Shown piece after piece: positions 1 to 64,000 of a DNA stretch of 64,000 nt. Each line of letters opens with the position of its first letter. Within the stretch, counting starts at the first letter, position 1. The notes under the pieces are model-generated. The model ran no database searches. It saw only the letters and a program-made list of their open reading frames with translations, and was not told the DNA's origin. The DNA comes from Planctomycetia bacterium (GTDB lineage Bacteria; Planctomycetota; Phycisphaerae; UBA1845; UTPLA1). Location of the stretch: positions 868,001 through 932,000 of the forward strand of contig JABTTW010000001.1 in the NCBI GenBank assembly GCA_015075745.1, written 5' to 3'. Both the position numbers and the translations under genes were made by a program.

Positions 1-149
1 TGATCGATCGAATCATGGAGCTGAACCGCTCGGCTCGGCGGGAATTTCTGCAGGTCTTCACCGAGAATGAACTGCACGACTATCTTCGCCAACTCGAATC
101 GGTGACGCCGATTCACGTGGCGAGCGCGGAAGTCTACGCTCACAACTGA
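1..149 (+). CDS. C-terminal end of an unidentified protein (partial)
   Basis: An open frame enters from the left edge and runs 48 codons to a TGA at 147-149. The visible tail is hydrophilic and mixed-charge, with the segment ENELHDYLRQLESVTPIH near the end, and has no membrane segment or recognisable motif. Only the extreme C-terminus is present, so no function can be given. The next gene lies on the opposite strand and converges on it after a C-rich spacer (about 151-160). Confidence 0.5.
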   Translation, partial: IDRIMELNRSARREFLQVFTENELHDYLRQLESVTPIHVASAEVYAHN

Positions 150-177
150 CACCCCCCCCCACCGATCGTTTCCGTCA

Positions 178-1218
178 TCACCGCTTGTTGTATTCATCTA
201 TCAGCGCCGTTGCCCTTCGCACGATGTGCGAGTCGGCGTTGGCCTTGCCGAACTCCTCGATGATTTCCTGATAGACGAGGATGGCGTCGGACGACTTGCC
301 TTCCTGGGTCAGCACTTCGGCCCGACACCACCGGGCGGTCATCTTTTCAATCGAGCCATCCGGGACGAGTCGTTCGGCCTGTTTGAAGTAGCTTTTCGCG
401 CCGGCATGATCGTAGCGGTATTGCTCGGCCACCCTTCCAGCGAGGATGCCCGACGCCCAGCGGATGATCGGCGGCAGGTCGGTCGATTGCAGGGCCTCGA
501 CGAACCGCAGCTCACTTGCCTTGGCGAGCTTGGTGTCACCGCCGGGTCCGGCATTGAGTGCCCCCAGCAACATGGCGATGCCGGATTCAAAGGCGGCGTG
601 AGTGCCGACGCTGGAGATGGGCAGCGGGGCCGGCGCGACATCGAGCGAACCAGCCATTGCCGCGGCGGCGCGGAACTCCGCGGCGTTTTCGTAGATCGCG
701 TAGGACTCCGTCGTGCTCCCCGAGCGACCGGTGGGAACGTAGAGCCACTCCATCAACCGAGCGCAGGCCAGGGCCGGGGCATGCTCCAACACAATGCGGA
801 CCTCGCCGCGGGTTGATTCATCCCGGGCCGCATCGCCGCTGATGAAGTAGAGGTAATAGAACGGGCGGTTGGGAAGCGGCTGTGAATTGGCCGCGATGGG
901 CTCGGCGGATGGCACAACCGTTGAAGGCGGTGACTGCGCGGCGTTTGCACTGGTCGATGCCGCCCCCGAGGGCCGGCCATGCGCCTCATCGGACCGATCG
1001 GCCTGATCGCGCCTCGGCGCATCAGCCTGACGAACCGGTCTGACCACGCGCTCGGGTTTCTTCCACCATGCCCAGTCCCAGTTCCACTCGATATCGCCGC
1101 AGCCGCAGACGCCCAGTGCGAGGATGGCGGACATGCGGAGCAGAATGCCACGCACCCGCCCAGACGACCGTTGAGCAATTCGATATCGGCGATGCGGCGT
1201 ATTGTGCAGAGGATTCAT
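178..1218 (-). CDS. Putative TPR-like lipoprotein
   Basis: A 346-residue protein of unknown function. The N-terminus has a basic stretch followed by a short hydrophobic core (MSAILALGVCGCG, from residue 29) with a plausible lipobox ending at a cysteine, so it is probably exported and lipid-anchored. A Trp-rich segment and a low-complexity Pro/Ala/Ser linker follow. The C-terminal third looks alpha-helical with TPR-like spacing (AKSYFKQAERLVPDGS, then RAEVLTQEGKSSDAILVYQE). The start is ambiguous: Met29 (ATG at 1134) would give a conventional signal peptide, and neither start has a clear ribosome binding site. It converges on the partial gene at the left edge. A role in protein-protein contacts at the cell surface is inference. 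Confidence 0.6.
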   Translation of the reverse strand: MNPLHNTPHRRYRIAQRSSGRVRGILLRMSAILALGVCGCGDIEWNWDWAWWKKPERVVRPVRQADAPRRDQADRSDEAHGRPSGAASTSANAAQSPPSTVVPSAEPIAANSQPLPNRPFYYLYFISGDAARDESTRGEVRIVLEHAPALACARLMEWLYVPTGRSGSTTESYAIYENAAEFRAAAAMAGSLDVAPAPLPISSVGTHAAFESGIAMLLGALNAGPGGDTKLAKASELRFVEALQSTDLPPIIRWASGILAGRVAEQYRYDHAGAKSYFKQAERLVPDGSIEKMTARWCRAEVLTQEGKSSDAILVYQEIIEEFGKANADSHIVRRATALIDEYNKR

Positions 1219-1780
1219 GAGATGGCCGGTGTTTCCTGTTTTGAGTCGAGCGTCATTTTCGGGAGGCGACAGGGTGTGTCAAATTCCTGTGAAGTTCCCA
1301 GCGTAGCGTATGACACGGCGAACGAATCACCGGCCTCTAACCAGTCGCTTCAGCGATCGAGCTGCGCCCGAAAACTACGCCGCTCCGTATTCCCGGTCAT
1401 CATAACTCAAGTGTTAAGATAGGCGAATTTTTTGGTCTCTGCCGGTGGAAAACGACGCTTTCACCCCACCTGACTGAAATGAATCGCTTTTGTCGAAGCG
1501 AGACCGTCGAATAAATGAGTCGTTGCTCCTCGTTTGCCGAAACCCGTAAATCCTCTCCAAATCTTTACTCGCTTTGCGTCATTGGCGGGGGTAAGATTCT
1601 GACATCGAGGGGAAGAGTTGCACAGAAGACTTGGGGAAGTTCACAATTCACAAGGTCTGAAATCTTCTGCGTACCCTTCCGACTGGAATTGAGTCGCTGC
1701 CCCCGTTCGGGGATTCTTGAAAACTGATCGTTCTGTCTGTCAGCGGCTCGCTATCGGTTGTCTCGTTAGGGGAGGCGGGA
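1219..1780. other. Intergenic region, 562 bp
   Basis: This is the upstream region of two divergent genes, a minus-strand lipoprotein and a plus-strand hydrolase. It is visibly more AT-rich than its surroundings (for example around 1400-1435 and 1490-1560), as expected for promoter DNA. A 70-codon frame at 1515-1727 lacks a ribosome binding site and protein-like composition and is not called. A good ribosome binding site (GGGGAGG, about 1769-1775) precedes the downstream gene. No RNA gene or strong hairpin was recognised. Confidence 0.5.
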
Positions 1781-2689
1781 ATGAGCACTCAGACGCGTCG
1801 TTACCAGTTCGACCGAATTCTGGTCGACATGAACACCCAGTGTGATTTGTTGCTGCCGCAGGGCGCACTGCCGGTGACGAATCGAACCGAGGTGCTTCCC
1901 AACATTCGCAAACTGATGAACTGGGCGCGGGTCGAAAGTATCCCGATCATTTCGAGCCTTGAATGCCATCGCCCCAGCGAACCATCGCGCGGCCTTCCGC
2001 CGCACTGCGTCGATCGCTCGCGCGGGCAGCGAAAGATACCCTTCACGTTGATGCCGCGTCGCGCCCTGGTCATGGGCGACAACACGATGGACATTCCGGC
2101 CGATCCGTTCAAACGAATTCAGCAACTGATCATCACCAAGCGCTCGCGCGATTTTCTGGCGAATCCGAAGGCGGATCGCCTGTTCCATTCGCTCTCCGCG
2201 AACCACTTTGTCATCTTCGGCACCGTGGCCGAGCACTGTGTCAAGGCCATGGCCCTGGGGCTCCTCGCCCGGCAGCATCGGGTGGCGATCGTCACCGACG
2301 CCTGCGGATCTTGGAGCGCGGGCGACGCCGAACTGGCCATGCGGCTCATGGACGCCAAGGGGGCGGTTCTGGTGACCACCGATGAGCTGATCTCCGGCGC
2401 CGCAACCGAGCGCATCATGAGCAGCCGCGTGGATGCCGTCGTCGAAGAAGAGGCGGAAACGGTCGGAACCGGCGCCTCGCAGAACGGAAAGGACCACGGC
2501 ATCGCCGCTTCGCCGGCGAAATCCAACGGTCAGAAGCGGACCGGCGGCAACGGCCATCACGAGCCCGCCGCCAAGCCGATCAGCCCGCGTCTGCGGCCCG
2601 GCGCCCTTGAACGCCTCCGACCCGAATCGCAACTGATCAGCAAGCACTCACGGAAGCCGCAATTCAGGCCCCCCGCCGGACTTGCCTAG
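1781..2689 (+). CDS. Cysteine hydrolase, isochorismatase-like family
   Basis: A 302-residue protein whose first ~205 residues match the isochorismatase-like hydrolase fold. The catalytic triad can be read directly: Asp16 in LVDMNTQCD, Lys120 in IITKRSRDF, and the nucleophile Cys153 in GTVAEHCVKAMALGLL. Family members hydrolyse isochorismate, nicotinamide, N-carbamoyl compounds or ureido compounds; the substrate here cannot be assigned. The remaining ~95 residues are Glu/Gly/Pro-rich and probably disordered, an unusual extension for a family normally near 200 residues. The ATG has a strong GGGGAGG ribosome binding site about 5 nt upstream. It is followed by a ferredoxin gene on the same strand after 146 bp. 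Confidence 0.85.
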   Translation: MSTQTRRYQFDRILVDMNTQCDLLLPQGALPVTNRTEVLPNIRKLMNWARVESIPIISSLECHRPSEPSRGLPPHCVDRSRGQRKIPFTLMPRRALVMGDNTMDIPADPFKRIQQLIITKRSRDFLANPKADRLFHSLSANHFVIFGTVAEHCVKAMALGLLARQHRVAIVTDACGSWSAGDAELAMRLMDAKGAVLVTTDELISGAATERIMSSRVDAVVEEEAETVGTGASQNGKDHGIAASPAKSNGQKRTGGNGHHEPAAKPISPRLRPGALERLRPESQLISKHSRKPQFRPPAGLA

Positions 2690-2835
2690 ACCGGCTGACC
2701 CAACTATTCTCCATTGGCGGCGGTCAACCTCCGTCATCGGACTTCCGATGAATGGAAGGTCAGTCCGCTTGCCCTCGCACCGCGGCGGCTTTCGAGGGCC
2801 CGTGGCGTGGGATTTAACCTCGTGATTCAAGGCTG

Positions 2836-3132
2836 ATGGCAAAGAAACTTCCGAAACAACTCGCGATTCTCGACGAAGACCTCTGCACAGGGTGCGACGC
2901 GTGTGTCGCGGTTTGCCCGGTCGATTGCATCGACAAGATCCGCGACCCCAAGCATCCCGGCTACGCAATGGGCATCTGCACGATCGACCTTCAGGTGTGC
3001 ATCGGCTGCAAGCTGTGCGCGCAGGTGTGCCCGTGGAATGTGATCACGATGGTGCCGACGGACCAGGTGCTGGTACAGGAGAAGTACCTCGAACTCCTGT
3101 CGCCCGAGCAGGTCGCGGCCGTGTCGGGTTAG
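2836..3132 (+). CDS. Small ferredoxin with two [4Fe-4S] clusters
   Basis: A 98-residue cytoplasmic electron carrier. Two classic cluster motifs are present: Cys17/20/23 with Cys27-Pro (CTGCDACVAVCP) and Cys55/58/61 with Cys65-Pro (CIGCKLCAQVCP). The spacing C-x2-C-x2-C-x3-C-P in both is typical of bacterial 2[4Fe-4S] ferredoxins and of 4Fe-4S subunits of larger oxidoreductases. The ~20-residue loop between them carries two further cysteines. No partner enzyme is adjacent, so the redox partner is unknown. The end is well defined by TAG at 3130-3132. Confidence 0.9.
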   Translation: MAKKLPKQLAILDEDLCTGCDACVAVCPVDCIDKIRDPKHPGYAMGICTIDLQVCIGCKLCAQVCPWNVITMVPTDQVLVQEKYLELLSPEQVAAVSG

Positions 3133-3183
3133 TTTTCAATTTCAAAGTCAGTCATTCAGCACTCATCCCGTTGACAACTTTCA

Positions 3184-3663
3184 TGGCGATTTGCGCCCCG
3201 GCATGCGCTGGCGGCGATGGAGTATCGCTACGACGGCGGGCGGCAGCGGTACATGGTGCGGCCGTACCATGTGACGGGGGCGTCACTTGATCAAGGTAAG
3301 TGGTCCGACTACGCCGGGCAGAGCATCCACGGTGATTACACTGTCGCCCTCGACCAGTCGAACGCTGCGGTAGTCACCGAGAAGGTCGCCCACGAGCCGG
3401 GCGTGATCGATTATGATTACTCTGCGGCGGCGGGTTCGCGGCAGACTTATCTGCATGGCAACCTGATCGGCACGACGGAGGCGACGAGCGGGGCCAGTGC
3501 CGGGTCGCCGCCGAGTGCGGGTCGTGCGGTGTACACGGCGTTTGGCGAGCGGGTTTATGCGAACGGCGTCGGCGGCGGGCGGTATGGCTACGCCGGGGCG
3601 TGGGGGTATCAGGCTGCGGGGACGGAGCAAGACATAGGTCAAACTCCTCTCTCCGCGAGTTGA
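3184..3663 (+). pseudogene. RHS-repeat protein fragment (decayed)
   Basis: The frame around 3217-3663 encodes unmistakable RHS features: MEYRYDGGRQRYMVRPYH, TYLHGNLIGTT, then YTAFGERVYANG and RYGYAGAWGYQ near the end. RHS proteins are very large secreted or surface proteins built of YD repeats with a variable C-terminal toxin. Here only about 150 residues remain. There is no signal sequence and no upstream YD repeats, the similarity begins abruptly inside an open frame near 3184, and the frame stops right after the core where the sequence normally continues. I read it as the remnant of a deleted RHS gene. The PEP-CTERM gene starts 40 bp downstream. Confidence 0.75.
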
Positions 3664-3703
3664 ACGACAACCTGTGGGCGCCGTACAATAAGGAAGAGGC
3701 AAC

Positions 3704-4408
3704 ATGGGGACATGTGAGAAACTACAGTTATTCGCAACGGCATTTGTGTTGATTTGCTCGGGCGAGGCCCTTGGAGACTCCTTTACGCTCGATGACTGGG
3801 CTCTTTCGACGGGCATCATCGACACACGAAACCACTTCAGTTCTTCTTTCACTCCGCAGCCATCGCCTTACATTAGCGCACAACACGTCATGGTCGCGCC
3901 GTCCGAGGCACATAGTTATTTTGATTTCTCTTGGACTCCCGATACGGCCTCATTTCTGATCGCTGCGTCGCACGTCGCCGTCGACGGCAACGGCGGTACC
4001 CGGTCGCTCTCATCGGGCAACATCTACATCACGCCGTCCGTCGATCTCCTCCTTTCCGCTCAGGGCCACTATGACTGGGACCTGCCGGCCGGTGCCATGG
4101 CCATCCAGTGGGGATTCGTCGCCTGGGACTTCCAGTCGCACGAGGTCTATTTCTCCCAGGGCGATATGCACACTACGTTTCTTCACGGGCCCGCCTCGGG
4201 AACCTTCACCATCAACGGACAGGGCGTCCTGCCCCCCAACCGCCAGATCGTGCTTCAGTACAACATGATCCTCGACACCTTCGGCAGCACCGGCCTCCTC
4301 GCCACCGGCGCGGGCGAGATCAATTTTTCGCTTGTGCCTGAGCCGCACATGCTCGCCCTGTTCACGGTCGGTGCCTGCCTGCTGCGGAAAAAGTCCTTCC
4401 GGCGCTGA
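3704..4408 (+). CDS. Exported PEP-CTERM-type protein
   Basis: A 234-residue protein with an N-terminal signal sequence (hydrophobic core LFATAFVLICSGEALG, cleavage probably after residue 24). At the C-terminus is a PEP-CTERM-like sorting signal: VPEP, a short hydrophobic stretch (MLALFTVGACLL), then basic RKKSFRR. In PEP-CTERM systems this tail is recognised by an exosortase in the inner membrane and the protein is delivered to the exterior, often with exopolysaccharide. The middle is beta-rich and Ser/Thr-rich, without recognisable catalytic motifs. No exosortase lies in the window. A purine-rich GAAGAGG precedes the ATG. The function of the mature domain is unknown. Confidence 0.8.
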   Translation: MGTCEKLQLFATAFVLICSGEALGDSFTLDDWALSTGIIDTRNHFSSSFTPQPSPYISAQHVMVAPSEAHSYFDFSWTPDTASFLIAASHVAVDGNGGTRSLSSGNIYITPSVDLLLSAQGHYDWDLPAGAMAIQWGFVAWDFQSHEVYFSQGDMHTTFLHGPASGTFTINGQGVLPPNRQIVLQYNMILDTFGSTGLLATGAGEINFSLVPEPHMLALFTVGACLLRKKSFRR

Positions 4409-5272
4409 GTCTGCGGGAGCGCCGCCCGCCAACGTTGCTGTCGCCAAAATACCCTGTTCACACATCGCTTGCGCGCACCTTCGTCGCTCGTGCGGAACAC
4501 GATTCCTCAGCCGCCGATCAAGCGGCGCTTCATCGCGCACCACGACCGCGCACGGCCGCGCCGTACTGCGTCATGCGTCGCCACGCTACCATTGATGACG
4601 GAGGAACGTCACCTGCGTCGGCCTCTCTCGATTGTCCAGTTAGCCCGATTACGAGCGGCCCCCGTGGATGCCTCGAAGATGGCAAGTCTCGTGCCGCTTG
4701 TGTTTCCAGGATCAAAAAGCGATTGCGCCCCCATGGGGGCAAAGGGGACACTCTACTTTTCCGCCTGCATACTCGGTCGGCATATTGGAAACATTCTGTC
4801 TTCTCAATCCCGCCTCCCACGCCAGCCGTAAATCCACCGCCATCCCTCCGAAAACTCGTCCCCTTCCATGTCTCACGTTTAATGATTCTATCCGGCCCGA
4901 CGGCCTCGGCGCGCACGTGGAGCAAGATTTCATACATGGAGATCAATCCACCAATGCCCAGCGAGGTAGCGCGCGATGTCACCAATGCCGGCAATCCCAA
5001 CCCCAGGCCCCAGGCCGCAAGTCTCAGGTCTTTTTCACCCAAAACCACCTAAGACACGAAGCGCCCCAACACTTGCCCGCCGCAAGAGTTGCAAGCGAAA
5101 AAAATCGCGTGTGTCACTATATGTCACCTTGGATTTTGACCGCCGCGCGAGCGCAGATCGCGAACAATTCCATCGCTCCGCTGCCCGTCCTCAAGCGCAA
5201 ATCCACCGCCAAACCCCCCGGGTTTGCAATCAAATCCCGCCGACCGACAATGCCTCGCGGAGGATTCGCCCT
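4409..5272. other. Intergenic region, 864 bp, with one interspersed repeat copy
   Basis: There is no credible gene. Overlapping frames on both strands (such as 4435-5052 +) have no ribosome binding site and protein-unlike composition. Around 4728-4750 a C-run/G-run inverted repeat (CCCCCATGGGGG) may form a small hairpin. The last ~350 bp resemble the region at 25571-25830, beginning with a shared GGAGCAAG block near 4919 and continuing through repeat copy A. The pyrD ribosome binding site (GGAGG) lies at about 5259-5263. Confidence 0.55.
5030..5138 (+). repeat. Interspersed TGTCAC repeat, copy A
   Basis: One of four related intergenic segments (others at 25710, 38727 and 39141). Shared blocks in order: TTTTTCACCCAAAACC, then GCCCCAACAC-TTGCCCGCC, then AAGAGTTGCAAGCGAAAAAA, then two TGTCAC motifs 10 nt apart followed by CTTGGATTTTG. 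It sits 135 bp upstream of pyrD. Similarity to copy B extends leftward by about 110 bp, including GCGCGATG and GGAGCAAG blocks. It could be a non-autonomous mobile repeat, a structured RNA or a protein-binding array; the sequence alone does not decide. Confidence 0.7.
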
Positions 5273-6259
5273 GTGACCGCGAGCGCACAAAATCCCGACC
5301 TCAGCGTGAAGCTCGGCAAGTGCACGCTCAAGAACCCCGTCCTCACCGCATCCGGCACCTGCGGCTACGCCCACGAATATTCGCAGTACGTCGACCTCTC
5401 AAAGCTCGGCGCATTCACCACCAAGAGCGTCACCGTCAAGCCCCGCATGGGTAACGCCCCTCAGCGCATCGTCGAAACCCCCGGCGGCATGCTCAACGCC
5501 ATCGGCCTCGCCAACGTCGGCCTCGACGAGTTCATGTCGAAGAAGCTCCCCGAGATCGCCACCCTCGGCGCCGCCGTCTTCGTCAACGTCGCCGGCCACA
5601 GTATCGAAGACTACGTCACCGTCTGCCGCGCCGTCGACACCGCCCCCGAGATCGCCGGCATCGAACTGAACGTCTCCTGCCCCAACGTCGCCGACGGCCT
5701 CATGTTCGGCACCGATCCCGCATCGCTCAAGGAGTTGGTCCGCGCCGTCCGCCCCGAAGTGAAGCGCGGAACCCTCATCGTGAAACTCTCGCCGAACGTC
5801 ACCGACATCTCCGCCACCGCCCGCGCCGCCGTCGAGGCCGGCGCCGACGCCCTCTCGATGGTCAACACCTTCCTCGGCATGGTCATCGACATCGAAAAGC
5901 AGCGGCCGGTCCTGGCCAATCAGACCGGCGGCCTCTCCGGCCCGGCCATCAGGCCGATGGCCGTTTATATGGTGCACAAGGTCTATCGGGAAGTCGCCGA
6001 GGGCGCCGGCGTGCCGATCATCGGCATCGGCGGCATCAGTAATTGGCGCGACGCCGTCGAGTTCATCCTCGCCGGTGCCAGCGCGGTGTCAGTGGGAACG
6101 GCCCTCTACGTCGATCCGACCACGCCGATCCAGATTATCGACGGCTTGTCGGATTATCTTGCGCGTCACGGCCTCGCCAGCGTCGGCGAATTGGTCGGCG
6201 CGGCCCACCGTGACAAATCGAAACCCCCCGCATCGCCGACCTCCGGCGCCGAAGGCTAG
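5273..6259 (+). CDS. pyrD: Dihydroorotate dehydrogenase, class 1B catalytic subunit
   Basis: This FMN enzyme oxidises dihydroorotate to orotate in pyrimidine biosynthesis. The start is taken as GTG at 5273, which has GGAGG about 9 nt upstream and yields 328 residues, close to the usual ~305. The frame stays open upstream but only through repeat DNA. Family signatures: LKNPVLTASGTCGY near the N-terminus, ELNVSCPNV with the class 1 catalytic cysteine, KLSPNVTDI, TGGLSGPAIRP, and the phosphate-binding IIGIGGISNWRDAVEFILAG. Class 1B enzymes pair with the electron-transfer subunit PyrK, which is not in the window. The last codons overlap the convergent rluB-like gene by 4 bp. Confidence 0.92.
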   Translation: MTASAQNPDLSVKLGKCTLKNPVLTASGTCGYAHEYSQYVDLSKLGAFTTKSVTVKPRMGNAPQRIVETPGGMLNAIGLANVGLDEFMSKKLPEIATLGAAVFVNVAGHSIEDYVTVCRAVDTAPEIAGIELNVSCPNVADGLMFGTDPASLKELVRAVRPEVKRGTLIVKLSPNVTDISATARAAVEAGADALSMVNTFLGMVIDIEKQRPVLANQTGGLSGPAIRPMAVYMVHKVYREVAEGAGVPIIGIGGISNWRDAVEFILAGASAVSVGTALYVDPTTPIQIIDGLSDYLARHGLASVGELVGAAHRDKSKPPASPTSGAEG

Positions 6260-7221
6260 CGCGAACCGCGATCGCTTCGTTGCCCGCCCGATCCGCCGCC
6301 CGGCCCATCCGGCCCGAGGATGCGTCGCTTGCGCGCCGCGCCCTTGCGCGGTCGCGGGCGCGGGGCGTCGGTTCGCCGCGCGGCGCCGGACGATGAACTG
6401 CGAACAGCCCCCGCGCGCCCGCCGGTCTTCACCGCCCTGCGCGGACCGCGACTCGGACGACGCGGCCGCGGCGCCGAAGGCCGCACTTCCGACTCGGCCG
6501 TCCCGTCGCCCAGCGCCTTGAGATAAGAGACCTCCGCCGGTGTGAGCCTGCGATACCCCCCGATCGGCAGCTTGGCGATCGACAGCTTGCCCATGCGAAT
6601 GCGCACCAGCCGGCGGACGTTATGCCCCAGCTTCGCCAGCATGCGGCGAATCTCGCGGTTGCGACTCTCGCGCAGCGTGACCTCCAGGATGGCCTTGTCG
6701 CGCTGTTTGTGGACGACCGTGATCTGCGCCGGAGCGGTCTTGCCCTCCGAAAGCCACATGCCGCTTCGCAGCTTGGCAATGTCGGCCTCGGTCGGCAGCC
6801 CGGCCACCTCGACACGGTAGGTCTTCGGCGCGCCGTAGCGCGCATGAGTGAGCTTCTGTGCCAGCGCGCCGTCGTTGGTCATGATGAGCAGGCCCATCGA
6901 GTCGGCATCGAGTCGCCCGACCGGATAGACGCGCTCCTTCACGCCGACCATGCAATCGACCGCCCGCTTGCGCCCTGCCGGGTCCTCATTCGTGCAGAAG
7001 ACGCCCTTGGGCTTGTTGAGCAGGTAATAGACCAGCCCCTCGGCGCGGATCAACTTCCCGTCGACGCTGATGCTGTCCTTCTCGGGATCAACCAGAATAG
7101 GGAGCTTTCGTGAGACATGCCCGTTCACGGCGACCCGCCCGCGCTCGACCATCTCCTCGCAGGCCCTGCGCGAGCCGAACCCGGCCGATGCCAAAACACG
7201 CTGTATTCGCTGCGTCGCCAT
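6256..7221 (-). CDS. rluB: rRNA pseudouridine synthase, RsuA/RluB family
   Basis: This enzyme isomerises a specific uridine in rRNA to pseudouridine. An S4 RNA-binding domain occupies roughly residues 1-60 (RIQRVLASAGFGSRRACEEM). It is followed by the synthase domain with the catalytic aspartate in VYPVGRLDADSMGLL and the family signature YLLNKPKGVFCTN. The last ~75 residues are Arg/Pro/Gly-rich and basic, as in RluB rather than RsuA, so the 23S rRNA enzyme is the likelier identity. The start is Met at 7221 with AGGA about 8 nt upstream; an upstream in-frame ATG at 7257 would add 12 residues. The assignment within the RsuA/RluB/RluE/RluF group is tentative. Confidence 0.85.
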   Translation of the reverse strand: MATQRIQRVLASAGFGSRRACEEMVERGRVAVNGHVSRKLPILVDPEKDSISVDGKLIRAEGLVYYLLNKPKGVFCTNEDPAGRKRAVDCMVGVKERVYPVGRLDADSMGLLIMTNDGALAQKLTHARYGAPKTYRVEVAGLPTEADIAKLRSGMWLSEGKTAPAQITVVHKQRDKAILEVTLRESRNREIRRMLAKLGHNVRRLVRIRMGKLSIAKLPIGGYRRLTPAEVSYLKALGDGTAESEVRPSAPRPRRPSRGPRRAVKTGGRAGAVRSSSSGAARRTDAPRPRPRKGAARKRRILGPDGPGGGSGGQRSDRGSR

Positions 7222-7406
7222 GACAGGCATCCTAGCCTGAAACAGCCGCTTCGGCATCTTTGAGGGGTCCGATCGCGCCGCAGGCGATTGACTCCCGCAC
7301 GCATCACGCGGATAATCTCCCGCAGGCGATCGACGTCGGGCCGGGTGGGTCGCCGCAGCGTTTCCTCGCCGAGTATCGAGCGATTCTGACCGCCGAGCGA
7401 GTCCTG

Positions 7407-8036
7407 ATGATCAGTCCCCAAATGCGTGCGGCGATCTTCTTCGATCGCGACGGCGTCCTGACCGAGCCGGTCTTCAACCCCGCGACAGGCGAATACGAGT
7501 CGGCCCACGACGTGCGCGACCTTCGCCTTTGCGACGACGCCATCGACGCCTTGCGCCGCGCCCAGTCCGCGGGCTTCGACCTTTTCATCGTCTCCAACCA
7601 GCCGTCCTACGCCAAAGGCAAGACGACACTCGAGGCGATTCACCAGATCGCCCAGGAGACCGAGGCCCGCTTCCGCGCCGCCGGCGTCACCTTTCGCGAG
7701 GCCTTCTACTGCTATCACCATCCGCAGGGCATCGTTCCCGAATTCACAGGCCCCTGCCGATGTCGCAAGCCGGAGCCCTATTTTCTGCTTCTCGCGGCGG
7801 AAAAACACGGAATCGACTTGTCCGCCTCGTGGATGGTCGGCGACCGGGGCAGCGATATCCAGTGCGGCCACAGGGCCGGCTGCCGGACGATCTTCATCGA
7901 CCACCCACACACCAAACCGTACAATGACACGCCAAGCCCGGACCACGTCGCGCAAGACGTGGCGGCCGCGGTCAGGCTGATCATGGATGACGCTGCCTCG
8001 CGACTGAAGAACCATCACGGAGATTCGACTGTATGA
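7407..8036 (+). CDS. gmhB: HAD-family heptose bisphosphate phosphatase (GmhB-like)
   Basis: A HAD-IIIA phosphatase of about 209 residues from the chosen ATG. Motifs in order: FFDRDGVLTEPV (nucleophile and acid Asp), SNQPSYAKGK, the Cys/His zinc-binding region of GmhB-type enzymes (CYHHPQG then CRCRKPEP), and MVGDRGSDIQCG. GmhB removes one phosphate from D-glycero-D-manno-heptose 1,7-bisphosphate. It is first of a string of overlapping + strand genes: its stop overlaps the next start as ATGA, and a nucleotidyltransferase and a heptose-kinase-like gene follow, which supports the heptose reading. An upstream in-frame start exists at 7260 but adds 49 residues outside the family domain. Confidence 0.82.
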   Translation: MISPQMRAAIFFDRDGVLTEPVFNPATGEYESAHDVRDLRLCDDAIDALRRAQSAGFDLFIVSNQPSYAKGKTTLEAIHQIAQETEARFRAAGVTFREAFYCYHHPQGIVPEFTGPCRCRKPEPYFLLLAAEKHGIDLSASWMVGDRGSDIQCGHRAGCRTIFIDHPHTKPYNDTPSPDHVAQDVAAAVRLIMDDAASRLKNHHGDSTV

Positions 8037-8752
8037 CCAAAGCCCTCTCTGATCTGCGGGTCAAGCTGTTTGCCGATGGCGCGGACAAGGCGGGAATGCT
8101 GGAGATGTACGCCAAGCCGTACATCAAGGGGTTCACCACCAACCCGACTCTGATGCGCAAGGCGGGCATTTGCGACTATCGCACCTTCGCCCGCGACGTG
8201 TTGGCGTCCATCAAGGATCGCCCGATTTCGTTCGAGGTCTTCGCCGACGACGTGGAAAACATGGAACGTCAGGCGAAGGAGATCTCGACCTGGGGCGACA
8301 ACGTCTACGTCAAGATTCCAGTGACCAACACCCAGAGCTGCCCGACGACGGAACTGGTGCATAAGCTCTCGCACGCCGGGGTCAAGCTGAACATCACCGC
8401 CCTGATGACGGTCGATCAGGTGCGAACCGTGACCTCGGCGGTCATCGGCGGCGCGCCGTGCTGCATCTCCGTCTTCGCCGGGCGCATCGCCGACAGCGGA
8501 CGCGACCCCATGCCGATCATGCGGCAATCGGTCGAGATCATGCGGGCCAGCCCCAACGCCGAGTTGATCTGGGCCAGCCCCCGAGAATTGCTCAACGTCA
8601 TGCAGGCCGAGGAGATCGGCTGCCACATCATCACCGCGACCAACGACATCCTGAAAAAGCTGGAGCTGATCGGCAAGGACCTCACCGAATTCTCGCTCGA
8701 CACGGTCAGGATGTTTCACGACGACGCGACCAAGGCGGGTTTTGCCCTGTGA
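8033..8752 (+). CDS. Transaldolase-like aldolase (TalC/FSA family)
   Basis: A 239-residue TIM-barrel protein of the small transaldolase / fructose-6-phosphate aldolase family. Visible signatures: KLFADGADKAGMLEMY at the N-terminus, IKGFTTNPTLMRKAG, and the Schiff-base lysine in VYVKIPVTN, followed by LNITALMTVDQV. These enzymes transfer or release dihydroxyacetone units; a transaldolase could supply sedoheptulose 7-phosphate, the precursor of activated heptoses, which would explain its place between gmhB and the sugar nucleotidyltransferase. It overlaps gmhB by 4 bp and ends 2 bp before the next ATG, so translation is probably coupled. The pathway assignment is inference. Confidence 0.85.
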   Translation: MTKALSDLRVKLFADGADKAGMLEMYAKPYIKGFTTNPTLMRKAGICDYRTFARDVLASIKDRPISFEVFADDVENMERQAKEISTWGDNVYVKIPVTNTQSCPTTELVHKLSHAGVKLNITALMTVDQVRTVTSAVIGGAPCCISVFAGRIADSGRDPMPIMRQSVEIMRASPNAELIWASPRELLNVMQAEEIGCHIITATNDILKKLELIGKDLTEFSLDTVRMFHDDATKAGFAL

Positions 8753-8754
8753 CC

Positions 8755-9513
8755 ATGAAGCCGACCGATTGCGGAATAGGCAAAGCACTGGTGCTCGCCG
8801 CCGGAAAGAGCACGCGCATCCGCGCCGCCGCCGGCGATGTGCCCAAGCCGCTCATCGAAGTCGCCGGACAAACGGTGCTGGAGCGCAACCTGCGCACGCT
8901 CGCCGGGGTCGGCGTTCGCGAGGCCTGGGTCAATCTGCACTATGAAGGCAAGCAGATCGAAGATCGCATCGGCGACGGCCGAAGGCTGGGGCTCGATGTG
9001 CGCTATTCGCGCGAGCCGGAGATTCTCGGCACCGCCGGCGCGGCCAAAAAGCTGGAGCGCGAGCTGCGCCACGGAACATTCTTCGTCGTCTATGGTGACA
9101 ACCTCGTGTCGCTCGACTGGACCCGGCTGGCCGAGGCCCATGCCCGATCGGATGCGTTGGTGACGATCGCCGTCTTCGATTTCGACCGCGTGCCGAATAC
9201 CGGCCTGGCCGGCGGCCGAGTCGTTCTCGACTCGGCGAACCGCGTCGAGCGCTTCGTCGAGGGCGGCGGCAATGTGAGCCCCTATGTGAACGCGGGCGTC
9301 TATCTTGTCGAGCCGGGCGTGCTTTCCATGCTGCCCGATGGCTTCAGCGACTTCGGCAAAGACGTCTTCCCGAAATTGATCTCCGACGGCGGCAGGCTGA
9401 TGGCCTATCCCATCGACGGATACTGCCTCGCGATTGACACACCAGAGGCGCTGGCCAAGGCGGAGGAGATGATGCGAGGTTTCGCCTCAGCGGCGGAGGT
9501 AGTAACGCGATGA
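8755..9513 (+). CDS. hddC: Sugar-phosphate nucleotidyltransferase (HddC-like)
   Basis: A 252-residue NTP-transferase fold protein that would activate a sugar 1-phosphate to an NDP-sugar. The N-terminal signature ALVLAAGKSTRIRAAA with PKPLIEVAG binds the nucleotide; EILGTAGA and the metal-binding VVYGDNLVSLD are also present, and YVNAGVYLVEP follows. The start is ATG at 8755, just after the transaldolase stop; a GTG at 8749 is equally in frame. It overlaps the downstream kinase by 4 bp. Because the partner genes look like heptose kinase and heptose phosphatase, GDP-D-alpha-heptose formation is the best guess, but mannose- or glucose-1-phosphate cannot be excluded. Confidence 0.8.
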   Translation: MKPTDCGIGKALVLAAGKSTRIRAAAGDVPKPLIEVAGQTVLERNLRTLAGVGVREAWVNLHYEGKQIEDRIGDGRRLGLDVRYSREPEILGTAGAAKKLERELRHGTFFVVYGDNLVSLDWTRLAEAHARSDALVTIAVFDFDRVPNTGLAGGRVVLDSANRVERFVEGGGNVSPYVNAGVYLVEPGVLSMLPDGFSDFGKDVFPKLISDGGRLMAYPIDGYCLAIDTPEALAKAEEMMRGFASAAEVVTR

Positions 9514-10553
9514 TTGTTTCCAGAACACCTTTTCGATTGACCCTCGGCGGAGGCGGGACCGACCTGCCCAGCTTCTACGAGCAGCACGGCGGGTTCATCC
9601 TCGCCATGGGCATCGACAAGTATATGTACGTCGTGCTCAACGTGCCCAACGCCGACCGCCTCGTCCGTCTGCATTACACCGACAGCGAAACGGTGGACAA
9701 CATCGAAGGCCTCAAGCACGAACTGGCCCGCGAGGCCTTCCGCCTGCACGGCATCAACGATGCCATCGAGGTGGCATCCGTCGCCGACCTGCCCGCCGGA
9801 TCGGGCCTGGGCTCCTCCAGCTGCTATCTCGTCGGCCTGCTCACCTCGGTGCGGGACTACTTGCGCCGGCCGGTGCCGCTGGCCGAGATCGCCGAGGAAG
9901 CCTGCCACATTGAGCTGAACATCCTCAAGAAGCCCATCGGCAAGCAGGACCAATTCATGGCCACCTTCGGCGGGCTGACCACGCTCGACATCGCCCCATC
10001 CGGCAAGGTCGCGGTGCATCACATCCCGCTGGAGCCGGCGAGCATCTCGACCCTCGTCGCCAACACGCACATGTACTACACCAACGTCCAGCGCAACACA
10101 GTCGACGTCCTGAAAGAACAGGACCAGGCGATGAAGGAGCCCAAGAGCAAGGACCGCGGCCGCGTGGAAGACAGCCTGCTGGGCATCAAGGAGATCGGCC
10201 GGGCCATCCGCGACGCCATCGTGCAGGGCGACTTCGATCAGTTCGGCGTCCTGATGGACAAGCACTGGCAGCACAAGCGCAAGCTCTCCGGCAAGATCTC
10301 CAACTCGAAGATCGACGACCTCTACGAGCAGTTGAAGAAAGACTACGGCGTTCTCGGCGGCAAGATCGCCGGCGCCGGCGGCGGAGGATTCCTCATGCTC
10401 TACGCCCCCGCCAATCACAAAGAGCTGACCGCCCACATGGCCTCGCTCGGCATGAAGCGGCTTCACTATAATGTCGAGTTCGAAGGCGCGAAGGTCATCA
10501 CCAACGTGTTTAACGCCCAGTCCCTCAGCATTCACCGGCGGCAGATGATATGA
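9510..10553 (+). CDS. hddA: GHMP sugar kinase, heptose-7-phosphate kinase-like
   Basis: A 347-residue GHMP-superfamily kinase. Motif 1 is at the N-terminus (SRTPFRLTLGGGGTDLPSFY), the ATP-binding loop is LPAGSGLGSSSCYLVGLL, and the C-terminal motif 3 is GGKIAGAGGGGFLMLY. The GGGGTDLP form of motif 1 is typical of D-glycero-alpha-D-manno-heptose 7-phosphate kinase and of related L-fucose and exopolysaccharide kinases. It would phosphorylate C1 of the sugar phosphate before GmhB and the nucleotidyltransferase act. Both ends overlap the neighbouring genes by 4 bp (ATGA). The isomerase GmhA, needed to complete the route, is not in the window. Confidence 0.85.
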   Translation: MIVSRTPFRLTLGGGGTDLPSFYEQHGGFILAMGIDKYMYVVLNVPNADRLVRLHYTDSETVDNIEGLKHELAREAFRLHGINDAIEVASVADLPAGSGLGSSSCYLVGLLTSVRDYLRRPVPLAEIAEEACHIELNILKKPIGKQDQFMATFGGLTTLDIAPSGKVAVHHIPLEPASISTLVANTHMYYTNVQRNTVDVLKEQDQAMKEPKSKDRGRVEDSLLGIKEIGRAIRDAIVQGDFDQFGVLMDKHWQHKRKLSGKISNSKIDDLYEQLKKDYGVLGGKIAGAGGGGFLMLYAPANHKELTAHMASLGMKRLHYNVEFEGAKVITNVFNAQSLSIHRRQMI

Positions 10554-11287
10554 CGACACAAACGGCCGAACACAAAGAGAACTGGGCCGCGATTCACGAC
10601 GCCGAGACGTCGTGGCGCAAGAAGCTCGTCGGCGACATCAGCGACGCCTTCATCATTCCCCGCTACGTCCGCTTCTTTTACGAGACGTTCGGCGGCGGCA
10701 AGAACCTCGACTTCTGCGAAATCGGCTCCGGCAACGGCGACATGTCCAAGGCCATCCTCGCGGCCAACACCGGGACGATCCGCCGCTACATCACCTCGGA
10801 GTACTTCCCCGAAGGTGTCGATTGGCTGCGCAGTCAGGGCCTCGATGCCGTGCAGGCCGACGCCGAGAAGCTCCCCTGGGCCGATGAGGAGTTCGACGCC
10901 TCGGTCGAGTTCGACGTCATGCACCATGTCAACGATCCGCGCGCCATGGCCCGCGAGATGATGCGCGTCGCCCGCGGCCGCTGCCTCCTGACCGAGTCCA
11001 ACGGGCTCGCCGTCCTCCGCAAGCTGCGCGAGCTGACGCCCGGCCATCGGGCCGCCGGCGAAAAGTCGTTCACGCCGCGCCGCTGGCGCAGCTTCTTCGA
11101 GGGGCACGACGGCTACGAGTTGACGAGCTTCAAGATCGCCCCGTTCCTGTTTCCGTTTAAGTGTCCGAAGTGGTTCCTCTCAACCCTGGTGGCGTTCAAC
11201 CATGCCATCGAGCACGTGCCGTTCTTCCGCTGGCAGTGCTCGAGCGTCATGATTACCCTGACCTATCGCCGCACCAAAACCGCCTGA
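10550..11287 (+). CDS. SAM-dependent methyltransferase, class I
   Basis: A 245-residue protein with a Rossmann-type methyltransferase core. Motif I is LDFCEIGSGNGDMSKA, the acidic motif II region ends in TSEYFPEG, and the post-motif DADAEKLPW/EEFDASVEFDVMHH pattern matches the Methyltransf_11 class. The C-terminal ~70 residues are hydrophobic and aromatic (FLFPFKCPKWFLSTLV) and might contact membrane or lipid. It lies inside the sugar-activation operon and overlaps the kinase gene by 4 bp, so a glycan or lipid-linked sugar is the likely substrate; that is inferred from context only. Confidence 0.82.
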   Translation: MTTQTAEHKENWAAIHDAETSWRKKLVGDISDAFIIPRYVRFFYETFGGGKNLDFCEIGSGNGDMSKAILAANTGTIRRYITSEYFPEGVDWLRSQGLDAVQADAEKLPWADEEFDASVEFDVMHHVNDPRAMAREMMRVARGRCLLTESNGLAVLRKLRELTPGHRAAGEKSFTPRRWRSFFEGHDGYELTSFKIAPFLFPFKCPKWFLSTLVAFNHAIEHVPFFRWQCSSVMITLTYRRTKTA

Positions 11288-11306
11288 AACCGGACGAGGC
11301 TGACAC

Positions 11307-12620
11307 ATGGAAACGGTCCAATGGAATTCGGCGCATTACCTCGAGCCGTTCCATTCCCAGCGCACCGCGAAGATCCCCGCCAAGCTCGCCAAGCTCGGCA
11401 TCCTCCAGCTCGACCGCTCCGTCAAGATTCTCGACACCTGCTGCGGTCGCGGCGAGGCCCTCTCCATTCTCCACGACAACGGCTTCCAGCGGCTCTACGG
11501 CGTCGACAGCTTCTATCAGCCGTCCTGGAACAATTCCAACGGCCGGCGCTTCATCGCCTGCGACGTGAAGGGCCTCCCCTTCTCGGATAACGAGTTCGAC
11601 GTGGTGATGAATCTCCACGCCCTGCACCACATGGGCGGCACGCGCGGCGTCGCTGAGTTTCTCAAAGAGTGTTGTCGCGTGCTCAAGCCCGGCGGACGAC
11701 TCTTCATCCTCGACTTTCCCGGCAGCCCGCAGATCAGGCTCTTGTTCTCGCTGCTGCGCCATCGCATCGGCACCATCACGCCGAACCTGCGCAACTTCGC
11801 CGACATCGTCGACGAGGAGTGGGACTACCTCGACCCGTACCTCGATGTCTGGCCCTCCACCGAATTGGCGATTCACGAGAGCCCGCTGCGCGTCGAGCGC
11901 TGGGACCGCGAGTTCTTCCTTTATTACCTCGTCCTGACCAAGCCGAATGAGCCCGCCGCCGCCAAGACGGAAAAGGACGCCTACTGGACCCAGGTCTACA
12001 GCGACCCGCGCCAGCACGAGCGGCGGCAGGCGCAGATGCGCGAAAAGCTCGAACGACTCGGCCTGACGAAGGAAAGCCGACAGTCGGTGGTCTACGACCT
12101 GTGCTGCGGCATGGGCGAGGCCCTCACCACGCTGCACGACATGGGGTTCCACAATCTCAACGGCGTCGATATCACGCCGTACCCCGAGCTGGAGAACGAG
12201 AAGCGCTTCACCTTCACCGTCTCCGACGTGCGCAAGCTCCCGGTCCCCGACGGTCAGGCCGATTGGGCCCTCAGCATCCACGCCCTGCACCACCTGGAGA
12301 CCGCCGAGAACGTGAAGAGTTTCCTCGACGAGTGCTGGCGGATCCTCAAGCCCGGCGGCAAGCTGGGGATCATCGACTTCCCCTCCAGCCCGCAGATTCG
12401 GCTGGCCTTTCGCTGTTTCCTCCGCCGATGGTGGCTGGTGACGCCGTATCTGAGGTGGTTCGGCAGCCTGATCCGCTCGGAGTGGCACTTTCTCCGCGGT
12501 TATCTCGCCGACTGGCCGCAGACCCGCCGCCATCTGCTCGAAGGCCGATTCAAACCCTTGTCGCATCGGCAGGGATTGTTCTACTATACGCTGGTCCTCC
12601 AGAAACCGGGTGCCGAGTAG
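11307..12620 (+). CDS. Tandem-duplicated SAM methyltransferase
   Basis: A 437-residue protein made of two similar methyltransferase domains. Domain 1 (about 1-215) has motif I ILDTCCGRGEALSILHDNGF and later LHALHHMGG and RVLKPGGRLFILDFPGSPQ. Domain 2 (about 225-437) repeats the pattern: VYDLCCGMGEALTTLHDMGF, IHALHHLET and RILKPGGKLGIIDFPSSPQ. Each half ends with a matching segment (DYLDPYLDVWPST versus HFLRGYLADWPQT). Both glycine-rich SAM loops look intact, so both halves may be active. It sits between another methyltransferase and a glycosyltransferase. An internal gene duplication and fusion is the simplest origin; the substrate is unknown. Confidence 0.85.
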   Translation: METVQWNSAHYLEPFHSQRTAKIPAKLAKLGILQLDRSVKILDTCCGRGEALSILHDNGFQRLYGVDSFYQPSWNNSNGRRFIACDVKGLPFSDNEFDVVMNLHALHHMGGTRGVAEFLKECCRVLKPGGRLFILDFPGSPQIRLLFSLLRHRIGTITPNLRNFADIVDEEWDYLDPYLDVWPSTELAIHESPLRVERWDREFFLYYLVLTKPNEPAAAKTEKDAYWTQVYSDPRQHERRQAQMREKLERLGLTKESRQSVVYDLCCGMGEALTTLHDMGFHNLNGVDITPYPELENEKRFTFTVSDVRKLPVPDGQADWALSIHALHHLETAENVKSFLDECWRILKPGGKLGIIDFPSSPQIRLAFRCFLRRWWLVTPYLRWFGSLIRSEWHFLRGYLADWPQTRRHLLEGRFKPLSHRQGLFYYTLVLQKPGAE

Positions 12621-12622
12621 CC

Positions 12623-13417
12623 ATGGAAGCCGAAACGCACAAGCGAAGCCAATCACTGTCGGTTGTCATTCCCGCCTACAACGAATCCCACCGTCTGCCT
12701 CAGACGCTGGCCGAGATTCGTCCGTACCTCGATGCCCACTTCGAGAAGTACGAGGTGCTGGTCGTCGATGACGGCAGCAGCGACGGCACGCCCGACATCG
12801 TCGATCGCATCAACGCCGAAGGCTGGCCGAACGTCCGCGCCGTGCGCCAGGGGCGCAACCTCGGCAAGGGCGCGGCCGTCCGTCGCGGCTGTCTCGATGC
12901 CCGCTGCGAACTGGTCCTGTTCATGGATGCCGATCACGCCGTGCCGATCGAAGAGGTCGGCCGCTTCATCGACGACGTCGAGAAGCACGGCTGCGGCGCG
13001 GTCGTCGGCGTGCGAACCTACCAGGACAACGAGTCCAAGTGGCGGCGCATCGTCGGCCTCTCGCTTCAGATTCTCACCCACCTGATCGTCTTCAAGAAGG
13101 CCGTCGTCGACAGCCAGTGCGGCTTCAAGCTGTTCCGCCGCGAGACGGTGCAGAAGATTTTTCCCCTCTGCCGGATCGACGGCGGCATGATCGACGTCGA
13201 ATTGTTTTATCTGATGCACCTTCAGAATATCCAGTGCTTCTTCGAGTCGGTCCACTGGGACAACAAGGCCGGCTCGCGCATCAACTTCGTCCGCTGCATG
13301 CTCTTTGACCCATTCGACATGATCAAGATTCGCATCTGGGACCTCATGCGAAAGTACAGCCGACCCATCAGCGAGGCCCGCCAACCCTGGAGCGCACAAC
13401 TTGAGCCCCGCGCCTAG
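12623..13417 (+). CDS. Glycosyltransferase family 2, polyprenyl-phosphate type
   Basis: A 264-residue GT-A fold enzyme resembling dolichyl-phosphate mannosyl/glucosyltransferases. Seen in order: LSVVIPAYNESHRLP, VLVVDDGSSDGTPDIV, GRNLGKGAAVRRG, and the metal-binding MDADHAVP (DxD). A QCGFKLFRRE segment follows, which is characteristic of polyprenyl-phosphate glycosyltransferases. There is no C-terminal membrane domain. The start is ATG at 12623, two bases after the methyltransferase stop; the frame is open further upstream only as an antisense-free shadow of that gene. It would transfer the activated sugar of this operon to a lipid carrier or acceptor. Confidence 0.87.
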   Translation: MEAETHKRSQSLSVVIPAYNESHRLPQTLAEIRPYLDAHFEKYEVLVVDDGSSDGTPDIVDRINAEGWPNVRAVRQGRNLGKGAAVRRGCLDARCELVLFMDADHAVPIEEVGRFIDDVEKHGCGAVVGVRTYQDNESKWRRIVGLSLQILTHLIVFKKAVVDSQCGFKLFRRETVQKIFPLCRIDGGMIDVELFYLMHLQNIQCFFESVHWDNKAGSRINFVRCMLFDPFDMIKIRIWDLMRKYSRPISEARQPWSAQLEPRA

Positions 13418-14426
13418 GCCCCTGGGCCGCCTCCTCCTTACAGGCGTGCCCGGCTGGCTGACGACCGCGTTGTTGGATTCCCTGCGCGATGATCCGCCCG
13501 CCGGTCTGACGGCGGTGCGCTGCATGGTCTTGCCGCACGACCTGACGCGCGCCTCGGCGCAGCCGGGGCAGTTGCCGGTTCCCGTCGAGTATGTCGCCGC
13601 GGACCTGCGCGATGAAAAGGCGCTCATCGAGGCGACCAAAGGCGTCGACACCATCTTTCACGCGGCAGGCATTCTCCACGTCCGCCGAACCCGCGACTGG
13701 TACGAGATCAACACCGAAGGCACCCGGCGACTGCTCAATGGAGCCATAAGCGGTGGGGCCGGCCGGTTCGTGAACATCAGCAGCAACGCCGCCGCCGGGC
13801 GTTCCGACTCGCGCGATCGCCTGATGGTTGAATCCGATCCGCCCAAGCCGCTCAGCCATTATGGCCGCAGCAAATGGCACGCCGAGCGGTTATTGAACGA
13901 CGCCGGGGGTCGCATCGAGGTGGTGCACCTGCGGCCGTGCATGTTCTACGGTCCGCCGGTGCCGCAGCGCCACGTCGAGATCTACAAGCGCATCATCCAC
14001 GGAAAGATGCCGCTCGTCGGCAGCGGCGACTACGCCCGCAGCCTCAGCCACATTGACAATCTCATCCAGGGCTGCCGGCTGGCATTGACGCATCCGGCGG
14101 CCAAGGGCCAGACCTACTACATCGCCGATCGCCGGACCTACACAACCAAGATCGTCACCGATGCCATGGCCGCGGCATGCGGCGTCGAGCCGCGCTACCT
14201 GCGACTGCCCGCGATGGTGGGGCCGATCGCCTTCGCCGGCGACATCGTCCTCGCCTCGATGCAGCTTTACTGGCAGACGCTGCACCTCGTCGGCGAGTCG
14301 CACTGGCACGTCGGCGTCTCCTGCGAAAAGGCCATGCGCGAACTGGGTTACGATCCCAAAGTCGAAATCGAAGCAGGCATGAAGGGGGCGGTTGACTGGT
14401 GCAGATGGATGGGCCTGTTGACTTAA
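13401..14426 (+). CDS. NAD-dependent epimerase/dehydratase (extended SDR)
   Basis: A 341-residue extended short-chain dehydrogenase. The nucleotide-binding glycine motif reads LLLTGVPGWLTTALL. VDTIFHAAG and FVNISSNAA follow, then the catalytic YGRSKWHAE (Tyr-x3-Lys) and LRPCMFYGP. The start is TTG at 13401, 17 bp inside the glycosyltransferase gene, with GGAG about 8 nt upstream; no ATG is available near the domain boundary. Family members epimerise, dehydrate or reduce NDP-sugars, and some act on sterol- or hopanoid-like substrates. As last gene of the operon it probably modifies the NDP-sugar. It converges with ubiA by a 4-bp overlap. Confidence 0.82.
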   Translation: MSPAPRPLGRLLLTGVPGWLTTALLDSLRDDPPAGLTAVRCMVLPHDLTRASAQPGQLPVPVEYVAADLRDEKALIEATKGVDTIFHAAGILHVRRTRDWYEINTEGTRRLLNGAISGGAGRFVNISSNAAAGRSDSRDRLMVESDPPKPLSHYGRSKWHAERLLNDAGGRIEVVHLRPCMFYGPPVPQRHVEIYKRIIHGKMPLVGSGDYARSLSHIDNLIQGCRLALTHPAAKGQTYYIADRRTYTTKIVTDAMAAACGVEPRYLRLPAMVGPIAFAGDIVLASMQLYWQTLHLVGESHWHVGVSCEKAMRELGYDPKVEIEAGMKGAVDWCRWMGLLT

Positions 14427-15340
14427 GTCATCAGATCGGCAATGCCCGCCGCGCCCAGCATCAGGCTGATGAATCCGTTGACCGTGAAGAAGGCGAGATT
14501 GACGCGCGATAGATCATTCGCCCGCACCAGCGATTGCTCCACGAACAATAGCACGGCGGTTGCGGCGGCCCCGGCCCAGTACCAACTGCCGAGACCCGCG
14601 TGGAACCCCAGACCCAATAGCATCGAAACCGTCACGACGTGACAGGCCCGCGACGCGAAGAGCGCCTTGGCGACGCCGAGTCTCGCGGGAATGGAAAAGA
14701 GGCCGTCGCGCCGGTCGATCTCCACATCCTGGCAGGCATAAATAATGTCGAACCCCGCGATCCAGAACATCACTGCCAGCGTGAGTAGGACAACGGTCAT
14801 GTCCAGTGTCGCCGGGTTGACGGCGATCCACGCGGCCGTCGGCGCCGCCGCGATCACCGCCCCCAGCACAAAGTGGGCCATCGCTGTGAACCGCTTGCAA
14901 TACGAATAAAACGCCAGCGCCGCGAGAACGACCGGCGACAACTTCATCGGCCACCAGTTGCCGAAAAACTTCCCAAACCCGGCGGCGGCGGTGACGAAGA
15001 CGATCGCCGCGACGGCGGTAAACACCCACGCCTGGACCAGCGTGATCCTGCCGGCGGGTATCGGTCTCGTCGCCGTCCGTGGATTCCGCGCGTCCAGCGC
15101 CGCGTCGCAGATGCGATTAAACGTCATCGCAAAGCTGCGCGCCGAAACCATGCACGCGATGATCAGACCGATCCGTCCCCAGCCCGGCCAGCCGCCCGGC
15201 AGATCGCGGCTCGCCAGGAAAGTGGCAAAAAGCGCGAACGGCAGCGCGAAGACGGAGTGGGAGAACTTGACCATCTCCCCCCAGGTGAGGATCGGTTTGA
15301 GGATGTCGTGCGGCACTCGGGTCCAAGCCTCCCGGCACAT
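14423..15340 (-). CDS. ubiA: UbiA-family prenyltransferase (UbiA or MqnP)
   Basis: A 305-residue integral membrane protein with about eight hydrophobic segments. The two Asp-rich motifs are clear: NRICDAALDARNPRTATRP and DIIYACQDVEIDRRDGLFS. The family attaches a polyprenyl chain to an aromatic ring, either 4-hydroxybenzoate for ubiquinone or a futalosine-pathway intermediate (MqnP) for menaquinone. Planctomycetes generally make menaquinone, so MqnP is plausible, but the sequence alone does not separate them. An internal GTG at 15316 has GGGAGG upstream and is an alternative start. Confidence 0.87.
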   Translation of the reverse strand: MCREAWTRVPHDILKPILTWGEMVKFSHSVFALPFALFATFLASRDLPGGWPGWGRIGLIIACMVSARSFAMTFNRICDAALDARNPRTATRPIPAGRITLVQAWVFTAVAAIVFVTAAAGFGKFFGNWWPMKLSPVVLAALAFYSYCKRFTAMAHFVLGAVIAAAPTAAWIAVNPATLDMTVVLLTLAVMFWIAGFDIIYACQDVEIDRRDGLFSIPARLGVAKALFASRACHVVTVSMLLGLGFHAGLGSWYWAGAAATAVLLFVEQSLVRANDLSRVNLAFFTVNGFISLMLGAAGIADLMT

Positions 15341-15802
15341 CGGCCATCCGGGCGCACTTGCCCGTGTGGGAGAATCTTAAGGCCCAGAGGCGTAGGGAGT
15401 GAACCTCGGCGAAAAGTAAGGTTGGGGGGCTTAGTTTCGAGACGGACGAGGGCCGGTTCATGGAGCCTGGCGCGTTGTTGCGCCATGCCTGTCTCGCAAT
15501 CGACTGATAGATCATGCAGAACCGACCCCGATACCGATTCCCGAACTCAATAGCCTCGTTTTTCAACGCTCCGACCCGATAGGCAAACTCGTGCCCATTA
15601 GCTACTTTCCTCGACGGGAAATCAATGGCCCCGGGGGGTCGAAATTTCCCCGAAGTGCCATGCAAGCTGGCACTCCCACGGCCGGAAATCTCGCGCGCCG
15701 GGCAAACCGGCCGCGCGGATCGATCCAAAAAAAGGGGTACAACCTGAAAATGATGGAAATGGCTGCCTGCAGTTCGCCCGGCGTATGACCCCCGCTGAGC
15801 GG
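15341..15802. other. Intergenic region, 462 bp, with two small hairpins
   Basis: No gene is supported. Two inverted repeats stand out. At 15468-15485 TGGCGC and GCGCCA flank a 6-nt loop. At 15654-15674 AGTGCCA and TGGCACT form a perfect 7-bp stem around TGCAAGC. Neither is followed by a T-tract, so they are not clear terminators. A run of A at 15727-15733 lies near the downstream end of the FHA gene. Confidence 0.45.
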
Positions 15803-16444
15803 CTATATCTTGTCGGAATCGTCATCGACGATCAGGTCGTCTTCGGAGATTTCCTCGATCTCTTCGATCTCCTCAACCTCTTCAACGTCGTCCACCTTGT
15901 TCGTGACGACGTCGGAATCGCTTAGTTCCTCGTCGACCTCGCCGATATCAAAGTCGCTCAGATCGCCGGAATTCAGCTCTACCAGTTCGTCGATGTCGAA
16001 GTCGATATCGTCGTCGTCGGTGCTCGGTTTCGCCGGAGCCGGCTTCGCCGCGGCGGGCGATGCCGCGGCCGGTTTGGCGATCTTGGTCGGCCCGTTGGTG
16101 CTGGCGGCCTTCTGAGCAGGCCTGGCCGCGCCGGGTTTCACCTGGGCAGGCACGCCGTCGATCTGGACCGTGAACTCCACCGGGCCGATGCGCATGTGGT
16201 CGCCGGGCTTGAGCGTCGCCTCCGACACCCGCTGGTCATTCACAAAGGTGCCGTTGCTGCTGTCCAGGTCACGGACGAGGACCTTGTCACCCTGAACCTT
16301 GATTTCGCAATGGTCTCTGGAGACCTCGCCGACGGGGATGCGGATATCGGCCTCGGGGCGACGCCCGATGATGAGCTTGTTCGCGCCGACGCCGAAGTCC
16401 TTGCGCCCGCCCTTCTTAGTGAACGTGATGAGATTAACCAGCAT
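15803..16444 (-). CDS. FHA-domain protein with acidic tail
   Basis: A 213-residue protein. Residues about 1-95 form an FHA domain, a phosphothreonine-binding module, with the conserved elements LIIGRRPEADIRIP, VSRDHCEI, and LDSSNGTFVNDQRV. A Pro/Ala/Lys linker follows. The last ~75 residues are extremely acidic (Asp/Glu runs such as EEVEEIEEIEEISEDD), a low-complexity tail that may contact basic partners. No kinase is adjacent. A TATAAT six bases before the ATG suggests a very short or leaderless mRNA. The role is probably phospho-dependent signalling; the partner is unknown. Confidence 0.85.
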   Translation of the reverse strand: MLVNLITFTKKGGRKDFGVGANKLIIGRRPEADIRIPVGEVSRDHCEIKVQGDKVLVRDLDSSNGTFVNDQRVSEATLKPGDHMRIGPVEFTVQIDGVPAQVKPGAARPAQKAASTNGPTKIAKPAAASPAAAKPAPAKPSTDDDDIDFDIDELVELNSGDLSDFDIGEVDEELSDSDVVTNKVDDVEEVEEIEEIEEISEDDLIVDDDSDKI

Positions 16445-16450
16445 GTTTTA

Positions 16451-16456
16451 ATTATA
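16451..16456 (-). promoter_or_regulatory. Possible -10 box of the FHA gene
   Basis: Read on the minus strand, TATAAT occurs exactly, separated from the FHA gene ATG by six bases (TAAAAC). A transcript starting 6-7 nt after this hexamer would begin at or next to the ATG, implying leaderless translation. No good -35 TTGACA match lies 16-18 bp upstream, so the call is tentative. Confidence 0.4.
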
Positions 16457-16600
16457 CGTTCGCGGATCGAGCCCGTGTCGGCCCGCCAGCCGAGTGCTCC
16501 ACCAGTCGAGATAACCCAATTTACTGCAATCAACGGCCCGGTTCAAGCAATCTCCCCATCGCGAGAGGCAGGCCGGGGGCAGGTCTTGTAACATGCGGCA

Positions 16601-17794
16601 ATGAAGCCGCAGCCGACCGATTCCAGCCAAAATCAGCCCCACCTGGGATGGTATGTCCACTTGCCCTTTTGCACGACGAAGTGCGGCTACTGCGACTTTT
16701 ATTCCCTGCCGACCATCCCCGGCCTGGTCGATGGCCTCATCGCGGCACTCACCGCGGAGCTGACCGCGCGCGATCCGCGTCGACCGGTCGAGACCATCTT
16801 CGTCGGCGGCGGGACACCCACGGTCCTCCCGGCAGATGCACTCGGAAAGATTCTCGGGCTTCTGGTCGAACGGGCCGGGCCGGTCAGCGAGTTCACCGTC
16901 GAGGCCAATCCATCCAGCACCGATGAACTCAAGCTCGACCTCCTTCGACGACACGGCGTCAACCGCATCAGCTTCGGCGCCCAGTCGTTCAACCCCGACG
17001 AGCTCAAAGTCCTCGAACGAATCCACGATCCCCGGCACATCTTCGAGTCCGTGGCGTCGGCCCGCCGCGCCGGGTTCGATAATATCAATCTCGATCTCAT
17101 CTATGCCATCCCCGGCCAGACCCTCGCTTCCTGGCGCGAGACGCTCAGCCGAGCCATCGACGTCGGCACCGAGCATTTGTCGTGCTACGCCCTCATGTAC
17201 GAGCCGGGCACTTCGCTGACACGCCTGCGGCACCAGGGGCGCGTCGTCCAGGCCGATGAAGACGTCGAAGCGGACATGTTCGAATGCACCATCGACCTGC
17301 TGACCGCCGCCGGATTCGAGCACTACGAGATCAGCAACTTTGCCCGACCGGGCCGACGGTGCCGTGCGAACATCATCTACTGGGAAAACCGCCAATACCT
17401 GGGCATCGGCCCCTCGGCGGTGTCGTACCTGGGCGGCGTGCGGCGAAAAAACGTCGCCGACGTGCGAAAATACGTCGAGGCAATGCAGTCGGGCGAGGGT
17501 TCCATCGTCGTGGAGGATGAGTCCCTCTCGCCGGAAGACCGCGCACGAGAGACGGCCATCCAGATGCTCCGCCTGACCGACGGGATTAACTACCGGAGAT
17601 TTGAAGCGGTCACGGGCTTCCGGGCCGAAACGCTCTTCGCCCGGCAGCTCGATGAGTACACAGACTTGAAATTGATTGCCCGCGATTCAAGCGGCTTTCG
17701 ACTCACGCGGCGGGGATTGCTGCTGAGCAATCAGGTGATGACCGCGCTCCTCGGCGAGACGATGATCACTTCGTCCCCTGACGCAGCGATTTGA
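16601..17794 (+). CDS. hemW: Radical SAM protein HemW (heme chaperone family)
   Basis: A 397-residue homologue of HemN/HemW. The N-terminal radical SAM motif is Cys24-x3-Cys28-x2-Cys31 within LPFCTTKCGYCDFY. TIFVGGGTPTVLP and EFTVEANPSS follow, then GVNRISFGAQSF, LDLIYAIPGQT and HYEISNFARPGR, all characteristic of the coproporphyrinogen oxidase-like group. The CxxxCxxC without the extra fourth cysteine of true HemN, together with the C-terminal wing, favours HemW, now regarded as a heme-insertion chaperone. It overlaps the convergent rarA gene by 29 bp. Confidence 0.9.
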   Translation: MKPQPTDSSQNQPHLGWYVHLPFCTTKCGYCDFYSLPTIPGLVDGLIAALTAELTARDPRRPVETIFVGGGTPTVLPADALGKILGLLVERAGPVSEFTVEANPSSTDELKLDLLRRHGVNRISFGAQSFNPDELKVLERIHDPRHIFESVASARRAGFDNINLDLIYAIPGQTLASWRETLSRAIDVGTEHLSCYALMYEPGTSLTRLRHQGRVVQADEDVEADMFECTIDLLTAAGFEHYEISNFARPGRRCRANIIYWENRQYLGIGPSAVSYLGGVRRKNVADVRKYVEAMQSGEGSIVVEDESLSPEDRARETAIQMLRLTDGINYRRFEAVTGFRAETLFARQLDEYTDLKLIARDSSGFRLTRRGLLLSNQVMTALLGETMITSSPDAAI

Positions 17795-19091
17795 ACTTGT
17801 CCAGATACGTCCCCATTTGCTTCTCATGCCCCCGGTCGGTGGGAACATAATAGGTCTTGTCCACGCCGAGATAGTCCTGATCGACCATGCCGCCGGGCGC
17901 ATCGTGCGCGTACTGATAGCCCTCGCCGTGGCCAAGTTGCCCCGCGCTCTTGTAGTGCGTATCGCGCAGATGTCGGGGAACCGGGATCGTCCGGTTGTTC
18001 TTCACGTCGCTCGCCGCGTTCCAGATGGCTATCGCGCTGGCGTTGCTCTTCGGGGCGCAGGCAATGTAGATCGCCGCCTGGGCCAGCGGCAACTGACACT
18101 CCGGCAGGCCGACAAACTTCGTCACCTGCGCCGCCGCGTGCGCCAGGACTAGTGCCATCGGATCGGCATTGCCCACATCCTCCGCCGCGCAGATCGCGAT
18201 TCGCCGGGCAAGAAACCGCGGGTCCTCCCCCGCCTCCAGCATCCGCGCCAGCCAATACACCGTCGCGTCCGGATCGCTGCCCCGCATCGACTTGATCAGC
18301 GCGCTGGCCGCGTCGTAATGCTCGTCGCCCGTGCCGTCATAGACGATCGCCTTGCGCTGGATCGAATCCTGCGCCGTCTCCAGCGTCACGGCAGACGACG
18401 TGGCCCCCGGCGACTGCTGCGAAAGCACCGCCACCTCCAGTGCCGTCAGCGCCCGTCGGGCATCGCCGTCGCTCGTCCTGGCGAGAAAACTCAGCGCCTC
18501 GTCGGTGATCGTCGCGTTGTATTTCCCCAGCCCGCGATCCACGTCCGCCAGCGCACGCCGCATCAACTGACTCAAATCATCGTCGGTCAGCGACTCGAAC
18601 TGAAATATCTGGCTCCGCGAGACCAGCGGCGAGTTCACGCTGAAAAACGGGTTCTCCGTCGTCGCGCCGACCAGAATGACAATCCCGTCCTCCACGTCGC
18701 CCAGCAGCACGTCCTGCTGCGCCCGATTGAACCGGTGAATTTCGTCGAGAAACAAAACCGTCCGCCGCCCATCGTCCTCCAGCAGATGCCGCGCCCGTTG
18801 AAGGATCTCGCGCACCTCTTTGACGCCGATGGCCGCCGCATTGACGGATTCAAACGCCGCCTGCGTCCGCGCCGCGATGATCCCCGCCATCGTCGTCTTT
18901 CCCGTGCCCGGCGGTCCGTAGAAAATCGCGCTGCTCAGACGATCGGCATCCAGCAGTCGGCGCAGCAGTTTGCCCGGCCCGAGGAAATGCTGCTGCCCCG
19001 CGAACTCATCGAGGCTCGTCGGTCGCATTCGCACCGCCAGCGGCTGGGCTCGCGCCAGGGCTTCTTTGCGCTTCTCGGCGAATAAATCCAC
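17766..19091 (-). CDS. rarA: Replication-associated recombination protein A
   Basis: A 441-residue AAA+ ATPase (RarA/MgsA, clamp-loader-like). Visible: MRPTSLDEFAGQQHFLGPGK at the start, Walker A FYGPPGTGKTTMAG, Walker B LFLDEIHRFNRAQQD, sensor 1 VGATTENPFFSV, and the C-terminal RarA domain with YWLARMLEAGEDP and RRIAICAAEDVGNADP. It acts at stalled replication forks together with SSB. The start is GTG at 19091 with a weak AGGG upstream. The length matches the family (about 430-450). Confidence 0.93.
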   Translation of the reverse strand: MDLFAEKRKEALARAQPLAVRMRPTSLDEFAGQQHFLGPGKLLRRLLDADRLSSAIFYGPPGTGKTTMAGIIAARTQAAFESVNAAAIGVKEVREILQRARHLLEDDGRRTVLFLDEIHRFNRAQQDVLLGDVEDGIVILVGATTENPFFSVNSPLVSRSQIFQFESLTDDDLSQLMRRALADVDRGLGKYNATITDEALSFLARTSDGDARRALTALEVAVLSQQSPGATSSAVTLETAQDSIQRKAIVYDGTGDEHYDAASALIKSMRGSDPDATVYWLARMLEAGEDPRFLARRIAICAAEDVGNADPMALVLAHAAAQVTKFVGLPECQLPLAQAAIYIACAPKSNASAIAIWNAASDVKNNRTIPVPRHLRDTHYKSAGQLGHGEGYQYAHDAPGGMVDQDYLGVDKTYYVPTDRGHEKQMGTYLDKFKSLRQGTK

Positions 19092-19200
19092 GCCCTACAT
19101 GATACTTCCGGAGGGATTACAAATCATTTGCCTTTCTCTAATGGCCCGACCGGCGAAAATGAACTATTCTTCCAACGTCACATTTGTGGAAGGACTCGAT

Positions 19201-19962
19201 ATGCAGGCTAGCGCCACCCAAAATCCCATCTCGACGGATCCATCGTGCCGCCTCCCGGCCGGCATGGAGCGCCCGCTCGCCGATCTGCGCGACCTTCTCG
19301 AGGCGCTGGCCGCAGACGACCTCCTCGGCCTGACCGTCTTCGGCCCGGTGCTCGAACCCGAGTTCGAGAAATCCGACCACGGCGCGACGACCGTCTTGGT
19401 CCTGCGAAAGATTGACCTAATGATGATCCGCCGCCTCGCCACCCACGGCCCGCAAATGGCCCGCATGCGCGTTGCGGCCCCGCTCACCATGACCCCGGAG
19501 TACATCGCGTCGTCGAGCGACTCATTCCCGCTGGAACTTCTCGAGATTCACCAGCGCCGGCTGACACTTTGCGGCCGCGACTACTTCGAGCAGATCAACA
19601 TTGAGCCAGAGTATCTGCGGCTGCAATGCGAGCGCGAGTTCAAGCGCATCCTGATCCGCCTGCGCCAGGGCCTGCTGGCCACCGGCGGCAAGGTCGATTT
19701 CCTCGTCGATCTCGAACGCGACATCGCCCTGCAGACCCTGCGAACCCTCCGCGGTGTGCTCTGGCTCGACGACCGCAAGGAATACCTCCCGGCCACCGAT
19801 GTCCTCGCCGCCTGCGAGTCGATCGCAGGTCGCAAGCTAGCCGGGCTGCGCGAAGCCGTTCGGCCCGACGCCGAGGGAAGCTGGGATGAATTCGAGGCCG
19901 TCTACCAGGACGTCGAGTTACTGGCGACCAAGATGGACGGACAGACGAGCAACAGGAAGTGA
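19201..19962 (+). CDS. Hypothetical protein, possible nucleotidyltransferase-like fold
   Basis: A 253-residue soluble protein without signal peptide. The segment DDLLGLTVFGPVLEPEFEKS resembles the start of a nucleotidyltransferase fold, but the usual GS-x10-DxD catalytic pattern is not intact. The middle is helical and charged (LQCEREFKRILIRLRQG). The start at 19201 is preferred because AAGGA stands 6 nt upstream; in-frame ATGs at 19141 and 19159 lack that. It lies directly upstream of the TPM-LemA pair, 2 bp from the next start, so it is probably in that operon. Function unknown. Confidence 0.65.
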   Translation: MQASATQNPISTDPSCRLPAGMERPLADLRDLLEALAADDLLGLTVFGPVLEPEFEKSDHGATTVLVLRKIDLMMIRRLATHGPQMARMRVAAPLTMTPEYIASSSDSFPLELLEIHQRRLTLCGRDYFEQINIEPEYLRLQCEREFKRILIRLRQGLLATGGKVDFLVDLERDIALQTLRTLRGVLWLDDRKEYLPATDVLAACESIAGRKLAGLREAVRPDAEGSWDEFEAVYQDVELLATKMDGQTSNRK

Positions 19963-19964
19963 GA

Positions 19965-20834
19965 ATGCCCTATCCACCATGCGGGATGGGCCATTCAAAA
20001 GACGCCCATCGTAATAAGTTCGATCGACGATTCCGATCCGCCGCGGTCCTGATCGTGCTCATCGCCTGCGTGCCCGTCGCCCGCGCAGATCAAACGCCGC
20101 GCACCGGCGTCATCGACGACGCCGGCGTCATCCGCGCCGATGCGATCGGCCAAATCAACGGCTGGCTACTGGAGCTGGAGCAAAAGACCGGCGCCCAGAT
20201 GAAGGTCTGGACCATCGACTCCACCAACGGCCGCGACATCTACACCCTCGGCATCGAGACCGCCCGAAAGTGGAAGCTCGGCCAGAAAAAGGATAACAAC
20301 GGCTGCCTCATCCTCATCGCCGTTAAGGACCGCAAGTGGCGCATCATCACCGGCGAAGGCATCGAAGACGCCATCCCCGACCTCTACTGCGATACCGTCG
20401 CACAGCAATACTTCGTCCCCTATTTCCGAAAAGGCGACTACAGCCAGGGCATCCTGATGGGCACGGCGGCACTGGCAAAAGCCGTGGCCAAGGACGCGGG
20501 CGTCGAACTGACCGGCATGCCGAACATCAACGTGCGCTCGCGCCGGGGTCGTGGCACTGCCGCAGGCGGAGTCGCCTCCTGCTTCAGCCTCATCGTCATG
20601 ATCGTCATCTTCAGTGCCGTCTTCCGCGGCGGTCGCGGGCGACGTCGATACGGCTGGGGCGGCGGCAACTTCGTCACCGGCATGATCCTCGGCAACGTCC
20701 TCAGCGGCCTCGCGAATAGTCGCCGCTCAGGCTGGGGCGGCGGTTCATTCGGTGGAGGAGGCGGATTCGGTGGGGGCTTCGGTGGAGGCGGCGGCGGATC
20801 GTTCGGCGGCGGCGGCGCCGGCGGCAGTTGGTAA
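19965..20834 (+). CDS. TPM-domain (YgcG-type) membrane protein
   Basis: A 289-residue protein with an N-terminal signal sequence (SAAVLIVLIACVPVARA). A TPM domain (about residues 45-180) shows TGVIDDAGVI, LEQKTGAQMKVWTIDS and RIITGEGIEDAIPD. A single membrane segment (ASCFSLIVMIVIFSAVF) follows. The C-terminus is nearly pure Gly/Ser/Phe with a GGGFGGG-type tail ending in GGSW, as in many bacterial TPM proteins. The domain faces the periplasm. The ATG overlaps the upstream stop region with AGGA 7 nt before it. It is paired with lemA immediately downstream, a very common arrangement, and the two may act together at the membrane. Confidence 0.88.
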   Translation: MPYPPCGMGHSKDAHRNKFDRRFRSAAVLIVLIACVPVARADQTPRTGVIDDAGVIRADAIGQINGWLLELEQKTGAQMKVWTIDSTNGRDIYTLGIETARKWKLGQKKDNNGCLILIAVKDRKWRIITGEGIEDAIPDLYCDTVAQQYFVPYFRKGDYSQGILMGTAALAKAVAKDAGVELTGMPNINVRSRRGRGTAAGGVASCFSLIVMIVIFSAVFRGGRGRRRYGWGGGNFVTGMILGNVLSGLANSRRSGWGGGSFGGGGGFGGGFGGGGGGSFGGGGAGGSW

Positions 20835-20872
20835 TCGCGCCCCTGACCTTGCGATGGAGATTGAGGATTGCA

Positions 20873-21541
20873 ATGACGAATTGCTCACAGTGCGGACAAG
20901 CAAACCCCGGCAGCGCGAAATATTGCGGCTCCTGTGGGGCAACTCTTTCACGAAGCGGAGGTTCTGGTATGAGTGCATCAAAGGCGATTTTATTGTTAAT
21001 TGTCGTCCTGCTCGGCGGCGGTCTGCTCGCCGGCGGCTGCGCCTACAGCGGCTACAAGAGCACGATCACCATGGATGAAGGCGTCAAAAGCGCCTGGGCC
21101 GATGTCGAAGTCGTCCTCAAACGCCGCTTCGACCTCATCCCCAACATCGTCGAGACCGTCAAAGGCTACGCCACCCACGAAAAAGACCTGCTCCAGGGCA
21201 TCGCCGACTCGCGCAAGGCCTACACCGGCGCAGCCACGACTGGCGCCAAGATGCAGGCCAGCAACGCCATGGACAGCTTCGTCTCCCGCCTCCTCGTCAT
21301 TCAGGAGCGCTACCCCGAGTTGAAGGCGAATGAAAACTTCCGCGCCCTTCAGGTCGAACTCGAAGGCACGGAGAACCGCATCGCCGAGATGCGCAAGAAA
21401 TACAACAGCGCCGCCGAAAGGCTCAACGGCTACATCCGCGCCTTCCCCGGCTCCCTCTACGCCGGCTGGACCGGCGTCAAACCGGCTGAGTATTTCAAGG
21501 CTGGCGAAGAGGCCCAGGAAACGCCGAAGGTCAAGTTCTGA
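20873..21541 (+). CDS. lemA: LemA-family protein with N-terminal zinc ribbon
   Basis: A 222-residue protein. The first ~25 residues form a zinc ribbon (CSQCG then YCGSCG, four cysteines). A membrane segment (ILLLIVVLLGGGLLAGGCAY) follows, and then the LemA helical domain with VKSAWADVEVVLKRRFDLIP and NIVETVKGYATHEK. The C-terminal FPGSLYAGW is also typical. The canonical LemA protein lacks the cytoplasmic zinc ribbon, so this is a small fusion. The start at 20873 has AGGA 6 nt upstream; upstream codons in the same frame have no ribosome binding site. It probably partners with the TPM protein encoded 38 bp before it. Confidence 0.88.
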   Translation: MTNCSQCGQANPGSAKYCGSCGATLSRSGGSGMSASKAILLLIVVLLGGGLLAGGCAYSGYKSTITMDEGVKSAWADVEVVLKRRFDLIPNIVETVKGYATHEKDLLQGIADSRKAYTGAATTGAKMQASNAMDSFVSRLLVIQERYPELKANENFRALQVELEGTENRIAEMRKKYNSAAERLNGYIRAFPGSLYAGWTGVKPAEYFKAGEEAQETPKVKF

Positions 21542-21550
21542 CCGCGTTCA

Positions 21551-21578
21551 CCGGCCCGCCAGGCGAGCGGCGGGCCGG
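21551..21578. terminator. Strong hairpin between convergent genes
   Basis: CCGGCCCGCC and GGCGGGCCGG form a perfect 10-bp stem with an 8-nt loop, 9 bp after the lemA stop and just before the end of the convergent prepilin-like gene. There is no T-tract on either side, so an intrinsic terminator is only possible; it may stabilise mRNA ends. Confidence 0.5.
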
Positions 21579-21594
21579 CGCGATTCTGTAGAAA

Positions 21595-22614
21595 CTAATT
21601 AATCAGCAGACTGATGGGCGGCAGACCAAAGTGCAGAATTGTATCCCGCCAAATATCGGTGGAATGAAGAGTGCTCCCAACAGGCAACCATTGATGCGGG
21701 TTCGTTGAGGTCAGATCGCCCTGCGTTTCGACGTGAGTATCGTAGAAAGCGAGATTGTGCTTGAAGGCCTCAGCCGGCGCACCCACCGGCGGATCGGTGT
21801 CGGAATGGCGAAAGCCATAATGCCTCGCATCTGTTCTCGAAAGCGACCCATTGCCCGGCGCGCGACGACGGTCCCACGAGCGGGAACTCTTTGAGTACGA
21901 TCCAGCGTCAGAAAACGTTCCTCCAAAGGAAGCTCTGACTGCAAGATCGTAATCCGGTTGAATCTCAATGGTCGAATACCGCGCCCCGTCGGCACTCCAC
22001 ACCTTTCTCGACAAATCCCCAAGACGATCGATCTTCGGCAGGTACCCTGCTGGGAGAATCACATTGGCGGATGTGCCAATGGATTGCACGCCAACATCGA
22101 CATTTCCTGGAAGAAAGAGCTGATTACGCGCTGTGTTGTAGCTGATCATCGGCCCGGTTCCGGCGTCAACGCCGCCGGGAGATGGATAGCCAGACGCCAT
22201 GAAGCCATTCGCCGGACAGTGGAACACCTCGGAATTGCGAATCTGATTAAACCGCTCCGCAATGGCCGCCTGGCTGCCCGACTCCGGCGGTAGCGTGAAG
22301 CCCAAACCGTAGAACTCCGCCAGCGGACCCATGAAGTCCCACACCTGCACCGCAGGTCCATAAGCCACGGTGCGATTCAACAGATACGCCCCCGACGAAT
22401 TCGGCGACCCAAGAATCCACCCATCGTTCGCCATCGAGTAATGGCTCGACGCCTTCGCCAGCAGGCCGAGTCGATAGGCACATTCCTGACGCTGCTTCCG
22501 GCGGTCCATGCTGCCCCGCTCCGGCACCACCGCTGCGGCGGCAAACGACAGCGAAACAATCAGTAACAGCGTCTCAATACGGGTAATTCCTCGGCGGGAT
22601 GCAGATACGGTCAT
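21595..22614 (-). CDS. Type IV prepilin-like exported protein
   Basis: A 339-residue protein with a prepilin-type N-terminus: basic SASRRG, then ITRIETLLLIVSLSFAAAA, where Gly precedes the cleavage site and Glu5 is present as in type IV pilins and type II secretion pseudopilins. The large C-terminal domain is Gly/Ser/Asn-rich. Planctomycetes encode many such proteins with a variable globular domain; here the usual terminal DG motif appears only as FYDTHVETQGDL. The start is ATG at 22614 with AGGAGG 8 nt upstream, preferred over the frame start at 22656. No secretion machinery lies nearby, so its role is unknown. Confidence 0.75.
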   Translation of the reverse strand: MTVSASRRGITRIETLLLIVSLSFAAAAVVPERGSMDRRKQRQECAYRLGLLAKASSHYSMANDGWILGSPNSSGAYLLNRTVAYGPAVQVWDFMGPLAEFYGLGFTLPPESGSQAAIAERFNQIRNSEVFHCPANGFMASGYPSPGGVDAGTGPMISYNTARNQLFLPGNVDVGVQSIGTSANVILPAGYLPKIDRLGDLSRKVWSADGARYSTIEIQPDYDLAVRASFGGTFSDAGSYSKSSRSWDRRRAPGNGSLSRTDARHYGFRHSDTDPPVGAPAEAFKHNLAFYDTHVETQGDLTSTNPHQWLPVGSTLHSTDIWRDTILHFGLPPISLLIN

Positions 22615-22854
22615 ACAGCGAGCCTCCTTTTTCAAACGCTGGACGATGGGTGCCATCTTAATCAGCAGTCATATCGATTTCCAAGTCCGGCAGACCCCTT
22701 CGAAAATATTCCCCGCCTGACCCGTTAATACACTCCAGTGGTGGTCCACCTGCACCGAGCAGGTGTTTCCCCCGGCCGGTCCACGATGGGAATCGAAAAA
22801 TCGCCCTATCCCGACTCCCCGTTCCGCTGTCAGATACTCTCAAGGAGACACAAC

Positions 22855-23823
22855 ATGCACGAATTCCTCGCCCCCGTCAGCCGCAAAAACCCCTCCCGAC
22901 CGCAAATCGCCCTGCTCCGCCGACCAGCCGCCGCCCTCTCCCTCCTCGGCCTCTTCCTCGTCGGCTGCGGAACCCCCTTCGCCACGCGCGACCACCTCAC
23001 GCTCTCCGCCCCACGCCCAACCGAAAGGCTCGTCGTCGATAACTCCGTCGGCCGCATCACCGTCAAGGCCGACCCAGCCGCAACCGAGGTCACAGCCGAG
23101 ATCATCAAAATCGGCAAGGGCTGCAACCAGCACGAAGCCGATCAGGCCGTCGCCGACATCGAAGTATCCCTCGCCAACGCCGACGGCGTCGTCCGCGCCG
23201 AAGCCAGGCACCCCGGCGGCACCAGCATCCGCAATTACGAAGTCCAGTGGCAGATCACCGCCCCGCCCGATGTCGACATCGACGTCACCAACGACGTCGG
23301 CGATCTCCACATCTCCGGCTTCCAGAAAAACATCTCACTGAAGAATGACGTCGGCGACGCAGTCGTCATCGCCGACTCCGCCGACGGCGAGCCCGGTGGC
23401 GAAGTCAAGGTCACCACCGGCGTCGGCAGCATCCGCGCCGACAACGCCCGCGGCGGCCTCACCGCCGTCACCGACGTCGGCAACATCTTCGCCCTCGCCG
23501 GCGGTCCCGTGGACCTGCGCAGCAACGTCGGCAGCGTCAGCCTCAAGCTGCTCCCCACCACGGCCGACACGGTCAAGATGACAACCGACGTCGGCGACGT
23601 ACGGCTCTATCTCACTCCCGATCAACAGGGCAGCATCCTCGCCGACTGCGACGTAGGCGACGTCCGCCTCTCCATCGACGACGCGAAAATCAAAACCCTC
23701 CGCGAGCGCCGCCACCACTGCACCGCCCAACTCGGCGATTCAAGAACGCCCGCCATCGACCTGACCTCCGACGTCGGCGACATCCGAATCGGCAGCTTCG
23801 ACCCTGCGGCGACGAAGAAGTAA
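22855..23823 (+). CDS. Lipoprotein with repeated VGD motifs (DUF4097-like beta-helix)
   Basis: A 322-residue protein with a lipoprotein signal (LSLLGLFLVGC, Cys acylated). From about residue 135 the same short pattern recurs at least eight times: NDVGDLHI, NDVGDAVV, TGVGSIRA, TDVGNIFA, SNVGSVSL, TDVGDVRL, CDVGDVRL, SDVGDIRI. Spacing is mostly about 20-30 residues, consistent with rungs of a right-handed beta-helix or beta-solenoid as in DUF4097-type putative adhesins. The ATG has AAGGAG about 7 nt upstream. It stands alone between a prepilin-like gene and rtcB. Surface exposure is likely; binding function is unknown. Confidence 0.78.
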   Translation: MHEFLAPVSRKNPSRPQIALLRRPAAALSLLGLFLVGCGTPFATRDHLTLSAPRPTERLVVDNSVGRITVKADPAATEVTAEIIKIGKGCNQHEADQAVADIEVSLANADGVVRAEARHPGGTSIRNYEVQWQITAPPDVDIDVTNDVGDLHISGFQKNISLKNDVGDAVVIADSADGEPGGEVKVTTGVGSIRADNARGGLTAVTDVGNIFALAGGPVDLRSNVGSVSLKLLPTTADTVKMTTDVGDVRLYLTPDQQGSILADCDVGDVRLSIDDAKIKTLRERRHHCTAQLGDSRTPAIDLTSDVGDIRIGSFDPAATKK

Positions 23824-23980
23824 TCGCGGCCCCCGAAGACACACAGCGTAGCAGTTTCGACCAGTTGGCAGGCCCGTGAGCCCAACAGGGTAGCATGGGC
23901 CTCCGGCCCGTGCGTATAGCATCAACATGCGTGAACAAGATTGATACGTTTGAGCGTGTATCGCTTAAGGATTGGCGGAA

Positions 23981-25477
23981 TCAATAATCCGCCTTACCCC
24001 CATCCTTAATCACAAACCGCGCCTTCAACCTCGCCACCTCCGCCGCAAGCCCCGCCAGCTTCACCGACCGAAGCACCTCGTCAAAATCCTTATACGCCGC
24101 CGGCGCCTCGTCCTTCGGGTATTGCCGGACATTCGTCAAAATGTCCATCTTGTCAAACGACGCGTCGATCTCCCGCTGGTCCAGCGCCCGGATCGCCGCC
24201 TTGCGACCCAGCACCCGCCCCGCCCCGTGGTTCACGCTGTAGCACGACAGCGACGCCGTCTCCTCCGCCACCATCACCGCCGACCCGCTCTGCGGATCGC
24301 CCGGCAAAATGATCGGATGCCCCGTCTGCGCAAACGGCGTATCCGCCAGCTCATGGTGCCCCGCCGGAAAGGCCCGCGTCGCCCCCTTGCGCATCACCCA
24401 CATCGGCTGCTTGTGGACGATCTCCTTCCGCGCGATGTTGTGGCTGATGAAATAAACCAGCTCGCCCTTCACGCCGGGCATCACTTCCGCGAATGCTTCG
24501 AGGACCAGCGCGTTGATCAGCATATGGTTCACCGTCGCAAAGTTCGCGCCCAGCGCCATGTCGTCCAGATATGAATTCGCCTCCGCCGTCTCCAGCGGCG
24601 CATAACAAAGCTCCTTGTCGTCCCCGGGAAAGGGAATGCCCCACTTGACGAACTTCGCCTGCATCGACCGAAACTGGCCCATCGCCAGATCGTACCCGAA
24701 CCCGCGCGAGCCGCAGTGCGATAGAAACGCGACATGTTCGTCGCGCAGGCCGAATGTCTCCGCGCATCGTCGCGCACGCTCGCCCGCCCCGACGTGAACG
24801 ATCTCGCACTCCCCGAAGTGATTCCCCCCGCCGTAAGAGCCGAGCTGCTGAATCTTCTCGCCGAAATCGGCAAACGTCCGCCCGCCGATGTGCTGCTCCA
24901 GCCGATCGGCCAGCGCGTCCTGCGTATCGTCATGGCCCAGGTGCGCCGCGTCCTCGCAGCGCTGCGCCCAGTGCACCGGAACGCCGATCTCCTCGCAAAC
25001 CGCGGCCGACGCCCCCTCCACCGCCACGCGCCGGCCCACCTCCGCCGAAACGCGGCGCGACTTCGGCACATTTCGCTGCCCGCGACCCGGCCCCGTCGGC
25101 ACGCGCTCGCAGATCGCGTCGATCAATGCCCGCCGCGTCCGGCGATCCACGATCGACTCCGCCGGCAGGTCGAACTGCAGCAGGCTCATGCTGCACTTGA
25201 TGTCCACCCCCACCGGCCCCGGATAAATATGACTCGCCGACGCCATCACGCAGCCGATCGGCGCGCCGTAGCCGATGTGCGCATCGGGATTCAGCACGAC
25301 CGCCTCGACCCCCGGCGCCAGCCGCGTGTTCACCGCCTGCTGAAGCGTCGCATCGTCAAACGTCTCGCGGATCGCCTCGGTCCCAATGACCATCACCGGC
25401 GTAACCCGGCCACCCTCAATGGGAAGTATCGCCGTCGCCTCGCCGGTCGGAATGAGTTTGTGGATTCGTTCAGTCAT
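23981..25477 (-). CDS. rtcB: RNA-splicing ligase RtcB
   Basis: A 498-residue RtcB-type 3'-phosphate RNA ligase, Mn- and GTP-dependent. Hallmarks: VLNPDAHIGYGAPIGCVMAS, then VGVDIKCSM (metal-binding Asp92 and Cys95), QLGSYGGGNHFGE, HCGSRGFG, HNIARKE, and the guanylylated histidine in NHGAGRVLGRK. Length and motifs are complete. The start is ATG at 25477 with AAGGAAGG upstream; the frame extends further 5' without family similarity. Neither rtcA nor the rtcR regulator is adjacent, so it may be constitutive. The 517 bp upstream hold repeat copy B. Confidence 0.95.
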   Translation of the reverse strand: MTERIHKLIPTGEATAILPIEGGRVTPVMVIGTEAIRETFDDATLQQAVNTRLAPGVEAVVLNPDAHIGYGAPIGCVMASASHIYPGPVGVDIKCSMSLLQFDLPAESIVDRRTRRALIDAICERVPTGPGRGQRNVPKSRRVSAEVGRRVAVEGASAAVCEEIGVPVHWAQRCEDAAHLGHDDTQDALADRLEQHIGGRTFADFGEKIQQLGSYGGGNHFGECEIVHVGAGERARRCAETFGLRDEHVAFLSHCGSRGFGYDLAMGQFRSMQAKFVKWGIPFPGDDKELCYAPLETAEANSYLDDMALGANFATVNHMLINALVLEAFAEVMPGVKGELVYFISHNIARKEIVHKQPMWVMRKGATRAFPAGHHELADTPFAQTGHPIILPGDPQSGSAVMVAEETASLSCYSVNHGAGRVLGRKAAIRALDQREIDASFDKMDILTNVRQYPKDEAPAAYKDFDEVLRSVKLAGLAAEVARLKARFVIKDGGKADY

Positions 25478-25709
25478 GGTTGCTCGGCCTTCCTTTGCGC
25501 ACGCTTCGCAATATACCCGGACAACCTTCGGCCGCCGGATTTTCACGGCCTGATGCGCCCCGGCCGGAAAATCCGCGCGCACAGGGAGCAAGTTGATTTA
25601 CATGATAGGAGTTCTATCCACCCATGCCCGTCAGGATCGCGCGCGATGCAGCAGCCAAACCTCTCGACCCCAGGGCCCCCAGACCCCCGGCCCCTCCTCG
25701 TATCGCGCC

Positions 25710-25810
25710 GTTTTCACCAAAAAACGCCAGATTCGCGACCTGCCCCAACACATGCCCGCCTCAAGAGTTGCAATCGAAAAAAATCGGCTGTGTCACCTTA
25801 TGTCACCTTC
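25710..25810 (+). repeat. Interspersed TGTCAC repeat, copy B
   Basis: Second copy of the four-member family. It shows TTTTCACCAAAAAACGCC, GCCCCAACACATGCCCGCC, AAGAGTTGCAATCGAAAAAA and the pair TGTCACCTTATGTCACCTT. Upstream it is flanked by CTCGACCCCAGGGCCCC, a motif that follows rather than precedes copies C and D, which hints that the unit may once have been arranged in tandem. Confidence 0.7.
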
Positions 25811-25826
25811 AAATCCGCCGCCCCCC

Positions 25827-25854
25827 CGTAGCGTCCGGCGCCCCTGCCGGACGC
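25827..25854. repeat. REP-like palindrome (GTCCGGC type)
   Basis: GCGTCCGGCG and TGCCGGACGC form an imperfect palindrome with the tail CGTAG on one side. The reverse complement recurs with one mismatch at 36459-36486 in the Y1-transposase region, so it is a dispersed element, not a local hairpin. Confidence 0.65.
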
Positions 25855-25994
25855 ATCACACCGGAGTACTCTCGAATGCGCCCACGCAACTTCGCCGCCG
25901 CGCACCATTTCGACGTTTCGACTCTTCGACGTTTCGGCGTTTCCAACTCCCGCCGCAACCGCCGGCACACGCACACCCCGCCACGCCCGCGCGA

Positions 25995-27713
25995 CTACTT
26001 CACCGCCGGAGAAGCCTGCAGAACCTTCGCCGCCCCAAGCTCCTCAAACCGCGAAAGGTCCGTCCAGAACGTCCCCTCGCCCGCGTAAAAGAGCTTGATC
26101 GATTCCGGCGCGAAGTTCTCCGCGAAGGTGTACAGGTTGTAAGCCTGCGGCGAGCCGAACGCCTCGACGAGCAGCTTGTACCCCTCGGCCTCGGCGTCGT
26201 TCTTCATCTTCTCCACGTCGGCCCTCGCCTGGCCGAGGATGGCGATGCGCTTCGCCTCCAGTTCGGCCACCTGCTGCTGAATCGTCGCGACTTCCAGCGC
26301 CGCCTGCGCATCCACCTCCGCCGCCGTCTTCGCCCCTGTCGCGGCGATCCCCGCCGTCAGTACCCGCGTCTCCGCCTTGATATTCTCCCGGGCGATATCG
26401 ACCTTCTTCTTGCTCTCTTCGAGCTGGGCCCTCACCGTCGCCGCCTCGCGCTGCTTGTCCTTGGTGATGCGGCTCTCCGTGGCGATGTAGCTCTGCTGGA
26501 TCGTGCGCTTCAGGTCTTCCATGATGCTCGCCCCCTCGCCGCCGGTGGGCGACGGAGCATGGACCTCGATCTCGCGCACCAGCGCCAAGAGCACCTCGAT
26601 GTTCTTCGCCCGGCAGATGCGCTGAAGCTCCCGCGTCAAATCCTGCTGAAAGAGTTCGCGCTTCTCGCCCTGGATGAAATCCCGCGCCGCGTAGGTCGAG
26701 CCGATGTTCCGGCAGATCGACCGAAGCTGCGGGGCGATGACCTTTTCCAGCACGCCGTCGACATTTCCAAACTCGTTGATGATCTCGGCCGCGTGCGACG
26801 GATCGACGCCCCACACCACAGTCACCCCCACCGTGATGAGAAAACCGGTGTCCGACGGAAAGGAAATCTGCTGACTCTGCGTGCCGCCAACATGAAGCTG
26901 CGAGTATTCGTGAAATCCGATCTCCACCAGCGTCACCTTCTTCACCTTCGGATTGATGAAGTAGATGCCCGGCTGGAGCACGTCGCGCAGCGTGCCGCGC
27001 TGACCGGGCGAGGCCAGCGGCCGCACGTGCATGTCCAGTTCGGGGCGAATCGCCTCTGCCTCCGGAATAGCGACCGGAGGAGCCGCTACCGGCGATGCGG
27101 CCGAGGTCGCCTGCTCAAACGCCGCCGACGATTCCCGCGAATTCATCAGGTTCGTCACCACGCCGACAAAACCGGTCGGCACTACCGTCGCCGGATACAA
27201 CGTCACTTCATAGACATTCGGATTGAGCTTGTAGGTGCCGGGCGTCAGCACCTCCTCGAGAATGCCCTGATACCCGCTCGATCGCTTGACGACGAGTTGC
27301 CCCGGCGGCGGTCGCTTGCCGACGCGGCGGGTCACGACGCCGATTTTGGGAAGGTCCTCGGCCATCGCCGCCATCACATTGCGAATGGCGTCCGGCTGAT
27401 GAGCGAGAATCCGCGTATTGAACTTCCACTTCGTCGGATTGCCCGCCGGGATGATCTGCTGATCGACGAGCTGCCATGCCCAGCGAAACGGATCGCGGAA
27501 GTGCCGGCCGGGGCCGAGCACTTCCTGCTGAATGCCGCGCTGGGTGTCGTTCGTGGCGACCGACTCGCCCTCGGGCAGCATCGCGCCCGTCTTCTTGATC
27601 AGAACGGCGCACTTGTTCGTCGGCACGTAAATGCGGAAGCTGAACCAGCCGATCGTCGTGAGGACGCCGAGGGCCAGCAGCCCCACGCCCGCGAGTATTT
27701 TGATCCGTCGCAT
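25995..27713 (-). CDS. SPFH (band-7) membrane protein, second of a pair
   Basis: A 572-residue protein anchored by one N-terminal membrane segment (ILAGVGLLALGVLTTIGWF). Before the SPFH domain are three similar ~60-100-residue units: GIQQEVLGPGRHFRDP, GILEEVLTPGTYKLNP and GTLRDVLQPGIYFINP, the second followed by VVPTGFVGVV. The SPFH domain (about 290-420) is followed by a long helical, probably coiled-coil region (KDKQREAATVRAQLEESKKK). Such proteins oligomerise as membrane scaffolds. The start overlaps the preceding paralogue's stop by 1 bp, so the two are co-translated and may co-assemble. Confidence 0.82.
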   Translation of the reverse strand: MRRIKILAGVGLLALGVLTTIGWFSFRIYVPTNKCAVLIKKTGAMLPEGESVATNDTQRGIQQEVLGPGRHFRDPFRWAWQLVDQQIIPAGNPTKWKFNTRILAHQPDAIRNVMAAMAEDLPKIGVVTRRVGKRPPPGQLVVKRSSGYQGILEEVLTPGTYKLNPNVYEVTLYPATVVPTGFVGVVTNLMNSRESSAAFEQATSAASPVAAPPVAIPEAEAIRPELDMHVRPLASPGQRGTLRDVLQPGIYFINPKVKKVTLVEIGFHEYSQLHVGGTQSQQISFPSDTGFLITVGVTVVWGVDPSHAAEIINEFGNVDGVLEKVIAPQLRSICRNIGSTYAARDFIQGEKRELFQQDLTRELQRICRAKNIEVLLALVREIEVHAPSPTGGEGASIMEDLKRTIQQSYIATESRITKDKQREAATVRAQLEESKKKVDIARENIKAETRVLTAGIAATGAKTAAEVDAQAALEVATIQQQVAELEAKRIAILGQARADVEKMKNDAEAEGYKLLVEAFGSPQAYNLYTFAENFAPESIKLFYAGEGTFWTDLSRFEELGAAKVLQASPAVK

Positions 27714-29311
27714 TATCGCTTCTCCTTCACGCTCGATGTCCGGCCGAATGATTGGAACTCTTTGAAGATCTCCGCGAACGGCCCGTCCGTGTTCGACGCG
27801 ATCGACTGAATCGCCGGCGCCGTCTTCTGAAGGAAGAAATACTGTGCGTAAGTCATCCCGTCGCCGAACGCCGACACCGCCTTACCCAGCGGCTCCGCCT
27901 TCGCCTGGTAGCCGAACAGAATCACCTTCGCCTCCGCCTCGCCGCGCGACCGAATCGCCGCGGCCTCCTTCTCCGCCGCCTCAAGCTGCAGCCGCGACAC
28001 CTCCAGTGCCCGGCTCGCCTCGGTGATGGAGACGCTCTTGCGCTGCTCCGCCTCCTTCGTCACCGTCACCACCTTCGTGCGAAAGTCGCCGATCGACGCG
28101 TTGCGATCCGCCATCTCCTGCTGCTCGACCAGCAGCGCCTCGCTCTTGGCCTCCTCCATCCGATTCGTCGAGCGCTCCATCTCCTGATCCGCCTGCTCGC
28201 GCTGACTGATGAGGGCCGCGATCTCCGACGGCGGCTGAATGTCGCGTACCAACGCCGCGCGAATGTCGATCCCCTGCTTCCAGCACTCTTCCTTCAACTC
28301 TGTGAGCAGCCGCGTCTGAAACGCCGACCGCGTCTTGCCGCTGATGAACTCCCGTGCCATCAGCTTCGACCCCTGTATCCGCGCGATGCTGCGCGCGTTC
28401 GGCAGGATGATCTTGTTAAGGATGTCCTCAACGTCGCCGTAGGCCACCGTCACCTCGGCCACGCGATCGGGCCGGATGGCCCACTCGATCGTGCCCTCGA
28501 TGGTGATCGTGAAACTGTCGCTCGACGGGAAATAAATGGCCTCGTCGCCCACCGTGTCATACTTGTGGCTGCGGATATCTACGATGTCGATTCGCTTGAG
28601 ATACGGATTGAAAAACTCCAGGCCCGGCGGCAGCGTCTCGCTCTGAACCCCCTTCTCGCCGGGCTCGATCGTGTACGTATTCTTGACGCGCGGCTCGGTT
28701 CCGCTCAGCAGGGTGACAACGCCGACGTGACCTTCCGGGATCAGGATCGCCGGAAATTTCTGTACGTCGTATGCCAGCAGATTGACGTCATGGCGACCTG
28801 GGTTAAGCACCTGGGCGACAGGGCCGCGCTCGTCCGGCTCGGTCGCCACTGTCTTCGGATAAGGAAGCGGCTTGCCGAACCTGCGAATCAGCACGCCCAC
28901 TTCGGACTGGCCGATGATGGTCGTGTCGATCACCCGCGCTTCGCGGGACCACGGATTAGGGAAGTAGCGACCCTCCTTGCGCACCTCATACTGAATGCCC
29001 TTGAAGCGTTCGCGGATCGTCGCTTCGTCCTGGTTCGTCTGTGCGGCGATCGCCGCGACCAGTTCAGGATAGAGCACGACCTGATCGCCAAACTCGTCGC
29101 TCAACTCGTCGGGCAGCACTTTCCCGGTCTTGTTGACGAGCACCAGGAGCCGGTTCGTCGGGATCTCCACGCGAATCACGAACCACAACACGAACAGCAC
29201 AAGCAGCGCCAATCCGCCGGCGCCGAGCATGATCATCGACCTGAGCGACGGCCGATTAAAGGACGGCCGCCTGTACGAAGGCCTGTCGGGGTAATCTTCG
29301 ATTCGAGACAT
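27713..29311 (-). CDS. SPFH (band-7) membrane protein, first of a pair
   Basis: A 532-residue paralogue of the next gene. One membrane segment (MIMLGAGGLALLVLFVLWFV) is followed by EIPTNRLLVLVNKTGK, matching PTNKCAVLIKKTG of its partner. The same triple unit occurs: GIQYEVRKEGRYFPNP, GPVAQVLNPGRHDVN with IPEGHVGVV, and GVQSETLPPGLEFFNP. An SPFH domain and a charged helical C-terminus (QREQADQEMERSTNRMEEAK) follow. AAGGAG stands 7 nt before the ATG. A zinc-ribbon membrane protein is encoded 52 bp upstream on the same strand. Confidence 0.83.
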   Translation of the reverse strand: MSRIEDYPDRPSYRRPSFNRPSLRSMIMLGAGGLALLVLFVLWFVIRVEIPTNRLLVLVNKTGKVLPDELSDEFGDQVVLYPELVAAIAAQTNQDEATIRERFKGIQYEVRKEGRYFPNPWSREARVIDTTIIGQSEVGVLIRRFGKPLPYPKTVATEPDERGPVAQVLNPGRHDVNLLAYDVQKFPAILIPEGHVGVVTLLSGTEPRVKNTYTIEPGEKGVQSETLPPGLEFFNPYLKRIDIVDIRSHKYDTVGDEAIYFPSSDSFTITIEGTIEWAIRPDRVAEVTVAYGDVEDILNKIILPNARSIARIQGSKLMAREFISGKTRSAFQTRLLTELKEECWKQGIDIRAALVRDIQPPSEIAALISQREQADQEMERSTNRMEEAKSEALLVEQQEMADRNASIGDFRTKVVTVTKEAEQRKSVSITEASRALEVSRLQLEAAEKEAAAIRSRGEAEAKVILFGYQAKAEPLGKAVSAFGDGMTYAQYFFLQKTAPAIQSIASNTDGPFAEIFKEFQSFGRTSSVKEKR

Positions 29312-29363
29312 CGTAAAACTCCTTTTTCGATCCAGCGAAAAACCGGATGGGCTCGGGTTCCCG

Positions 29364-29555
29364 TCAGAAGTGCTTGCCGCAATGTCCGCAGAATACCGCG
29401 CTGGACGGCGAATCCAAGCCGCAATGTGGACAGGTTCGCGGGTCCCGATGTTCGACGGCGCCGTTGCTCGATTCGCGATTGCGACGCAGGTCGTGCAGGA
29501 GCAGGAGCCCCAGCGAGATCGAACCCAGAATCAGAATGACGACGATAACGGTCAT
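29364..29555 (-). CDS. Small membrane protein with zinc ribbon
   Basis: A 63-residue protein: an N-terminal membrane helix (VIVVILILGSISLGLLLL), a short basic linker, and a C-terminal zinc ribbon (CPHCG then FCGHCG, four cysteines). Opposite-strand frames have unlikely composition, so this is the coding one. It precedes the SPFH pair with a 52-bp gap and probably belongs to that operon. No enzymatic role is suggested; it may be an accessory factor or metal-sensing tether. Confidence 0.65.
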   Translation of the reverse strand: MTVIVVILILGSISLGLLLLHDLRRNRESSNGAVEHRDPRTCPHCGLDSPSSAVFCGHCGKHF

Positions 29556-29748
29556 GTGTCTCGCAACGCTGCTTTCAGAGGGGAACCCGACCCGCTGCCT
29601 TCAGGACAATCCGAACTCGGGCCGCCCCGTGATTAAAGTATATAACGCGAACCGGCACGCCACCGTTATAAACCGGACCCGATTTTTCACCCGTTGGTGC
29701 GTGAGTTTCGCGGCGTTTCGCCGTTGCAGCAGCGGCTGCGGCGACTGA

Positions 29749-30846
29749 TCACAAGGCCTTTTTCAATGATTCAATCGCCTTGGCCTCAATCTGTTTGGCC
29801 GACTGGAGAACTTCCGCCTGCTTGTTGCGAACCTTGGCCGGCGGAAGCGAGTCCTTGAACTCGTGTTCCGGCGGAACGCTGCTCAGGTTGTCGAGCAGCA
29901 ACCGCACTTCCTGATCGTAAAAGTCTGCCGCCGCCGCCACGTGAAGCTGTTTCGTCCCGAAGTCCCGGGCGACGCTTCGCAAATATCGCACCGCCGATGC
30001 CCGCGCGTCAATCAGACAGATGTACGTCCAGAAGTTGGCATGAACGTAATCTCGATCCGCGACGGTGCGAAGAAGCTGAGACCACTGATCGAAGGCGTGC
30101 GCCCCCTGCGCAAAGGGCCCGACAGCCCGCTTCTCCCACAATTCGATGGCGCTCTTCACCGCCGCCATCCGCATGCGCTCGCGAACCGGGGGAGACAGTT
30201 TTTCCGTGAGGATCACCACCGCCGTCGGCCAGCCCTTGGCCGGCTCGTCAATCGTCAGCGCCCCGTCGTTATACGAACGGCAAAGATAGGTGCGATCGCG
30301 CCGATAGCCGGTGATGATGCCCCAGTCCTCCGGCGGAATGATGTTCGCCGCAAGGACCGGCATCCCCGCGTCGATGCTCCGGCAGATCGCCCGATGCAGC
30401 GCGTCCTTTTCTGCGAGCTCGTCGAGACGCACGATGCGCACTTCATACTTCCAGCCGACCGACTCGAACAGGGCATCCAGCCGCGTATCGCCGACCAGCG
30501 GATCGGGATTTCCCACGTCCCAGCGATCGACGCGAAACTGCGTGCGAAATGACATCCCGCTGACCGCCATCAGGTCGTCGTAGCTGATGCGACGACCGGC
30601 GGATTCCAACAGCACCTCAAGACACCCGATGAAGGTGCAGTCCCGCCCCTTTGCAAATCCCGCCAGCGGCGCGACGCCGTCAACCCGCACGGCATCCGGC
30701 CCCTCGCGGACAACCGAAACCCGGGCGCGTTCGCGGACAGGCTCCGCGCCATCCGGACCGCCGCAGCTCGTCATTCCAAAGATCAGAATCAACCCGCCGA
30801 GGGCGACGCGATGTAATCGAATAATTGACAAGCGGGATAGGCTCAA
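29749..30846 (-). CDS. Lipoprotein with C39-peptidase-like domain
   Basis: A protein of about 365 residues with a lipoprotein signal (LGGLILIFGMTSC). The segment DCTFIGCLEVLLESAGRRIS, with later DALFESVGWKYEV and the GWPTAVVIL strand, resembles papain/C39-like folds such as the BtrH N-terminal family, with Cys in the leading position; a catalytic His/Asp pair is not certain. The TTG start chosen overlaps the TrkH stop (TTGA), with GGAG about 10 nt upstream, implying translational coupling. A longer start at 30951 would lie deep inside trkH. Function unknown; the pairing with a K+ transporter is the main clue. Confidence 0.6.
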   Translation of the reverse strand: MSLSRLSIIRLHRVALGGLILIFGMTSCGGPDGAEPVRERARVSVVREGPDAVRVDGVAPLAGFAKGRDCTFIGCLEVLLESAGRRISYDDLMAVSGMSFRTQFRVDRWDVGNPDPLVGDTRLDALFESVGWKYEVRIVRLDELAEKDALHRAICRSIDAGMPVLAANIIPPEDWGIITGYRRDRTYLCRSYNDGALTIDEPAKGWPTAVVILTEKLSPPVRERMRMAAVKSAIELWEKRAVGPFAQGAHAFDQWSQLLRTVADRDYVHANFWTYICLIDARASAVRYLRSVARDFGTKQLHVAAAADFYDQEVRLLLDNLSSVPPEHEFKDSLPPAKVRNKQAEVLQSAKQIEAKAIESLKKAL

Positions 30847-32627
30847 GAGATGACGGGCTCCGGATTCGGCTGTTCGCCGACGAGTCGTTGCAATCGCGCT
30901 GCGAGGTTCAGCCACATGATGATCGGCACAAGGCGTCCGGCGACCATGCAAAGCATCATGGCAAGGCGTCCAGCGCTCGTCAAATGCAAAGCGAGGCCGG
31001 TGGACAATCCGACGTTACCCACCGCGGCGACGCCGTCAAAGATCGTCTCGTACCACGTGCCGTCCGTGGACATCGACAGCGCCAGGACTCCGCCGACATT
31101 CAGCAGCAGCGTGACCGCCGCGATGCGCGCCGCGCCGACAAGCAGGCACCGCCGCGCTTCCATCCCGCCCGGCCGCGAGGCCCACCCGAGCCTCCCGCTA
31201 AAAAGAACCAAAAGCGGAATCAGCAGCGCGGAGACGCGCATGCCCCCCGCGACGCCGCCCACTGACCCTCCGAGCGTCATCATGCCGAGCATGGCAAAGT
31301 ACGTCGGCCAGGACATCGCCCCTTCGGAGAGCGGCGTGCTTTGAAGGCCCGCCGAACGCAGCGTTGAAGAAATGAAGACGCTCATCGTCCAGCGCTGCCG
31401 ATGACCCATGTCATCGCGCAGACACACACGGTCGCCTCCGAAATCAACCGGCCGCCGCGGCACCAGCTTTTCCGGCATGAAGCGCGGCGCCTCGCAGACC
31501 CAGATAAAGCCGGCGAGGCACACCAGCAGGATCAACGCCGCCGCCGCCTCCATCTGCGGCACCGATTTCCAGGGCGCTGCGCCGCCGGAATTCCCCTTGG
31601 TCACAGGACCCCGACGCGTCAGGTCGATGAGAATCGGCAGGCCGATCGAGCCAGCCACCGAAAGCAGCGCCACGACGGAATACACGCGCGGCTCATTGAA
31701 GTACGCCGCCATGCCGTCGGCGCGAAGCGTCCAGCCGGAGTTGAAGATCGCGCTGCCCACATGCGTGAGACCCCAGCCCGCCCTCGTGACGAGTCCGCCC
31801 ACGTCCGCATCGTGCCACGAAGTCCAGACAAACGCGATGGCCACGACCTGGGCCGCGGCAATGCACTTGAACACCGTGCCCAGGCGTACCTCGGACTTGA
31901 GGAACGGCCGCGCCATCGCCAGCCCTATCGCGGCGAAGAAGAACCCCGCAAGCTGCGTGGTGACAACGATGACCGCCTGACCAAAGAGCGCGTACTCCGC
32001 GCCGAAGTCATAGGTGCTGGTGCCGACCAGGCTGGCGGCGCTTACGGCGTTGAATGCGGAGTTGGCGATGTGCAGCCAGAAGTTGTGTCGATAGTCCGGA
32101 ACACCGGAATGCGTTGCCAGCGGAATGGCAAGCAGGATGGTCGTGATCAGAATCAGGCAGCCCCACGGCCGCAGGGCGACGCGCAACAACTCCACCGGCC
32201 GATCCATCCGCGCCTGCAATCGCGCGAAGAACCCCGCGATGAAATCCACCAGCAGCAGCCCCGCGATCAGGCTCGTCATCGTGATGGCCAGCGCATCGAA
32301 TCGACCGGTCCATAGCGCGATAAGCCCGCCCAATAAGAAGCCCGTCACAGTCAGCCCGGCATCGGACAATGCGCCCGCGCGTCGAACCTGCCTCTTGACC
32401 CACAGGTGGTAAACCCACGCGGCCCAAGACGCCGCCTGCAGCAGCAGTGCCAGCGACTCGGCAATCAGATAAGCGCCGCCGGCATCCCGCGCCAGCGCCG
32501 CGACGACGCCTACGACGCTCAGCGCCGAAACGTAATATGGCGCCGACCTGCAAGGGGACTGAGGTGATTCGTCGGCGGCATCCTTCGGCATGACGGGAAC
32601 CGTACCGACCGGCACGGGGATTGACAA
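30843..32627 (-). CDS. TrkH/KtrB-like potassium transporter
   Basis: A 594-residue polytopic membrane protein with about 12 hydrophobic segments. The four selectivity-filter loops of the Trk/Ktr/HKT family can be picked out by their glycines: SLVGTST, IFNSGWT, RSAGLQST and GNVGLST. The N-terminal ~130 residues are an extra hydrophobic region ahead of the first pore repeat. The conserved region between repeats 3 and 4 contains an extended loop. No TrkA/KtrA regulator lies nearby. The downstream lipoprotein starts inside its stop codon. Filter sequences are somewhat divergent, so Na+ rather than K+ selectivity is possible. Confidence 0.82.
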   Translation of the reverse strand: MSIPVPVGTVPVMPKDAADESPQSPCRSAPYYVSALSVVGVVAALARDAGGAYLIAESLALLLQAASWAAWVYHLWVKRQVRRAGALSDAGLTVTGFLLGGLIALWTGRFDALAITMTSLIAGLLLVDFIAGFFARLQARMDRPVELLRVALRPWGCLILITTILLAIPLATHSGVPDYRHNFWLHIANSAFNAVSAASLVGTSTYDFGAEYALFGQAVIVVTTQLAGFFFAAIGLAMARPFLKSEVRLGTVFKCIAAAQVVAIAFVWTSWHDADVGGLVTRAGWGLTHVGSAIFNSGWTLRADGMAAYFNEPRVYSVVALLSVAGSIGLPILIDLTRRGPVTKGNSGGAAPWKSVPQMEAAAALILLVCLAGFIWVCEAPRFMPEKLVPRRPVDFGGDRVCLRDDMGHRQRWTMSVFISSTLRSAGLQSTPLSEGAMSWPTYFAMLGMMTLGGSVGGVAGGMRVSALLIPLLVLFSGRLGWASRPGGMEARRCLLVGAARIAAVTLLLNVGGVLALSMSTDGTWYETIFDGVAAVGNVGLSTGLALHLTSAGRLAMMLCMVAGRLVPIIMWLNLAARLQRLVGEQPNPEPVIS

Positions 32628-32655
32628 TCCGACGGCTCGGCCGATGGGCCCAGGA

Positions 32656-33672
32656 TCACATCGCCTTGATGCCGATGCGGACGGTGTGCGACTTGTGATG
32701 CACCCCCAGCAGTGTCATTCGATAAAGCTCGCCCGACTTCCCGCGAAACGTCTGCGACGAGCCGGGCATCAGATCCCGCACTTTCTTGATCCGCCGTTTG
32801 CCGTCGAAAATATCCATATCGACTTCGCCGTCGCCGTCCGTATCCTTCAGCTCCAGCGTGATGCCTTCGAGCGTCCTCAGGACGCGCGGATATCGCCGAT
32901 CGCGCTTGCTCAGGGTGTGAACGATCAGAAACCCGCCCCGGTCATCGGCCCGGCGCTCGGCGTCCATCGATTCTTTCGGCGGCGGCTTGATCACGCCGCG
33001 CGGCGATTCGATCCGCCGCACGGCCTTGGCAGGCGCTACCGGCGTCATCTCCCGCGGCGCCTCACCCGCCGGCTTTTCGGCGGATGTCTCAATCGGTTTT
33101 CTGCCGGCGACCGGCGGCCGGCGTGGTTCGAAGTTGCGACTGGTCTCCGAGCTTGCGCCATCTCTTGCCGCCAGGGCGCCCTGCGTCGCCGGATCGACCG
33201 GCGCCGGGCGTGACGGCCGAAGCGCAATCGCCGTGGCCGGCGCTGCCTGTTTCTCCTCGCTCATCAACAGCGCGGCGCTGCCGCGTCGAAGATAGTCCGC
33301 GCTGACCAACGCGATCTTGTCGCCATGTTCAGCCTCGATCCGGCGGATCAGCTCCGGCGCGTTGGGATGATTCGGCATGATATCCAGCACGCGCATCAGC
33401 AGCCGCCATGCCTCGTCGTACCGGCCCTGATCCATGGCCGTGATCGCGGCGCTTTCCGCTTCATCAGCCGCGCCGGGCGCCGTCCGCTCAAGGGCCGCGG
33501 CGACCGCCCCGCTGCGTCGCGCCGCGCCGGATCGATTGAATTCATCGTAGGCTCGGGATGAATCGCCGCGCTCCTCGGCCTCTCGCCCGGCCCGATAGTG
33601 CTTGTCCACGGCGCATCCCGCCCCGATCAGCACCAGTAGAAGACAAGTCACCCATGGACGGACAGAATTCAT
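32656..33672 (-). CDS. Lipoprotein with TPR-like and C-terminal domains
   Basis: A 338-residue protein with a lipoprotein signal (VTCLLLVLIGAGC). A helical region resembling tetratricopeptide repeats follows (GDSSRAYDEFNRSG, QGRYDEAWRLLMRVLDIMPN). After a Pro/Ala/Arg-rich linker the last ~100 residues form a beta-rich domain containing KDTDGDGEVDMDIF, a calcium-binding-like DxDxDG loop. The ATG at 33672 overlaps the upstream gene's stop as ATGA, so both are co-translated. An upstream in-frame start at 33840 would run through that gene and is rejected. Function unknown. Confidence 0.7.
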   Translation of the reverse strand: MNSVRPWVTCLLLVLIGAGCAVDKHYRAGREAEERGDSSRAYDEFNRSGAARRSGAVAAALERTAPGAADEAESAAITAMDQGRYDEAWRLLMRVLDIMPNHPNAPELIRRIEAEHGDKIALVSADYLRRGSAALLMSEEKQAAPATAIALRPSRPAPVDPATQGALAARDGASSETSRNFEPRRPPVAGRKPIETSAEKPAGEAPREMTPVAPAKAVRRIESPRGVIKPPPKESMDAERRADDRGGFLIVHTLSKRDRRYPRVLRTLEGITLELKDTDGDGEVDMDIFDGKRRIKKVRDLMPGSSQTFRGKSGELYRMTLLGVHHKSHTVRIGIKAM

Positions 33673-34454
33673 GATGGCGGACTCGCAGTGCGCATTTCGG
33701 CGCGCGCGACGACGGATCGATCCAGCGGGAACGGTTCGCGCGAGAGGATTCTCGGCGCGATCACCGTGCCCACGAATCTGCGGTCTGTCACCGACGTGTG
33801 ACTGCCCGTCCACCCAAAGCCCAGATACGACGGCTGCCACGGCAGAACCACGACGCGATCGTAAGCCTCAATCGTCTGCGCACTGGCGGCGGTGGGCAAT
33901 CTGAACCCAACCAGGCCCGCCGGAGAGCCGCCACGACGGTCCGCATTCGCCGGAATGCCCGCGAGGATGACGTCGTGCGTGCTGGCCGTCGCATACAGCC
34001 TGCCCTTCACATGCCCCATCGCCTGCGTCAGATTGCGTTGAGACGAAGCAGAAGATGAAAACAGTACCACACTATCAACGCTCACACCCTTCGGTAGTTC
34101 ATTCAACGCCCGCAGGATCACCGCCGTTCCCGCGGACAAACCCATCAGGTGAATCGACGAATCCGGATCGACCTTCCTCTGGGCCTCGATGCGACGAGCC
34201 AGTCTCTGGCCTGTCGCGCGACTGTTCGCTCTGATAAAGTGATCGTGCGCCGGACCGAGAAACGAGCTCCATAAAAACGTTTCAAACCGGCCCGTGTAGC
34301 CCGCCTGACGAAGCCCAGACTCAACCCCGCCCGAGCTGGCATACCATCCCGCCCCGTCCAGAAAAATCACCAGCGGCCCCGACTCCGGCCGGCTGCAACC
34401 CGCACCGGTGGCGCAGAAAACCAGCGCAATGGCGATCAAAAAGCTTCGCTTCAT
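33669..34454 (-). CDS. Alpha/beta-hydrolase-like lipoprotein
   Basis: A 261-residue lipoprotein (signal SFLIAIALVFCATGAGC). It carries a serine-hydrolase nucleophile elbow GLSAG in IHLMGLSAGTAVILRALN, preceded by GPLVIFLDGAGWY, typical of the oxyanion strand. A candidate catalytic histidine lies in GSHTSVTDRRF near the C-terminus. The fold is therefore probably alpha/beta hydrolase, acting outside the cytoplasmic membrane; the substrate is unknown. It is translationally coupled to the TPR-like lipoprotein downstream. Confidence 0.72.
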   Translation of the reverse strand: MKRSFLIAIALVFCATGAGCSRPESGPLVIFLDGAGWYASSGGVESGLRQAGYTGRFETFLWSSFLGPAHDHFIRANSRATGQRLARRIEAQRKVDPDSSIHLMGLSAGTAVILRALNELPKGVSVDSVVLFSSSASSQRNLTQAMGHVKGRLYATASTHDVILAGIPANADRRGGSPAGLVGFRLPTAASAQTIEAYDRVVVLPWQPSYLGFGWTGSHTSVTDRRFVGTVIAPRILSREPFPLDRSVVARAEMRTASPPS

Positions 34455-34515
34455 GGTTGGTCAGAGTATAGGGCCGGCACGCTGGATATCGACCAACAGG
34501 AGGAATTCGGTCGAA

Positions 34516-34869
34516 TCACGTTCCGCCCGGCTCGGGAATGTCCCAACCCTTGGCCTTCTCGTTTTCCTGAATCTGCTCCAGGGTCAACGCACCCGGCAAA
34601 GGGTCCTTCTTCTCGGTGATGTTTGTGCCCTTACTGAACAGGTCCTTGTTCTTGTCGATCCACTCCTTGTATTGATCAGGGCACTCATCCTCGGTGTAGA
34701 TGGCGTGGATCGGACACTCAGGGACGCACAGGCCGCAGTCGATGCACGTATCCGGGTCGATCACCAGCATCGCGGGGTCTTCGATTTCCCAGAAGCACTC
34801 GACAGGGCAAACCGTGGCACAGTCGGTATAGCGGCAGTTTACGCAGCGTTCCGTGACGATGTGAGTCAT
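34516..34869 (-). CDS. fdxA: Ferredoxin, 7Fe/8Fe (FdxA-like)
   Basis: A 117-residue ferredoxin. The first cluster region has Cys9, Cys12, Cys17 and Cys21-Pro (CVNCRYTDCATVCP); the widened spacing is typical of 7Fe or FdxA-type ferredoxins with one [3Fe-4S] site. The second is a canonical Cys42/45/48 with Cys52-Pro (CIDCGLCVPECP). A ~60-residue C-terminal extension, Lys/Glu-rich, follows as in FdxA proteins. No redox partner is adjacent. Confidence 0.9.
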   Translation of the reverse strand: MTHIVTERCVNCRYTDCATVCPVECFWEIEDPAMLVIDPDTCIDCGLCVPECPIHAIYTEDECPDQYKEWIDKNKDLFSKGTNITEKKDPLPGALTLEQIQENEKAKGWDIPEPGGT

Positions 34870-35113
34870 AGCTCGAATCCTTGGTACGGGTTCACAAGTC
34901 GTTCGTCATACCCGCCAATGCTCGGGGCGAACAGGCGTGTAATAGACAAAGTTGCGGCGGTCGCGTCAACATCACAAAAACGAAGGCCCTATCGCTCTCA
35001 AAATCGCCCAATCGCCCGCGTTGCGGACCGGCCGCAATCGGCGGAAGATACCCCCTCGTTTGCCCGACACCCGAAGTCAGCCGCCTACGCCCAAGCAGGC
35101 AGGAGCGAGACCA

Positions 35114-35995
35114 TTGGAGACCATCCCCGACAACTTCCTGGGCCTCCCGCCCCGGTACTGCGACCCCAAAAAGGCCCGCTATGCCATTCTCCCGCTCCCC
35201 TACGATGGCACCGTCAGCTACCAGACCGGCACCCGCAACGGCCCCCGGGCCATCATCACCGCCAGCCAGCAGGTCGAGCTCTTTGACGAGGAATACGGTA
35301 AAGAATTCACAGCCGCCGGCGTCATGACCTGCGACCCCGTCGCCCCGGAGATGGCCGGGCCCAGGGAAATGCACGAATCCGTCTATCAGGCGGCGCGGCA
35401 GGTCCTCGCCAAAAAGAAATTCCTCATCGCCCTTGGCGGCGAGCACTCCCTCACCTCCGGCCTCGTCCGGGCAGTCAAGCGGAAGCACAAGAAGCTCAGC
35501 GTCCTCCAGATCGACGCGCACGCCGATCTCCGCGCCGAATATGAAGGCACGCCCTACAGCCACGCCGCCGTCATGCGCCGCGTCGTCGAGATGGGCATCC
35601 CCGTCGTCGCCGTCGGCATCCGCAACTACAGCCTCGGCGAACACCAGTTCATGAAGAAGCACGGCATCACGCCGGTCTCGGTACGCGAGGTGCGCACCAA
35701 CGCCGACTGGCTTCAGCAGGTCGTCGAGCAACTGACGGACAACGTCTACGTGACCATCGACATCGACGGCTTCGACCCGGCCTACGCCCCCGGCACCGGC
35801 ACCCCCGAACCCGGCGGCCTCGACTGGTTCCAGGTCAACGACCTGCTCAAGGCCACGGCCATGTTCCGCAACATCGTCGCCGCCGACGTCGTGGAAGTCC
35901 TCCCCCAACCCGGCACCGCCCAAACCGAGTTTCTGGCCGCCAAGCTGGTCTACAAACTCATCGCCCACGTGGACGCCAACCGCCGCCGGGCATGA
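35114..35995 (+). CDS. speB: Agmatinase (ureohydrolase family)
   Basis: A 293-residue manganese ureohydrolase. Metal ligands are visible in GGEHSLTSGLV, QIDAHADLRAEYEG (DxHxD), and TIDIDGFDPAYAPGTGTPEP (DxDxxDP). Agmatinase converts agmatine to putrescine and urea; the arginase alternative is less likely because of the GTGTPEPGG segment. The start is TTG at 35114, with AGGAG 8 nt upstream, giving a family-length protein; the frame is open 54 codons further upstream without similarity. It stands alone ahead of the repeat-rich transposase region. Confidence 0.88.
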   Translation: METIPDNFLGLPPRYCDPKKARYAILPLPYDGTVSYQTGTRNGPRAIITASQQVELFDEEYGKEFTAAGVMTCDPVAPEMAGPREMHESVYQAARQVLAKKKFLIALGGEHSLTSGLVRAVKRKHKKLSVLQIDAHADLRAEYEGTPYSHAAVMRRVVEMGIPVVAVGIRNYSLGEHQFMKKHGITPVSVREVRTNADWLQQVVEQLTDNVYVTIDIDGFDPAYAPGTGTPEPGGLDWFQVNDLLKATAMFRNIVAADVVEVLPQPGTAQTEFLAAKLVYKLIAHVDANRRRA

Positions 35996-36097
35996 GATTT
36001 CGGTTTTGAGTTCCCCCACGCTGCACCACATACCAGCCCGAAGCGCAAGCGAGGAAGCCCATCCGCGCTGCACTGCACGGCGCATGCTTGAATCCGG

Positions 36098-36250
36098 TGA
36101 CTGGCTGTTAGGCTGGCTTATCCGGGAGAGGCCTGCGCTACCCTTTATAAGAATCCAAATCCGATAGGGCCGATTCAAATCGTTGAACAGCCTTGTCATT
36201 TCGGTAGAGCGTAAAGGCTGCTCTCTCTGACGCCGCGCCCGGATACCCTG
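36098..36250 (-). repeat. Partial duplicate of the lipoprotein gene 3' end
   Basis: It is about 88% identical by eye to 37331-37480, which covers the last ~30 codons of the gene at 37380-38369 plus ~50 bp beyond its stop. On the minus strand it still reads TLYRNDKAVQRFESALSDLDS, versus TLYRNDKAVQRYESALSDLDS in the intact gene. The old stop has become a Tyr codon and there is no start, so this is a gene fragment. It and the intact copy bracket the Y1-transposase locus. Confidence 0.8.
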
Positions 36251-36458
36251 ACCACGGAATGAAATACTGATTAGCCCATGACAACCCGACGGGTGCGCCG
36301 AATCGTAGTTACGCAAGAACCGTTATCAGGTAAAGTGAAACGCGGCGCAGCTCACCATCTGCCACCGGCACACTGAGGTCCTCTATCACGTCGACCGTTC
36401 TATGGCAGATTGCGCGTTGATGCAGCGTTGTATATCAGGAAATGTTCCTTGCGATTCA

Positions 36459-36486
36459 CGTCCGGCAGAGGCGCCGGACGCTACGC
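36459..36486. repeat. REP-like palindrome (GTCCGGC type), inverted copy
   Basis: ACGTCCGGCA and GCCGGACGCT are the two arms; it is the reverse complement of 25827-25854 with one internal difference (GAG versus GGG). Confidence 0.65.
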
Positions 36487-36499
36487 AGATGCGCAAGCC

Positions 36500-36640
36500 G
36501 CTTTAGCCCCATCGGGGCGCCGGATTGTAGCCACGGGTGGAGCGAAGGCGGCGCTAGCCGACGAGCGCAACCCGTGGAATTGATCGCGCAGCGCTCCCCG
36601 CCCCGGCTAGGGGCGGAGGAAGCTTTCGACTGGGCAGAGG
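36500..36640. repeat. Structured repeat R1 flanking the Y1 transposase
   Basis: Blocks in order: GCCCCATCGGGGCGCCGG, TTGTAGCCACGGGTGGAGC, a variable hairpin, GCGCAACCCGTGGA, and CCCCGGCTAGGGGCG. CCACGGGT pairs with ACCCGTGG to give a long stem. An inverted relative (R2) lies at 37115-37250 on the other side of the transposase and a solo relative (R3) at 39001-39125. Confidence 0.75.
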
Positions 36641-36644
36641 TGCA

Positions 36645-37097
36645 TCAATCACACACATACTTCACGTCGAACTCGACACCATGCGCCGTCAGTAGTCGCA
36701 GCAACTCCGATCGAAAGTCCTCCCGCCGATGATGCTCCGCCTGATTCGCGATGTATTTCTTAACCACGTCTTCCTGCGACTTGCTGACCGAAAAGGCGGA
36801 GTAGCCCTCTTGCCATGCAAACGCGGCGAGTCTCGGAAAAGTCTCATGGACCCATTTCGACGACCGCGCTTTCACGACTCGCATCAGATTCGAAATCGAT
36901 TCGTCCGGCCGCCAGCGCACGTACAGGTGAACGTGGTCCTCTATACCGCCAATGTCGAGCAGTGTCCCCTTCTCACTGCGAACAATCCCGCCGATGTACG
37001 GATAGAGCCGCTCTGCAATCTGCGAGCTGATCCATTTCTCGCGATGCTTGGTGCTGAAGACGACGTGTAACAGAACCTGCGAGTACGTGCCGGGCAT
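36645..37097 (-). mobile_element. tnpA: IS200/IS605-type Y1 transposase gene
   Basis: A complete 150-residue HUH-type transposase. It begins with YSQVLLHVVFSTKHRE. The histidine pair is in DIGGIEDHVHLYVRW (HxH) and the catalytic tyrosine is in VVKKYIANQAEHHRREDF, the standard IS200 TnpA signature. Such enzymes move as single-stranded DNA and recognise subterminal hairpins. The gene is flanked by inverted structured repeats R1 and R2, which fit the hairpin-recognition role. Whether this is a free IS200 element or a domesticated REP-type enzyme is unclear. No TnpB or accessory gene is present. Confidence 0.9.
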
Positions 37098-37114
37098 GCG
37101 ACACCTGCTGGTTA

Positions 37115-37250
37115 ACGGAGACTTCCAACGCCCCTCCGGGGCTTATCCTACTCGCCGAACCATTCCACGGGTTCCGCATCGCCAACGGCTGGCGCCTCGG
37201 CGATGCTCCACCCGTGGCTACAACCCTGCGCCCCGTTGGGGCTGTGAGCG
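37115..37250. repeat. Structured repeat R2, inverted relative to R1
   Basis: Read on the minus strand it gives GCCCCAACGGGGCGCAGG, TTGTAGCCACGGGTGGAGC, a variable hairpin, GCGGAACCCGTGGA and CCCCGGAGGGGCG, block for block as in R1. It completes an inverted pair around the transposase gene. Confidence 0.75.
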
Positions 37251-37330
37251 GCGAGGATGTCACCGAATGATCGACCCTCCAATCCGCTGCCTCAATTGTC
37301 GATTCACTCGTGCTGCTCGCGAACGCTTAT

Positions 37331-37480
37331 TGACTGGCTGCTAGGCTGGCTTAACCGGGAGAGGCCTGCGTTTCCCCTTCTAAGAATCCAAATCCGAGAG
37401 GGCCGATTCATATCGTTGAACCGCCTTGTCATTTCGGTAAAGCGTACAGACTGCTCTCTTTGATGCCGCGCCCCGGATTC
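37331..37480 (-). repeat. Duplicated segment spanning the 3' end of the lipoprotein gene
   Basis: This is the intact partner of 36098-36250. The homology begins with TGACTGGCTG and includes the stop codon region and the final ~30 codons of the neighbouring gene. Confidence 0.8.
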
Positions 37481-38369
37481 CGACTCTCATGACAACCTTA
37501 GTCCTGTCATGGTCAATTCGCGTGACATTCAGTTCGAATACATAGACGGAATCATCTTGCCGAGTTGTTTCGATCGAAACGCCACTCGAATCCGGTTGAT
37601 ACCTTGCGGCGACTACTCTCGCCGCCCCAATCATACTGAACGCGCGATCACCATTGCATACGAGCTGATGGGGGTTTTGAGACATGCCCTCCACGGTCCC
37701 CGTCCAGTCGAAGGTCCCATCATCCCGAATAATAATCTTCGCCATCATGTCGTCGGGCGAAAGAGTCCACGCGCCTGCGATTCTGGAGCGGTTGTCAATG
37801 CGCAGGAGTTTTTGATCGTGCCGCGACAAAACCATCGTCTTGACGGGCCTTCCTAAGCCCTGAAATGTGCCGCAGTCAAATCTCGCAGTTCCATCTTCGC
37901 GAAGCTCAAGTGCGAAGTCCGCTTCCTTCAGCGAATCGGTATAAAAGCCGGGATCGGTTCGCTCGATCGTCACACTCGATCGAGTTGGGGTGTACTCCGC
38001 CGCGCTCAGCTTGAATCGGCCATGGAGCGGGCGTCTGCTCACACATTCATCTCCGACGTGCTCAAGATCGTGAATCCCGTAAACCGAGCCGGCGGAAGAG
38101 CGTGACCAGTCAATGGCGCCGTTCGGTAGGATAGAGACGAATACGATTTTCTCATAAGCTAGTGCAGGTAGATCCTTCCCTCGCGAGTTTTGTCCTCCCG
38201 TGATAGCCTCGTCCGCGTCTGCATAGGTGATTGACCACCTCCCTGCCAGCTTTGAAAACGTCGGCTCTTCACAAACCCGCTTATGGGTCTTCGCGCAGCC
38301 AAGCCCGGACCCCATGATGATGACGATCAGTCCGCCCAAGCCGTTTCGAATGACTGGCTGAAGAACCAT
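37380..38369 (-). CDS. Hypothetical lipoprotein
   Basis: A 329-residue protein with a lipoprotein signal (GGLIVIIMGSGLGC, Cys at about 25). The mature part appears beta-rich. It contains two similar halves: ALELREDGTARFDCGTFQG and KIIIRDDGTFDWTGTVEG both follow hydrophobic strands and precede comparable segments, suggesting a duplicated lipocalin-like or immunoglobulin-like unit. AAGGAGC precedes the ATG at 38369. Its 3' end is duplicated on the far side of the Y1 transposase. No function is recognised. Confidence 0.7.
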   Translation of the reverse strand: MVLQPVIRNGLGGLIVIIMGSGLGCAKTHKRVCEEPTFSKLAGRWSITYADADEAITGGQNSRGKDLPALAYEKIVFVSILPNGAIDWSRSSAGSVYGIHDLEHVGDECVSRRPLHGRFKLSAAEYTPTRSSVTIERTDPGFYTDSLKEADFALELREDGTARFDCGTFQGLGRPVKTMVLSRHDQKLLRIDNRSRIAGAWTLSPDDMMAKIIIRDDGTFDWTGTVEGMSQNPHQLVCNGDRAFSMIGAARVVAARYQPDSSGVSIETTRQDDSVYVFELNVTRIDHDRTKVVMRVGIRGAASKRAVCTLYRNDKAVQRYESALSDLDS

Positions 38370-38726
38370 AGTCAAGCTCCTTGTAGTGCGGTCCTCACTC
38401 CGACCCATACGTACATCAAACCGCGTTTGCCTCGAAATATCCAGTAAATACCCATGTTCCCTGCATTATCTGGCATCCGATGTTCCACGCCGGTCGCAGC
38501 CCCGCGCGAACACGGAGCAAGAGTCTCTAATGCAATGCCCACAGCATCACCCAACCTGCGCACGCAACGAACCGTCCCTCGCCTTTACTGCTCAGAAGTG
38601 CGAAACCCTGAAACTCGTTTTCACAGTGTCACTTTGTCAGCCCGTTTTTCAAAGACTTACAAACGAACTTCCCCGAGTTTTTCCACGCCCGTTCGGGCAT
38701 ACACCCGTCGTGTTTCACCTTGCGCG

Positions 38727-38940
38727 TTTTCACCAAAAACCGCCAAAAACCCGAACCGCCCCAACACATGCCCGCCACAGGAGTTGGCACGATTCCCCAA
38801 GGCCTTGTGTCACCTTATGTCACCTTGGCTTTTGCAGTGCTTACGCGCGATCAGCGCGCGAATGTCTTCACCCTGGACCCCTTGGAACCTCGACCCCTGG
38901 GCCCCTCGTTTTTTCGCCTATTGTCACCTGCGATTCTGCC
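38727..38940 (+). repeat. Interspersed TGTCAC repeat, copy C (long form)
   Basis: Core: TTTTCACCAAAAACCGCC, GAACCGCCCCAACACATG, CCCGCCACAGGAGTTG and TGTCACCTTATGTCACCTTGG. It continues with GCGCGATCAGCGC, CTTCACCCT, CGACCCCTGGGCCCC and TTTTTTCGCCTATTGTCACC, all shared with copy D. The extended match to D is about 200 bp. Confidence 0.75.
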
Positions 38941-39000
38941 CATTCCCGTGTGAACCATCAGCCCAAACAAAACGCCTTCACGTCCTCACAAATGCATCGC

Positions 39001-39125
39001 CCCCGATCGAGCCCCGAATGGGGCGCCGGGTTGTAGCCACGGATGCAGCGTCGTCGGGCACCGCCCGACCAGCGCAATCCGTGGTCAGCGTTGCGCAGAG
39101 AATTCCACCCCGGCAGGGGTGGAGG
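39001..39125. repeat. Structured repeat R3 (solo copy)
   Basis: The same blocks as R1 and R2: GAGCCCCGAATGGGGCGCCG, TTGTAGCCACGGATGCAGC, a hairpin on GTCGGGC/GCCCGAC, GCGCAATCCGTGG, and CCCCGGCAGGGGTGG. It has no transposase beside it and may be a non-autonomous copy. Confidence 0.72.
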
Positions 39126-39140
39126 AGTCACTCAAATGCG

Positions 39141-39345
39141 CGCAAAAAATCACCCAAACCGCGCAACATCGCAACCCATGCCCGCCACAAGTGTTGCCAC
39201 AATCCCCGAACGCGCTGTGTCACCGTATGTCACTTTCGATTTTGCACGACTTGCGCGCGATCAGCGCCTCTGTCTTCACCCTCGACACCTCGGCCCCTGG
39301 ACCCCTCGGCCCCTTTTTTCGCCTATTGTCACCTCGGCTGCCGCG
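39141..39345 (+). repeat. Interspersed TGTCAC repeat, copy D (long form)
   Basis: Core: GCGCAAAAAATCACCCAAAC, CAACCCATGCCCGCCACAAG, TGTTGCCACAATCCCCGAA and TGTCACCGTATGTCACTTT. It then shares the extension GCGCGATCAGCGC, CTTCACCCTCGACACCTCGG and TTTTTTCGCCTATTGTCACC with copy C. Confidence 0.75.
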
Positions 39346-39399
39346 CGCCGGTGACCCCCTCCCGCGCAACTGGGCCCTGCGCCCCTGCCCACGGCGCGC

Positions 39400-39436
39400 A
39401 AAAAAACGAGGGCGCGCCCGGCGGGGCGCGCCCTCG
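39400..39436 (-). terminator. Intrinsic terminator of gdhA
   Basis: On the minus strand CGAGGGCGCGCCC and GGGCGCGCCCTCG form a perfect 13-bp stem with a 4-nt loop, followed by seven T. It lies 48 bp after the gdhA stop and is a textbook rho-independent terminator; the A-run on the other flank could make it work weakly in both directions. Confidence 0.92.
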
Positions 39437-39483
39437 TGGTTCACAAAAAAATTCCCCGCGCCGGTGCGGCGCGGTCGGCCGCT

Positions 39484-40812
39484 CTAGACGCGCTGTCGCG
39501 TCGCTTCGGCGACCCGCTCCAGGGCCACGACGTAGGCCGCCACGCGCATGGGCAGCTTCTGCTCCACCGCCACGCGGTACGCGTTGTTCCAGGCGCTCAT
39601 CATCCGCTTTTCCAGCTCCGCGTTCACGTGGCTCTCTTCCCAGCGCATCTGCTGGAGGTTCTGAACCCACTCGAAGTAAGAGACCGTCACGCCGCCGGCG
39701 TTCACCAAGATGTCGGGCACCACCGTGATGCCGCGGCTTCGCAGTTTCTCATCGGCCTGCGGGGTCAACGGCGAATTCGCCGCTTCAATGACGATCCGGG
39801 CGGAAACCCGATCGGCGTTCTTGTGATCGATTGCGCCGCCCAGGGCCGCCGGAATCAGGACATCCACATTGAGCGTCAGCAATTCGGCATTGGAAACTTC
39901 TTTCGCCCCCGGAAAGCCTCCAACCGTGCCGGTCGACTTCATGTGCTCGCAGAGCTTGGGAATGTCCAGTCCGCGATCGTTATGAATGCCGCCGTAGACG
40001 TCCGAGACGGCGACGATCTTCGCCCCCATCTCGTGAAGCAGGCGAGCCGTCCACGATCCGACGTTGCCGAATCCCTGGATCGCGACCTTGGCATTCTTCA
40101 ACTCGATCTTGAAAGCCTTGCAGGCCTCGCGGGTGATGATCGTGGTGCCGCGACCCGTCGCCGCCTCGCGACCGAGGCTGCCGCCGAGATTCACCGGCTT
40201 ACCGGTCACGATGGCCGGCGTGTAGCCGTGCTTCTTGCCGTACTCGTCCATGATCCAGGCCATGACCTGCGGATTGGTATTGACGTCCGGCGCGGCAATG
40301 TCCCGATAGACGCCGAGGCACATGTCGATCTTCTGCGTGAGGCCGCGGGTGAGCTTCTGCAATTCGGTGCGCGACATCTTCGTCGGGTCGCAGGTCACGC
40401 CGCCCTTGGCCCCGCCGAACGGAATGTCCACCAGCGCCGTCTTCCAGGTCATCAGCGCCGCCAGCGAGCGGACTTCGTTCAGGTCCACCTCCGGGTGAAA
40501 CCTCAGGCCGCCCTTGTAAGGACCGCGCACCGCGTTGTGCTGCACCCGATAGCCGTGAAAGAGTTCCAGATGGCCGTCATCCATGCGCACGGGAATCTGA
40601 ACGATCAATTCGCGATACGGCGTTCGCAGGAGCATCTGAATGTCCGGCTCGAGCTTCATGTGGTCCGCGGCCGCCTGAAACTGGGCGTCCGTGATGTGAT
40701 TGAAGTCAAAGTGTTTCGAGGGAGCCTTGGTCTCGTGGGCCTTGTGACACTGATCCTGCTCGTGCGGCGGTTTATTCTTACTGTTCTTCGGGCTCAGGGT
40801 AGCGCTGGACAT
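39484..40812 (-). CDS. gdhA: Glutamate dehydrogenase (Glu/Leu/Phe/Val family)
   Basis: A 442-residue hexameric-type dehydrogenase interconverting glutamate and 2-oxoglutarate plus ammonia. Substrate-site sequence GGLRFHPEVDLNEVRSLA, then MTWKTALVDIPFGGAKGG with the active-site lysine region, IAAPDVNTNPQVMAWIMDEY, and the NAD(P)-binding AIQGFGNVGSWTARLL are all present. The first ~35 residues are a hydrophilic Lys/His-rich extension. It ends in a strong terminator and is separated by 186 bp from the ABC permease gene that converges in operon order from upstream, so it is probably its own transcription unit. Confidence 0.93.
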   Translation of the reverse strand: MSSATLSPKNSKNKPPHEQDQCHKAHETKAPSKHFDFNHITDAQFQAAADHMKLEPDIQMLLRTPYRELIVQIPVRMDDGHLELFHGYRVQHNAVRGPYKGGLRFHPEVDLNEVRSLAALMTWKTALVDIPFGGAKGGVTCDPTKMSRTELQKLTRGLTQKIDMCLGVYRDIAAPDVNTNPQVMAWIMDEYGKKHGYTPAIVTGKPVNLGGSLGREAATGRGTTIITREACKAFKIELKNAKVAIQGFGNVGSWTARLLHEMGAKIVAVSDVYGGIHNDRGLDIPKLCEHMKSTGTVGGFPGAKEVSNAELLTLNVDVLIPAALGGAIDHKNADRVSARIVIEAANSPLTPQADEKLRSRGITVVPDILVNAGGVTVSYFEWVQNLQQMRWEESHVNAELEKRMMSAWNNAYRVAVEQKLPMRVAAYVVALERVAEATRQRV

Positions 40813-40998
40813 GGGCTTGCATCCTTTCGGTTCGTCGTAAAAAGCGACTGGAAATCCGAGAATTCATCGCTCGAATCGGCAACACACTTGATGTTCCGCC
40901 TCAACTGTCCCATAAGCGGCCTCAATCCGGTTCACCCGGGTGCCGTGGACCGGGTGTCGACTGGGAAAGCCCCGCGATATGGGACGACGGGGACAAGT

Positions 40999-42735
40999 TT
41001 AGACTATCACGGCCGCAAGCTCTCGGCGACGCAGCGTGAGAACACCGATAAAGAGGACCGCGGCGCCCTTGAGCAGGCTGAACTTCCAGGCGGCATCGCC
41101 GAGCTGCGACCAGCCGACGGCGCGGCCTTCCATCAGTTTGGTGACGGGATCGAGATCGCCGATCGACAGCGCCCACCCGAGGGCCTCCACCGTCAGGCGG
41201 CGCGTCTCATAGACCAAAGTGCGCTGTTCCGGCGGCGGGGCGTATTCCTTCGACACGGCCAACGAGTCCGCGAGAAACCCCATCGAACTGCTGATGATGT
41301 AGAGCGTGAGGACGATCAACGTCCCGACGGGAAAGCTCAGGAATGTCGAAGCGCAGACACCGAAGGCCGCGAGACAGGACAAGGGAATCAACATCGCAAG
41401 AAGGGCCTGGGTGAACCCAAGCTCCCAGGGACCGATGCGATAGAGAAGCTGAAGCCCGTCGTTCGGCAGGTCGAAGATGGCCTCGATCTTTCGCGGATCG
41501 ATGTTCTCGAACCCCACGATGACCGTGCCGTCCTTCTCAACGCCGTTCTGTGGAATCTCTATCTCTTCATAACTGTTGATCGGGACCTGGTCGATCTTCG
41601 GTTGAAACTTGGGCTTTTGCGGATCGCCGAGGGTCCAAAGGCACAGGAGTTTATCTTCTTCGAGTGTGATCCCCTCAAACTGCGTCGCCAGCGGCTGACG
41701 TGGCGCGCGAATCTTGAATCGCAGGCTCATGACCCAGCCCGTTCCCTCCTGCGGCGCGGGCCCCTTGAGAGACCACACGCGCCCCTCGCCGTACGAGATC
41801 GAACAGAATGCCCCGGTGAGTTCCGCCTCAATCTGACGACGAATCCGCTGCACGGTCCAATCACTCGGCAGACGATTCTCTTCCTTGAGCTTTTTATAAA
41901 TCTCCTCGATGTCCTGCGAGAAGTCGGGCACCGGCGCCGAGATCACCGACCGGGTGACGAGGACGCGGCGCCGCAGCTCATCGAACCGTCGCAGGTTCAC
42001 ACGCGTTCCTTCCGGAAGCCGAAGGAGCATCACGCCCACTTCTTCCTGTGTCTTACCGAGTCGCTCCGAAAAGAGCGCGATCAGCGGACTCCCCATGCCG
42101 CCCTTTCCGACACCCTTGGCGTCGGACAGGGCCGAAACGGTGGTCGCGGCCTGGTCCGGCGTGAGGCTGCCGTGAGTGACGAGGTCGTGTCGCAACTGGG
42201 ATTTGAAGTTGGCGATGATCAGGTGAGTGCCCGAATAAGTGAGGACCGCGGCGAGCAGCAGCAGCACCAGATCGACCAGCATAACCCCGCACCACTTGCC
42301 GACGACGATCTGCCATCGCGGGACCGGTTTGGAAACGATGCCGTAAATCTGCCGGCTGGCGATCTCCACCGAGAGGCTTCGACAGGCGAACAGGATGGTC
42401 AGGATGGCCAGGAGAAATCCGGCAAAGCCCATGGAGTAGGACACGAACATCTGAACCCGACCCTTGATGGTTCCATCACCGGTCGCGGTGATGCAGAAGA
42501 GCGGGACGCTGATGAGGATGAGCACCGCAAAGCCGCCGGCCACCTTGGCGCGAAGACCTTCGGCAATGGTCGTTCGCATGATCGCGGCAATTCGCTGCCT
42601 CGCGCCGCGCAGCTCCCATCCGCCGACCTCGCCCGAGCCGCGGCCGAAGGCGTGCTTGATCACGTACACCAAGGTGCACAGCCCCATGAGGGAGCCGAAG
42701 GCGAACATGATCATGAAAAAGGTGGATTCGTTCAC
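40999..42735 (-). CDS. ABC transporter permease (ABC-2 type)
   Basis: A 578-residue permease. An N-terminal helix, then about five further membrane helices, are split by a large extracytoplasmic insert of roughly 300 residues (about 180-430). The segment EIASRQIYGIVSKPVPRWQI with GKWCGV matches EIEDRTVLTVASKPVGRGTF with GKYFGV in the divergent permease at 48771-49976, so the two are paralogues. It is downstream of the ATPase gene by 45 bp and is the last gene of the hflK-led operon. It probably exports or extracts a substrate with that ATPase; the substrate is unknown. Confidence 0.83.
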   Translation of the reverse strand: MNESTFFMIMFAFGSLMGLCTLVYVIKHAFGRGSGEVGGWELRGARQRIAAIMRTTIAEGLRAKVAGGFAVLILISVPLFCITATGDGTIKGRVQMFVSYSMGFAGFLLAILTILFACRSLSVEIASRQIYGIVSKPVPRWQIVVGKWCGVMLVDLVLLLLAAVLTYSGTHLIIANFKSQLRHDLVTHGSLTPDQAATTVSALSDAKGVGKGGMGSPLIALFSERLGKTQEEVGVMLLRLPEGTRVNLRRFDELRRRVLVTRSVISAPVPDFSQDIEEIYKKLKEENRLPSDWTVQRIRRQIEAELTGAFCSISYGEGRVWSLKGPAPQEGTGWVMSLRFKIRAPRQPLATQFEGITLEEDKLLCLWTLGDPQKPKFQPKIDQVPINSYEEIEIPQNGVEKDGTVIVGFENIDPRKIEAIFDLPNDGLQLLYRIGPWELGFTQALLAMLIPLSCLAAFGVCASTFLSFPVGTLIVLTLYIISSSMGFLADSLAVSKEYAPPPEQRTLVYETRRLTVEALGWALSIGDLDPVTKLMEGRAVGWSQLGDAAWKFSLLKGAAVLFIGVLTLRRRELAAVIV

Positions 42736-42780
42736 GATTCGATTTCGTCGCTCGCGAGGACAGTCAGCCTGCGCGCCGCC

Positions 42781-43980
42781 TTAGTTCTTATCGGAGGACT
42801 CATCCGGTGCGCTGCCTTCGCGTCCGGCCTGCAGCAGGCGATCCAGGACAGCCTTGTCAGGCTCGCGCTGCGGGATCGGCGACTCCACCGGACCGGTCGG
42901 TTTCTTCGACGCTTCCTGCTGGGGCTCGAGCTTTTTCAAGACTTCGGTCCTGACTTCCGGCGCGGGTGCGGACGGTTGCGTCGCCGCGGGTTCCTGGCGC
43001 CGGCGTCCGGCCTCCACAAGAGTTTCAACAATGGTTTCCGGCTGACTGCCCGTACCGCCGAGAAACTGAGATACGCCCCGGCTGGATTCCGCGCCACTGG
43101 TCTGCAGCTTGTCGCGCTGAGCCTGACTGACAATGCGCAGGAAGAGGGCCTCAAGCCGATCGGTCGGATGATGAACACCGAGTACGGTGCTGCCGGACTG
43201 CTCGATGACCTGCCGGACTTTCTCCACAGTGGCTTCATCAAGCTGACCCGCGCTGATCTCGGTGATGTCACGCCGCTGGAGCAGATCACTAACAGTCCCG
43301 GACGCCTGCATTTTTCCACCGTACATGATCGCGACGCGGTCACAGACATCTTCGACGTCGGCAAGGAGGTGACTGCACAGAATGACCGTCTTGCCGCGCT
43401 GCCCGAGAATCTCGATCACGTCCTTGATCTGGCGCGTGCCGACGGGGTCGAGCCCGGTCGTCGGTTCGTCAAGAATCAGAAGGTCAGGATCGTTGACCAG
43501 CGCCTGGGCGAGGCCGATGCGACGGGCCATTCCCTTCGAGTAAGTTCCGACCGGTCGACGTGCGGCGCGCTTCAGCCCGACCATGTCGATCAGTTGCTCG
43601 GTCCGCTTGCGACGTTCGACACGATCGAGCCGAAAGAGCCGCCCGTAGTAATCGAGCGTTTCGTAGGCGTTCAGATAACGATAGAGATAGGATTCTTCCG
43701 GCATGAAACCGATGCGCGCCTTGACGGCTGTATCGGTGGGGGGACGCCCGAAGACCCTGGCCACGCCCGAGGTGGGATAGAGCAGGCCGAGGATCATCTT
43801 GATGGTGGTGGATTTTCCCGAACCGTTCGGACCGAGAAGGCCGAAGATCTCGCCGGGATATACCTGCATGTCCAGGTTGTCGACGGCGAGAACCTTGTCG
43901 CGTCCCCAGAAGTCCTGAAAGACCTTGACCAGACCGATGCACTCGACGACCGGCTGCAAGTTGCCAACGCGCTCCATCAT
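42781..43980 (-). CDS. ABC transporter ATP-binding protein
   Basis: A 399-residue ATPase. Walker A LLGPNGSGKSTT, Q-loop region GFMPEESYLYRY, signature GTYSKGMARRIGLAQAL (variant of LSGGQ), Walker B LLILDEPTTGLDP and the switch histidine in ILCSHLL are intact. The ~120 residues after the ATPase domain are a Gln/Pro/Glu-rich, probably disordered tail, unusual for the family. Its start overlaps the SPFH gene stop as ATGA, tying the exporter to the SPFH proteins. It may energise both permeases of the locus. Confidence 0.9.
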   Translation of the reverse strand: MMERVGNLQPVVECIGLVKVFQDFWGRDKVLAVDNLDMQVYPGEIFGLLGPNGSGKSTTIKMILGLLYPTSGVARVFGRPPTDTAVKARIGFMPEESYLYRYLNAYETLDYYGRLFRLDRVERRKRTEQLIDMVGLKRAARRPVGTYSKGMARRIGLAQALVNDPDLLILDEPTTGLDPVGTRQIKDVIEILGQRGKTVILCSHLLADVEDVCDRVAIMYGGKMQASGTVSDLLQRRDITEISAGQLDEATVEKVRQVIEQSGSTVLGVHHPTDRLEALFLRIVSQAQRDKLQTSGAESSRGVSQFLGGTGSQPETIVETLVEAGRRRQEPAATQPSAPAPEVRTEVLKKLEPQQEASKKPTGPVESPIPQREPDKAVLDRLLQAGREGSAPDESSDKN

Positions 43981-45434
43981 GGGCCGGCTATCCTTGCTGG
44001 GGCGCGGACGACACCGCCCTTACCCATGTTTCTGGCGGAATCCGTCCTGGGCTCCGAATCATTCTTGTCCTCAGCGGACAGATTTGCGCCTTCGCTGCTG
44101 CGCGGAATCTGGAGCCAGATGCGGCCGCCTTCTCCCGGCTCGGGCAGAAAAATCTTGCCCACGCGTTTGTTCGCCAGTGCGTCGGAATACGTCTCATCGC
44201 GCAAACGCGACATGAAGATCTGCGGGTTTCTCCGATACTCAGGCAAGAGGAGTATGAACTGATCGTAATCTCCGGCGACTTCCTTCACGAACTGGTCGCG
44301 GCGAATCTGGGCATCCTTGATGATCGCCTGCGCCTCGCCGCTGGCGCCATCCAGGGCCGCCTCGACCAGTGCGGCCTGCTTTTCGACTTCGGCGGAAAGC
44401 CGTGCCACCTCGGCGGCATCGGACGGACTCTTTGACTTCTCTTCCGAGAGGCGCAGCAGAGTCTCAAACTCGGCATCGACCAGGTCGGCGATCTCCTGGA
44501 AGCCCGGCCCGGCCGTTTCGCGCAGCCGCTGCTGCGCCGAGGCCAGGGCCTTGGTGATCGCGCCGGACTTTTCATTCTGTGAGGCGAAGACTTTGTCGAA
44601 GACCTCCTGCACCTGCCGCGGCGGCATGATGGCTTCCGTCGTTCCCCCGGCCTTCGGCGCGAGAATGCCGGTGTCGGCGTTGACGGCAATGCCGAGCGAC
44701 TCGCCGCGCGTTTCCAACTCTTTCAGCTTTTCGCTCAGGCGACGACCCACGGCAACGAGGAACCGATCCTGTCCTTTGCCGCGAATGTCGAGCGCCTCTC
44801 CGGCCGCGGCGGTTTCGATGACGGCGTTGCGCGCCAGGCGATCCAGAATCGAATACTCGGGTTGGCGGAGATACTCCTCAGACCGCACATTTGCCCCCTT
44901 CGCCGGCATCGGATGTATATTCATCAGGTAGGCAACGGGATCGACGATCTTGTACTTGACGATCAACGAAGCGTGGAGAATGTTCACATCGCCGGTGATC
45001 AGGTAGTCATCCCGCATCGGGCTCAGGTTGTCGTATCGGAAACCCTTGATGCCTCCGGTTCGCTCTTCATCCGACAGTTGGAAAAGGAAGTTGACGGGCA
45101 ATTCGCGCTCGTTGACCGCCACCTTCACCCATCGCTCAAATGGATAGGGCCACGACCAGTGCCAGCCCGGCCCCAGTACGGCGCTGTCGAGCGAAGAACC
45201 GACTCCCATGATGCGGCCATAGCGCGTGACAAGACCGACCTCGTGCTGCTCGACGCTGAAGAACCCGCTGAAAAAGTAGAGGATCACCAGCACGAACATC
45301 ACGAGCTTGAGGATGCCAAAGCTTCTGCGCAGGGCATCAGCCAGCGATTGATTGGCCGGATCGAACCCGGTCTGGGAAGCCTGTCCGAGGGGGAAGTCCT
45401 TGCGGCCGCCGGATTGTGAAGGCGTTTGAGTCAT
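43977..45434 (-). CDS. Third SPFH (HflK-like) membrane protein
   Basis: A 485-residue protein with one N-terminal membrane segment (FGILKLVMFVLVILYFFSGF) followed by VEQHEVGLVTRYGRIMG, the usual SPFH entry. The SPFH core contains GPGWHWSWPYPFERWVKVA and VKYKIVDPVAYL. A long helical region with Ala/Glu/Lys bias (ETAGPGFQEIADLVDAEFET) follows. It differs from HflK and HflC next to it by an insert and a 150-residue C-terminal part. The ATG lies 7 bp beyond the hflC stop. It probably assembles with HflK/HflC, giving a three-component ring; this is inference. Confidence 0.82.
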   Translation of the reverse strand: MTQTPSQSGGRKDFPLGQASQTGFDPANQSLADALRRSFGILKLVMFVLVILYFFSGFFSVEQHEVGLVTRYGRIMGVGSSLDSAVLGPGWHWSWPYPFERWVKVAVNERELPVNFLFQLSDEERTGGIKGFRYDNLSPMRDDYLITGDVNILHASLIVKYKIVDPVAYLMNIHPMPAKGANVRSEEYLRQPEYSILDRLARNAVIETAAAGEALDIRGKGQDRFLVAVGRRLSEKLKELETRGESLGIAVNADTGILAPKAGGTTEAIMPPRQVQEVFDKVFASQNEKSGAITKALASAQQRLRETAGPGFQEIADLVDAEFETLLRLSEEKSKSPSDAAEVARLSAEVEKQAALVEAALDGASGEAQAIIKDAQIRRDQFVKEVAGDYDQFILLLPEYRRNPQIFMSRLRDETYSDALANKRVGKIFLPEPGEGGRIWLQIPRSSEGANLSAEDKNDSEPRTDSARNMGKGGVVRAPARIAGP

Positions 45435-45441
45435 GGTGTTT

Positions 45442-46452
45442 TCAGTTTCCCGGCCTTTTCTCGGTAACATCGGGCGCCGCGCCGAGCTTTTCTCCAAGAG
45501 TGTCATCGACGGCGGCGCCAATCTGATTTGCGTCGCCGGACTCGGACGCCCTTTTGAAAGAGATCGCCGCGTCACGAATCAAAGAAAAGGGAGCGAACTG
45601 GGCCGCATCGAGGACGATGGTCAACTGACCGCCCTGGAAGATTTTCTGGAGGGTTTCCTTCTGTTTGAGAAAATCACTCAGGGCCCGCTCCTTGGCAAAC
45701 ACCGGGTAATACTTTGCGGCCTCGGCCTGTCCAAGACCTTCGATCTTTTTGGCGTAGGCGTCGGCTCTGGCGAGGATTTTTTGCGAAATCTCATTCGCGT
45801 CCGAACGGATCGCCTGGGCCTTCGCCTGACCATCAGTGGTGAGTTCCGTGATCGTTTTCTGACGATCTTCCTTCATCCGGGCAAAGACCTCTCGCGTGAC
45901 CGACTCAGGAATGCCGAGGCGCTGAATGCCGACGCTCACGATTGCAATGCCGTAGTTGCCTTCCGCCGCCTGCTTGATGCCGGACAGAAACTCCTCTTCG
46001 ATCTGGGTAAACTTCATTTCCTTCTCATCCACGTTGACCAGGTGGCTGAGGGGATGTGTTCTCAGGACCGTAGATACTCGGTTTTCCAGCAAGTCCTGAA
46101 TTTTTCGACCCGCGGCATCCTCCCGACCGACCGTCTTAAGGAACTTTTCTCCGTCGTCGATGCGCCATGTGGCATAGGCCGTCATGACGACGGTCTTCTG
46201 ATCTTCGGTTCCGAGTTGTCGAAACTCGGTGTCAAAGGTTCTCAGCCGGGTGTCGTAGCGATGGACCCGATCGATGGGCCAGGGCAGCTTGAAATGCAGG
46301 CCGGCGTCGCCCGGTTCAATGACGGTCTTGATCTCGTCGAAACGCGTCACGACAGCGGTCTCGGTGAAGCTCACCTGAAAGGCGCACATCATGAACAGAA
46401 TGATGACGATCAGGAGGATCGCCACCAGAATCGCAGGCATGTTTTTTGTCAT
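45442..46452 (-). CDS. hflC: Protease modulator HflC
   Basis: A 336-residue SPFH protein. The N-terminal helix is AILVAILLIVIILFMMCAFQ, then VSFTETAVVTRFDEIKTVIEPGDAGLHFKLPWP as in HflC. The SPFH domain contains the RLGIPESVTREVFARMKEDRQ helix that is very typical of HflC. HflC and HflK form a large periplasmic cage around the FtsH protease. The start is Met at 46452, chosen because the upstream in-frame stretch is not membrane-like; the ribosome binding site is weak (GAGAG). The gap to hflK is 66 bp. Confidence 0.88.
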   Translation of the reverse strand: MTKNMPAILVAILLIVIILFMMCAFQVSFTETAVVTRFDEIKTVIEPGDAGLHFKLPWPIDRVHRYDTRLRTFDTEFRQLGTEDQKTVVMTAYATWRIDDGEKFLKTVGREDAAGRKIQDLLENRVSTVLRTHPLSHLVNVDEKEMKFTQIEEEFLSGIKQAAEGNYGIAIVSVGIQRLGIPESVTREVFARMKEDRQKTITELTTDGQAKAQAIRSDANEISQKILARADAYAKKIEGLGQAEAAKYYPVFAKERALSDFLKQKETLQKIFQGGQLTIVLDAAQFAPFSLIRDAAISFKRASESGDANQIGAAVDDTLGEKLGAAPDVTEKRPGN

Positions 46453-46518
46453 ACTCTCTGTTCCTGAATCGATCCGACGCCTGCAAAGGGGCAAGGCCCA
46501 TTGCATGATCGACGACTG

Positions 46519-48588
46519 CTATTTTGGGGACTCCATGCTGGCCACTTCGGCGGCCAGGGCGTCGAACTCCTGCGGAGGCCGCAGGTCAAATTCGTAAACG
46601 ACGGCGCCCGGTTTCTCCACGGCGATGATGTACTTGCGCACATTGCGCAGTCCCTTTTCGAGCATGCTCAAATACTCTCGCAGGACGAATACATGAGGCG
46701 CAGCTTTGTAGGCGGCAACCTGAGTCTCGAAGAGCTCGGCGCTCGACTTTTCAACAAAGAGGCTCGTGTAGGTCGTCTGGCTCGCGACGGCCGTTCGCTC
46801 GCGGGCCTCGCCGCCGACTGTCTCTCTCAGGAGCTTTTCGACTTCCCTTTCCTTCGCTGACAGCTCGTTTGAGGCGGCGGCGCGGAGACGATCCTCTTCG
46901 ACAATTCCGTCGTAGAGTTCCTTCCAGTGCTCGCCGGCCGCGGTGACACGGACCTTTGCCGCGTCGCCTTCGGCTCTCTTGATGGTGGCCTCGCGCGTTT
47001 CGTAAGCACTGACGACGTTTTCGTAGGACTTGGCCACGTCTTCATCGGGCGGCGGATGTACGCCGGCGACGGAAACCAGGACGATCTCCACGCCCAGCCC
47101 GCCGCCGTCGAAACCGGCACTGTCGCATGCCTGCTGAATTCGTTCGTGAAGGGTATGCGCCGCCTCGATGCCCTTGCCGCCCAACAGGTCGAGCACGTCG
47201 GTATGGGCGGCATAATGGGTCAATTCGCGATAGGCGATGGATTCGATGATTCGCTCCACGTCCAAAGCTTGCGAATAGAAACGGATCACGTCGCCGTTGG
47301 TGTTTCTGATACGCCACTGAATGGGGACGTTCATGCTGAGCAGGTTGATCGGCACTTTTGAACTCGCCGATGCCGCGCGATCAGCGACCAGCAGTTGATG
47401 CTCTTTCTTATAATGTTTGACAGTCCAGAGGATCGGCTGCCCGGCCATTTCGTCGTCGACGACTCCTTCTTCCTCGTAGCCGACCTCCAGACGCGAAATC
47501 CGATCGACGGGAAGAATGTGAGCGCGATCAAGGGGCCAGGGCCAGGTGAAGTGAATGCCGGCCTTGGCGGTTTCTTTCCGCAGTTGTCCAAGGTGGGTGA
47601 TGACGGCCTGGTGACCCGGGGCGACGACCGTCACGCAGGTCAGTGCGACGATCACGACGAACTGAACCAGGACCAGCCAGAGCACATACCTGCCCATGAG
47701 CTTGTAGAACCAAGTCTCGCTGACCCGAAAGCCAAACTGGTAGTCGATCGAGTTCGCGACGCTGCGCAGGATGCCGCCCGGCTCGCTGAAGATGCCCAGC
47801 AGGCGGCTGTCGTAGAAGGGCCGCTGCTCTTCGCCGGGGACCCGGGGGCGATAGAATTCCACGATGAAGCTGGCAATGGTCTCCACGGCAAGAACGATGA
47901 GTAATCCGCCGATGCAGCGACCCACCCAGATTTCCACGGCAGGCAGCTTGCTGATGACACAGAGCATTGCCAAAGCCGCGGCCAGAGATGCGGCGCTGGT
48001 GCCGAACATGAAGTTCCCGCCGGGCCGGAGCAGATTCCACTCCCGCAGGCGACCCATCCCAAGGGCATATCTCGAGAACATGAACGTGACAAAGGAGATG
48101 GCCCCGCAGAAAAAGATGAGTACCGTGGGGTTGAGAATCGGCTTGTCGCCCAGTTCGGTGATGGCGGGTAGCTGCATGGCCCAGGGGAAAATCGATGCCC
48201 CGGCCAACAGGTGTAGAGCGGCGACGATGATGGCGAGAATCGGGACGAGAAATCGCTCGATGGCGCGAAGCCGACGGCCCATGGCCAGCTTGTCCATCTG
48301 ATCGAGTTCTTCTTCCTGAAAGATGGTTTGCGCCCCGCCGAGCCGTTCCTGGCGTTCGCGCTCAAGGGCTGCCAATTCGAGGCGCTCCTCCCCCAGGAGC
48401 CGCTGTTGATGGAGCTGGATCAGCGAAAGCAACCAGATGCCGACGGCACAGAGCGACTGGAAGGCGACCGCCCATATCACCGTGCTGCCGTTCCAGATGG
48501 CCACCAGCCCCAGAACGACGCCCGCCATCAGGCTCAGGATTGCTCCCAAACCCGCGACAACCTCACCTCTCTTGTCCGCTGTTTGCAT
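46519..48588 (-). CDS. hflK: HflK with N-terminal multi-pass membrane domain
   Basis: A 689-residue protein. The C-terminal half is an HflK-type SPFH domain (VVAPGHQAVITHLGQL, AGIHFTWPWPLDRAHILPVD, then VHPPPDEDVAKSYENVVSAYETRE). Standard HflK is near 400 residues; here about 340 residues precede it with six further hydrophobic segments: 10-32, 36-57, then four more between about 110 and 260. A charged, probably coiled-coil linker sits between the second and third. The last membrane helix (YVLWLVLVQFVVIVALTCVTVV) leads into the SPFH domain. AAGGAAG stands just before the ATG at 48588. It leads the operon hflK-hflC-SPFH-ABC. Confidence 0.86.
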   Translation of the reverse strand: MQTADKRGEVVAGLGAILSLMAGVVLGLVAIWNGSTVIWAVAFQSLCAVGIWLLSLIQLHQQRLLGEERLELAALERERQERLGGAQTIFQEEELDQMDKLAMGRRLRAIERFLVPILAIIVAALHLLAGASIFPWAMQLPAITELGDKPILNPTVLIFFCGAISFVTFMFSRYALGMGRLREWNLLRPGGNFMFGTSAASLAAALAMLCVISKLPAVEIWVGRCIGGLLIVLAVETIASFIVEFYRPRVPGEEQRPFYDSRLLGIFSEPGGILRSVANSIDYQFGFRVSETWFYKLMGRYVLWLVLVQFVVIVALTCVTVVAPGHQAVITHLGQLRKETAKAGIHFTWPWPLDRAHILPVDRISRLEVGYEEEGVVDDEMAGQPILWTVKHYKKEHQLLVADRAASASSKVPINLLSMNVPIQWRIRNTNGDVIRFYSQALDVERIIESIAYRELTHYAAHTDVLDLLGGKGIEAAHTLHERIQQACDSAGFDGGGLGVEIVLVSVAGVHPPPDEDVAKSYENVVSAYETREATIKRAEGDAAKVRVTAAGEHWKELYDGIVEEDRLRAAASNELSAKEREVEKLLRETVGGEARERTAVASQTTYTSLFVEKSSAELFETQVAAYKAAPHVFVLREYLSMLEKGLRNVRKYIIAVEKPGAVVYEFDLRPPQEFDALAAEVASMESPK

Positions 48589-48770
48589 CGTCTTCCTTAA
48601 ATGAGTGCAATCCAGGTCGCCCCAGGGCGGAGCGGGGCAGGGTATCCGGTCGCCTGTTAAGCACTCGGGCGACCCACCGACGCGGAGCAACGTATTCTAG
48701 GGAATACGGGCTGCCTGCCAAGCACTACTCTTAGACCGCCTTCTTCGATTAGGATGCCCGACCTGACGGC

Positions 48771-49976
48771 ATGACACAAATAATAGCGATTACCCGAAAC
48801 ACCCTCCTTCAGACTATTCGCCAGCCGGTCTACGGAATCATTGTATTCGTGACCCTCGCGGGAATCGCCCTGACCCCCTCGCTCACCGCCTGGACCCTCG
48901 ACGACGACAATAAGCTTCTCCGCGATATAGGATTGTCTACGCTTCTGATCCAGGGGTTGTTCCTGGCCGCTTTTGGCGCCTCCAGCGTACTTCATACGGA
49001 AATCGAGGACCGCACGGTATTGACCGTCGCCTCAAAGCCCGTCGGAAGGGGCACTTTCCTGCTCGGAAAGTACTTCGGTGTCCTCGGCGCTCTCGCCCTG
49101 GGACACTACCTCGCCGGGCTTGCCTTTTACATGACCATGCGGCACGGCGTCCTTCAGACGGCGGCCGAGACCAGCGATCCGACGGTCCTGCTCTTCGGGC
49201 CGGGCATCATGCTGCTGATGGTCCTCGCCGCCGGCACCCTTAATTACCTTTGGGAGTGGCGGTTTCTTCCCACACTCGTCAAGCTTTCCGTCCCGGCGCT
49301 GACCATCGGAACCGTCATCCTGCTGTTCATCAACCGGGAATGGAAGATCGAAGCCTACGAATCGGTGCAGCCCATCGAGCGCCTGCCCGCGGAATGTCAG
49401 GACCCCGCCTCCTTTCAGGGCATCATCTCCTTCCGGCCGGACGAAGGACAGTCACACCTCACCGGTCACCGCGGCATGCTCGTCCATAACGACTGGAAAG
49501 GCCCGATCAGCATCGAGGATCAGAACATCCTGAGAGAACTGCACGACACGCCGAAGTGGCGTCAGGATGTGGACCTTCTCGTCGACAAGACACGCAAGCG
49601 TCAGGGGCCGGAGATTTTCAAATCGGCCGTGCTCCTCTTCGTCGCGGTCGCCCTGCTCGGCGCGATCGCCCTTGCCGCGTCAACGCGACTGGGCGTGATG
49701 GGCACATTCGTGACATCGCTGCTTGCGCTGGTGGTGGGGCTGTCGGCGGATCAGGTGCTGCGCCCTTTGGCGATAGCGGAAGACGCGAGAATCTGGGCCG
49801 TCATTGCCTATCGCATATTGCCGAATTTTCAGGCGTTCTGGATGGTCGACGCCCTCAGCGAAAACCTCGTCATTCCGTGGGACTACATCGCTTCGGCCGC
49901 GGGCTACGGAGTTCTCTACATCGCCGCCCTGCTGCTGCTCGGAATGGGGCTCTTCGAGACGCGCGAAGTCGGATAA
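48771..49976 (+). CDS. ABC transporter permease, divergent partner
   Basis: A 401-residue ABC-2-type permease with about eight hydrophobic segments and a ~140-residue extracytoplasmic loop (about 190-285). EIEDRTVLTVASKPVGRGTF and GKYFGVLGALALGH align with the permease at 40999-42735. It is transcribed away from hflK across a 182-bp shared upstream region. No ATPase gene is next to it, so it may share the one at 42781. The C-terminal end (LLLLGMGLFETREVG) is typical of such permeases. Confidence 0.83.
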   Translation: MTQIIAITRNTLLQTIRQPVYGIIVFVTLAGIALTPSLTAWTLDDDNKLLRDIGLSTLLIQGLFLAAFGASSVLHTEIEDRTVLTVASKPVGRGTFLLGKYFGVLGALALGHYLAGLAFYMTMRHGVLQTAAETSDPTVLLFGPGIMLLMVLAAGTLNYLWEWRFLPTLVKLSVPALTIGTVILLFINREWKIEAYESVQPIERLPAECQDPASFQGIISFRPDEGQSHLTGHRGMLVHNDWKGPISIEDQNILRELHDTPKWRQDVDLLVDKTRKRQGPEIFKSAVLLFVAVALLGAIALAASTRLGVMGTFVTSLLALVVGLSADQVLRPLAIAEDARIWAVIAYRILPNFQAFWMVDALSENLVIPWDYIASAAGYGVLYIAALLLLGMGLFETREVG

Positions 49977-50123
49977 GTCCGCAATTCCGGAGAACAAATC
50001 CCCTCTGCGTGCCGAAAACGTCGCTGCGTGACTGCCGCGCCGCCCGGGCACACAACTTGCCTAGTCTTAAGGCGAGTAAGACAAGATCGACGATTCAGGT
50101 CACTTGCACGGTGGAGGCGGACC

Positions 50124-50975
50124 ATGAAACTCGGCAATATCGCCACGCAATTTGTCATCTGCCTGAAACCTCGGGACTCGTTCGACCGGGCCATCACGCT
50201 GATGGAAGAACACGGCTTTCATCATCTCCCGGTCATCCAGGATGGGCGCGTCGTGGGAATGATCTCCGATCGTGACCTCCTGCTGGCCGTCGGATGGCAG
50301 TTGGAGGCTCAGCGCCGCTTGTCCGGCAGCAGGCGCGATTTCGCCGGGCCCCGAAACGTTTCCGAGGTGATGTCAAAACCCGTTGTGTGTCTGTCGCCCA
50401 ATGACGATCTGCACACCGCGGCGCGGGCCATGATTGACCACAGCATCAGTGCAATTCCCTTGACGACCGGAGACTCGCTGATGGGGATCGTGACCAAGAT
50501 CGGCCTTTTGAAGGCCCTGTGTGAATCGGACCCGCCGATTGTCCGCGTCGATCGATTGGCGGAGCCGGTCGCCGGGCACATGCGGCATCACGTCCATACC
50601 GTCGGTCCGCAGGACCCGCTTCACAATGCGTCGAGGATCATGCACGAAAAGCACGTTCGGCATCTGCCCGTCACGACCGAGGGCCTGCTGATCGGGATGA
50701 TCTCCGACCGCGATATTCGCCAGGCCTGCGGCCGCGAGATCATCGAAGACGAGCAGGCGGAAGCGCACGGCAGGCTCTATGCCTCTTCGGCGCGCGTCCT
50801 TGACGTCATGTCGCACCGACTCGAAACGACAACCGCCACGACGCCCCTCAAAGAGGCCGCGAATAAAATGCTCGACGCCCAGATTGGGGCGCTACCCGTC
50901 GTTTCGGGAGAGCGACTGATCGGGATCATCACCCACACTGACGTTCTACGGATTATCTCCGAGTCAGCCGCTTAG
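50124..50975 (+). CDS. Four-CBS-domain protein
   Basis: A 283-residue cytoplasmic protein made of four CBS motifs in two Bateman modules: GFHHLPVIQDGRVVGMISDRDLL, SISAIPLTTGDSLMGIVTK, HVRHLPVTTEGLLIGMISDRDI and QIGALPVVSGERLIGIITHTDVL. The closing (S/T)xxD pattern is visible in three of the four. These modules bind adenine nucleotides and usually regulate a partner, but no catalytic domain is fused. The ATG has GGAGG 7 nt upstream. It overlaps the convergent phzF gene by 4 bp. Confidence 0.9.
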   Translation: MKLGNIATQFVICLKPRDSFDRAITLMEEHGFHHLPVIQDGRVVGMISDRDLLLAVGWQLEAQRRLSGSRRDFAGPRNVSEVMSKPVVCLSPNDDLHTAARAMIDHSISAIPLTTGDSLMGIVTKIGLLKALCESDPPIVRVDRLAEPVAGHMRHHVHTVGPQDPLHNASRIMHEKHVRHLPVTTEGLLIGMISDRDIRQACGREIIEDEQAEAHGRLYASSARVLDVMSHRLETTTATTPLKEAANKMLDAQIGALPVVSGERLIGIITHTDVLRIISESAA

Positions 50976-51769
50976 AGTTGTGACAGTCGGATGATGCCCT
51001 GGAGATAGGTCACGCATTGACCGCCGATGTGCACGCGATCGCCCGCTGCCCGACAATGCAGTTCGCCGCCGCGCGCGGAGATCTGTCGGGCGAGCATTTC
51101 GCGCTTGCCCAGTCGCTGTGCCCAATAGGGAATGAGCGTGCAATGGGCCGATCCCGTTACGGGATCTTCGGGGACGCCTGCCTTGGGGGCGAAGAATCTG
51201 GAGACGAAGTCGCAATCCGACCCAGGGGCTGTCACGATGACGGCGAAGGCGTCGAGCGCGGCCACCCGGACCATGTCCGGCACGAGAGCGCGAACCTGTT
51301 CGGCCGTCTCGAACACTGCCATCAGATCGCGCGATCGAATCGCGCTGATCGGCCTGGCCCCCAGCGCGGCGGTCAATTCGGAGAAGACATCGATCGGTTC
51401 ACCGGATCGCGAAGGGAAGTCCAGCACAAGGCGGTCCTCTTCGGTGGTCACCGTCAGTACGCCGCTCTTTGATCGGAAGCGGATGCGATCCGCCGTGAAG
51501 CCCAGTTCCGTTTTGAGCACGTGAGCTGTTGCAAGTGTCGCGTGTCCGCAAAGGTCCATCTCAACGGCCGGCGTAAACCAGCGAAGATGGAAATCTGACT
51601 GGCCCGCGGCCTCGGGGACGATGAAAGCCGTCTCCGCGAGGTTGCTCTCCATCGCGATATTCTGGAGCGTATCGTCCGTAAGCCAGGCATCGAGTGGGAC
51701 GACGCCCGCCGGGTTGCCGGCGAACAACCGCGAAGCAAAGGCGTCAACTTGGAAGAATCGCAGGTTCAA
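50972..51769 (-). CDS. PhzF family isomerase/epimerase
   Basis: A 265-residue protein of the PhzF family, related to diaminopimelate epimerase. The start TTG at 51769 reads LRFFQVDAFASRLFAGNPAG, the universal opening. The catalytic glutamate is Glu46 in MESNLAETAFI. FTPAVEMDLCGHATLATAH and EDPVTGSAHCTLIPYW mark the two domains. Housekeeping members have unknown substrates; true phenazine biosynthesis is unlikely as no phz genes are nearby. No ATG is available in frame upstream of the TTG. Confidence 0.9.
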   Translation of the reverse strand: MNLRFFQVDAFASRLFAGNPAGVVPLDAWLTDDTLQNIAMESNLAETAFIVPEAAGQSDFHLRWFTPAVEMDLCGHATLATAHVLKTELGFTADRIRFRSKSGVLTVTTEEDRLVLDFPSRSGEPIDVFSELTAALGARPISAIRSRDLMAVFETAEQVRALVPDMVRVAALDAFAVIVTAPGSDCDFVSRFFAPKAGVPEDPVTGSAHCTLIPYWAQRLGKREMLARQISARGGELHCRAAGDRVHIGGQCVTYLQGIIRLSQL

Positions 51770-51799
51770 CGACAGTCCATTTCGCGCGGACCAGGAAGT

Positions 51800-52834
51800 C
51801 TAGGGCGCCGCCTGTTGACGCAGCGAAGCGAGGATTTCGTCACGCAAACGCGCCGCGTCCGCGTTGTTCGCATCATCCGCCAGGACACCCTTGAGTCGAT
51901 CCAGTGCATCCTGCGCACCGCCGAGTTCCCATTCCAGTCGGGCCAGGAATACGGAGCATTCGTGGAGCTTCGGATCCTTGTTGACTCCTTCAAGCGCGTA
52001 CTCCCGCGCCCTTAGAAGCGCGATCCGCCTCTCTGAATTGGCCTGGTCCCGCATGGCCGCCCCCAGGGTGAAATAGGTATTTGCGTCATCCGGGTCAGCG
52101 GCGCGCTGGGCCTCGAGAATGGAGACTCTCAGGGTGTTCGCCTCCTTGAGTTCCAGGTTGTTGTCAGGCTTAAAGGGGTCTGCACGAAGTTGACCGTTGA
52201 GCAGGGAAATCGACTTTTCGGCGGCGCGCAGCGCCGAAGCGTAGTCTTGAGTATTGAGATTCATCTGCCCCAGCTTGAGCTGTACGCCGGGGTCGTTGGG
52301 GGCCAGTGCGGCGGCCTCGTCGGCGTAGCGCAGCGCCTCTTTTGACAGGGCGCGTCCGTTGTAGGCGATGGCGAGCTCGATGGCGATTTCCGCTTTGACG
52401 TTTTTGCCGTTCAATTCCACGGGTGCGAAATCCTTGGCCCGCTCCAACGGTCGAACGGCCTGAAGGTACATGCGGGACTCGTTGTAAACCCTGCCGATGG
52501 CGTAATAGCCCCGAAATTCGTTTCCGGCGTCCTTGTTGAATTCCTCCAGAATGTTGATCGCTTCGGCCGCCCGACTTTGTTGGATGCGTAACAGGCCCAG
52601 GGCAAGGGCCAGTCGGGGCATGTTGGGTTTGGAGCGCTTGGCTCGATCGTAGAGCGTAGCGGCTTCCTGATATTCCCCGGCGTCGATCTTGAGGATGGCC
52701 TCTTCCAGCATGTCTTCGGGCGACTTGATCGAGGGTCCGGCGTCAGCCTGCTGGGCTACGGCCGGGGTGGGGATCCAGACGGTCAAAATGCCCAGGACGA
52801 GCCCCAAGCAAACGGCAAAGCGGTTTTGGCTCAT
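51800..52834 (-). CDS. Secreted tetratricopeptide-repeat protein
   Basis: A 344-residue protein with a signal peptide (VCLGLVLGILTVWIPTPAVA). About five TPR-like helical pairs follow, for example LKIDAGEYQEAATLYDRAKR, YYAIGRVYNESRMYLQAVRP, and LKLGQMNLNTQDYASALRAA. The start is taken at 52834 because AAGGAG lies six nt before it; the next upstream ATG (52855) is seven codons longer and has no such site. It is divergent from the OmpA-like lipoprotein gene. Likely an envelope scaffold; partner unknown. Confidence 0.8.
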   Translation of the reverse strand: MSQNRFAVCLGLVLGILTVWIPTPAVAQQADAGPSIKSPEDMLEEAILKIDAGEYQEAATLYDRAKRSKPNMPRLALALGLLRIQQSRAAEAINILEEFNKDAGNEFRGYYAIGRVYNESRMYLQAVRPLERAKDFAPVELNGKNVKAEIAIELAIAYNGRALSKEALRYADEAAALAPNDPGVQLKLGQMNLNTQDYASALRAAEKSISLLNGQLRADPFKPDNNLELKEANTLRVSILEAQRAADPDDANTYFTLGAAMRDQANSERRIALLRAREYALEGVNKDPKLHECSVFLARLEWELGGAQDALDRLKGVLADDANNADAARLRDEILASLRQQAAP

Positions 52835-53199
52835 ATTCGGCTCCTTGTCGATCATCTTTCAAAGGTCTCGTCTATCGGGGGATACGACATGGATATCGCT
52901 CAGTTCGGTCCGCCCTTCATCGTCCGTCGAGCCCTGTGAGTTTATCGGCGGCCCAGGCCGGACTTACCGGTAATCGCCGAGCCGGGAACAAGAATTCGGC
53001 CGGCCATCTGGCCTCGGCCGGATTGTAGCCGATCCGAGCCGTCCGCGGTGGCGGGGCAAAGTTTGCACCCATCGGGCTGATCCCTGCATTCAGGCCATTG
53101 AAGTAACGGGGCAAGACATGGATAATGCCCCCCGCTTACAAGACGGAGCGGCTTCCGCGGGGATGTCCGCGTCGACGGATCGGTACACGGAGGATCATC
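52835..53199. other. Divergent promoter region, 365 bp
   Basis: It separates the TPR gene (minus) and the OmpA-like gene (plus), so it should contain both promoters. No convincing -35/-10 pair was found. A ribosome binding site (GGAGGA) lies at about 53189-53194. No RNA gene or repeat was recognised. Confidence 0.45.
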
Positions 53200-54078
53200 A
53201 TGCGTCGCGTTAGGATGTTATGCGTGCTGGCGGGGCTCGCGGGATTGGTTTCGACGACCGCGGGTTGTGTTTCAAGAGACGAGTTTCTCAGGACCGAGTT
53301 TGCCCGGCGCAAAGCCGCCGAGCGAGCCGATGCACTCGAGCGAGACCTCGCCGACGAGCGCAACAAATCGATGGCGCTGGAATCCGAGCGCGAGGCGCTT
53401 CGCCGCGAACTCGACACGAAGTCGGCATACGCCGAGACGCTGCGCGGCGAAAATGAGCGGCTCGACGAATTCGTGAGAAAGCTCCAGGCCCAGATGGACC
53501 AGCTCGCCAAGGGCGTCGGCACCATCGATGTTGTTCAAGTTAAGTTGCCGCCGGAGCTTGATCGGGCGTTGAAAGAACTCGCCGCCAAGTATCCGGACCA
53601 GATCGAGTACGACGAGAAGCAGGGCGCTGTCCGCTGGAAGAGCGACCTGACCTTCGGCAAGGGCAGCGCCGACGTGCAGGGCGCCGTCGAGGCATCACTG
53701 AAGGCGTTCGCCGACATCGTCAATTCGGCTTCCGCCAGTCAGTTTGAGGTGCTCGTCGTCGGCCACACGGATAACCTCCGCATCGGACCGGTGACGGCAC
53801 GATTGCATCCGACGAACTGGCATCTCTCCGCGCACCGCGCCATCGGCGTCATGTTCAAGCTGCGCGACTATGGCGTCGCTCAGCAGAGAATGGGCGTCAT
53901 GGGATACGGCGAGTTCCGATCGCGCGTTCCGAATCCTCCGTCGGGCGGCGAAGAGCGGAATCGACGCGTCGAGATTTTCCTCGTCTCCGGCAAGGATCGT
54001 GTCCCGGGGATGGACAGCAGTGCATCGGCCGGCTCCTTCGGCGGCGACATCCTGGCGAACACGCCTGACGCCGAGTAA
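53200..54078 (+). CDS. OmpA/MotB-like lipoprotein (Pal-type)
   Basis: A 292-residue protein with a lipoprotein signal (LCVLAGLAGLVSTTAGC). A charged coiled coil occupies about residues 25-110 (ERADALERDLADERNKSMAL). From about 165 an OmpA-like peptidoglycan-binding domain follows: VLVVGHTDNLRI, NWHLSAHRAIGVM, GYGEFRSRVPN and GEERNRRVEIFLV, the last containing the NRRVEI anchor with conserved Arg. It is thus a Pal-like tether between envelope lipid and cell wall. GGAGGA precedes the ATG. A strong terminator follows. Confidence 0.88.
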   Translation: MRRVRMLCVLAGLAGLVSTTAGCVSRDEFLRTEFARRKAAERADALERDLADERNKSMALESEREALRRELDTKSAYAETLRGENERLDEFVRKLQAQMDQLAKGVGTIDVVQVKLPPELDRALKELAAKYPDQIEYDEKQGAVRWKSDLTFGKGSADVQGAVEASLKAFADIVNSASASQFEVLVVGHTDNLRIGPVTARLHPTNWHLSAHRAIGVMFKLRDYGVAQQRMGVMGYGEFRSRVPNPPSGGEERNRRVEIFLVSGKDRVPGMDSSASAGSFGGDILANTPDAE

Positions 54079-54100
54079 CGAGGCGGTCTTCATCGACAAC

Positions 54101-54140
54101 AAAAAAAGGCTCGGCCGGTTTTGCCGGCCGAGCCTTTTCT
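54101..54140. terminator. Bidirectional intrinsic terminator
   Basis: AAAGGCTCGGCCGG (54105-54118) and CCGGCCGAGCCTTT (54124-54137) form a perfect 14-bp stem with a 5-nt loop. It has an A-run before and a T-rich run after. It lies 22 bp after the OmpA-like stop and 53 bp from the end of convergent prfB, so it can serve both. Confidence 0.9.
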
Positions 54141-54193
54141 TTATTTACCGGGGATATCTGAACGCCATCTCATCCGACAAGCGGCGACGTACT

Positions 54194-55304
54194 TTACCTT
54201 TTCGCGCGCTTTTCGGCACGACGACGCAGCATCGCCTCCAGAAAGTCATCCAGATCACCGTCAAGGACTTTTTGCGGATTGCCGACCTCGACGCCGGTGC
54301 GGAGGTCCTTGACCCGCGGATCGTCGAGGACGTAATTGCGAATCTGATTGCCCCAGGCGATTTCGCCCTTTTCGCCATAAATCTTGCTCATCTCACTATC
54401 CCGCTTGGCCTGCTCGATCTGCTCAAGCTTGGATTTGAGGATGCCCAGCGCGCCGCGCTTGTTCTGCGCCTGACTCCGCTCGTTGACGCACTCGACAACC
54501 AGACCCGTGGGGATGTGGCGGATGCGCACGGCCGTGGCGACCTTGTTGACATTCTGTCCGCCCGCGCCGCTGCTTCGGCAGAAGAAGAGGATGTCGAGGT
54601 CTTTTTCGGGCAGCTCGATTTCGTTGTCCGGAAAGACGGGCAGGACGTCGACGGCGGCGAAACTGGTCTGCCGCTTGCCCTGGGCATTGAAGGGACTGAT
54701 GCGCACGAGGCGATGGACGCCGGCTTCGCAGCTCAACCAGCCGTAGGCATACGGACCCTTTACGAGCAGGTCGACGGACTGAATGCCCGCGCCGTCGCCG
54801 TCGCGAGAGCCGAGTTCCTCCACCTTGTAGCCGCGCCGCTCGAAAAAGCGCAGGTACATCCGCAGAAGCATGGACGCCCAGTCGCAGGCCTCGGTGCCGC
54901 CGGCGCCAGCCTGAATGCTGAAGTAGCAGTCTCTTGCGTCGTTGGGGCCCGAGAGCAGGGCCATCATGCTGACGCGCTCGACCTCTCCTGCGAGGGTCAA
55001 TCGCTCGTGGTCGGCCTCGGCCTTGGCGGCGGAATCGTTTTCCTCGTCGGCCAGCTCGTACATGATGCCGAGGTCTTCGAGGCGACGCGAGACCGACTCG
55101 ACCGGCTCAATGAGCGACTTGAGGGCTTTTAACTCGACGATCAGCGGCTGAGCCGATGGAGACTCCCAGAAGCCGGGCTCGCCCATGCGGGCCTCGACCT
55201 CGGCCATCCGCACTTTCTTTTTAGGGATGTCAAAGACTGTCTCGGATCGAGTTGATGCGATTGGTCAGTTCTTCGGTTGTCGAGGTTCCATCGGGTAGTG
55301 GCAT
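54194..55304 (-). CDS. prfB: Peptide chain release factor 2 with programmed +1 frameshift
   Basis: RF2 terminates translation at UGA and UAA. The main frame (54194-55231) has the SPF recognition tripeptide in VRISPFNAQGKRQTSF and the catalytic GGQ in SSGAGGQNVNKVATAV. Upstream, an ATG at 55304 with AAGGA 8 nt before it opens a 24-codon frame ending in CTT TGA C at 55229-55235. Sliding +1 at CTT joins DIPKKKVRMAEVEARMGEPGFW to it. This is the classic autoregulatory RF2 frameshift: low RF2 stalls at UGA and favours the shift. The product would be 369 residues, the usual RF2 length. A simple internal start at 55213 would truncate the first domain. Confidence 0.93.
55229..55235 (-). promoter_or_regulatory. 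RF2 recoding site (CTT TGA C)
   Basis: The seven-base slippery stop CTTTGAC on the minus strand ends the 24-codon leader frame of prfB and is followed in the +1 frame by the full RF2 coding sequence. A strong AGGGGG stimulator 3 nt before CTT, as in E. coli, is not present; only a weak purine stretch (CGAGACAG) is. Confidence 0.88.
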
Positions 55305-55463
55305 GATTCCATCCTTCGCTCGCTGAAGTATCGTCGCGTGTGAGATGCGGCCTTATACTCCATTTGAATATAGTCGCTGACGGGATCATCGACAAACGGC
55401 GTGGATGCCGGACGCCCCAAGATGGGCCGATGTGCCCGAATACCTTGATGGAGATTGCCCCTG

Positions 55464-56780
55464 GTGAACGAAGAAAAAGTGAACAACGCCGCCGAGAGCT
55501 CATCTGATGTTCTGAAAAAATCGCGAGGTGTTCTGACGCGGCTGGCCGTTCTCGCCGTGATCGTGGCAATTGGTGCGGGGTTCGTTGTCGAGCAGCGAAC
55601 GAGGCCGCGATTGCTTTCCGGTCCGATGGTGCAGATACCTGAGCCGGGGGCGCTGACGATTGTGTGGCAAATGGATGCGCCGCTGGGCGGTGGCGCGGTC
55701 TGGCTGGAGACCTCCAAGGACAGCAATCAGGTAGCGAGGGCGACGATCAATGGCAAGATCTCAGAGAGTGGGAATGCGGGGCGCTACGAGGCGACCTTTT
55801 CCGGATTGCCTGCGGGGGCGGAGTTTGACTATCGGGTTGTGAACGAACGTGGATTGTTCGGGAGCACGGTTCTGGCTGGGCCGTACAAAACAAAGACGCA
55901 GCCACCGCGCGGCACGCCGTTTCGATTCGTCGCGTTTGGCGACAGCGGCAACGGCAGCAACACGCAGGCGGACTTCGCCCGCAAGATTGCCGCGTCGAAT
56001 CCCGACCTCATTATTCACGTGGGCGATCTTGTCTATCCGGCCGGAGACGGCAAGACCTATCGCACGCACTTTTACGAGCCGAACGCGGAGATGATCCGCC
56101 ATGCGCCCTTCATGCCCAGCGAGGGCAATCACGACGTGGCAACCGACGAGGGGCGCCCGCTCTTGGAGCATTTCGTCTGTCCGCGGAACGGGCCGGAAGG
56201 CATCGAGCCGGAACGGTGCTATTGGTTCGACTATGGCGACGCCAGGTTTGTCGCGCTGGATACGAACGTGACCGAGTTCGGCGGTGCGCTGACGCCGGAC
56301 CAGCTCAAGACGGTGGTCGCCCCGTGGGTGCGGCGGGTGTTTCAGGATTGTGATGCACGATGGAAGTTCGTCTTCTATCATCATCCGTTCTACACCGGGA
56401 GCGAACACTCGGCCGAGGGGTCGGCATTCGTGAAGGAGGCATTTCTCGACGCGTTCGAGGAGTCGGGCGTGGACATGGTGTTCTGCGGGCACAACCACTT
56501 GTACGAACGAACAGCACCTCTGATGAAAGATCAGATTGTCGAGGACGGCCAGGGGATCGTGTACATCGTGACCGGTGCGGGCGGCGTGAGCCGGTATGCC
56601 GAAACTCTGCCCAACCCGCCATACATCAAGTATTACAACGTAGACGTGTTCAGCTATACGCGTGTGGATCTCACCGCGGATCGGCTGGAGTTAAAGCAGA
56701 TCGACGAACACGGCAATACGATCGACACCTACACCCTCGAGAAGCCGGCGCCAACGCGGACTGCTGCGACGAGCCGATAA
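55464..56780 (+). CDS. Membrane-anchored metallophosphoesterase (purple acid phosphatase-like)
   Basis: A 438-residue protein with one N-terminal membrane helix (RLAVLAVIVAIGAGFVV). A fibronectin-like domain follows (about 45-145). The calcineurin-type phosphoesterase domain has all metal-binding motifs: FVAFGDSGNG, IHVGDLVYPAG, SEGNHDVA, FYHHPFYTGSEH and CGHNHLYERTAP. The arrangement with an N-terminal Fn3-like domain resembles purple acid phosphatases. The start is GTG at 55464 with GGAG 10 nt upstream; a TTG nine bases earlier is too close to that site. The active site faces the periplasm. Substrate unknown. Confidence 0.87.
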   Translation: MNEEKVNNAAESSSDVLKKSRGVLTRLAVLAVIVAIGAGFVVEQRTRPRLLSGPMVQIPEPGALTIVWQMDAPLGGGAVWLETSKDSNQVARATINGKISESGNAGRYEATFSGLPAGAEFDYRVVNERGLFGSTVLAGPYKTKTQPPRGTPFRFVAFGDSGNGSNTQADFARKIAASNPDLIIHVGDLVYPAGDGKTYRTHFYEPNAEMIRHAPFMPSEGNHDVATDEGRPLLEHFVCPRNGPEGIEPERCYWFDYGDARFVALDTNVTEFGGALTPDQLKTVVAPWVRRVFQDCDARWKFVFYHHPFYTGSEHSAEGSAFVKEAFLDAFEESGVDMVFCGHNHLYERTAPLMKDQIVEDGQGIVYIVTGAGGVSRYAETLPNPPYIKYYNVDVFSYTRVDLTADRLELKQIDEHGNTIDTYTLEKPAPTRTAATSR

Positions 56781-57080
56781 GACGCGGCGGAGATGCTTGA
56801 TTGTTACCGGATGCGCGCGGACACCCGGCGACGATGGCAGTCATGTCATCATTCGGCCGTTCGTGAGGCATCATCTGGAATCAGTTTCGTTATCGCCCCG
56901 CTTCGCTTGGCGCGCGGCGGCCGATAACGGACGATTTTCATTCAGTCGTTTGAATCTTTCGAGCCGCACTCCATAGAATCGCTGACGCGGTGGGCGATCC
57001 AGTTTGCCGCGAGGGGGACGTTGATGCTTCGCGGTTGGGCATTGCCGCGCGGTGCGACGCATTTACGGGGGGAACGAAAT
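56781..57080. other. Intergenic region, 300 bp
   Basis: It separates the phosphoesterase and the following lipoprotein gene, both on the plus strand. An imperfect inverted pair is visible at 56895-56930 (TTATCGCC...GCCGATAA), which may form a stem. No gene or T-tract terminator is supported. GGGGGGAACG precedes the next ATG. Confidence 0.45.
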
Positions 57081-57899
57081 ATGAATCGCAGGAATATCCA
57101 TCTACTTGCCATGACCGGTCTCGTTGCGGCATCCTCGCTTGTCGGAGCGTCGGGCTGTCACCAGCCGGAGAAATGGTCGTACACCGGGCCGCGCGTTTAC
57201 CTGATCGAGGGGACGCCGGACGAGGACTCCGACGGGCTCTATCGCGTCCGCGACGAGCTGCGCAAGCAGGAGATCAACGCCGAGGTCTATAGCCCGGACA
57301 ACTGGCTGAAGATCGTCGTCGATATCGACAACGACTACGACGAGGAGGTCATTCTTGTCGGCCACGGTCACGGCGCGTTTCTGGCGACCCAGGTCGTCCG
57401 GCACTACGCTCAGCATCACAAGATGAAGCACATCGACGCGGTCTTCACGCTTGATGCCTATAACAAGGACTGGCCGCATAACGCCCAGGAGAAGGGCGAC
57501 GAGGACCCGCACGTGCCGCCGATGAACACACCGGTCGGCCACAACGCCCTAAAGGTGCGCAACTACGTGCAGCGCGAGCCGGACAGCAGGCGCTGGGGCA
57601 GCGACATGGTCAGCACGCGGGCGTCGAATCTGGCGCCGGCTCATCCTTACTACTGGTATGACGACTACTGGGATCGCCGGCCGGTGACGGGCCAGCAGTT
57701 GTCGGTCGATGTGACAAGCCTCGGCGTACGTCACGAGACGATTGACAACGCGGATAAGATGGTGCAGCGTATCGTGCGGTTGTGCCGGAAGGCGGCGTTG
57801 TCGCCTTATCACTACACGCCGCCTGAGCACCACGTGGATGTCCCGCAAAAGCCGAGCAAAATCGGATCGCAGTCCGGACGCATGGTCGAAAGCCGCTAA
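57081..57899 (+). CDS. Hypothetical lipoprotein with hydrolase-like segment
   Basis: A 272-residue lipoprotein (signal TGLVAASSLVGASGC). The segment EEVILVGHGHGAFLATQVV resembles an alpha/beta-hydrolase nucleophile elbow, but the Ser of GxSxG is replaced by His in GHGHG, so it may lack that activity. The C-terminal half is rich in His, Tyr and Pro (HPYYWYDDYWDRRP). Start ATG at 57081 with GGGGGGAAC upstream; 20 in-frame codons before it lack similarity. The following membrane protein gene overlaps it by 62 bp. Function unknown. Confidence 0.65.
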   Translation: MNRRNIHLLAMTGLVAASSLVGASGCHQPEKWSYTGPRVYLIEGTPDEDSDGLYRVRDELRKQEINAEVYSPDNWLKIVVDIDNDYDEEVILVGHGHGAFLATQVVRHYAQHHKMKHIDAVFTLDAYNKDWPHNAQEKGDEDPHVPPMNTPVGHNALKVRNYVQREPDSRRWGSDMVSTRASNLAPAHPYYWYDDYWDRRPVTGQQLSVDVTSLGVRHETIDNADKMVQRIVRLCRKAALSPYHYTPPEHHVDVPQKPSKIGSQSGRMVESR

Positions 57900-59619
57900 G
57901 CGCGGCGCGGACACGGCTGCGGCGGGGTCGCAGCCTTCGATCGGATGGACAATTCTCTTCGCGGCACTGGCGCTGGTCGTCAGTGCCGTTTTTTTTGCGC
58001 AGCTCGTGAATCCGGCGGGCTTCCTGGCGGCGATCACGCAGGCGGACATGGCAAGACTGGAGCGGAACCAGGACGCAGGCGTCGCGCCGAACTGGGATAC
58101 GCTGTTTGCGAGCCTGCGCGAGGAGCTGCGGCGTCAGCCGACGTCTCGGCGGCATGAGGCGGTGGCGAGGCTGATCGCAAAGCTGATCGACGTGGAGCGC
58201 GGAAAGGCGGATGCCGCAACAGCGTCGACGGAGGCCGATGCGCTTCTTGCTGAGGATGCCGACAATCTGCTTTCGCGGGTGGCATGCGCGGCCATCGGCG
58301 ACGAGGCGGCTGCGGCCACAACGCGTGACGCGGTCGCGATAAAGGCGGATGCGCTGATCGCACGGTTTCAAACAATGGAGAAGGTCTTCGTTGGTGAGCG
58401 GCCCGCCAGGGAATCACGGCTCTACAACAAGGAATACGACGAGGCGTGGTTCGCCATCCTTCGCAAGGGTGTTTCAAGGCTGGATGTCGCGTCGAACCTC
58501 GCGAAGTACATCCGTCACTACGAGATTCGTGAGCACTACGCGGCGCTGCCGATGATCCAGCGGCGGCTAGGTACGCTGGCGGATGAACTCGACGCGGCGG
58601 GGCATAGCGATGAGGCCCGCAGGGTGCGGCGGTGGCTGGTGCAGCTCTTCGTGGGGCTGATGCGCTCAGAGCCGGACGCGGGGACGCGGCTCTTGTGTGC
58701 GGACATGCTTGGGCGCACGCTGGCAGGAAGCGAGCCGCAGCTTGCGGAGCGAATGGCGGCGCTGCGGCGCGAGTATCACGCGGCGGCGGATGCTGCGCCG
58801 GTTAATCTGACCGACCCGGCGAGGTCGCCGAGTTCCGTGCCATCACAATATCGCGACGTTGCTAAATTTGCCGCAATGGCGATGTTTTTCGCGGTAGCAG
58901 GCTTGGGGGCGTCGGTAATACTCCTGTTTGCGGCCTCGACGGCCCTCGTCGCGCGCATTTGGAAAACCGTTAGTCGTGGTCGAACGGGGGACGGCCCGTC
59001 GCGCTCGCAGTTGACGATGCGGAATTGGACTGTGCGATGGGCGCTGACAATAGCGTTATTCGCCGCCTTGACATGTGTATTGATCGTACTGTCACCGATG
59101 AGAGACGCGGCGATGTATTCCGAAGGCTGGGGTTATCACGCGCTCGCGTGTGCGCTGGCGACCGGGTCGATGATCGTCATCCTGCGAGCGGCATTTACCA
59201 CGGTCCGTCCGGAGCGCGCACGCGAAGATCGAGCGCGATCAATCGCGGCGTGCTGTCTTGCAGTAATTCCCATCGCCCTCATTGTCTTGCCGCCGAAGTG
59301 GCTCGCCTGGTCGATACGCTGGGTAGATCTGTGGGTGCCGTCGATTATCCTCCTTTCCCTGTTCCTGTTTGTTGTGGTTTCCGCCGCGTATCGAGTCGTA
59401 CACGTGCCGGCTCGATGGATGGCCGCGAGCGCTGTCGCAACGTGGATGATCGCTATGGTGTTTGCATATCCAACGTTATTGGCCCATGAGTACGCTGATT
59501 GGATGATTCAACACGCACAGCGCAATCTTCTCGAAGACGAGTTTGGCTTCCGCATGGGTGACTACTGGGAATCCCGATTTCTCACCGACATCGCCAAGGC
59601 CTATGATATCCCCTCGTGA
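57838..59619 (+). CDS. Polytopic membrane protein with helical extracytoplasmic domain
   Basis: A protein of about 593 residues. A membrane helix at about residues 35-57 (WTILFAALALVVSAVFFAQL) is followed by a ~290-residue Ala/Arg/Glu-rich helical domain. Five or six membrane helices follow in the C-terminal half (FAAMAMFFAVAGLGASVILL, RWALTIALFAALTCVLIVL and others). The start is uncertain: ATG at 57838 lies inside the previous gene and no good ribosome binding site is visible. Its stop overlaps the cinA start (TGATG), implying coupling. Function unknown. Confidence 0.6.
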   Translation: MSRKSRAKSDRSPDAWSKAAKRGADTAAAGSQPSIGWTILFAALALVVSAVFFAQLVNPAGFLAAITQADMARLERNQDAGVAPNWDTLFASLREELRRQPTSRRHEAVARLIAKLIDVERGKADAATASTEADALLAEDADNLLSRVACAAIGDEAAAATTRDAVAIKADALIARFQTMEKVFVGERPARESRLYNKEYDEAWFAILRKGVSRLDVASNLAKYIRHYEIREHYAALPMIQRRLGTLADELDAAGHSDEARRVRRWLVQLFVGLMRSEPDAGTRLLCADMLGRTLAGSEPQLAERMAALRREYHAAADAAPVNLTDPARSPSSVPSQYRDVAKFAAMAMFFAVAGLGASVILLFAASTALVARIWKTVSRGRTGDGPSRSQLTMRNWTVRWALTIALFAALTCVLIVLSPMRDAAMYSEGWGYHALACALATGSMIVILRAAFTTVRPERAREDRARSIAACCLAVIPIALIVLPPKWLAWSIRWVDLWVPSIILLSLFLFVVVSAAYRVVHVPARWMAASAVATWMIAMVFAYPTLLAHEYADWMIQHAQRNLLEDEFGFRMGDYWESRFLTDIAKAYDIPS

Positions 59620-60872
59620 TGAAGGCTCAGATTCTTGCCATCGGGACCGAGCTTGCCATTGGGCAGGCGGTTGACACCAATTCGGCGTGGCTGGCTCAGC
59701 AGCTTGCCGCCATGGGGATACACACTTCGCGCCATGTCACCGTCACCGACAATCTGGCCGACATCACTGATGCCATTCGCGACGCCGCTGCGAATGCCGA
59801 ACTCGTGCTTATCTCCGGCGGGCTGGGGCCGACGGCGGACGACCTGACGCGCGACGCGCTGGCCGCCGCCCTGGGCGTCGAACTCGTTCTCCATCCCGAG
59901 TGCCTCGAGCAGATTGCTGCGTACTTCGCGTCGCGCAGGCGCGAGATGCACGAGCGGAATCGCGTGCAGGCGATGATCCCTGCCGGGGCGACGCCGATTG
60001 AGAATCCGCGCGGCACCGCCCCGGGCATCCGGGCGAAGCTCGGGCGCGCGACTGTCTTCGTTATGCCGGGGGTGCCGAGCGAAATGAAGGCGATGTATGC
60101 GCGCGATGTACTACCGGCGATACGCACGATGGGCGGCGCGGGCGAGGTGATCGTGCAGCGCATCCTGCGGACCTTCGGCATGGCGGAGTCAGAACTCGGC
60201 GAGCGAATCTCCGACCTGATGGCGCGCGGGCGGAACCCGGCCGTGGGGACAAGCGCGGCGGACCTCATCATCTCCATCCGGATCAACGCGCACGGCAAGT
60301 CCACTGGCGAGGCGGCGGCCATGGCCGAGCGAGATGTCGCGGCGGTTCGCGAGCGGATCGGGACGTACGTCTTCGGCGAGGGCGATGATGAATTGCAGAC
60401 AGCCGTCGGCCGCCTGCTCATCGATCAGGGCAAGACGATTTCCACGGCCGAGTCCTGCACCGGCGGGCTGGTCGCCAAGCGGCTGACGGATGTCTCGGGC
60501 TCGAGCGCGTATTTCATTCAGTCGTTCGTGACGTATTCCAACGAGGCGAAGTCGCGGCTGCTGGAAATTCCGCCGGAGCTTATCGCGTCAAACGGAGCGG
60601 TCAGCGAACCGGTCGCGAAGGCAATGGCGGAAAACTGCCGGCGACTGTCGGCTACGGACTACGCGCTGGCCGTCACCGGGATCGCCGGGCCAACGGGCGG
60701 CACGCCGGACAAGCCCGTTGGATTGGTCTTCGTGGCGCTGGCGACGGCGGAGCGAACGATTGTGCGTGAACTGCGGCTGGGCGAGACGATCACGCGCGAG
60801 GAGGTCCGCGACCGGTCGGCAAAAGCAGTGGTAAACCTGTTGCGGCTGGAATTGATGCATCAGTTAAGATAG
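59619..60872 (+). CDS. cinA: CinA family protein (NMN amidohydrolase/competence-damage inducible)
   Basis: A 417-residue two-domain CinA. The N-terminal MoaB-like domain opens with AQILAIGTELAIGQAVDTNS and has ELVLISGGLGPTADDLTRDA. The C-terminal domain (from about 250) carries TISTAESCTGGLVAKRL with the nucleophilic serine, and YALAVTGIAGPTGGTPDKPVG, the nicotinamide mononucleotide deamidase signature. It recycles NMN into NAD and may hydrolyse ADP-ribose. The ATG shares its A with the previous stop codon. Confidence 0.93.
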   Translation: MKAQILAIGTELAIGQAVDTNSAWLAQQLAAMGIHTSRHVTVTDNLADITDAIRDAAANAELVLISGGLGPTADDLTRDALAAALGVELVLHPECLEQIAAYFASRRREMHERNRVQAMIPAGATPIENPRGTAPGIRAKLGRATVFVMPGVPSEMKAMYARDVLPAIRTMGGAGEVIVQRILRTFGMAESELGERISDLMARGRNPAVGTSAADLIISIRINAHGKSTGEAAAMAERDVAAVRERIGTYVFGEGDDELQTAVGRLLIDQGKTISTAESCTGGLVAKRLTDVSGSSAYFIQSFVTYSNEAKSRLLEIPPELIASNGAVSEPVAKAMAENCRRLSATDYALAVTGIAGPTGGTPDKPVGLVFVALATAERTIVRELRLGETITREEVRDRSAKAVVNLLRLELMHQLR

Positions 60873-60923
60873 TCGAATATCCTGCGTGACCTTGCAGGCA
60901 ATGTTTCACGAACGAGGGACACC

Positions 60924-62411
60924 GTGACCATCCGCCCCATCATCGGTCTTGAGATTCATGTTCAACTCGCCACGCGCACGAAGATGTTCTGCCCGTGCGC
61001 GTTGGAGTTTGCCGCGGAGCCGAACAGCCGCGTTTGTCCGGTGTGTCTGGGGATGCCGGGGTCGCTGCCGGTGATGAACCGGACGGCGTACGAGCTGTCC
61101 GTGCGGGCGGCGACGGCGCTGAATTGCAAGATCGCCACCTTCACCAAGTGGGACCGCAAGAGCTACTACTACCCCGACATGCCGAAGAATTACCAGATCA
61201 GCCAGTACGACCTGCCGCTCTCGTCGGAGGGATGGTTTGAGGTCCCGGCGGCGGACGGCAACTCGCGGCGCGTGGGGATTATCCGCGCACATCTGGAAGA
61301 AGACGCGGGCAAGAATCTGCACGAGGGCCTGGCCTACACCCGCGTCGATCTGAACCGCGCCGGCACGCCGCTGCTGGAGATCGTCACGAAGCCGGACCTG
61401 GCGGATGCCGAGGAGGCCTACAACTTCTGCGTTGAGCTTCAGCGATTGGTGCAGTACCTGGGCATCAGCGAGGCGAACATGCAGAAAGGGCAGATGCGCT
61501 TCGAGCCGAATGTGAACGTGGCCATCACCGAGGGCGGCGTCGAATACCGCACGCCGATCAGCGAGATCAAGAACCTCAACAGCTTTCGCAGCGTGCGCGA
61601 CGCCATCAAGTACGAAGTCGATCGCCAGGTGCGGGCATGGCAGGATGACCACGACTACACGCTGGCGAAGGTCGGCAAGCTGAACTTCGGCTGGGACGAC
61701 GTGAAGCTGGTGACGGAGTTCCAGCGCGGCAAGGAGGAGTCGCACGACTATCGATACTTCCCCGACCCGGACCTGGTGCCGGTGACGGTGGAGGATGCGT
61801 GGATCAACGAAGTGCGCGAGAAGCTCGGCGAGCTTCCGCTTGCGAGGCAGCAGCGGTTCATGCGCGACTTCGGCATGACTGTGAAGGATTGCGAGGTGGT
61901 GCTGGCCGATCGCGCGACGGCCGACCTGTACGACGGGGCCATCGCCGCCGGGGCGGATGCGAAGATGCTCACCAAGCAGTTTCTCGGCGTGTGGAACAAT
62001 TTGGCCAGCGCGCGCGGCCTGTCGATCAGCGGGCTCGGCGTCACCACGGGGATGATCGCCGATCTGGCGAAGGCGGTCGGCGGCGGGTCAGTCAGTGCCA
62101 CGGCGGCAACACAGATTGCGGAAGAACTGGCAGGTGGGGCGAAGTCCGGCGAAAGCGTGATGGACATCGCCAAACGGCTCGGCCTCGTCCAGGAGCGCGA
62201 CGAGGGTGCGACGCAGAAATGGGTCGACGAGGCCTTCGCCGCCAATGCCCAGGCGGTGGCCGATGCCCTCGGCGACAACGAACGCAAGTCCAAGGCCGCC
62301 CCCGGTTTCCTCCGCGGACAGGTCATGAAGATCTCACAGGGCAAGGCAGACCCGAAGATGGTGGGCGAGTTGATCGAGAAGAAGATCGCGGAATTGAAGA
62401 GTGCGAATTAG
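60924..62411 (+). CDS. gatB: Aspartyl/glutamyl-tRNA amidotransferase subunit B
   Basis: A 495-residue GatB, the kinase/tRNA-binding subunit of GatCAB, which converts misacylated Glu-tRNA(Gln) or Asp-tRNA(Asn) to the correct amidated form. Start is GTG at 60924. RPIIGLEIHVQLATRTKMFC, the zinc-region CPVCLGMPGSLPVMN, EDAGKNLHE, RAGTPLLEIVTKPDL, and the tail YqeY-like domain are typical; the last residues KIAELKSA match the family end. gatA and gatC are not in the window. It ends 36 bp before the duplicated start of the LOG-like gene. Confidence 0.95.
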   Translation: MTIRPIIGLEIHVQLATRTKMFCPCALEFAAEPNSRVCPVCLGMPGSLPVMNRTAYELSVRAATALNCKIATFTKWDRKSYYYPDMPKNYQISQYDLPLSSEGWFEVPAADGNSRRVGIIRAHLEEDAGKNLHEGLAYTRVDLNRAGTPLLEIVTKPDLADAEEAYNFCVELQRLVQYLGISEANMQKGQMRFEPNVNVAITEGGVEYRTPISEIKNLNSFRSVRDAIKYEVDRQVRAWQDDHDYTLAKVGKLNFGWDDVKLVTEFQRGKEESHDYRYFPDPDLVPVTVEDAWINEVREKLGELPLARQQRFMRDFGMTVKDCEVVLADRATADLYDGAIAAGADAKMLTKQFLGVWNNLASARGLSISGLGVTTGMIADLAKAVGGGSVSATAATQIAEELAGGAKSGESVMDIAKRLGLVQERDEGATQKWVDEAFAANAQAVADALGDNERKSKAAPGFLRGQVMKISQGKADPKMVGELIEKKIAELKSAN

Positions 62412-62447
62412 AGCAAACGGCTCGAGGGGCAGGAAGAAGAGACCATC

Positions 62448-62505
62448 ATGACCGACCGACCGTCTGATATGAAGTTTCCCGCGACGAGGACCGGGCCGTC
62501 GATTC
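62448..62505 (+). repeat. Duplicated 5' end of the LOG-like gene (orphan copy)
   Basis: 58 bp identical, except one base, to 63345-63402, the first 19 codons of the gene at 63345. Here the frame starts MTDRPSDMKFPATRTGPSI and then runs into repeat DNA, stopping at 62523-62525. It still has a purine-rich GGAAGAAGAGA upstream and is probably the original gene start displaced by insertion. Confidence 0.9.
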
Positions 62506-62530
62506 CCGCTGTAGCGCCACGATGAAATCC

Positions 62531-62564
62531 CACTGTAGCGCCGCCCCTTGTGGGTGGCGAGGAG
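62531..62564 (+). repeat. Left inverted repeat of the REP-transposase locus
   Basis: CACTGTAGCGCCGCCCCTTG and TGGGTGGCGAGGAG form a 34-bp segment that is inverted at 63058-63091 with two mismatches. It also contains one inverted 24-nt unit of the right-hand array. Confidence 0.85.
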
Positions 62565-62573
62565 CGCCGATCG

Positions 62574-63056
62574 ATGGATGGGCCACATCCGTATCGCATG
62601 TGGAGCCGTAGTCGCTCGGTGCGACTGCCCGGCTACGACTATCGGGAGCATGCTCCGTACCACATCACGATCTGCGCGATACCGGGGAGCCGACCATTCG
62701 ATGACGAACATCGGGCCGAGATGGTCTGCCGCACTCTGCGAGAATACTCTGAGTCACTCCGATTCTACCTTGCCGCATATTGTCTGATGCCTGACCACAT
62801 GCACGTTCTCCTGTCTCCCGCGGGTTCAGGGTTATCCGTCGGGCAGTTCATCGGCCGGTTCAAGGGCAAGACCACAAACGAAAGCTGGAAGCTCGATTGG
62901 CGGGGGCCGTTGTGGCAGCCGCGTTTTCACGATCACATCGTGCGTCGGGATGAGAGTATTCGCGACACAGCGCGATACATCATCGAGAATGCACTAAAAG
63001 CGGGGTTCGGTGAGGCATATCCTCATCGATGGGCGGACCCGGACGTGTTACGATGA
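62574..63056 (+). mobile_element. REP-associated tyrosine transposase (RAYT)
   Basis: A 160-residue HUH-Y1 transposase of the REP-associated type. LPGYDYREHAPYHITICA opens the domain; the HxH pair lies in YCLMPDHMHVLLSPAG; a REP-type middle SVGQFIGRFKGKTTNES and the catalytic tyrosine in DTARYIIENALKAG follow. These proteins are thought to spread REP palindromes. The start at 62574 has GAGGAG upstream; an earlier GTG at 62550 is possible. It is enclosed by a 34-bp inverted repeat and followed by a tandem array. Confidence 0.9.
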
Positions 63057-63057
63057 C

Positions 63058-63091
63058 CTCTTCGCCACCCACAAGGGGTGGCGCTACAGTG
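63058..63091 (-). repeat. Right inverted repeat of the REP-transposase locus
   Basis: The counterpart of 62531-62564, starting at the second base after the transposase stop. The inverted pair brackets the gene with a few bases to spare on the 3' side. Confidence 0.85.
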
Positions 63092-63309
63092 AGGTTTCAG
63101 TGCGTTGCCACGGTGAGGTTTCAGTGCGTTGCCACGGTGAGATTCCAGAACGGCGCTACGGTGAGGTTTCAGTGCAGCGCTACGGTGAGGTATTCGGCGC
63201 GGCGCTACGGTGAGGTATTCGGCGCGGCGATGCGGTAAGGATTCCGGCGCGGCGTTGCTATGAGGCCTCTGGCGAAGCGGTATAGTGAGGTTTTCGGCGC
63301 GGCCCTACG
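63080..63309 (+). repeat. Tandem array of 24-25-nt units
   Basis: Nine full units and a partial one follow without spacers, each close to GGCGCTACGGTGAGGTTTC plus a 5-6-nt end (AGTGC or GGCGC). The units nearest the gene are 24 nt, those further away 25 nt and more diverged (for example GGCGATGCGGTAAGGATTC). No unit-to-unit spacers exist, so it is not a CRISPR. The array is REP/BIME-like. Confidence 0.88.
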
Positions 63310-63344
63310 TTTGGTGCCCTCAATCGTTCGACGTGGAGCAAAGT

Positions 63345-63402
63345 ATGACCGACCGACCGTCTGATATGAAGTTTCCCGCGACGAGGACCGGGCCGTCTAT
63401 TC
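63345..63402 (+). repeat. Duplicated 5' end of the LOG-like gene (functional copy)
   Basis: The partner of 62448-62505. Here the 58 bp continue into the full gene. GGAG (63335-63338) lies about 6 nt before the ATG, so a new ribosome binding site appears to be supplied by the sequence to its left. Confidence 0.9.
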
Positions 63403-63908
63403 GGCGGCTGCAGGTCGGCATCATTGGTTCGAGCGAGGCCGATGAGGCGATGATGCGGCTGGCCGAAGGGGCGGGGCGCGTCGTGGCGAAGCTCGGCGCG
63501 GCGCTGGTCACCGGCGGGCGCGACGGCATCATGTCGGCCGCGTCGAAGGCCTGCGCCGAGGCCGGCGGCATCGTGATTGCGGTGATTCCCGGCACGGGCA
63601 TGGAGGAGGCCAACAGTCATTGCCACTACGTCATCCCGACGGGCCTGGGCTGGGCGCGGAACGTGATCACGGCGATTGCAGGCGACGTGATGATCGTCAT
63701 CGGCGGCGCAGCGGGCACGCTCAGCGAAATCGCCTACGCATGGATGTACGACCGGCCGATCATCGCCCTGTCGGAAAGCGGCGGCTGGGCCAAGCGCCTC
63801 GCGGGAGAAAGCATCGACCACCGCCGGGAGGACACCATCGTCGATTGCCGAAGCGTCGAGCAATTGGAGGCGGTGCTGCGCGAGCTAATGCCGAAGTTGC
63901 GGCGGTAG
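63345..63908 (+). CDS. LOG-like Rossmann-fold protein (TIGR00725 type)
   Basis: A 187-residue protein of the lysine-decarboxylase-like/LOG superfamily. LQVGIIGSSEADEA opens the Rossmann fold. The phosphoribohydrolase-like motifs are GAALVTGGRDGIMSAASKA and GGAAGTLSEIAYAWMY (variant of PGGxGTxxE). The extra 20 N-terminal residues come from the duplicated segment and precede the fold, so they are probably not essential. The subgroup's substrate is not established; nucleotide 5'-monophosphate N-glycosidase activity is a family-based guess. Confidence 0.85.
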   Translation: MTDRPSDMKFPATRTGPSIRRLQVGIIGSSEADEAMMRLAEGAGRVVAKLGAALVTGGRDGIMSAASKACAEAGGIVIAVIPGTGMEEANSHCHYVIPTGLGWARNVITAIAGDVMIVIGGAAGTLSEIAYAWMYDRPIIALSESGGWAKRLAGESIDHRREDTIVDCRSVEQLEAVLRELMPKLRR

Positions 63909-63935
63909 CGCACACAAGGGAACGGGCCGGGCCTT

Positions 63936-64000
63936 ATGCACTCCATAGAACAGGCGGAGCAGGGCAGTGCGATCTCCGATTCGGATCATTTCGCCTTTCC
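63936..64000 (+). CDS. Possible start of a further gene (partial)
   Basis: An ATG at 63936 opens a frame that runs to the right edge (21 codons, hydrophilic, MHSIEQAEQGSAISDS). There is no good ribosome binding site, and the sequence is too short to identify. Confidence 0.25.
   Translation, partial: MHSIEQAEQGSAISDSDHFAF

Follow-up and report, generated by a model that had tools for sequence, protein, structure and literature searches.

How does a transposase locus come to lie within the start of a gene and leave that gene complete? The question is raised by a LOG-like gene in the window, by which we mean the whole 64-kb stretch of DNA analysed here. The first codons of this gene occur twice, on either side of a REP-associated Y1 transposase (RAYT) gene, its REPs and a tandem array.

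The duplicated gene start and the insert between its copies

The two copies form a 58-nt direct repeat on the forward strand (outer copy, 62448-62505; inner copy, 63345-63402) with 839 bp between them. They are identical at 57 of 58 positions and cover codons 1-19 of the LOG-like gene and one further base; the sole mismatch (62501 G, 63398 T) is synonymous (TCG/TCT, Ser18). Because BLAST pairs the copies within the window at E = 2e-21, the repeat is not due to chance. A search of the whole genome placed the segment at these two positions only, which rules out a widespread genomic repeat, and a scan of the window for direct repeats of at least 40 bp and at least 80% identity within 4 kb returned, besides this pair, only one of 150 bp at 36-37 kb. 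The outer copy begins 36 nt after the stop codon of gatB (60924-62411, +), an ORF with GatB_N and GatB_Yqey domains, and opens an orphan ORF of 25 codons (62448-62525, +; MTDRPSDMKFPATRTGPSIPAVAPR) that runs on into the insert and stops within the first REP unit. The inner copy forms the start of an intact gene (63345-63908, +) that encodes a 187-aa protein of the TIGR00725 / SLOG cluster 4 type (LDcluster4, 2.7e-38; TIGR00725, 127.5 bits against a cut-off of 106.9), and a GGAG at 63335-63338 lies 6 nt 5' of its ATG at 63345. An earlier sequence-only reading had described the flanking copies with their one mismatch, the orphan peptide and the fresh GGAG; all of this was borne out.

The insert (62506-63344, +) begins with a left REP end (62506-62558, +) made up of CCGCT, a GTAGCGCC unit at 62511 and a full REP, CT-GTAGCGCCGCCCCTTGTGGGTGGC, at 62535-62558, whose GTAG occupies 62535-62538 (hairpin -6.4 kcal/mol, z -2.5). 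An AGGAG at 62560-62564 precedes the ATG of the intact RAYT gene (62574-63056, +; 160 aa), which is followed by an inverted REP on the reverse strand (63064-63087, -; GTAGCGCCACCCCTTGTGGGTGGC; hairpin -8.2 kcal/mol, z -3.8). The REPs that flank the RAYT are held in an inverted pair of 42 nt with 90% complementarity. From 63080 to 63309 (+) runs a degenerate tandem array of about nine copies with a period of 24-25, built on the 3' edge of the REP, GGCGCTACGGTGA (TRF: 9.4 copies, period 25, 75% matches); its unit is the REP 3' edge without the hairpin, and it has a short inverted counterpart at the left end of the insert. A non-repeated 3' tail of 35 nt (63310-63344, +) carries the GGAG and has no second match in the genome or in the loci compared. 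Since neither a sigma-70-like promoter nor an intrinsic terminator was found in the insert, read-through from gatB into the RAYT and on into the LOG-like gene is plausible.

The encoded protein has a Y1_Tnp domain (1.3e-10) and passes the NCBIfam cut-off for REP-associated tyrosine transposases by a small margin (NF047646, 82.2 against 80 bits), and it lies below the IS200 cut-off (22 against 55 bits). Its HUH motif reads HMH and its tyrosine lies in RYI; the usual YIxxNP reads YIIENA, with NP changed to NA. It is a single copy of its type, with one genomic match to the protein, and the other 11 Y1 genes of the genome differ in sequence. REPs with the GTAG hairpin of its flanks are dispersed, with 19 matches at no more than one mismatch in this genome (none for the reversed pattern), one in G001 and none in G002. 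The RAYT is itself flanked by REPs in inverted orientation, as in the RAYT / REPtron class, and the insert is best read as a REPtron, a known kind of element.

Single-start relatives, age of the event and origin of the RAYT

In G001 (QEVG01000020.1, Planctomycetota bacterium) and G010, gatB is followed directly, with no insert, by a LOG-like gene with one start; in G002 the gene also has one start and lies behind a different upstream neighbour. These comparisons are with other species, the nearest of which differ at 14% and 24% of the 58 positions, with an intergenic stretch that cannot be aligned. The N-terminal codons, to which the outer copy is orthologous, are conserved in G001 and G002 and are therefore part of the gene and not of the element. 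Given that the gene has one start in all three relatives and follows gatB directly in two, the insertion is, on these comparisons, derived in this lineage, as the sequence-only reading had supposed of both the insertion and the duplication.

The inner copy differs from its same-genus orthologues at 14 of 58 sites in G001 and 8 in G002, and the outer copy at 14 and 7, compared with 1 of 58 between the copies themselves, a small sample (one event in 58 sites) from which the age ratio should not be over-read. By this measure the event is young. The nine array units, with a mean pairwise identity of 71%, are far more diverged than the 58-bp copies, so the array would predate the event and the block probably arrived ready-made, with its array already diverged, on the assumption that the units do not evolve much faster than the flanks and that the copies have not been kept alike by gene conversion.

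The RAYT may have come from outside the lineage. A tree of 25 RAYTs places it in a group with four members of family f8 (support 100/100), and the other f1 RAYTs (G010, G016) fall in the other main clade. It is the only member of its clade in the genome and is absent from G001 and G002, and its GC3 is 0.65 compared with 0.86 in gatB and the LOG-like gene. Its isolation in the genome, its grouping with another family and its low GC3 together suggest horizontal acquisition. No donor RAYT closer than 55% identity was found in the order search or in the class and phylum samples, and differential loss may be an alternative. Horizontal arrival followed by spread of the REPs would fit the data; such spread would require that the RAYT already had some history in the lineage, perhaps at a previous site.

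Flanks of other REP, RAYT and Y1 loci

The sequence-only reading had further proposed that the locus may show how such elements insert at gene ends. The other loci speak against this. No comparable flanking duplication was present at 14 other REP loci of the genome, whose flanks had at most 11 nt in common in a loose match, against 8-13 nt in mismatched-flank controls; these loci partly overlap or share sequence (L058 and L072 gave the same result), so that the independent sites number fewer than 14. Two other REP loci were compared with G001 and G002, and their intergenic parts aligned too poorly to define empty sites. Nor did some two dozen RAYT loci from the order show a comparable duplication beyond REP/BIME sequence: the long flanking direct repeats at L030, L084, L086, L094, L096, L097 and L103 are REP or BIME sequence with GTAG hairpins, and L032 and L033, from relatives, have inverted REPs only. 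A long flanking duplication is thereby ruled out as a general RAYT/REP signature, and independent insertions with direct duplications of similar length were not found. Because these loci lack such duplications, elements of this kind do not regularly generate them, or at least none that persist; the 58-bp repeat looks like a feature of one event, a one-off repair accident.

Some REP and RAYT loci have features of their own. At L094 and L097 the RAYT gene lies between direct repeats of 104-121 bp that begin with GTAG hairpins (BIME-like units). The RAYT of G037 (L033, 1501-1956) contains one in-frame TAG and may be a decaying copy. Six direct tandem REPs with a period of ~47 bp lie upstream of a gene at L006 (~1502-1767; G000 C1 518353-518618), unlike the hairpin-less array of 24-25 bp units at the RAYT. 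A REP variant whose stems read GTCACCC...GGGTGAC is clustered at L063 (G000 C1 1742314-1742815) and L068 (449251-449751), inside longer repeats of ~90-240 bp.

The window holds a second Y1 gene (36645-37097, -), of IS200 type, with ~90-94% DNA identity to relatives elsewhere in the genome. It lies between the 150-bp direct repeats (36098-36247 and 37331-37481; 89% identity), which do not abut the IS200-type element; an ORF at 37380-38408 has its 3' end in the right-hand repeat. At the other ten Y1 loci of the genome we found no bracketing pair of unique sequence within ~1.5 kb. Bracketing at both Y1 loci of the window is suggestive; two of 12 in the genome is less so. Two Y1 loci of this genome (L048, 2619-3345; L050, 1-732) match over 733 bp (98.6%) on one flank of the Y1 gene; this stretch may be another mobile element.

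Routes of arrival and comparison with known systems

The exact boundaries of the insert read GATTC/GGCG on the top strand and GGTCAT/GATGG on the bottom strand (slash, junction). Neither is CT or CA, at which RAYTs cleave (PMC8266576). A CT/GTAG site lies 5 nt inside the left junction, which leaves some room for involvement of the RAYT at that end; the right junction lies ~35 nt past the last CTAC-like motif. Given these boundaries, the distance of the right end from a CTAC-like unit and the fact that Y1 transposition in IS200/IS605 elements yields no larger target duplications (PMC2817692), we favour capture during repair or replication restart.

We think it probable that a ready-made REPtron (the RAYT between inverted GTAG REPs, with its diverged array) was recently captured within the opening codons of the LOG-like gene, just downstream of gatB, by a repair-type event, the duplication being incidental and seen because the gene was saved. 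The two strands may have been broken or nicked at points 58 nt apart and then filled in, leaving the 58 bp on both sides, or replication may have copied the foreign DNA and re-entered 58 nt upstream, producing the gene start twice. The inner copy would thereby have been joined to the remainder of the gene, now complete and presumably starting behind the insert-borne GGAG, and the outer start would have been left with 25 codons reading into the REP. Ku was not found in the genome, and classical Ku-dependent, two-protein end joining was therefore set aside as unlikely.

The same final arrangement would result if the LOG-like gene had first been duplicated in tandem and a REPtron insertion and a deletion had then removed the left copy except for its first 58 bp. 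The bracketing of the window's other Y1 locus by a diverged repeat over a gene 3' end, as from a decayed duplicate, agrees with such a history. It is nonetheless unlikely, as it needs several events in the short time set by the 57/58 identity; in addition, the insert's 3' tail has no match in the part of the window downstream of the gene, and the relatives searched yielded no tandem pair of the gene.

Transposition of the whole REPtron by its RAYT, with opposite-strand nicks 58 nt apart giving a long target-site duplication, is quite unlikely. The enzyme looks intact from its sequence, REPs are far more numerous here than in relatives, so that the RAYT probably has been active, and the left junction is close to a site of the type that RAYTs cleave. 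Against this stand the position of the right junction and the sequence of both boundaries, the want of such a duplication at any other REP or RAYT locus, and the fact that long duplications are not known from Y1 transposition. A literature search for long bacterial target-site duplications yielded eukaryotic R2 elements only. More broadly, that the entire REPtron moved recently, in one piece and by a route giving a long (58 bp) target duplication that can preserve the target gene, strikes us as decidedly improbable. If true, it would show a mobility of RAYT loci that the cited papers describe as not seen (PMC3116915, PMC6006769). Finally, it is very improbable that the GGAG tail is the gene's original leader and that a block of copied gene start plus REPtron was inserted between gatB and the gene, since, even with the same GGAG-6-ATG spacing at the inner copy as in G001, alignments of the 5' leader favour neither copy and there is no known source for a copied gene start on the left end of an incoming element.

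For repair-type capture of a ready-made REPtron, the complete gene copy left after insertion inside a gene can be a survival effect that calls for no dedicated mechanism: gene-sparing cases would be enriched by survival because an insertion in a gene start that left no intact copy might not persist. A single gene-sparing duplication should accordingly not be taken as a mechanism. RAYT loci are described as single-copy (PMC3116915), and movement of a REPtron as one unit is not known (PMC6006769), so a complete RAYT-REP locus whose arrival is young and bounded is useful for asking how RAYT genes spread.

Some integrative elements carry a copy of the end of their target gene and so restore it on insertion. 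The outcome is shared here, in that the target gene is whole through a copy of its end across the insert; in contrast to those elements, the insert has no site-specific recombinase gene, and elsewhere the duplicated piece does not belong to the element. With IS200/IS605 the insert shares the Y1 HUH transposase superfamily. Members of that family have no inverted repeats at their ends and make no larger target duplications (PMC2817692), whereas the RAYT is under the IS200 cut-off and its insertion came with 58 bp of duplication. The closest likeness is to REPtrons and their RAYTs (TnpA-REP) with GTAG-type REPs; such REPs, including those flanking RAYTs, have been described, Planctomycetes included (PMC3733652). 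The insert shares with them a Y1 HUH transposase gene, present once and set between inverted GTAG-hairpin REPs, related REPs scattered through the genome and a protein that passes the REP-associated tyrosine transposase cut-off, and it differs in the long duplication of host coding sequence on its flanks and in the array of hairpin-less 24-25 bp units that follows it.
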